DNA of 21,889 bases from a virus: the IMG/VR virus record IMGVR_UViG_3300008517_000263, positions 1 to 21,889 of that record; one strand, 5' to 3'. The notes below the pieces were generated by a model that had not been told where the DNA came from, made no database searches, and worked only from the letters and a program-made list of their open reading frames with translations. This document shows positions 1 to 21,889 of the stretch, piece by piece. Made by a program: the position numbers and the translations under genes. Each line of letters begins with the position of its first letter. The stretch's first letter is position 1.

Positions 1-86
1 CTGTCTATCATGTCTGGGGTTAGTATATCTTTATCTGGGTCAGCTAGGTCAGTTCTAATCTTTGCTCTTATCTCTGTCAGGTTCAT
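1..86 (-). CDS. Partial CDS: N-terminus of a probable head-tail adaptor-like phage protein
   Basis: Only the first 28 codons are in the window; the rest lies beyond base 1. The ATG (84-86) has a very good ribosome binding site, AAGGAGGT, five bases upstream, and the frame is open to the edge. The visible protein starts MNLTEIRAKIRTDL and continues with an acidic stretch and TPDMID. Openings of the type LTEIR-x-R-x-R-x-DL followed by a short acidic stretch are, from memory, common in small phage proteins near the head-tail joint, some annotated as adaptors or connectors. The start lies inside the end of the preceding coiled-coil gene (overlap 55-86), which suggests translational coupling. The reading frame is well supported; the function is a weak inference from a short N-terminus. 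Confidence 0.55.
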   Translation of the reverse strand, partial: MNLTEIRAKIRTDLADPDKDILTPDMID

Positions 87-249
87 CTTTACCTCCTTCC
101 TTAATCAGTAATTCTAGTGTCCTAATGTCTCCATCAAGACGTATTGCCTCAATAGATAACATTGCTTTCTGCTCTTCCAAAAGATTTACTTGATTAACTA
201 AATCTTTCTGTATTGTCTTTTTAGCTGCTAGCTCTTTAACTAAATCCAT
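55..249 (-). CDS. Small coiled-coil protein, 64 residues, unknown function
   Basis: This is a short charged protein, MDLVKELAAKKTIQKD at the start and lysine/aspartate-rich at the end. Heptad-like hydrophobic spacing across residues 5-50 predicts one or two alpha helices, probably a coiled coil. The ATG at 247-249 shares its A with the TAA of the fibre gene upstream (TAATG), and AGGAGG lies nine bases upstream. A TTG three codons earlier sits directly against that ribosome binding site and is a poor start, so I use the ATG. The gene overlaps the next one by 32 bases. It has no cysteines, signal peptide or membrane segment. Its place between a fibre gene and a probable adaptor suggests a virion-assembly or chaperone role, but nothing in the sequence proves that. 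Confidence 0.7.
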   Translation of the reverse strand: MDLVKELAAKKTIQKDLVNQVNLLEEQKAMLSIEAIRLDGDIRTLELLIKEGGKDEPDRDKSKD

Positions 250-2474
250 TATCCCCAACCTCCTGTTCTTTGAACTCTAAACCATGAAGTGTCAAAAGCA
301 CTGTAATACTTTAAGTGACCATCACTACTATCATAAACTAATGCTCCATCTTCTGCAGATGGTTGTGAAGTTCTTTGAGGTAACTTCAAATAGTCTGCAT
401 ACCAGAAATTAACATAATCATCTATACGGAGATAGCCTGTTCCCCATATATCGCCTAGCTTTGCTAAGTAGCTTAGTTCAAACTGAGACACACCAAACAT
501 ACCTTTCTGAACATCATTTAAGAGAAACCGAATCCTTGTATTGCCATCAATAGCAAGTTGGTCTGTTGTATCTCCATAAATCTGTCCTCTATAAGACCCA
601 GTAGTGCTAGCAAGTTTAAACTTTCCACTACCTCGCACTTCTACTCCACCACTATCACAAATAACCTTACCGCCACCAAAGTAAGCTGTCACCCCATTGA
701 TAAGTCCAGATGTAAGTGTCCCAACATTAGCAGCTATAGCATCTAGAGTAGCTACATCTATCTTAACAGCGGTAACTGCACCAGCATATATCTTCTGGCT
801 AGTAACAGCATTAGCAGCTATCTTACCTGCTACAATACAACTGTCTTGGAGCTTAGCAGTACTTACAGCTTCACTTGCTAGCTTCAGTTCAGTAACCAGT
901 CCATCCATTACTTTATCAGTATTGATTAGTATACTGTCAGTATAAGGATTAAGAGCGTAAGCTAACTGAGCTGACGTACTAGCCTTAGACACTACAGCTA
1001 CTAAGACTCTATCATTGCCTACTGAATCACTAGCAGAGGTGCTATTCTGTAGGATTGGATTACCCCAGATATAATAAATATAATGAGTCGCTGTTAAAGT
1101 TAAACCCCCAGGATAATCTACACTACTAGCATTGACACTTTTTGATACTCCTCTAAATTCAATAGTTCCAGCAGCCCATGTTATCTTATCATACGCAGTT
1201 GAAGTAAATACTACGTGAGCTATGTATGCTCCCATTGAGATAGGGGGATTAGGCTCAGGGATTGCAGAGTAATCAGGTTCAGCCCCTTCCTTGTAATCCT
1301 CTCCCCCATCAGGAGTATGACCCTTTTCTACACCACCTAAAGTTAGAGTAACTCTATATACTCCCCTATCATATTCCCTTAGAATACCAAAGACAATACC
1401 AGTAGCAGTTTGAGGTGTACCATATCTATCATCAGTTATGCTAACTTTATCAAATAGCTCTTGGGAACAGTGCATAGGAGCTACAAGAGTTCCTACTGAT
1501 AAACCAACTTCAAGTCTGGCTATCCTGGAATCTGCTCTATCATCTACTTCAGCTTGTGTTGTGAGATTCCCTATATCCCTCCAATCCATGAAGTGATGCT
1601 CATAAATTGTTCCAAGTTTGCTAACAGATGCAGCATTTACACCATGACCCCCTGCTGTGTCTGTCTGGACTAAAGCACCTTCACTTGTCATACCATGAAA
1701 AATTATTGTATTAGGGGCAATAACAGCTTCCCCATTAATATTCTCAAAGAACAAATTAGCTACATTATAAGAGTAAGCTGTGGAAGGACTGGTCATATTA
1801 ATAACCTTGAAACTACTTCCATCTAGCCTGAGATAGGACATACAAGCAGAAAGAGCTTGAGCTATGGTATTCCTAGCATCCATAGCATTGACCTGTGGTG
1901 TTTCTGAGGTGTACTTGCTATCACCTGTTCCAATAGTAGACTTGCTAAGGGTATCAGAAAGAACCTTATCTACAATATCTTTAACTGCCTGGTCATACTG
2001 AGCATTGATAGCATCCTTCAAATCCGTAGGTAATTCCTCACCAGAAGGTAAGAATACCTTATTAAGTTCAGTCATACTCTGATGGGTGTAATTCCACAAG
2101 CTACCTCCAAGGTTAGCAGTGAAATAAGATAGCTTTGCCCAGTTATCATAGCAAATAAGTTGAAGGAGAAGTTCACCTTCCCTAGAAATGAATCTTTGTC
2201 TATCTACGAATAAGGTATGAAGGTCTGAGCCAGCTTCATCAGTAAAGCCAAAGTTAAGAGTAAGGTCTTCACCTTCATAATCCTTAGAAACAAGGGCATC
2301 ATCAGAATTATCTAACTCAATAATATATAATCCCCCCCATATCTCCTCACCTGCTCTGACCTTGGTTATTCTTTCATCACCACCAGCTCCTTCAGTTGTA
2401 TAAACATCAGAGTCAACAGTGACAGTTACCTTTGGAGAGGCAGTAGGAGATTGCTGGGTAGCCCCCGACCTCAC
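249..2474 (-). CDS. Phage tail fibre or baseplate-like protein, 741 residues
   Basis: The N-terminal 130 or so residues are beta-rich and contain a pattern like IIELDNSDD followed by a GEDLTLNFGF segment. This pattern recurs in the attachment domains of phage tail and baseplate proteins. A helical, acidic segment follows (about 145-200), then a beta-rich middle with a proline-rich linker near residue 400. Residues about 520-575 contain short repeats of the form A-V-x-x-x-K-I, typical of trimeric fibre shafts. The C-terminus ends with a DGALVYDSSDGHLKYYS segment, a motif often seen at fibre tips. The start is GTG, because an in-frame TAA lies five codons upstream; GAGAGG is six to eight bases upstream. 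It lies in a block of fibre-like genes. A virion fibre role is likely; receptor binding is inferred. Confidence 0.75.
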   Translation of the reverse strand: MRSGATQQSPTASPKVTVTVDSDVYTTEGAGGDERITKVRAGEEIWGGLYIIELDNSDDALVSKDYEGEDLTLNFGFTDEAGSDLHTLFVDRQRFISREGELLLQLICYDNWAKLSYFTANLGGSLWNYTHQSMTELNKVFLPSGEELPTDLKDAINAQYDQAVKDIVDKVLSDTLSKSTIGTGDSKYTSETPQVNAMDARNTIAQALSACMSYLRLDGSSFKVINMTSPSTAYSYNVANLFFENINGEAVIAPNTIIFHGMTSEGALVQTDTAGGHGVNAASVSKLGTIYEHHFMDWRDIGNLTTQAEVDDRADSRIARLEVGLSVGTLVAPMHCSQELFDKVSITDDRYGTPQTATGIVFGILREYDRGVYRVTLTLGGVEKGHTPDGGEDYKEGAEPDYSAIPEPNPPISMGAYIAHVVFTSTAYDKITWAAGTIEFRGVSKSVNASSVDYPGGLTLTATHYIYYIWGNPILQNSTSASDSVGNDRVLVAVVSKASTSAQLAYALNPYTDSILINTDKVMDGLVTELKLASEAVSTAKLQDSCIVAGKIAANAVTSQKIYAGAVTAVKIDVATLDAIAANVGTLTSGLINGVTAYFGGGKVICDSGGVEVRGSGKFKLASTTGSYRGQIYGDTTDQLAIDGNTRIRFLLNDVQKGMFGVSQFELSYLAKLGDIWGTGYLRIDDYVNFWYADYLKLPQRTSQPSAEDGALVYDSSDGHLKYYSAFDTSWFRVQRTGGWG

Positions 2475-2503
2475 GTTCTTCCTCTCTTATTAAGTTCTTT
2501 CAT
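2471..2503 (-). other. 10-codon reading frame bridging two tail genes (leader peptide or frameshifted start)
   Basis: An ATG follows the TAG of the Ig-like gene without a gap and opens a frame encoding MKELNKRGRT. Its TGA overlaps the GTG start of the 741-residue fibre gene as GTGA. It could be a tiny coupling cistron that delivers ribosomes to the GTG. It could also be the original N-terminus of the fibre gene, separated by a one-base indel, since it ends exactly where the fibre frame begins. It is too short to judge by codon use. Confidence 0.25.
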
Positions 2504-2833
2504 CTAGCTAATACCTTTAGTTACATCAAACCCAAAACTTGCCACGCTTGTCTTAGCAGTATCCCCACTCCCATCAACAACTGTAACTTCTCCAGGATAC
2601 CAACCTTCAACTGGACTAGACGGAAGGTTGTAGTAATAATCATAAGTACCAGTATTCACACCATCTTTTGTCATGTCTTGAGCAGTGACAACTTTAGTGC
2701 CATCCTTATCTGCAACAGTTACCTTAATTGAAGTTGTTGGGTCTACCAAGTCCCCAGTCTTAGGGTCATAAACTAAAACTCGTATCCAGACTGTTGAAGG
2801 ACTAATAAATTTAGTTACAATCTCTATACTCAT
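2504..2833 (-). CDS. Ig-like beta-sandwich phage protein, 109 residues
   Basis: The protein alternates short hydrophobic strands with polar turns throughout: VWIRVLVYDPKTG near the start, then IKVTVADKDGT, GTYDYYYNLP and a final SFGFDVT strand. This is the pattern of a single immunoglobulin-like or bacterial Ig domain, common as an accessory domain on phage virions. There is no signal peptide, cysteine or membrane helix. The ATG shares its A with the TAA of the repeat-protein gene upstream (TAATG), and GGGAGG lies five bases upstream, so translation is probably coupled. It sits between two fibre-like genes and is probably a virion surface or tail protein. The fold is inferred from pattern only; the exact role is unknown. 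Confidence 0.6.
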   Translation of the reverse strand: MSIEIVTKFISPSTVWIRVLVYDPKTGDLVDPTTSIKVTVADKDGTKVVTAQDMTKDGVNTGTYDYYYNLPSSPVEGWYPGEVTVVDGSGDTAKTSVASFGFDVTKGIS

Positions 2834-4104
2834 TACTTCCTCCCAAAGGTTCTTACTATAATATCTCTATATTGAGCTATTCTCATTATAACACTTCTGT
2901 AAAGGGATGTCTTTATTTTGATATTTCTGTATGGGCTAGTTGTAACAACAATGCTCAGATACTTTCCTACAGTAACATAGGTTGCTTCTGCAATTCCCTT
3001 TAAGCCTAATAAGGCTGTCTTTACTCTGGTAAAAGTTATTGTTCTTGATGCATTTGCTAGAAGCCCTAGTAAAGCAATCTTGGTTCTGTTATAAGAAATG
3101 GCTCTAAAACTTTCATGGAAATTCTCACCATAGAGACTCGAGGTTTTATTATCTGAAAAAATATAAGTCGTTTCATTATCTACTATGCATCGGTCTCCAG
3201 GAACAAAATCAAACCAGTATCCAACACCTTCAGTATCTACTGATATATACCCAGAAGACCAGTAAATCCCAATGTAATCACCAGTTTCAATTGCTAAGGA
3301 AACACTAAACCTTTGTTTACTGCCAGCAGTTACAATACCTATTGTAGCAGCAGAACGACATTTTAATGTATTCCCATTAGTCTTATAAAATATTCCGACC
3401 TTGACACCCCCCATAGTCTGTGCAGCAAATATCTCTACAGCTACTATCTTCCCTGAGCCATTGGCTGTTTTATCACCAGCAATACGAGTATATCCAGAAC
3501 CATCAGAACCAACACGTTCTTTTGCCTCAGACCCTACATTTATTAACTTAGCACCTGTATTAAGCTCCAATAATGCAGTAGAGCTTCTGCTCAAAGAAAT
3601 GGCTCTTGACGCAATTCCCTTCAAGCCTAGCAAAGCCACTTTTGCCCTAGTAAGAGCTATACTCTTTGTTGCAGTTGCTTTTAGACCAAGCAAAGCTATA
3701 TCTGCTCTTGCGAAGACTGTATCCCTCGTTGCAGTTGCCTTCAAGTCCAAATAGGCAGTAGCTTCCTTAATGTAGTGATGGAATGTATCCATTGAGCAGA
3801 TTGTTTTCAAACCTAATGAAGCTACATCTGCTCTTGTAATAGAGATTACTCTGCTTGCAATTCCTTTTAGTCCTAATAGAGCTTCATCACTTCTTGAAAG
3901 AGCTATAGTTCGTGACTTTAGCCCTAATAGTCCTAACAAAGATGTGTCGGAACGAGTTAGTTGTATTGCTCTGGAATAAGAATCCAACAAGCCTAATAAG
4001 GCTGTGCCACTGCGAGTATATTCTTGGGCTGCTACATCAAGAAGTATAAAGTCTCCAATCTCCTGGAGTAAGCCATCACCAGTTTCTTGAAGTAATTTAG
4101 CCAT
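2833..4104 (-). CDS. Repeat-rich phage tail or fibre protein, 423 residues
   Basis: The N-terminus, MAKLLQETGDGLLQEIGD, is a doubled LLQE-x-GD element of a kind often seen in phage tail proteins. Residues 31-181 hold eight copies of a 20-residue repeat, with an [AS]LLGL core at residues 35, 55, 75, 95, 117, 137, 157 and 177, each followed by a basic S/T-R turn. A beta-rich insert with no repeats follows (about 190-338), looking like a compact carbohydrate-binding or jelly-roll domain. Two more repeats have cores at 344 and 364. Residues 381-420 form four decapeptides of the form x-Y-[LR]-x-I-x-[VI]-x-T-x. ATG with upstream spacing of 12 bases from the previous gene. The repeats suggest a fibrous or stacked-helix/beta architecture. 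A tail-associated location is inferred from neighbours. Confidence 0.65.
   Translation of the reverse strand: MAKLLQETGDGLLQEIGDFILLDVAAQEYTRSGTALLGLLDSYSRAIQLTRSDTSLLGLLGLKSRTIALSRSDEALLGLKGIASRVISITRADVASLGLKTICSMDTFHHYIKEATAYLDLKATATRDTVFARADIALLGLKATATKSIALTRAKVALLGLKGIASRAISLSRSSTALLELNTGAKLINVGSEAKERVGSDGSGYTRIAGDKTANGSGKIVAVEIFAAQTMGGVKVGIFYKTNGNTLKCRSAATIGIVTAGSKQRFSVSLAIETGDYIGIYWSSGYISVDTEGVGYWFDFVPGDRCIVDNETTYIFSDNKTSSLYGENFHESFRAISYNRTKIALLGLLANASRTITFTRVKTALLGLKGIAEATYVTVGKYLSIVVTTSPYRNIKIKTSLYRSVIMRIAQYRDIIVRTFGRK
2845..2964 (-). repeat. Coding tandem repeat, four 30-base units (decapeptide)
   Basis: Four consecutive decapeptides end the repeat protein: KYLSIVVTTS, PYRNIKIKTS, LYRSVIMRIA and QYRDIIVRTF. 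Tyrosine is fixed at position 2 and isoleucine or valine at positions 5 and 7. The alternating hydrophobic pattern fits beta strands or a small beta helix. Confidence 0.75.
3562..4014 (-). repeat. Coding tandem repeat, eight 60-base units (20-residue repeat)
   Basis: Eight units encode an [AS]LLGL core with a period of 20 residues (one spacer is 22). DNA units are diverged but recognisable, for example repeated versions of the codons for ALLGLKGIASR. Two further units lie at 2992-3087, after an unrelated 150-residue insert. Confidence 0.8.
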
Positions 4105-4116
4105 TATAAAATTCTA

Positions 4117-4434
4117 CTAAGGCTCAATAGGTTCTTTATCTTTAGCAAGAGTTATATTTGCGTGAGCTACAATCTGGCTCTTGACATAGAGAGGCAACTT
4201 CTCAATAGAAGTAAAGATGATACCTTGGGTAGTAAGATAACTCCGAAGAGTTTGCTTCTCAGCTGCTGTCAGAATAGTGTTAGTCTGGTCTTCCAAAGCT
4301 AATCTACATATCTTATCTGCCAGACGCTCAGCCTTCCCATACAGGGAGGTCTCAAGCCAATCTTGTAGGTCAACTATATTCCACAAAAGAGCCTTCTCTT
4401 GTTCGTCAGTTATTTGGATTGTGTATTGTGGCAT
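4117..4434 (-). CDS. Small helical phage protein, 105 residues, tail region
   Basis: The start MPQYTIQITDEQEKALLWNIVDLQDWLE is a short strand followed by amphipathic helices; the C-terminal half is also helical, with a conserved-looking SQIVAHANITLAKDKEP tail. I recognise the opening pattern (xIxITDEQ-x-KALxW followed by DxQ-x-W) from small uncharacterised phage proteins encoded near fibre genes. GGAGGG lies four bases upstream of the ATG. The gene lies between the C1q-like fibre and the repeat fibre gene. An assembly or fibre-chaperone role is possible but only inferred. No enzyme motif, cysteine pair or membrane segment is visible. Confidence 0.65.
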   Translation of the reverse strand: MPQYTIQITDEQEKALLWNIVDLQDWLETSLYGKAERLADKICRLALEDQTNTILTAAEKQTLRSYLTTQGIIFTSIEKLPLYVKSQIVAHANITLAKDKEPIEP

Positions 4435-4443
4435 ATTCCCTCC

Positions 4444-5124
4444 TTACCCTATTTTATGCACTACCATAAAAGTGTATCCAATACCTCCCTTGATAGTTCT
4501 ATCTGAACCATAATTATGGTAGCAATAACCCTCAATGTAATCTGATGCACTCAAACTTTTAAGCAATATAGCTGTTGTATAACCTGTTCCAGCCCCAGCC
4601 ATCCATAGCTTACTAAGGGAGGCAATATCCCCATTAACATAGATAGATGATGTCAAGAAATCATCTTGCCCTAAATTCTCCATCTGGACTTGTGCTAAAA
4701 CAAGGTAAATGCCAGCCACAGCCACGTCATACCTATTGTTAGTAGTAATATCAAACTCACTTTGAATGTCATAATCTTCAGCATTGTAAAGAATCTTTGT
4801 CCAAGTGCTTGTTACAACTCCTGTTTGGTCTGTGCTACGATATGCTTTTGCTGAGGATTGTTTAGCCAGAGTAAGAACTCCATCAGCATCAAGTAGAAAT
4901 ACTTCAACACCAGCAACCTTACCACGAATCTTATCTTCATCAGCAGATTGCTCGACCTCAAACCCAGTATCGTTGTCGGCATCTAACAACTTGCGTAGTG
5001 CAGCATTCTGGATTTTAAGCTTTTTGGTCTCGTCTGGTTCAGCAGCTATATCTACAATGACAAATAAATCATCATCAGCAATGGAAGTCTTCTCAGTCAA
5101 CTCTGATATTTTCTTATCAGCCAT
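4444..5124 (-). CDS. Tail fibre protein with C1q-like C-terminal domain, 226 residues
   Basis: The N-terminus, MADKKISELTEKTSIADDDLFVIVD, is a typical phage fibre or virion-attachment opening, followed by an ETKKLKIQN segment and a short linker. From about residue 95 to the end, the sequence has the strand pattern of a C1q/TNF-like jelly roll: an ILYN strand, a NRYDVAVAGIYLVLAQV strand pair around the conserved G-x-Y, a SSIYVNG strand and a final GYTFMVVHKIG strand. Such domains trimerise and cap fibres, often binding receptors or sugars. GGAGG is five bases upstream of ATG. A hairpin (5134-5162) separates it from the preceding gene. The fold call is by pattern; receptor binding is inferred. 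Confidence 0.75.
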   Translation of the reverse strand: MADKKISELTEKTSIADDDLFVIVDIAAEPDETKKLKIQNAALRKLLDADNDTGFEVEQSADEDKIRGKVAGVEVFLLDADGVLTLAKQSSAKAYRSTDQTGVVTSTWTKILYNAEDYDIQSEFDITTNNRYDVAVAGIYLVLAQVQMENLGQDDFLTSSIYVNGDIASLSKLWMAGAGTGYTTAILLKSLSASDYIEGYCYHNYGSDRTIKGGIGYTFMVVHKIG

Positions 5125-5133
5125 AATCCTCCT

Positions 5134-5162
5134 TAGAGAGTAGCCATACTAAATACTCTCTA
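5134..5162 (-). other. Intercistronic hairpin upstream of the C1q-like fibre gene
   Basis: A perfect 9-base-pair inverted repeat, TAGAGAGTA (5134-5142) and TACTCTCTA (5154-5162), flanks an 11-base loop. On the minus strand it starts right after the stop codon of the 128-residue gene and ends directly against the AAGGAGG ribosome binding site of the fibre gene. No T-run follows, so it is not a normal intrinsic terminator. It may protect or process the mRNA or tune translation. Confidence 0.55.
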
Positions 5163-5549
5163 TTATGAGCCTTGCTTACTCTGGACTTTGATGGTCTGGT
5201 TCACAGTATCGCCAGACTCAAAGGTTACACTGGTTGCCCACTCATGGAAAGCCTGTAATGTAGCAGTTGTTAGATGAGTGAAGACACCAGCTCCATAGAT
5301 AGTATCAACTCCAGGCTCCCAGCTCGTTTTTGCCATCACTACAGTATCATCGGTCTTAGTAGTTGTCTCCAAAGTTGGAGTTACCGCCTGGCGAGTAAGC
5401 TCATCAGTAAAGTCGGTAGTGTCCACATCAAAAGCAGCCATACTCTCGCCACACAAACTCAGATGGCTAAATGCAGCAGGAGCATCACCTTTGAAAAACT
5501 TACTTGCACTCTGGAACAGTAGTGCAGTTGGGATACATCTTTCTGCCAT
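5163..5549 (-). CDS. Small beta-rich phage structural protein, 128 residues
   Basis: The C-terminal 90 residues show the pattern T-x-E-L-T-R-x-x-V-x-P, VVMAKTSWEPG, GAGVFTHLTTATL and VTFESGDTVNQTIKV. This resembles a recurrent phage virion family with an 'EAGVF...GGTLLA...V.SGDTLTVTWTI' type core, known to me from tail or head accessory genes. The protein has two cysteines (5 and 33) but no zinc motif. AAGGAGG lies six bases upstream of the ATG and is formed by the last codons of the preceding gene. It sits between small membrane/basic proteins and the fibre block. A virion-surface or fibre-attachment role is plausible; a specific name is not supported. Confidence 0.6.
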   Translation of the reverse strand: MAERCIPTALLFQSASKFFKGDAPAAFSHLSLCGESMAAFDVDTTDFTDELTRQAVTPTLETTTKTDDTVVMAKTSWEPGVDTIYGAGVFTHLTTATLQAFHEWATSVTFESGDTVNQTIKVQSKQGS

Positions 5550-5552
5550 GAT

Positions 5553-5816
5553 TTACCTCCTTAGCAAATTTAAGAACCATAACCTTATGGTCTCCTTCTT
5601 TATACTTTTTGGTCTATCACCAGTTCTCAGGTACTCTGGGATAGTATTTCTCCTATGCCTCATACAGTATTTGATTCTTTGCCTATCATAATGATAGCCA
5701 CAGAAGCTCTCATCCTCAGAGTTAAAGGCTACAAGAAGATTACCATCCTTATCATTTATCCCAGTATAGCCAGTTGTCTTAGCTCCAGCTCTTGAAGATG
5801 CTGTCTTACCTCTCAT
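5553..5816 (-). CDS. Small basic protein, 87 residues, unknown function
   Basis: The protein is rich in arginine and lysine. It has a beta-like middle (YTGINDKDGNLLVAFNSED), a segment with two cysteines and several histidines and tyrosines (about residues 39-54), and a basic C-terminal helix ending NLLRR. I do not recognise it. The ATG shares its A with the TAA of the holin-like gene (TAATG), and the last codons of this gene double as the ribosome binding site of the next one, so it is embedded in the operon by coupling at both ends. The two cysteines (39 and 51) are not spaced like a standard zinc finger. The coupling supports a real gene; no function is proposed. Confidence 0.6.
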   Translation of the reverse strand: MRGKTASSRAGAKTTGYTGINDKDGNLLVAFNSEDESFCGYHYDRQRIKYCMRHRRNTIPEYLRTGDRPKSIKKETIRLWFLNLLRR

Positions 5817-6016
5817 TATTCCTTCTTATGTACTGACTTTTGCCCTAGTTTATAGCCCCCATAACCAGTTACCATCCCCACTAAAGAAGCTATTCCCGAA
5901 GTTAGAAGTATTCCATTATGCCCATGATGAATAGCTATAGCTAACAGGAAAGTTACAAAACCTCCAAACAACATTATAACATGAAGAATGGAAATTTCCC
6001 CTCTCTGTGAGTTCAT
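5816..6016 (-). CDS. Small two-helix membrane protein, holin-like, 66 residues
   Basis: After a short polar N-terminus (MNSQRGE), two hydrophobic segments are visible: about residues 9-27 (ISILHVIMLFGGFVTFLLA) and about 35-55 (GILLTSGIASLVGMVTGYG), separated by a histidine-rich HHGHNG turn. The C-terminus is basic (KSVHKKE). Size, two helices and a charged tail match small phage holins, which permeabilise the inner membrane for lysis. I chose the ATG at 6014-6016, which overlaps the preceding TGA as TGATG and is seven bases from GGAGG; a GTG one codon earlier is also possible. No endolysin is adjacent, which weakens the holin call; it could be another small virion or membrane protein. Confidence 0.6.
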   Translation of the reverse strand: MNSQRGEISILHVIMLFGGFVTFLLAIAIHHGHNGILLTSGIASLVGMVTGYGGYKLGQKSVHKKE

Positions 6017-6201
6017 CACTTTTCCTCCCCTGGGACAGTACCTACCCCAGTTTTATCCTTAACCATCCCATAACACATACCCTTAGCTTCATCTGGGGTC
6101 TTACCAGCTCTTATTTCTGTAGCGATACAGGCTGAGATAGCAGCTTTAACCTGTGCCTCACCACTACTCTTGTCTAAAGCTTCAACTTCTGGATTAGGCA
6201 T
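6016..6201 (-). CDS. Small helical phage protein with paired-cysteine helical motif, 61 residues
   Basis: Residues about 16-46 read SACIATEIRAGKTPDEAKGM followed by CYGMV. The pattern C-I-x(6)-G-K-[ST]-x-D-x-A-x-x-x-CY is one I recognise from phage and metagenomic virion proteins, where it occurs as a small helix-turn-helix appendage, often at the ends of head-module proteins. Here it is free-standing. The two cysteines (25 and 43) could form a disulfide but have no zinc-finger spacing. GGAGGT is five bases upstream of ATG. It is coupled by a 1-base overlap (TGATG) to the holin-like gene. Function unknown. Confidence 0.6.
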   Translation of the reverse strand: MPNPEVEALDKSSGEAQVKAAISACIATEIRAGKTPDEAKGMCYGMVKDKTGVGTVPGEEK

Positions 6202-6211
6202 ATTTACCTCC

Positions 6212-6703
6212 TTATGCTACTCTTATTCCCAATACATACACTATGCAAGCAGGTTGTGTAGCACCAGTTTCAGTTTGGACTCTTAGTTTCCCTGCAGCAT
6301 CTATCTCATGATTAGCATCATCAATAGTAGCTGCTCTTACTATAGCCTTATCCGAACCACTGACATCCATACCATCAGTAATAGCATCAGCAGTGTTCTT
6401 AATAGTAAGAATAGTAGAGGCTACACCAGCACCAGTTAGAACAACCCAAGCATCAACAATGCGTGTCTTGTGGGTCAAGACAACATCTGTACTTGCAAGA
6501 GCACCAGCTTCAAGTTCAATTACATGAAGTACTGGAATTCCACCAACTACTCCTTCAGAGGCTACATTGTTTACATTAGCACCATTGAGAACTGGCACAT
6601 CAGCTGCTCTTATAAGTTCAGTAAGAGCTATTTTGAAAGGAGCACTAGACTCAGGTGTTACTGTAATATATCCAGCCTCAAATTCAATCCCCTTAATGTT
6701 CAT
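6212..6703 (-). CDS. Beta-rich phage virion protein, 163 residues
   Basis: After a 60-residue N-terminal part, the protein has strands in the order GGIPVLHVIELEAGA, DVVLTHKTRIVDAWVVLTGAG, ILTIKNTADAITDGM, AIVRAATIDD and KLRVQTETGATQPACIVYVLG. I recognise this core from small proteins encoded just downstream of capsid genes in many phages, where it may form a head-fibre or decoration domain. Only one cysteine and no enzyme motif are present. GGGAGG lies four bases before ATG. A strong hairpin (6725-6751) lies upstream, between this gene and the preceding decoration-like gene. Virion location is likely; the exact position on the particle is inferred. Confidence 0.6.
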   Translation of the reverse strand: MNIKGIEFEAGYITVTPESSAPFKIALTELIRAADVPVLNGANVNNVASEGVVGGIPVLHVIELEAGALASTDVVLTHKTRIVDAWVVLTGAGVASTILTIKNTADAITDGMDVSGSDKAIVRAATIDDANHEIDAAGKLRVQTETGATQPACIVYVLGIRVA

Positions 6704-6724
6704 AAGTCCTCCCTTTTATTGGTT

Positions 6725-6751
6725 GGGCAGGAGGCTGTTTACCCCCTGCCC
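6725..6751 (-). other. GC-rich intercistronic hairpin downstream of the decoration gene
   Basis: GGGCAGG (6725-6731) pairs perfectly with CCTGCCC (6745-6751); inside, two more G-C pairs follow an A/C mismatch, leaving a 7-base loop. It lies in the 79-base gap between the 229-residue and 163-residue genes. On the minus strand it is followed by an A-rich stretch, not a T-run. It may be an mRNA-stabilising or processing element that separates abundant capsid messages from downstream ones. Confidence 0.55.
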
Positions 6752-6782
6752 TAAAACTAGCAAGGTGTTTCCTGTACTAATC

Positions 6783-7472
6783 CTATATGGTCTTAAAAGC
6801 ACTACCAGCAACCAAAATCCAGCACTTCCCTACGTTATCCGCTGCTGTAACAACAGCCCTGACATAGCGTTTGGTAGTAGTGAATCTCACTACATGGACA
6901 CCAGGCTGGTCTTGGTCTACAGGTACTCCTACTACTCCAGCCTTACCCTGAGTAGCAACACCTGTTCCAGATGTGGCAGTGAGTGTATCCCCTTCAGTAC
7001 CATACACATCAGCACTGTCCTGCATCTCAACCAATATGTCACCAATTCCACCAATGGTTTTGAGAGCCTCATCAAAGGCTACAATCAGACCAGTAGCTCC
7101 ATCAGTGGTTGCTGTTAGCACTCTGGGAGTAGTAGCATCAGCAGCTACAAAACCTGTAGTAGCAGTACACTTTGGCAGTCTAATCAGATGACTACGAAGG
7201 ACTTTGGACTGGGCTATGGTTTCCCAATTCCTGTCTAGCTCATCAGACTCCTGAATAGCTACAGTAGTCTCATCACTGTAAGCATCAGAATCAGCCTTCT
7301 CAGTCATAACAATAACTGCAGCTAGTCCCTTCGCACCTGTCTCCTTAATCTCAACTACTGCATTACCATCGGAATTAGCAGTCTTTGAGATAGGGGCAGC
7401 ATCACTCTCATCAGTGTCAACCAGAGCACCACTGTATAACCCTTTCAAAATTAACTGTGCATCAAAAGGCAT
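6783..7472 (-). CDS. Probable capsid decoration or minor head protein, 229 residues
   Basis: The gene lies directly downstream of the major capsid gene, the usual place for a head decoration or cement protein. The start MPFDAQLILKGLYSG, a middle of the form VAIQESDELDRNWETIAQ and the final RFTTTKRYVRAVVTAADN recall a family of small phage proteins that follow HK97-type capsid genes. There are alternating beta strands throughout, and a Gly/Ala/Thr-rich insert at about 165-185. No membrane segment, signal peptide or catalytic motif is seen. GGAGGG is eight bases upstream of ATG. The role is inferred mainly from position and family resemblance. Confidence 0.65.
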   Translation of the reverse strand: MPFDAQLILKGLYSGALVDTDESDAAPISKTANSDGNAVVEIKETGAKGLAAVIVMTEKADSDAYSDETTVAIQESDELDRNWETIAQSKVLRSHLIRLPKCTATTGFVAADATTPRVLTATTDGATGLIVAFDEALKTIGGIGDILVEMQDSADVYGTEGDTLTATSGTGVATQGKAGVVGVPVDQDQPGVHVVRFTTTKRYVRAVVTAADNVGKCWILVAGSAFKTI

Positions 7473-7501
7473 CTTATCATCCCTCCTTTTCCTTATTTAT
7501 C

Positions 7502-8479
7502 CTATGTGGAAGCATCAGGTATAATTCCATACATCCTACCTATGCTTCGTGGGTCAACAGTCGCCAAACCTAAGTTCCAATCAACCCTGGTTCGGAACAC
7601 TGGTTTGCTCTCTAGCTCACCAAGGTCACGCACTTCAAGAGGGTACTCCTGAATACCCCAAGTCATGTCACCTATACCAAGCTTGATTGCATAGATGCTG
7701 GTGTGTTCATCACTAGCAGCCTCACCATTCACATCCTCAGTGGACAAGATGATGTCAGTAAGCTGGTCAGCTTTTGTACCAATATCAACGAGCCGAGCTC
7801 CCAGGTACAGGTCTATAACTCGGTCAAACATATCTTTGGTAGTGTCAAGCAACTTCTCCCTTCTGAGTAGTGACCTCACAGCCAGAAGTGTTTTAGAATT
7901 CATAAGCAGGTAATCAGGTTTATGTCCCTTGATGTTATAGATTAGCTTATCCAAACTCTCAAGGAACAGGTGAGACTCAGCCGAAGACAGTAACATACCA
8001 TCACCAGCAGTAGTTCCACATAGAATCTTTTGGTTGGTGAAACCAGCAGCATAGACAGCATCAACCCTCTCCTTCAAACCCTTGAATTCCTCAGGGTCAG
8101 AAGTAGGGTCTCCATTGATGAATTTGTCATTGAAGCTGTAGGCAACTGCCTTGAGCATAAGAGTTTGCTGAATTGCTCTGGCATCAGCAATAGTATTCTT
8201 AGCTCTGGCAATGGCGATGTCAGTATCAATATCCGCTCCCATAAGGGAGATATTCTCAGTCGCTTGTTCAAAATGACCAGTTGACTCAGTATACCCTTCA
8301 TTAACTTTCCTGAAGCCAACACTAGGCAGGTCTTTTACCTTCACTACTGAGGTAGCCAACTGACCAATAGTTTCCCAAGGGACTATCTCCATCAGGTTGG
8401 ATTCCATTATAAGCGTGTCAATGACTGATTTCCGCAAAGGGTCAGTTTCAATCTTTGACAGTTCTGCTAAAGTCCACAT
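7502..8479 (-). CDS. Major capsid protein, HK97-fold type, 325 residues
   Basis: The protein forms the phage head shell. The start MWTLAELSKIETDPLRKSVI, the NEGYTESTGHFEQATENISL segment (residues about 60-80), the DTDIAIARA and KAVAYSFNDKFINGD segments (about 87-125) and the KGHKPDYLLMNSKTL segment (about 185-200) match the N-arm, E-loop and backbone helix order of a HK97-type capsid family I recognise in environmental phages. The C-terminal FRTRVDWNLGLATVDPRSI is also typical. Length is normal for the family without a fused protease domain. GGAGG lies nine bases upstream. It follows the scaffold gene by 18 bases, and a consensus promoter (9016-9045) lies upstream of both. No separate prohead protease is visible nearby. 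Confidence 0.88.
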   Translation of the reverse strand: MWTLAELSKIETDPLRKSVIDTLIMESNLMEIVPWETIGQLATSVVKVKDLPSVGFRKVNEGYTESTGHFEQATENISLMGADIDTDIAIARAKNTIADARAIQQTLMLKAVAYSFNDKFINGDPTSDPEEFKGLKERVDAVYAAGFTNQKILCGTTAGDGMLLSSAESHLFLESLDKLIYNIKGHKPDYLLMNSKTLLAVRSLLRREKLLDTTKDMFDRVIDLYLGARLVDIGTKADQLTDIILSTEDVNGEAASDEHTSIYAIKLGIGDMTWGIQEYPLEVRDLGELESKPVFRTRVDWNLGLATVDPRSIGRMYGIIPDAST

Positions 8480-8497
8480 GTTTTCTATCCTCCTTCA

Positions 8498-8974
8498 TTA
8501 TTTCTTTTCATAAGCTGTACGAGCTAAGTCCATTGGACTTCTGCCCTGTAAGTTTCCACCTCCACCTCCACCTCCAAGGTCAGGTAGGGGTTTTCTGTCC
8601 CCAATATATTTAAGTGCCACTCGCATCTCTGTCTCTGACATGGCTTTAATCTCTTCCTCAGGAACACCCTTAGCTTTAAGGGAATCCCTCAGCTCAGAAG
8701 CAGACTTCTCTTTGATTTTGTTGAGTTCTTCAGAGGACTCTTGGTTCTTGGTTTTCTCCTTCTCAAGTTCCTCCTTAATCTTGTTGAACTCTTCTGGATT
8801 GGGGGCATTTTTCAGTTGCTCTTCAAGGTTTGTGACCTTTCCCCTTTCGGTAGTTAGCTTGCCACCAAGACTTTCCTTGATGCCAACATACTTACTCCAA
8901 GGGACTGTTTCTGGGTACTTTCCATCCTTATCAGGCTGGATTTCCTCCACATCGTCTTTACCTTCTTCAGACAT
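8498..8974 (-). CDS. Capsid scaffolding-like protein, 158 residues
   Basis: The protein is short, very acidic at the N-terminus and strongly helical: residues about 40-115 are a continuous charged coiled coil rich in E and K. A seven-glycine linker (near residue 135) joins this to a C-terminal basic helix, SPMDLARTAYEKK, the usual form of a capsid-binding tail. This organisation, and the position immediately before the major capsid gene, are those of phage scaffold proteins that shape the procapsid and then leave. GGAGG lies eleven bases upstream of the ATG. It is the first gene after the strongest promoter in the window. No protease domain is fused. Confidence 0.8.
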   Translation of the reverse strand: MSEEGKDDVEEIQPDKDGKYPETVPWSKYVGIKESLGGKLTTERGKVTNLEEQLKNAPNPEEFNKIKEELEKEKTKNQESSEELNKIKEKSASELRDSLKAKGVPEEEIKAMSETEMRVALKYIGDRKPLPDLGGGGGGGNLQGRSPMDLARTAYEKK

Positions 8975-9015
8975 GTTGTTTCTTTCCTCCTTATTTAATT
9001 GTTAATACAGTTATA

Positions 9016-9045
9016 ATTATAATATGGGGTTCAGATTTTTGTCAA
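9016..9045 (-). promoter_or_regulatory. Consensus sigma-70-type promoter for scaffold and capsid genes
   Basis: On the minus strand TTGACA (9045-9040) and TATAAT (9021-9016) are both perfect consensus hexamers with an 18-base spacer. The -35 lies just after the stop codon of the giant gene. Predicted transcription starts near 9009, about 35 bases before the scaffold ATG. It would boost the most abundant virion proteins above the rest of the late operon. Confidence 0.8.
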
Positions 9046-9049
9046 GCCC

Positions 9050-12000
9050 TCATTCTGGTAATAGTTTATAGAAGTCAGGTATTTCAGGTAAACCCTTACT
9101 ATGCCAACGTGGATGCTCATTTAATTTAAACATCACAAACAACTTCTCTATTTCAGCCTTACCCTCAACAGACCTTGGGGCTTGAACTTTCTCCCAAAAG
9201 ACTAAGGAAGCATCAACATAAGGATTAGCTATTCTGTAGTCTGCCCTATCCTTCTCAGGAGTATTGTAGTACTCAGTCCACATGTACTCACAATGTACCC
9301 TGAATCTTGCTAGCTCTGGAAAGGCTAGGGACTCATCCATTACTTGCCATAAGGGTAACTCTTCCTTTTTAATCATGAGTAGGAAGTCTGTCCCATAATC
9401 ACGAAGGGTATACCACTTACCTTCGTCACTTGTTCCTAGTTTCCCCTCCATCTCATCAAGCTCTTTGAGGACAGCATCAGTTGTTGGCTCTCCCCCTTCA
9501 AGTCTTGTACGCCTGTATTCCTCACCCCCCCTTGTAGAATAGACACTGACAAAGATAGCTTTAAGCCATTCATCTGGCTCTACGTCAAACATCTTATCCC
9601 CTGCTACATCTCTTACTTCACCATCAATTAAAGCTGTCATACCTTCAAGAGTTCGTACAGCCTGTACACCTCCAGGAAGGTGATACCTGATGAACCAATT
9701 TCTCAGGTCAGTCCAATCACCATATTCAAAGTAGATACCTCTTGCCCTGTTGAACTCACTGACATATCTTAGAGGCATAGGATAATTCCAAGGATTGTAA
9801 GGCTCTACACCAGCCATTAGAATAGACACCATAGGAATAAAGGAAGTTGGTTGCCAAGGTTTCCTGTCAATACCAAGCTCTCCTATAATATTGAAAACAT
9901 AGATTGCTGCAAAGAAGGAAAGAAAATTTCTCATCCTGTTACGAGCCAAAGCTTTACCTTCTGCAGTGTTAGCAGCTACAGTCTCATAAGTACCAGCTTT
10001 AAGGAACTTGAATCCTAACATTTCTGTTTGGGAGTTCATAGCCTCAAAACAGAACGTTTGGAAGGGGAAAAGTGCTCCTATCTCCTTTGACCTAAGAACA
10101 CCAGGAACATTTTGAAGATTATACATAGACTGGGTTTTAGCTCCAGCATCAGAAGCAAAGTCAATCAAATCCCTACCTGTAAGACCAAGTTGCTGACCTT
10201 TAAGATAACCTGCATAACAAGATAGACCAGTGACATTATTCTCTATTATTCTGGTAAGGAAGTTCATAGCTTCTTCCACTGTTTCAAGATTTGACCTTTG
10301 TATCTTTTCTGTCTTAGATATAGTTGTCCCTAAGTCCTGATAGAGAAGAGAACCTATACGCCTTTGTTTAATAATATGGGAATACATATTCTCCTGTACT
10401 AAACTTTTCACATCTTTACTCCATAAGAACTTAGTAGCTGCAATAGTATTCCTCATACCATATTGCTCCACAGTTAAGGCTATTGAAGATGTCTGAACAA
10501 ACAAGTTCCATGACCAGTTCAATGGAAAGACAGCAGTAGTCAGTCTTCTTCTAAGCCAGATTATTGGTCTCATTGCAAAGACAAAAGGAGTCTTATGAAT
10601 AGCCTTAGAAACAAAGTTCATTGAACCTGCATAGCTTTCTGATACCCAATCCATCACCCACCTAGCAAAGCGTGGAGCACTCTTCTCAATAAGGGGAATA
10701 TAGGATTTGGTATTCTGGATTACAGGTGTAAAGAACATATCCTTGCAAGCTGCCTCTGAATAGTCAGCAAATAACTTCCTTACATCCTTAATCTTAGTAT
10801 AGCCTTGTAAACCTCCTTCTCTTTCCTTAGCATGAGGGACAAAAGGCTCTGAAGGTTTAATAAAATCTGGTGTAGTAGCAGGGTCTCTAACAAAATCTGG
10901 TCTCAGCTTACCATCATAGAAGACACCTATCATCTTACTCCAGATGTTAGGCTCATAAGCCCACTTAACATAGCTATCATGGTAAGGAATAGGCTCTAAG
11001 CCATACTTAACCCTGAAAGCATTCTGTTGGGTAACTAGCTCATCCCAAACCATCCTAAGTCCCTTAGCCCAATCAATCATAACATTCTGGTTAGCCTTAC
11101 TGTAGCTACCAATAATACTCTGTATCTCCTCCATTGCCATCAGGTCTTCATTACTTACACCAACAAACTCTTGTTTAAAGTTATTCATTAAGCCCCAAGT
11201 AGCCTCATTGAACTTCTTCTTTGCTGCAGGACTAAGAAAGCCAGGTCTTAGCTTATCAAGCCCAGTAGACCTTTCTAATTTAAGATATTCACCAATATTC
11301 ACACCATGAGTATTTAGATAAGCCATAGTTGCTCTCTCAGCTACACGAAGTATTCTCCTTCTAGCTATACCACCAAACTTACCCCAATCAGCATAGCCAA
11401 AGGCTCTGATAGTATCCATCCGATTGAAGTTACCTTCACGAGTATCTTGGAACTTAGCATCAGAAATATTCTCAGTTATGTATTTTTCATTGTATTCTTT
11501 TATATTGTCAGGCATCATTCTAAGGGCTTCATTCAAATCCCCATGATGCCAAGCTGCAGTGAAAGCCCTATCAATATCATTCTCAACATCTGCATAGAAG
11601 AAGTGTTTATCCATGTCCCTCACAGCTTTTTCGGAACTTCTGGCTATCTCATCTAAGGTAACAGTACTTTCTGAATAGCCTTTAACAGTCTCTGATTGTT
11701 CCTGGGCTACTTCCATATCTATTTCCTCAGCACTGAGTATGCTCTCTAAGTCAGCAGTAGTAACTATTTCAATTGTTGGGTGTCTCCTAAGCCATTCTTG
11801 TGCTGCAAAATCCTGAGCACCATTCTCCATTAGGGAGTCAGGAAGCCTGTTTTCCAAAAGTATACGTTCTTTATTGTGTATATCCATTTGAGCTATCAAT
11901 TGTTCATCACTAACATTTGATAATAAATTGCGAGCTTCTGTATCTGCTGCTTTTTCCTTTTCAGTTTGTCTTGTTATTGCTGCTGAATCCTTTTTATTTA

Positions 12001-15000
12001 CAACAAGGTCAAACTCTTTGGTAGACATCCTCACACCTTCCTGCAAAGCATGCAACTTTTCAGCTAACCCTTCATCCATTAGAACTTCTGTTGAGGACTC
12101 AACTACATCCTCCTTTACAAAGGACTTGACCTCAGGAGCTGGAGTATTCATAAGGGTCTCCCTTTGTTCCTTAGTGAACTGTCCCCAACCTGCATTAACC
12201 ATATCTGCAGATATTCCTGCCTGGTGAATCCAAGCTGCCCTCTCAGCTAAAGAAACTGTATTCCACTTAGCTTGTGTCATACTAGCTTCAAAAGCACGAC
12301 CATAGAGAGCCTCTATACCTCTAAGATGTTCAACTGTTATAATTTCTCCCCTCCCTGAGAAGAAAGAACCAAAATCACTGGCAAACATTTCCTCTGTCTC
12401 TTTGAACCATTCACTATAACCATAAAGGTAATCTTTCTCAAACTCTCCTTTATATTCAGGATGCTCCTCTAACATCTTCCCTATCTCAACTTTTATCTTG
12501 GCTACAACTTCTTTACCTGCATAAACTTCCCATAAGACATAGTTTCCCTCATTTATATCTATAGAGGAAAGGCTATGAGCTATCTCATGATAGAGAGTAT
12601 AATCAGAAACCTCAGTAGAACGAAACTCAAGAGCTTTCTGTCTTGGGTTAAACTGAGCTTCATATAGTTTTAATCTAGCATTTACTTTGACCTCTCTAAC
12701 ATCTATCCTTACAACATCTTGTAGGTTCACAAGAGCTGCTTTTATCCTTTCTCTGAGTTCTAGAGGAACATTCTTATGAAATTTAATATCCTCTACAAGA
12801 GTAATCTTGGTAGGAACAACCTTCTCACCTGCAAGAACTCTTTCTCTGGTAGTTACAGCCTCCTCAAGCTTCTTGAGGTTTGATTTGAAAGGTTCTATTC
12901 CTTGCTGTGCTAAAGCATAGGCATTATCAATGGAGATGAAACCCATCTTGCCATCTTTAGTCATAACAGCAACAGTACCCTCAGTAAGAGTTAGAGAACC
13001 ATCTTTCTCTCTCACTAGAGAATCTAAATTCTCTACATCAAATATCAAAGCATAACCCTTCAAATCAGAAGTTGGTTTGAGAGACACTTGCTGTTTCCCT
13101 TCTACAGTTCTTAGGATTCCAACTTCAAGAGCTTTCCCTTTAACCACCTTAGTTACAGGAATTTCCTTCAACCTACCATTAATTTGGTTTCTCCTGTCTT
13201 TAAGACCTGTAATAAGAGTTCTAAGATTGCTCATATTGTTCTGGGCTTCCTCTACCTCCCAAGCTGTTACCCCTTCCCTCTTTGCCCTCTCTGAATGAAT
13301 ATTATAGGAATCTTGGGCAGATTTAATTTGGAGGTCAATATCTTTCAGTTTATTCTGGAGAAAAACTATCTCTTTGTCATAGACCCTTGCTGCAGGATTC
13401 TTAATCTGCTTATTAAAAGTTCTTTCCCTCACTATATCTACCACTTGAGTCAATAAACCTTTTCCTTCCTCAGTTTCTGAAAATTTATCCATAGCTATAG
13501 CAGTAGAATATTTATTAGCTTGGGATTCTGAAGCACCTACGTTCAAAGCCTCTATATTAGCTTCAGCCTTATCCCTTTCAAACTTTGTCTTTTGGTCAGG
13601 AGTCATGTAATTCTGAGTCTCATAAAGACTGGTACTTATCATATCACCACCTATACCCATTCCAGCCCCCATAAGAAAGCCTAAAGATGTAGCAAGTTGC
13701 ATTTCTGAATCAAATCTCCAAGGATGGGGGTCTCCTTTAGCCTCACGAACAAGAGCTGTCTGGTATGACTCTTCAAAACCTTGAGTAGTACCCTCTACCA
13801 TAACTTTACCACCAACCCAAGTTACACGAAGAAAACCCTTAGAAATAGCACTAGAAGCAGTTTTAAAAGGAGTGGGAATAGGAGCTAGAGCTACTGCTAT
13901 CTGAGCAGAATCAAGACCAGCTAACTTCATATTACCCCAGAACACATGGTCAGCCCCCTCTCTTGAATACAGTATATCTCCTGTTTCTACCTTGAGTTCA
14001 TCATAAGCTCCACCTGCTTCCAAACCAGATTCCATCAACCTTCCTGTAATACCTGCTGTGGTACTACCAAGCAAGTGAGATAAAATAGTCCTACCAGAAG
14101 CCCCTATACCAATACGAGATAGGGATGTTAGGGGAACAGCAGCCCCAGCTCTCCAACCGATAAGAGCAACAAACATTGCAGTAAGGGCAAAGGGAAGTGT
14201 CTTTGTAGCTTGCTCAAGAATAAACATCCATCTTCCAGTTGACCAATATTTTGGGTTATATAACCATTCCCAAGTAAACTCATTAGCATCAATCCTTGGA
14301 ACATAAGCTACTTGCATCCTCCCTGCCTCATTATGAAGAACATCAGCTACTCCACCTTCACCTAACCATCTTTCAACAGCCCCACCAGTCATAGCAAGAA
14401 CATCCCCCCAACCTGCATATAAAGCTCTCTGCAGTCTTGTTGGGAAATCACCTTCTGGCATCTCTCCTTTCCATAATTGCCTATACATCTCCAACCAGTC
14501 ATCATCTATTTTATCAGGAGGGAGTCTCCCCCCCATTTGATATTTAGAAATCCATTCTTTCAAAGCTGAATCACTGCCATCACAAAGTTGGAGTGCTTTT
14601 ATAGCCTCATCGGAAATATGAGGACTATTAAGAACAAAACGAACTCTATCCCCATAGTTATCAGAAGTAGCAGTTGGCTGGTCTGCTATAAATTCATCAG
14701 CAACTGTCATGGCAATCCATCTTCCTGTCTTTGGGTCTATATTAGCTATCTTCATTCCTTCATAATAGAATCCATCTTCCCTCTTTGTTACAGGAATGGA
14801 AGAACCATCTTCAGTCGTCATAACATAAGGAGTTCCCTCAGCCTTTCTCTCCCCCATCATAACCTCTTCAAGAAGCTTAATATCATCTTCAATATTACCA
14901 GTTGGGAGAATACCCCTTTCCCACAACTCCTTCCATATCTTATCTTGAGCTAGTTGCTCTGGACTTACATCTATATCTTTTGGAGGATAAGCCTGTTGTA

Positions 15001-15673
15001 AAGCAGTACCTAGTTGCTCTACATTTTTGGAGAAAGCTACTGTTGACATGATGAACCTTGGGTCTACAGAGGGAGCTATGATGTTAAACTGAGCCATTAG
15101 CTCCTCTAGGGTTTCAGGAGATGGAAAAGGAGCACCTTCAGGTATACCCTCTTTAGCTAACTTTGTAGCATAATCAAGAAACCACTGTCGTTCATCATCA
15201 GTAAGATTAAGGCTGTCTGCTCTCCCAGGATTAAGGTCTGGAATTAGCTCATAAAGTTGAGCCTCTTCCCCAGTAAGCTTACCCAATAAGGATAAGGCTT
15301 CCATGTGTTCCTTGATTCTTGGTAAGTTCTTAGCTATCTGCTCCCTTCTTTGGAGTTCCCTTAGCTCTGATTCTGTCTGGGCTTTCATCCTGTCAGCCAT
15401 CTCAGGAGTAAAACCTACCTCAAGCCAAGGAGTAAATCTCTCAAGAGTTCTGGCTCTTTCCGTACCAAACCATTCAGGAAGATAAGCTACCTCACCTACT
15501 CTTCTCAAACCTCTTTCCCAAGCTGGTTTAGCTTCCCAAGCCTCAGGAGCAAAGTGAGTACCATAAGCCTCATGAAGAGCTTCAACTTCCTTCTTGAGTT
15601 GTTTCCTTCTCTCAATATCGGCTTCTGAATACAAGTCAGGGAACTTAGCTATTGGTTCTTTATTATCAGCCAT
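9050..15673 (-). CDS. Giant polyvalent virion protein with HExxH metalloprotease motif, 2207 residues
   Basis: Residues 1-430 are mostly helical and charged. A hydrophobic region around 485-515, more small-residue/glycine stretches to about 560, and another near 655-675 could insert in membranes. Residues about 765-836 are a coiled coil. Residues about 955-1110 look like a zinc metalloprotease: H1029-E-I-A-H1033 plus a downstream ETEEMFASDF with E1095 as a likely third ligand. The C-terminal 600 residues (helical, with WNLFVQTSSIAL and ALFPFQTF segments and a hydrophobic helix near 1910-1930) resemble the conserved tail of large polyvalent phage proteins. It lies between portal and scaffold, where ejected internal head proteins can be encoded. 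I infer that it is packaged and enters the cell with the DNA, perhaps helping to form a channel. AGAGG is seven bases before ATG. Confidence 0.7.
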   Translation of the reverse strand: MADNKEPIAKFPDLYSEADIERRKQLKKEVEALHEAYGTHFAPEAWEAKPAWERGLRRVGEVAYLPEWFGTERARTLERFTPWLEVGFTPEMADRMKAQTESELRELQRREQIAKNLPRIKEHMEALSLLGKLTGEEAQLYELIPDLNPGRADSLNLTDDERQWFLDYATKLAKEGIPEGAPFPSPETLEELMAQFNIIAPSVDPRFIMSTVAFSKNVEQLGTALQQAYPPKDIDVSPEQLAQDKIWKELWERGILPTGNIEDDIKLLEEVMMGERKAEGTPYVMTTEDGSSIPVTKREDGFYYEGMKIANIDPKTGRWIAMTVADEFIADQPTATSDNYGDRVRFVLNSPHISDEAIKALQLCDGSDSALKEWISKYQMGGRLPPDKIDDDWLEMYRQLWKGEMPEGDFPTRLQRALYAGWGDVLAMTGGAVERWLGEGGVADVLHNEAGRMQVAYVPRIDANEFTWEWLYNPKYWSTGRWMFILEQATKTLPFALTAMFVALIGWRAGAAVPLTSLSRIGIGASGRTILSHLLGSTTAGITGRLMESGLEAGGAYDELKVETGDILYSREGADHVFWGNMKLAGLDSAQIAVALAPIPTPFKTASSAISKGFLRVTWVGGKVMVEGTTQGFEESYQTALVREAKGDPHPWRFDSEMQLATSLGFLMGAGMGIGGDMISTSLYETQNYMTPDQKTKFERDKAEANIEALNVGASESQANKYSTAIAMDKFSETEEGKGLLTQVVDIVRERTFNKQIKNPAARVYDKEIVFLQNKLKDIDLQIKSAQDSYNIHSERAKREGVTAWEVEEAQNNMSNLRTLITGLKDRRNQINGRLKEIPVTKVVKGKALEVGILRTVEGKQQVSLKPTSDLKGYALIFDVENLDSLVREKDGSLTLTEGTVAVMTKDGKMGFISIDNAYALAQQGIEPFKSNLKKLEEAVTTRERVLAGEKVVPTKITLVEDIKFHKNVPLELRERIKAALVNLQDVVRIDVREVKVNARLKLYEAQFNPRQKALEFRSTEVSDYTLYHEIAHSLSSIDINEGNYVLWEVYAGKEVVAKIKVEIGKMLEEHPEYKGEFEKDYLYGYSEWFKETEEMFASDFGSFFSGRGEIITVEHLRGIEALYGRAFEASMTQAKWNTVSLAERAAWIHQAGISADMVNAGWGQFTKEQRETLMNTPAPEVKSFVKEDVVESSTEVLMDEGLAEKLHALQEGVRMSTKEFDLVVNKKDSAAITRQTEKEKAADTEARNLLSNVSDEQLIAQMDIHNKERILLENRLPDSLMENGAQDFAAQEWLRRHPTIEIVTTADLESILSAEEIDMEVAQEQSETVKGYSESTVTLDEIARSSEKAVRDMDKHFFYADVENDIDRAFTAAWHHGDLNEALRMMPDNIKEYNEKYITENISDAKFQDTREGNFNRMDTIRAFGYADWGKFGGIARRRILRVAERATMAYLNTHGVNIGEYLKLERSTGLDKLRPGFLSPAAKKKFNEATWGLMNNFKQEFVGVSNEDLMAMEEIQSIIGSYSKANQNVMIDWAKGLRMVWDELVTQQNAFRVKYGLEPIPYHDSYVKWAYEPNIWSKMIGVFYDGKLRPDFVRDPATTPDFIKPSEPFVPHAKEREGGLQGYTKIKDVRKLFADYSEAACKDMFFTPVIQNTKSYIPLIEKSAPRFARWVMDWVSESYAGSMNFVSKAIHKTPFVFAMRPIIWLRRRLTTAVFPLNWSWNLFVQTSSIALTVEQYGMRNTIAATKFLWSKDVKSLVQENMYSHIIKQRRIGSLLYQDLGTTISKTEKIQRSNLETVEEAMNFLTRIIENNVTGLSCYAGYLKGQQLGLTGRDLIDFASDAGAKTQSMYNLQNVPGVLRSKEIGALFPFQTFCFEAMNSQTEMLGFKFLKAGTYETVAANTAEGKALARNRMRNFLSFFAAIYVFNIIGELGIDRKPWQPTSFIPMVSILMAGVEPYNPWNYPMPLRYVSEFNRARGIYFEYGDWTDLRNWFIRYHLPGGVQAVRTLEGMTALIDGEVRDVAGDKMFDVEPDEWLKAIFVSVYSTRGGEEYRRTRLEGGEPTTDAVLKELDEMEGKLGTSDEGKWYTLRDYGTDFLLMIKKEELPLWQVMDESLAFPELARFRVHCEYMWTEYYNTPEKDRADYRIANPYVDASLVFWEKVQAPRSVEGKAEIEKLFVMFKLNEHPRWHSKGLPEIPDFYKLLPE

Positions 15674-15677
15674 CTTA

Positions 15678-17426
15678 TTACCTCTTTATCCTTCCACTAC
15701 CTACCATACCACGAAGCTGCTGAGGAGTAAATCCCCCTCTTGTTTCTGGAGGGGCTATCTCAGGTCTGGAAGTAGCTCTTGGTTTTGGACTCCCTGCTTC
15801 TCTCTCAGCTTCTATTCTAGGGGATTCCTCTGGTCTACCCTGTCCTGCTGGGGGGACACCAAGTTGACCTTCAAGGGCTTGAGCTGCTTTCTTAAACAAC
15901 TCTGCTTGCCTTAAATCCCCTCTCTTCTCCAGATAGTCTGCATGAACATAATAGCTAGCTATTAGCTCTACATTCTGGGTCATTGGATGGTCTAAGGCTC
16001 TATCAAGAGCTTTCCTTCTAAGGATAGCCTGTGGGTCTTTAACTTTATAAATCTCACTGAGCAAAGTTGCTTTATCAAAGTCCTCTCTGACCATACCCCC
16101 AATAGTCCCTCTCTCTAACCAATCTTTAGGTGTAGCTACATCTGATTCTACTTCCATTGTAACATTCTCAGGAATATCTACAGGTGATAGCTTCTCAAGG
16201 AACTTTCCTCTGATGTTAAAGACACGCTTGGATGTTTTTAACCTTGACAACCAGAACTCATCCCCTCCTGATATGATAAGGTGTTTACCATCCATGTAGG
16301 GGTAAAGGATTTGGTTGGCACTGGATGTAGCTAGTAAGCTTAGAGCATATCCAGGCTGTCCTTCTACCATACCATAGACAGCATCATTAAAACTACCCTT
16401 CTGGATTTCTCTCCTCATTTCTACCAGGTGAGCTTGCAACTCTATTGGGATTGCTGCAGGAGGTAGCCTTGAGAGACCTGCCTCTCCTGGGGCATAGTGG
16501 AACAAAGCCCCTCTTTCCCTAAGCTGTTCAGGAGTTGCATTGGGACTCCCACTATGTTCCTGTGTTATTGGTTGTGAAGTATCACGAAGTATCTGTGACA
16601 TTTCTGACTTCCACTTGTTAAAGTGGTTGCCTATGTTTGCATTGACTTCAAAGATTCCTCTACCCTTTAACTCTTTCCAAGATTCCCCCAACCTCTTCCT
16701 TTGAGTTAAGCTTCCTTTATCAGGAAAGCCTCCTACTGCTCCTACAACAAGTTTCATATCTGGTCTATCTACCCAACCAGTCACATCCTGATTGTCAATG
16801 AGTATCATATTGTAGAGAGCCTCATTAGTTTGATAGAAGTAATCATCAAGTGTCACAAAACCATAAGGGGAACTCACAGGAGAGGTATAGCTCCAACCAT
16901 TGTCTTGAGCTTTTATCTTAGCTTCTTCCTCTGTTATTTTGTAGGAATGGACACAAGACACTGTTCTATTATTAACAAATCTAGGATAGGTATCTGCTGG
17001 ATTCCATACTTGAGCTTTGAGAAGACCAGTCTCCTTATCAAAAGCATAGACCATACTATACCAACCAAGAACTAGCAAGAAGAAGGCTGCATCATCAATA
17101 AAAGTTTGCTCACCTCCTGCCTGTCTCTCCTTATCTATCTGCTTCCACATGAACTCACAACCCCTATTGACTCTTGCCCTTCTATCTAGCTCTATTGCTG
17201 ACTCATCTGCTATTGAGATAGAATGAGATAACTCACCCTTAGTCAGAAGGTAATGAGCCATATTATAAAAAGTTTGGGGTTCATTACTAGCGTAACTTTC
17301 CATCTTCTTAGTAGCTAGTAAGTCTACAAGAAGAAGAATCTCATACCAGTCACGAAACTTTTTGTTACGCTTTTCCCAGTATCTCTTTAGCTTTGCAATA
17401 TCATTAATGACTTCCTGTTGCTCCAT
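15678..17426 (-). CDS. Portal protein, 582 residues
   Basis: The portal is the dodecameric ring at the head vertex through which DNA is packaged and ejected. Support: position straight after the large terminase, expected length, and portal-like segments such as the N-terminal RNKKFRDWYEILLLVD helix, DDAAFFLLVLGWYSMVYAFD, VWNPADTYPRFVNN (the region around the clip and wing) and a long helical part that includes PIELQAHLVEMRREIQKGSF, a likely stem or crown helix. The last 70 residues are rich in P, E, R and G and probably disordered; no MuF domain is fused. The ATG is preceded by GGAGG at four bases; the gene begins nine bases after the terminase stop. I recognise this as portal-like by context and pattern, not by a single catalytic motif. 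Confidence 0.85.
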   Translation of the reverse strand: MEQQEVINDIAKLKRYWEKRNKKFRDWYEILLLVDLLATKKMESYASNEPQTFYNMAHYLLTKGELSHSISIADESAIELDRRARVNRGCEFMWKQIDKERQAGGEQTFIDDAAFFLLVLGWYSMVYAFDKETGLLKAQVWNPADTYPRFVNNRTVSCVHSYKITEEEAKIKAQDNGWSYTSPVSSPYGFVTLDDYFYQTNEALYNMILIDNQDVTGWVDRPDMKLVVGAVGGFPDKGSLTQRKRLGESWKELKGRGIFEVNANIGNHFNKWKSEMSQILRDTSQPITQEHSGSPNATPEQLRERGALFHYAPGEAGLSRLPPAAIPIELQAHLVEMRREIQKGSFNDAVYGMVEGQPGYALSLLATSSANQILYPYMDGKHLIISGGDEFWLSRLKTSKRVFNIRGKFLEKLSPVDIPENVTMEVESDVATPKDWLERGTIGGMVREDFDKATLLSEIYKVKDPQAILRRKALDRALDHPMTQNVELIASYYVHADYLEKRGDLRQAELFKKAAQALEGQLGVPPAGQGRPEESPRIEAEREAGSPKPRATSRPEIAPPETRGGFTPQQLRGMVGSGRIKR

Positions 17427-17435
17427 ATTGCCTCC

Positions 17436-18947
17436 TTACCAAGCCCAACCTGGGACAGAACCTCTGAAACCTCTTGACCCCCCTGATACACTCTTGGCTG
17501 CTACTGCAATCATAAAAGCCATAGCCAAGTCATCAAAGGTCTGGGCTGTTGGTTTATATTTGATAAACCTAAAACTCCTCATTTGCCTAACAAGATTAAC
17601 ATCCCATAAGTTTACAGTTGGTAGCATAATCTTAGCCCTATTCATCATATACTGCCTGGTTGAGTCCATTGTCCACCAACCAAGTTTACTGGTAATCTTA
17701 CCAGAAAGGAAATCCCTTTCCCTATATATGTTAGGATAGTTAGCAAGACCCACTCCCTCATGTGTCAAGTCTACCCCTCCAGCTAGGGAAGAAAGCACTG
17801 CATAACCAGTAAAGTTCCTTTCCACTACCAGTTCTGCCATATTATACCATGTTCCCATCTTTTTGAGAAGTTCTGCAAAAGTATGGGGTTCTATCCTTGC
17901 CTGAAATGTAGCACAAACTCTCCAATCATCATCAAGAACAGCAGCAGCACTGTAGCTACCCCCTGGTGCTCCTGCACTGGTATCTACCCCAATAGTATAA
18001 TTTTTACCCTTTTCGGGTGCTATCCAATAAACCCAACCTTCGGGATGTCTTGTTCCTTCATAACAATTCTGGGCTAAGTTATTCAAAATAAACTGGTCAA
18101 AAACAGGGTCTCCAATAGTAATGAAACAAGACACTTCATCTTCTGGGAACTCCTGCCAAAAGAGACCCCCTTTCTCAGCAATCTTCCAGCGTCTCCACCT
18201 TATCTGGGCTTCAATAAGATGATGTTTCTCTATAAGTTCAACCTCTTCCCCAGTAAAAGTTAGCTCCCCCCTATCTTCGGGTAGGGAATATTCTGAACCT
18301 ATTGGTATCTGGTAGTCTTCTGTCCACCACCAAGGAAAGAAGAAAGGTTTATAAGGAGACTTCCCTTCCCTAGCTTGTGTCCATCTCTCAAAGAAAAGAT
18401 TATCTTCACCATTAGGAGTTGCTTCAATATTAAGCTCACCAGATAAAGGCACTGCATCCTCCACACCTGTCAAAACTTTCCCTGGGTCTTCATAAAAAGG
18501 TAGCTCAGAAAGAAGAGCCTTTCTAATCATGTCACCCCTACCAAAAGCTCTTGCCCCCGCTGTCCCTATGTAGACGGAACTATGATATTCAGGGAAGGTC
18601 TTCTCAGACCTGCTTTCTGCTCCTATCTCGGGTTTAGGAGGTTGCATAGTATCATAGAAGAATTGGACTTTATCAAGTAGTCGCTGAGTTGACCTTGTTT
18701 CATGAGAGACTACTGCAGAATAAGTATGAGGAACAGTAATAGAATCCATGAGCATATCAGCTAGAATACTAGAGGTCATTCCTCCTTGACGATGTTTAAG
18801 GACTATGTTCCTATTGGATTTATAAGTATGGAAGTACCTTTGCATCCTATTGAGCCTGAAAGGTACTACCTGACCTTCTTTATTATCTATGTAGAGAAGG
18901 TCTCCAATTAACCCTATTCTATCTACCTTTGATTGGGTTGTTACCAT
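17436..18947 (-). CDS. terL: Terminase large subunit, 503 residues
   Basis: This is the DNA-packaging motor ATPase and nuclease. The ATPase half has a Walker A-like K51-H-R-Q-G-G-M-T-S59 and a Walker B-like ALLSE148LPFYED with E148 as likely catalytic glutamate. The coupling motif ATPNG is at 176-180. The C-terminal RNase H-like nuclease half has D322 in YTIGVDTSAG, E376 in LVVERN, and D472-D473 in TFDDLAMAF, which gives the expected acidic metal-binding triad. Length is normal. The ATG is used because an AGGA-type ribosome binding site lies about eight bases upstream, though it is weaker than others here. It lies downstream of the small subunit, with a possible small basic gene between them. 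Confidence 0.93.
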   Translation of the reverse strand: MVTTQSKVDRIGLIGDLLYIDNKEGQVVPFRLNRMQRYFHTYKSNRNIVLKHRQGGMTSSILADMLMDSITVPHTYSAVVSHETRSTQRLLDKVQFFYDTMQPPKPEIGAESRSEKTFPEYHSSVYIGTAGARAFGRGDMIRKALLSELPFYEDPGKVLTGVEDAVPLSGELNIEATPNGEDNLFFERWTQAREGKSPYKPFFFPWWWTEDYQIPIGSEYSLPEDRGELTFTGEEVELIEKHHLIEAQIRWRRWKIAEKGGLFWQEFPEDEVSCFITIGDPVFDQFILNNLAQNCYEGTRHPEGWVYWIAPEKGKNYTIGVDTSAGAPGGSYSAAAVLDDDWRVCATFQARIEPHTFAELLKKMGTWYNMAELVVERNFTGYAVLSSLAGGVDLTHEGVGLANYPNIYRERDFLSGKITSKLGWWTMDSTRQYMMNRAKIMLPTVNLWDVNLVRQMRSFRFIKYKPTAQTFDDLAMAFMIAVAAKSVSGGSRGFRGSVPGWAW

Positions 18948-19063
18948 CCTTTTATCCTGTACTTCCGTTTGAGCCTATGCAAAGGTTTATTTATCCTTCG
19001 GGAGAGGTGGGCTCTACGAATATTAGTCCTGCTGCTGACTAACTTCTTCAGGGATTGCTTCAC
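18941..19063 (-). CDS. Possible small basic protein between terminase genes, 40 residues
   Basis: A GTG (19061-19063) with GAGGGGG a few bases upstream opens a frame inside the end of the small terminase gene, crosses the 75-base gap and stops at TAA (18941-18943) just inside the large terminase start. The predicted peptide begins MKQSLKKLVSS and ends LKRKYRIKGW, with 15 of 40 residues lysine or arginine. Overlap at both ends suggests coupling to both terminase genes, and it fills what would otherwise be the second-longest gap in a compact operon. It could be a nucleic-acid-binding accessory to packaging, or a chance reading frame. Confidence 0.4.
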   Translation of the reverse strand: MKQSLKKLVSSRTNIRRAHLSRRINKPLHRLKRKYRIKGW

Positions 19064-19532
19064 TTTCCCCCTCAGTCAAATGATAAGGTACTCCCTCAAT
19101 TTCTTCCGGTTGCTGAGTACCCAATTGCCCTATCCTCTCTTGCCAAGTCAATGATAAAGCTTTTGGTTGGAAATCAAGGTCTGAAATTAGTTTATCATAA
19201 ACAACCTTGGCTAGATTTGTCCTTAGCAAGTCATAGTTACCAGATTCTATCTCTGCTTTTATACGACTGATAATATCAGCTTCAAGAAGGACTGCCTCTA
19301 ACTGGTTGTCTCTCCTCAGTAATTTTATAGCTTCTTGTTTATATTCCTGACCAAAATCATCAATTTGCCTGTGAATATTAACAAAAACCTCTTCTTTGCT
19401 CCAATTATTGAAAGTACCTTTCTTGATACCAACCAGCTTTCTGGCTGCTTCTGGGTCTACATGGGCAATCCTTAACAGTATATATTTCCTTCTTATCCCT
19501 GTAAGGGATTTTATATCATCATACAGGCTCAT
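19023..19532 (-). CDS. terS: Terminase small subunit-like HTH protein, 169 residues
   Basis: Position directly before the large terminase, size and architecture fit the small terminase, which recognises viral DNA and feeds it to the large subunit. Residues about 26-46 (DPEAARKLVGIKKGTFNNWS) form a helix-turn-helix. The middle (about 50-125) is helical and probably oligomerises; the acidic, Gln-rich C-terminus ending EEVSQQQD would bind the large subunit. There is no ribosome binding site before the ATG (19530-19532). Instead a sigma-70 promoter puts the expected first transcribed base on the A of the ATG, so the message may be leaderless. No later ATG or GTG with a ribosome binding site is visible. 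Confidence 0.75.
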   Translation of the reverse strand: MSLYDDIKSLTGIRRKYILLRIAHVDPEAARKLVGIKKGTFNNWSKEEVFVNIHRQIDDFGQEYKQEAIKLLRRDNQLEAVLLEADIISRIKAEIESGNYDLLRTNLAKVVYDKLISDLDFQPKALSLTWQERIGQLGTQQPEEIEGVPYHLTEGESEAIPEEVSQQQD

Positions 19533-19538
19533 ATAGAC

Positions 19539-19568
19539 AGTATAAAATAGGTCTTATTTCTTTGTCAA
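19539..19568 (-). promoter_or_regulatory. Leftward late promoter, proximal; predicted leaderless start
   Basis: On the minus strand, TTGACA (19568-19563), an 18-base spacer and TATACT (19544-19539) form a strong sigma-70-type promoter. Six bases separate the -10 from the small terminase ATG, so the A of the ATG is at the usual transcription start position (+1). Confidence 0.75.
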
Positions 19569-19586
19569 GCAGTGTTCTTATATTCT

Positions 19587-19616
19587 TTTATAAAACACTA
19601 CCAGACTTTTTGTCAA
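19587..19616 (-). promoter_or_regulatory. Leftward late promoter, distal
   Basis: On the minus strand, TTGACA (19616-19611), an 18-base spacer and TATAAA (19592-19587) form a second promoter about 48 bases upstream of the proximal one. Its transcript would have a leader of about 48 bases before the small terminase start. Confidence 0.65.
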
Positions 19617-19648
19617 GAAGGGAAAAGTCTGACAAAAAGGCTTGACAA
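19603..19648. repeat. Nested inverted repeats between divergent promoters (candidate operator)
   Basis: TTGTCAAG (19610-19617) is inverted as CTTGACAA (19641-19648). CTTTTTGTC (19606-19614) is inverted as GACAAAAAG (19631-19639). AGACTTTT (19603-19610) is inverted as AAAAGTCT (19623-19630). Together they cover both -35 elements of the divergent promoters. They could be a binding site for a regulator that switches between early and late transcription, or partly reflect the shared -35 consensus. Confidence 0.5.
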
Positions 19649-19670
19649 GGTTTAGGAGGTAATATAAAAT
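19642..19670 (+). promoter_or_regulatory. Rightward early promoter
   Basis: TTGACA (19642-19647), 17 bases, then TAAAAT (19665-19670) face the plus-strand genes. Its -35 is in an inverted repeat with the -35 of the distal leftward promoter. Predicted start is near 19677, giving an untranslated leader of about 86 bases without a clear ribosome binding site before the first ATG. Confidence 0.65.
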
Positions 19671-19762
19671 ATACTTATTATCGTTAAATACTAGCTTTGA
19701 GCCATAGCTAAATTTACCCCTATTACTATGTATTATAAGATGTAAAACCCCAAAAAATTAGA

Positions 19763-20122
19763 ATGAACTTTTGTTATCTCAAAAATGAACAACTCTGCCA
19801 TCACTGTCAAACTTATTTGTTCCAAGGTGAAAAGGCAGTAATCCTTCCAATTAGAATCCCAGAAAGGGGAGTTCTTCCTCTTGTTTTTCATCCACAATGT
19901 TTTATAAAATGGAGTGAGGAAAAGTTCTTACAGAGATTCCATAACTGGGAACTTCAAACTACCCCCCCAGAGAGAAAACCTAAGCGTGGTAGACCAAGAA
20001 AGTATAAGAACTATGTGCAAGCTTATAGACTCAGATGTTTAATAAATTACTACAGGAGGACTAGAAATGAAGAAAAAGTAAGGGAGTTGGAAGCTGAATT
20101 GGAGGAATTAAAACTATGGTAG
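19763..20122 (+). CDS. Early protein with PARP-like zinc finger spacing and AT-hook, 119 residues
   Basis: The N-terminal half contains C12-x2-C15-x27-H43-x2-C46 followed by FIKW. This is a zinc-binding arrangement whose spacing is close to PARP-type fingers (Cys-x2-Cys-x28/30-His-x2-Cys). Residues 71-81 read RKPKRGRPRKY, with the RGRP core of an AT-hook (75-78) that binds the minor groove of AT-rich DNA. The C-terminus is a basic helix followed by an acidic coiled coil (EEKVRELEAELEELK). This indicates a DNA-binding regulator or host-takeover factor, though an enzyme is not excluded. It is the first gene after the rightward promoter. No ribosome binding site precedes the ATG; no better start is visible. 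It overlaps the next gene by seven bases. Confidence 0.7.
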   Translation: MNFCYLKNEQLCHHCQTYLFQGEKAVILPIRIPERGVLPLVFHPQCFIKWSEEKFLQRFHNWELQTTPPERKPKRGRPRKYKNYVQAYRLRCLINYYRRTRNEEKVRELEAELEELKLW

Positions 20123-20514
20123 CAATATCAATTAACCATTTGGAAGGATTAAACTTTATAGCTGATGTTAAGATTGTAGAACCAAGAGAAAAGAAGAATG
20201 GGGTCTTTATTGAATATGTAAAAAGGGATATTAGGCTCAAATCTCCTGAACTCCATCTCATACTCAAAGCTTTTGGGATGAGAAAAGTTGGGGAAGAATA
20301 TGAAATGGATTCTGACATCTATACTTTCTATCCCTGGGGTTATGCTCAGTATAAGTTTATTCACTTCTGGCTTAAAATTCACTGGAGAATAATCCATTGG
20401 CTTTATGATAATGGTAGAATGTTCAAACAGATTCCCTCTGGTGAAATGTTCTCTTGGTCTTATTTTACTCCCTATGTTTGGGTTAAGAATCTATTGACAA
20501 AGATTAGGGAATAG
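20116..20514 (+). CDS. Unknown early protein, 132 residues
   Basis: The ATG lies inside the end of the preceding gene (seven-base overlap), with GGAGG ten bases upstream, so translation is probably coupled. The N-terminal half has alternating strands (NFIADVKIVEPRE, GVFIEYVKRDI); the C-terminal half is rich in tryptophan, tyrosine and phenylalanine (FYPWGYAQYKFIHFWLKIHWR and MFSWSYFTPYVWVK, shortened here to their visible patterns), perhaps an aromatic-packed helix rather than a transmembrane one because of interspersed charges. No cysteines, enzyme motif or signal peptide. I do not recognise the family. A promoter for the next gene lies in its last codons. Confidence 0.65.
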   Translation: MVAISINHLEGLNFIADVKIVEPREKKNGVFIEYVKRDIRLKSPELHLILKAFGMRKVGEEYEMDSDIYTFYPWGYAQYKFIHFWLKIHWRIIHWLYDNGRMFKQIPSGEMFSWSYFTPYVWVKNLLTKIRE

Positions 20515-20522
20515 CTTATATT
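20494..20522 (+). promoter_or_regulatory. Early promoter for the zinc-ribbon gene
   Basis: TTGACA (20494-20499), 17 bases, then TATATT (20517-20522) match sigma-70 consensus at 11 of 12 positions. The -35 overlaps the end of the 132-residue gene. Predicted transcription starts near 20529, only five or so bases before a hairpin. Confidence 0.65.
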
Positions 20523-20528
20523 AAATAT

Positions 20529-20606
20529 AAAAAGCAGGGTGCAATAGCAAAGTTAAATGGTATTGTGCTCAGTATACCAGCCCTGCCCCTTATAAAGGAG
20601 GATAGA
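20529..20606 (+). promoter_or_regulatory. Structured 5' leader of the zinc-ribbon gene
   Basis: GCAGGG (20534-20539) pairs with CCCTGC (20581-20586), and two further pairs form past a bulged G. Inside, CAATA (20542-20546) can pair with TATTG (20561-20565), or GGTAT (20559-20563) with ATACC (20574-20578); these two are mutually exclusive. Past the main stem, CCTT can pair with AAGG inside the ribosome binding site. No T-run follows, so it is not an intrinsic terminator. It may stabilise the mRNA or control translation. Confidence 0.5.
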
Positions 20607-20780
20607 ATGGAAAAAGAAACTCCAAGGAATCTTAAAGGAAGAATTCTAAGATGGTGTCCAAACTGCAGAGCTTACCAGCCAACAACCTTCACAGAGCCTT
20701 TCCATTGCTCAGTATGTGGGAGTGATACAAGAACAAGCCGAATAATAAGTTATGGCAAACAGGTATCGTCAGTGGCTTGA
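20607..20780 (+). CDS. Small zinc-ribbon protein, 57 residues
   Basis: The protein has C17-P-N-C20 and C34-S-V-C37-G, a compact zinc ribbon (C-x2-C-x13-C-x2-C), flanked by a basic N-terminus (RNLKGRILRW) and a basic C-terminus (RTSRIISYGKQ). Such small ribbons often act in nucleic-acid or protein binding, including phage modulators of host transcription. The start is the ATG at 20607-20609 with AAAGGAGG six bases upstream; a possible ATG upstream at 20565 lies inside the leader hairpin and has no ribosome binding site. It has its own promoter and a structured leader. The end overlaps the next gene by 29 bases. Confidence 0.7.
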   Translation: MEKETPRNLKGRILRWCPNCRAYQPTTFTEPFHCSVCGSDTRTSRIISYGKQVSSVA

Positions 20781-21051
20781 AGAAGCTAAGTCTACTGGTA
20801 AGCTAGGACACACCTCAAAAAGTATATTGAGGATGCAAGCTGATGCTTATGATGAAGGAGTATTAAACATGGATGAACTTATAAAGGAAGCAGTAGAAAC
20901 ACTGAATATATATCCCTGCCTAAAGGAGCTTTGGTTAAAAGATGATTTAGGAAGGGAAATAAGGATTACAAAATCTAATAGGAAGGAATGTAACCAGCTT
21001 GCCCAAACAATATCTGTTATACCTTTCTCTATTACATCCCCAGGAGGATAG
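20752..21051 (+). CDS. Unknown early protein, 99 residues
   Basis: The first ATG (20752) overlaps the end of the zinc-ribbon gene by 29 bases and has only a poor ribosome binding site (AATAAG), so translation is probably coupled; a downstream ATG at 20833 is another possible start. The protein is helical and charged in its first 60 residues (RQWLEEAKSTGKLGHTS, DAYDEGVLNMDELIKEAVE) with a polar C-terminal half. No cysteine pair, membrane helix or enzyme motif. Its last codons contain the GGAGG that serves the next gene. I do not recognise it. Confidence 0.6.
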   Translation: MANRYRQWLEEAKSTGKLGHTSKSILRMQADAYDEGVLNMDELIKEAVETLNIYPCLKELWLKDDLGREIRITKSNRKECNQLAQTISVIPFSITSPGG

Positions 21052-21053
21052 CT

Positions 21054-21269
21054 ATGACAAGACTCAGTAAAGATATGTACCGAAGAAGCAGGGGTAAATG
21101 TGACTACTGCGAAAGAACTAATTTAATAATCACAGTAGTTAGACTCCCTGGAGGATTTACTTTTGGTATGTGTCTGGACTGCAGTGCTCATCAACTTAAA
21201 ATAGGTGGGACTATCCCACATTCTAAGAATAAACCCGAACCTAGTGTAGTAGCACCTAAACTCTTATAA
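21054..21269 (+). CDS. Small C4 zinc-finger protein, 71 residues
   Basis: C16-D-Y-C19 and C40-L-D-C43 form a C-x2-C-x20-C-x2-C zinc site. The start MTRLSKDMYRRSRGKCDYC looks like the zinc part of HNH-type nucleases, where RGKCxxC is common, but no HNH catalytic histidine-asparagine-histidine set is present in this short protein; the histidines are at 46 and 56. It could be a stand-alone nucleic-acid-binding finger. GGAGG lies six bases upstream, inside the end of the preceding gene. The stop falls in an AT-rich hairpin (21264-21283). Confidence 0.7.
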   Translation: MTRLSKDMYRRSRGKCDYCERTNLIITVVRLPGGFTFGMCLDCSAHQLKIGGTIPHSKNKPEPSVVAPKLL

Positions 21270-21283
21270 GACTTATCTTATAA
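21264..21283 (+). other. AT-rich hairpin at the end of the early operon
   Basis: TTATAAGA (21264-21271) and TCTTATAA (21276-21283) form a perfect 8-base-pair stem with a 4-base loop. It includes the stop codon of the C4 zinc-finger gene. It is low in GC and has no T-run, so termination is doubtful; a protein-binding site or 3' end stabiliser is equally possible. Confidence 0.4.
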
Positions 21284-21353
21284 ATATATCAAATGATAAA
21301 ACTATACCATATAAGTTATATAAAAGCCTGGTATCCCAAATGTTTATTTCACT

Positions 21354-21388
21354 AACCAGAGCAGACCTTCTCTGTAAACCAGAGCAGA
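21354..21388. repeat. 12-base direct repeat, two copies
   Basis: AACCAGAGCAGA occurs at 21354-21365 and 21377-21388, a 23-base period. A CTCTG between them can pair with the CAGAG in either copy, giving alternative hairpins. Confidence 0.7.
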
Positions 21389-21411
21389 TTTTAAGGGTCA
21401 GACCATTTTTT
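21364..21411 (+). terminator. Weak candidate terminator for the early operon
   Basis: GACCTT (21364-21369) pairs with AAGGGTC (21393-21399) around one bulged G, and an inner hairpin CTCTG-TAAAC-CAGAG lies at 21370-21384. A run of six T follows at 21406-21411, but seven bases separate stem and T-run, so the structure is not ideal. Confidence 0.3.
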
Positions 21412-21427
21412 ATGAATGAGCCACTTC

Positions 21428-21475
21428 GGGGGGGGAGTCGTGTCTATTGGCAAGGTCTAGGGGTACACCCCCCCC
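21428..21475. repeat. Facing G8 and C8 homopolymer tracts
   Basis: Eight G at 21428-21435 and eight C at 21468-21475 can form a long-loop stem on either strand. TAGGGG (21458-21463) can also pair with the C tract (CCCCTA). Homopolymers of this length are unusual in this AT-rich window and prone to length changes or assembly errors. Confidence 0.65.
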
Positions 21476-21574
21476 TATAAGCACATTTGTTCTATTAACA
21501 GGCATAAAGGAAGGGGAGACTAGGCTTTACATAGCATTGCCCAATCCCCCCTAAAGATTGTGTGGTGGTGAAGG

Positions 21575-21889
21575 TTATTCGGTTGTAGTTATAAACCCTG
21601 CAGATTCCAAATCCTTTTTGCCTGAAGCGGATGTCTCAAGAATGAAGGTTGCACCATCTTCCTTCTTCCCTAGCTTGTCCGCCTTAGCATAGGCTAGCTT
21701 TGAAGCATCCAGATTGATAGCTTTGATAGCGTCTCTCCAGCTAACATCAGTTAGCAATAGGGACATACCGTTTTCACTCCTTCCCCAAACCTTATTCCCT
21801 ATTCCCCTAGTAGCTTCACCATTCCCCGATTTTACCTTGCCTGTGACTACCTTGTCTGCATGGTTAATTTCTACAACCCATTTCCACAC
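21575..21889 (-). CDS. Partial CDS, C-terminal 104 residues, unknown function
   Basis: The frame is open from the right edge to a TAA at 21575-21577, so its real start may lie outside the window; the GTG at the edge has no visible ribosome binding site. The visible part begins WKWVVEINHADKVVTG, with beta strands, then a helical part (SWRDAIKAINLDASKLAYAKADKLGKK shown here only as a pattern of Ala/Lys-rich helices) and a final strand ATFILETS. No cysteine, membrane or catalytic motif. I do not recognise it. It is convergent with the early genes and so belongs to another transcription unit. Confidence 0.55.
   Translation of the reverse strand: MWKWVVEINHADKVVTGKVKSGNGEATRGIGNKVWGRSENGMSLLLTDVSWRDAIKAINLDASKLAYAKADKLGKKEDGATFILETSASGKKDLESAGFITTTE

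What the first reader, a model, noticed from the sequence alone, without database searches (positions are those of the whole stretch)
9050..15673. A 2207-residue metalloprotease-bearing protein between portal and scaffold
One gene takes up 30 percent of the window. It combines a long helical N-terminus, membrane-prone segments, a coiled coil, an HExxH site (1029-1033) with a downstream E1095, and a C-terminal region like that of large polyvalent phage proteins. Such proteins are known in phages and are thought to be packaged and delivered with DNA. This combination, and its position in the head operon without a MuF domain, suggest an ejected protein that could cleave a host or virion target. 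No separate prohead protease is visible nearby, so it could also act in head maturation.
Basis: partly seen in the sequence, partly recalled or inferred. Interest (0 to 1): 0.7.

Follow-up and report, generated by a model that had tools for sequence, protein, structure and literature searches.

The report
Giant phage protein carrying swappable protease
This phage gene makes a giant, probably virus-packaged protein whose two conserved ends flank a slot that holds a zinc protease here and an unrelated ADP-ribosylating enzyme in its nearest relative, which suggests that phages use such proteins to deliver interchangeable enzymes into the bacteria they infect.

Summary
In detail: 9050-15673 (-) is one 2207-residue ORF with HEIAH at 1029-1033 and E1095. 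The zincin call is well supported. Among eight related domains (17-25% identity) the only invariant columns are H1029, E1030, H1033 and E1095. AlphaFold2 gives a helix/three-strand/HExxH-helix/Glu-helix core at 955-1106, but a PDB fold search is not significant (best E 0.15, zincins on top).

Relatives were found only in metagenomic phages, in the same slot (portal, giant, scaffold, capsid). Residues 1-330 and 2051-2207 are universal in the clade; 845-1299 is a cassette. The closest full-length relative, L050, keeps both arms (29% and 36% identity) but carries an ADP-ribosyltransferase (ART-PolyVal) there. Only 8 of 17 giants have HExxH, always in the slot, and cargo changes as freely as chance on the portal tree. 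The C-arm fold matches large polyvalent phage proteins (E 5e-12), although no Pfam or PHROG model does.

Best reading: a polyvalent, virion-delivered protein whose zincin is exchangeable effector cargo. Self-processing is the main rival. Prohead maturation is unlikely, because relatives with the same capsid and scaffold lack the motif. Packaging, ejection and proteolysis are inferred, not shown.

The parts
9050..15673 (-). 2207-residue giant protein gene (P0001)
   Evidence: homologous giants in the same slot in over 30 contigs
14684..15673 (-). residues 1-330: N-terminal domain universal in this phage clade, unknown fold
   Evidence: A2 alignment of 14, profile hits in over 30 relatives; no PDB match
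13142..14683 (-). residues 331-844: N-arm body (type shared with L016, L020, L050, L081) with Gly/Ala-rich, membrane-prone stretch and a coiled-coil-like end
14117..14197 (-). hydrophobic segment, residues 493-519
   Evidence: hydropathy, similar segment in 15 of 17 relatives
11777..13141 (-). residues 845-1299: exchangeable cassette holding the zincin
   Evidence: WIN 8-844 and 1300-2207 align to L050 17-849 and 1129-2059, the middle does not
12356..12811 (-). zincin-like core, residues 955-1106
   Evidence: AlphaFold2 pLDDT mostly 64-92 with zincin order of elements; alignment A4
12575..12589 (-). HEIAH, residues 1029-1033 (presumed zinc ligands H1029, H1033; presumed catalytic E1030)
   Evidence: invariant in 8 of 8 related domains, coordinates checked
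12389..12391 (-). E1095, presumed third zinc ligand
   Evidence: invariant in 8 of 8, on the second C-terminal helix of the model
9515..11776 (-). residues 1300-2053: C-arm, all-helical, shared with giant proteins of many other uncultivated phages
   Evidence: fold match to polyvalent proteins
9863..9928 (-). hydrophobic segment, residues 1916-1937
   Evidence: similar segment about 260-320 residues from the C-terminus in 15 of 17 relatives
9053..9523 (-). residues 2051-2207: C-terminal tail, universal in the clade across both C-arm types
15678..17426 (-). putative portal (582 aa)
   Evidence: position; 44-67% identical homologues between TerL and the giant; no significant profile hit to a known portal
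8498..8974 (-). putative scaffold (158 aa)
   Evidence: position; homologue in L010 weakly matches phrog_194
7502..8479 (-). major capsid protein
   Evidence: phrog_212 E 1.7e-57, Pfam GP7 E 6.1e-15
17436..18947 (-). terminase large subunit
   Evidence: phrog_2 E 2.3e-17
19023..19532 (-). putative terminase small subunit
   Evidence: position and homologues; no family hit

Best explanation
The gene encodes a phage-type polyvalent protein made late, packaged in the head near the portal, and ejected with the DNA. Its conserved N-terminal domain and C-terminal tail dock it to virion proteins of this phage clade. Its long helical, membrane-prone arms carry it through the envelope. The middle is a cargo slot that here holds a zincin-type metallopeptidase (zinc bound by H1029, H1033 and E1095; base E1030), which after entry cleaves a host protein. 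Shown here: domain boundaries, cargo exchange, catalytic-residue conservation, fold similarity of the C-arm to polyvalent proteins. Inferred: packaging, docking, ejection, membrane passage, zinc binding, proteolysis and its host target.
For: Only H1029, E1030, H1033 and E1095 are invariant among 8 zincin domains; zincin-like model. The closest full-length relative L050 has the same arms but ART-PolyVal in the slot (31.4 bits, cut-off 31.2); L004 has ART-PolyVal at 39 bits. Cargo on the portal tree needs 7 changes, shuffled mean 7.2. The slot is that of the minor capsid gene in isolates with homologous capsid proteins. C-arm fold matches polyvalent proteins, top hit an ART-PolyVal protein, E 4.6e-12. 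No tape-measure-like gene seen in two 44-45 kb relatives, so a short tail is likely. Zincin and ART are both reported cargo of packaged phage proteins (PMC5512222, PMC5576092).
Against: No direct evidence that the protein is in virions. No host or target known; no isolate has a detectable homologue. PDB fold search of the zincin model is not significant (best E 0.15). The domain does not match Pfam MPTase-PolyVal even at E 10. About half of the relatives have no recognised enzyme in the slot, so the slot need not always hold an effector.
Confidence: 0.6

Rival explanations
1. Same packaged polyvalent protein, but the zincin is a self-processing protease that cuts the giant chain in the head or in the host to free its parts.
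For: Proposed for MPTase domains in polyvalent proteins; P1 DdrB is cut to about 76 kDa before packaging (PMC5512222). The central position would split the chain into two arms of about 900 residues. In L072 the arms are encoded by two overlapping genes, so they can work as separate chains.
Against: Relatives with an ART or nothing known in the slot have no recognised replacement protease in the chain, so cleavage by this domain is not needed for the shared function. N4 vRNAP, which also has a HExxH domain, is packaged uncut (PMC5512222).
Confidence: 0.22
2. The zincin is a prohead maturation protease that trims scaffold or capsid.
For: Position between portal and scaffold. In Streptomyces phage Rowa, whose capsid protein is homologous, the gene in this slot is annotated as head maturation protease.
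Against: Relatives with capsid proteins 60-70% identical and homologous scaffolds lack HExxH (L004, L016, L036). Scaffold is a separate gene and the capsid protein has no long N-terminal extension.
Confidence: 0.06
3. The HExxH domain has lost activity and serves only as a structural spacer.
For: The slot can be nearly empty in relatives such as L043, L053 and L059, so the length is flexible.
Against: The four catalytic positions are the only invariant ones at 17-25% identity, which points to selection on catalysis.
Confidence: 0.06
4. The protein is not packaged; it acts in the producing cell late in infection.
For: No virion data exist; the case for packaging rests on gene position and fold kinship only.
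Against: Head-operon slot conserved in all relatives; fold kinship with proteins thought to be packaged.
Confidence: 0.06

Closest known systems
Polyvalent proteins of phages (Iyer et al. 2017, PMC5512222)
   Same: Giant multidomain protein beside late virion genes; zincin and ART domains as cargo; C-arm fold matches such proteins.
   Different: No Pfam polyvalent domain in the window protein; conserved arms around one internal slot rather than freely permuted domains; N-terminal domain and tail not in Pfam or PHROGs.
N4 virion RNA polymerase gp50 (PMC12633501)
   Same: Giant single-chain ejected protein with a proposed membrane-spanning N-terminus, a central enzyme, a HExxH domain and a large helical C-terminus.
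   Different: No RNA polymerase domain was recognised here; about 2200 rather than 3500 residues; not compared directly.
MuF proteins and MuF toxins (PMC5576092)
   Same: Gene slot next to portal; metallopeptidase and ART cargo.
   Different: No MuF domain; cargo is internal, not C-terminal.
Podovirus ejection proteins, T7 gp14-16 and P22 type (PMC8954989)
   Same: Fast-evolving, mosaic, with membrane segments.
   Different: One giant chain next to the portal; no sequence or PDB fold match.

Membership tests
Zincin metallopeptidase | HExxH plus a downstream Glu on a second helix | tested here: met
   invariant in 8 of 8 related domains
Zincin metallopeptidase | N-terminal helix, three-stranded sheet, two C-terminal helices carrying HExxH and Glu | tested here: met
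   order of elements in the model, pLDDT about 64-92
Zincin metallopeptidase | significant structural match to solved zincins | tested here: inconclusive
   top hits include lethal factor, IrrE, a collagenase and selecase, but best E is 0.15
Zincin metallopeptidase | zinc binding and peptidase activity | not testable with these tools
   needs biochemistry
MPTase-PolyVal (PF18818) | profile match | tested here: not met
   none at E 10
Phage polyvalent proteins | large protein encoded among virion genes of a portal-terminase phage | tested here: met
Phage polyvalent proteins | two or more disparate functional domains in one chain, variable between relatives | tested here: inconclusive
   one recognised enzyme domain plus shared arms here; zincin or ART in relatives. 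Variability is met; two disparate enzymes in one chain were not seen.
Phage polyvalent proteins | kinship of a domain to known polyvalent proteins | tested here: met
   C-arm fold, 56 matches at E<=0.001, several named polyvalent; not by sequence profile
Phage polyvalent proteins | packaged and injected | not testable with these tools
   needs virion proteomics
MuF protein | MuF domain PF04233 | tested here: not met
   no match, controls positive
Podovirus ejection protein (T7/P22) | sequence or fold match to T7/P22 ejection proteins | tested here: not met
   no PDB sequence match; none among C-arm fold hits shown; N-arm fold not tested

The most novel reading that the evidence does not exclude
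A wholly uncultivated phage clade uses one giant ejected protein as a standard delivery vehicle with a fixed internal cargo slot, exchanging effector enzymes (zincin, ADP-ribosyltransferase and unknown ones) between phages while clade-specific ends keep it docked in the virion.
Probability: 0.5. Interest if true: 0.7.

Novelty: new variant of a known kind. Interest (0 to 1): 0.52.

Why it matters
It gives a concrete, testable picture of how phages may deliver enzymes at the moment of infection: conserved arms outside, exchangeable enzyme inside. The natural swap of a protease for an ADP-ribosyltransferase in the same slot argues that the cargo acts on the host rather than in head assembly. It supplies catalytic residues, domain borders and a set of uncharacterised slot contents in which new effectors could be sought.

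Tried and rejected
Direct family searches with the whole protein gave nothing significant: Pfam, PHROGs, PDB, annotated phages and plasmids. A genome-contig scan with the portal alignment found no prophage. A viral scan with the zincin alignment was not possible (no conserved stretch long enough). Prohead protease: rejected because relatives lack the motif. MuF and LPD38 membership: no match (the LPD38 control did not ring, so absence is weak). PDB search of the C-arm model gave no meaningful match. A first family scan failed for wrong frames and was repeated.

Full report
What is there. The ORF at 9050-15673 on the minus strand is real and uninterrupted, 2207 residues, with HEIAH at 1029-1033 and E1095. 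The window is a 21.9 kb fragment of a virus record. Terminase and major capsid protein are identified by profile. Portal and scaffold are assigned chiefly by position and by conserved order in relatives. No library or isolate search with the whole protein gave a significant match.

Relatives. Scans with the capsid protein, the portal, the N-terminal domain and the C-arm gathered over 100 loci, all from uncultivated phages; the one scan of bacterial genomes, with the portal, found none. In the clade defined by the portal, a giant protein follows the portal and precedes scaffold and capsid wherever the contig reaches that far. Capsid and portal are mostly 55-70% identical to those of the window while the giant proteins are about 20-40% identical, as reported for ejection proteins, which vary more than other virion proteins (PMC8954989).

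Anatomy. Residues 1-330 and 2051-2207 are shared by the clade members that reach those ends. Between them the bodies of both arms come in at least two types, which are distributed incongruently with the portal tree. Hydrophobic segments recur in the N-arm and about 260-320 residues before the C-terminus in 15 of 17 members each. The C-arm also occurs in giant proteins of other phages with different partners.

The cassette. The closest full-length relative, L050, aligns to residues 8-844 (29%) and 1300-2207 (36%) but not to 845-1299. In that place it has an ADP-ribosyltransferase of the ART-PolyVal family just above the curated cut-off. L004 has a stronger ART-PolyVal match. Eight of 17 full- or near-full-length giants have HExxH, all in the slot. 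On the portal tree the cargo label needs 7 changes against a shuffled mean of 7.2, so cargo does not follow phage descent detectably. The tree is small, and the 'none' class means only that nothing was recognised.

The zincin. The domains of the window phage, L032, L020, L010, L015, L025, L031 and L022 share exactly four invariant columns: H1029, E1030, H1033, E1095. Pairwise links are significant for some pairs (WIN-L032 7.5e-15, WIN-L020 1.3e-6, L022-L031 4.5e-11) and weak for others. L029 and L100 form a separate HExxH pair next to a DUF3293 match. The AlphaFold2 model has mean pLDDT 58.8 over 356 residues, but most of 955-1106 is at about 64-92 and shows the zincin order of elements. Foldseek against the PDB ranks lethal factor first and also lists IrrE, a collagenase and selecase, none significant. 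That these are zincins is from my own knowledge.

The C-arm. The model of 1380-2207 is almost all-helical, mean pLDDT 72. It has no meaningful PDB match, but it matches 56 predicted viral structures at E<=0.001, led by a protein named PolyVal ADP-ribosyltransferase and including several named large polyvalent protein.

Function. Phage isolates with homologous capsid proteins keep a small minor-capsid or 'maturation protease' gene in this slot. No MuF domain is found in the window or in the tested relatives. Two 44-45 kb relatives show no evident tape-measure gene (judged by size and sequence, not proven). Together with published polyvalent, MuF-toxin and N4 vRNAP cases, the most likely role is a packaged, ejected protein whose internal enzyme is interchangeable. 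Because an ADP-ribosyltransferase can replace the zincin, an effector role on the host is favoured over head maturation; self-processing remains possible.

Limits. No experiment or virion proteome exists. Host and target are unknown. The N-arm fold was not modelled. 'Portal' and 'scaffold' are positional names.

Noticed in passing
L042 3076-5562: Terminase large subunit of 828 aa with a roughly 320-residue insert that begins with Cys and ends HHN before Cys, at the position of window TerL residue 176: looks like an intein. L044 has a similar insert ending HN before Ser.
   Followed up: partly
L072 2787-7277 and 7270-10290: The giant is split into two overlapping genes, N-arm and C-arm, unlike the full-length relatives.
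   Followed up: partly
window 2833-4104: 423-aa protein with repeated ALLGLKG-like units; a homologous ORF in L016 runs to at least 1897 aa.
   Followed up: no
G002 record, reverse strand (L108-L110), ORF 5872-6765 of the reversed sequence: Papain-like cysteine peptidase signature (PVRDQGNCGSCVG) in a relative with a HExxH giant.
   Followed up: no
L123 5756-14911: 3051-aa giant with the same C-arm but HExxH near its C-terminus (2899), a different place for the motif.
   Followed up: no
L029 and L100 giants, cassette region: A second HExxH type next to a DUF3293 match.
   Followed up: partly
L016 giant, about residues 1100-1600: Long stretch without similarity to any other giant and without any Pfam match: unknown content.
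   Followed up: no
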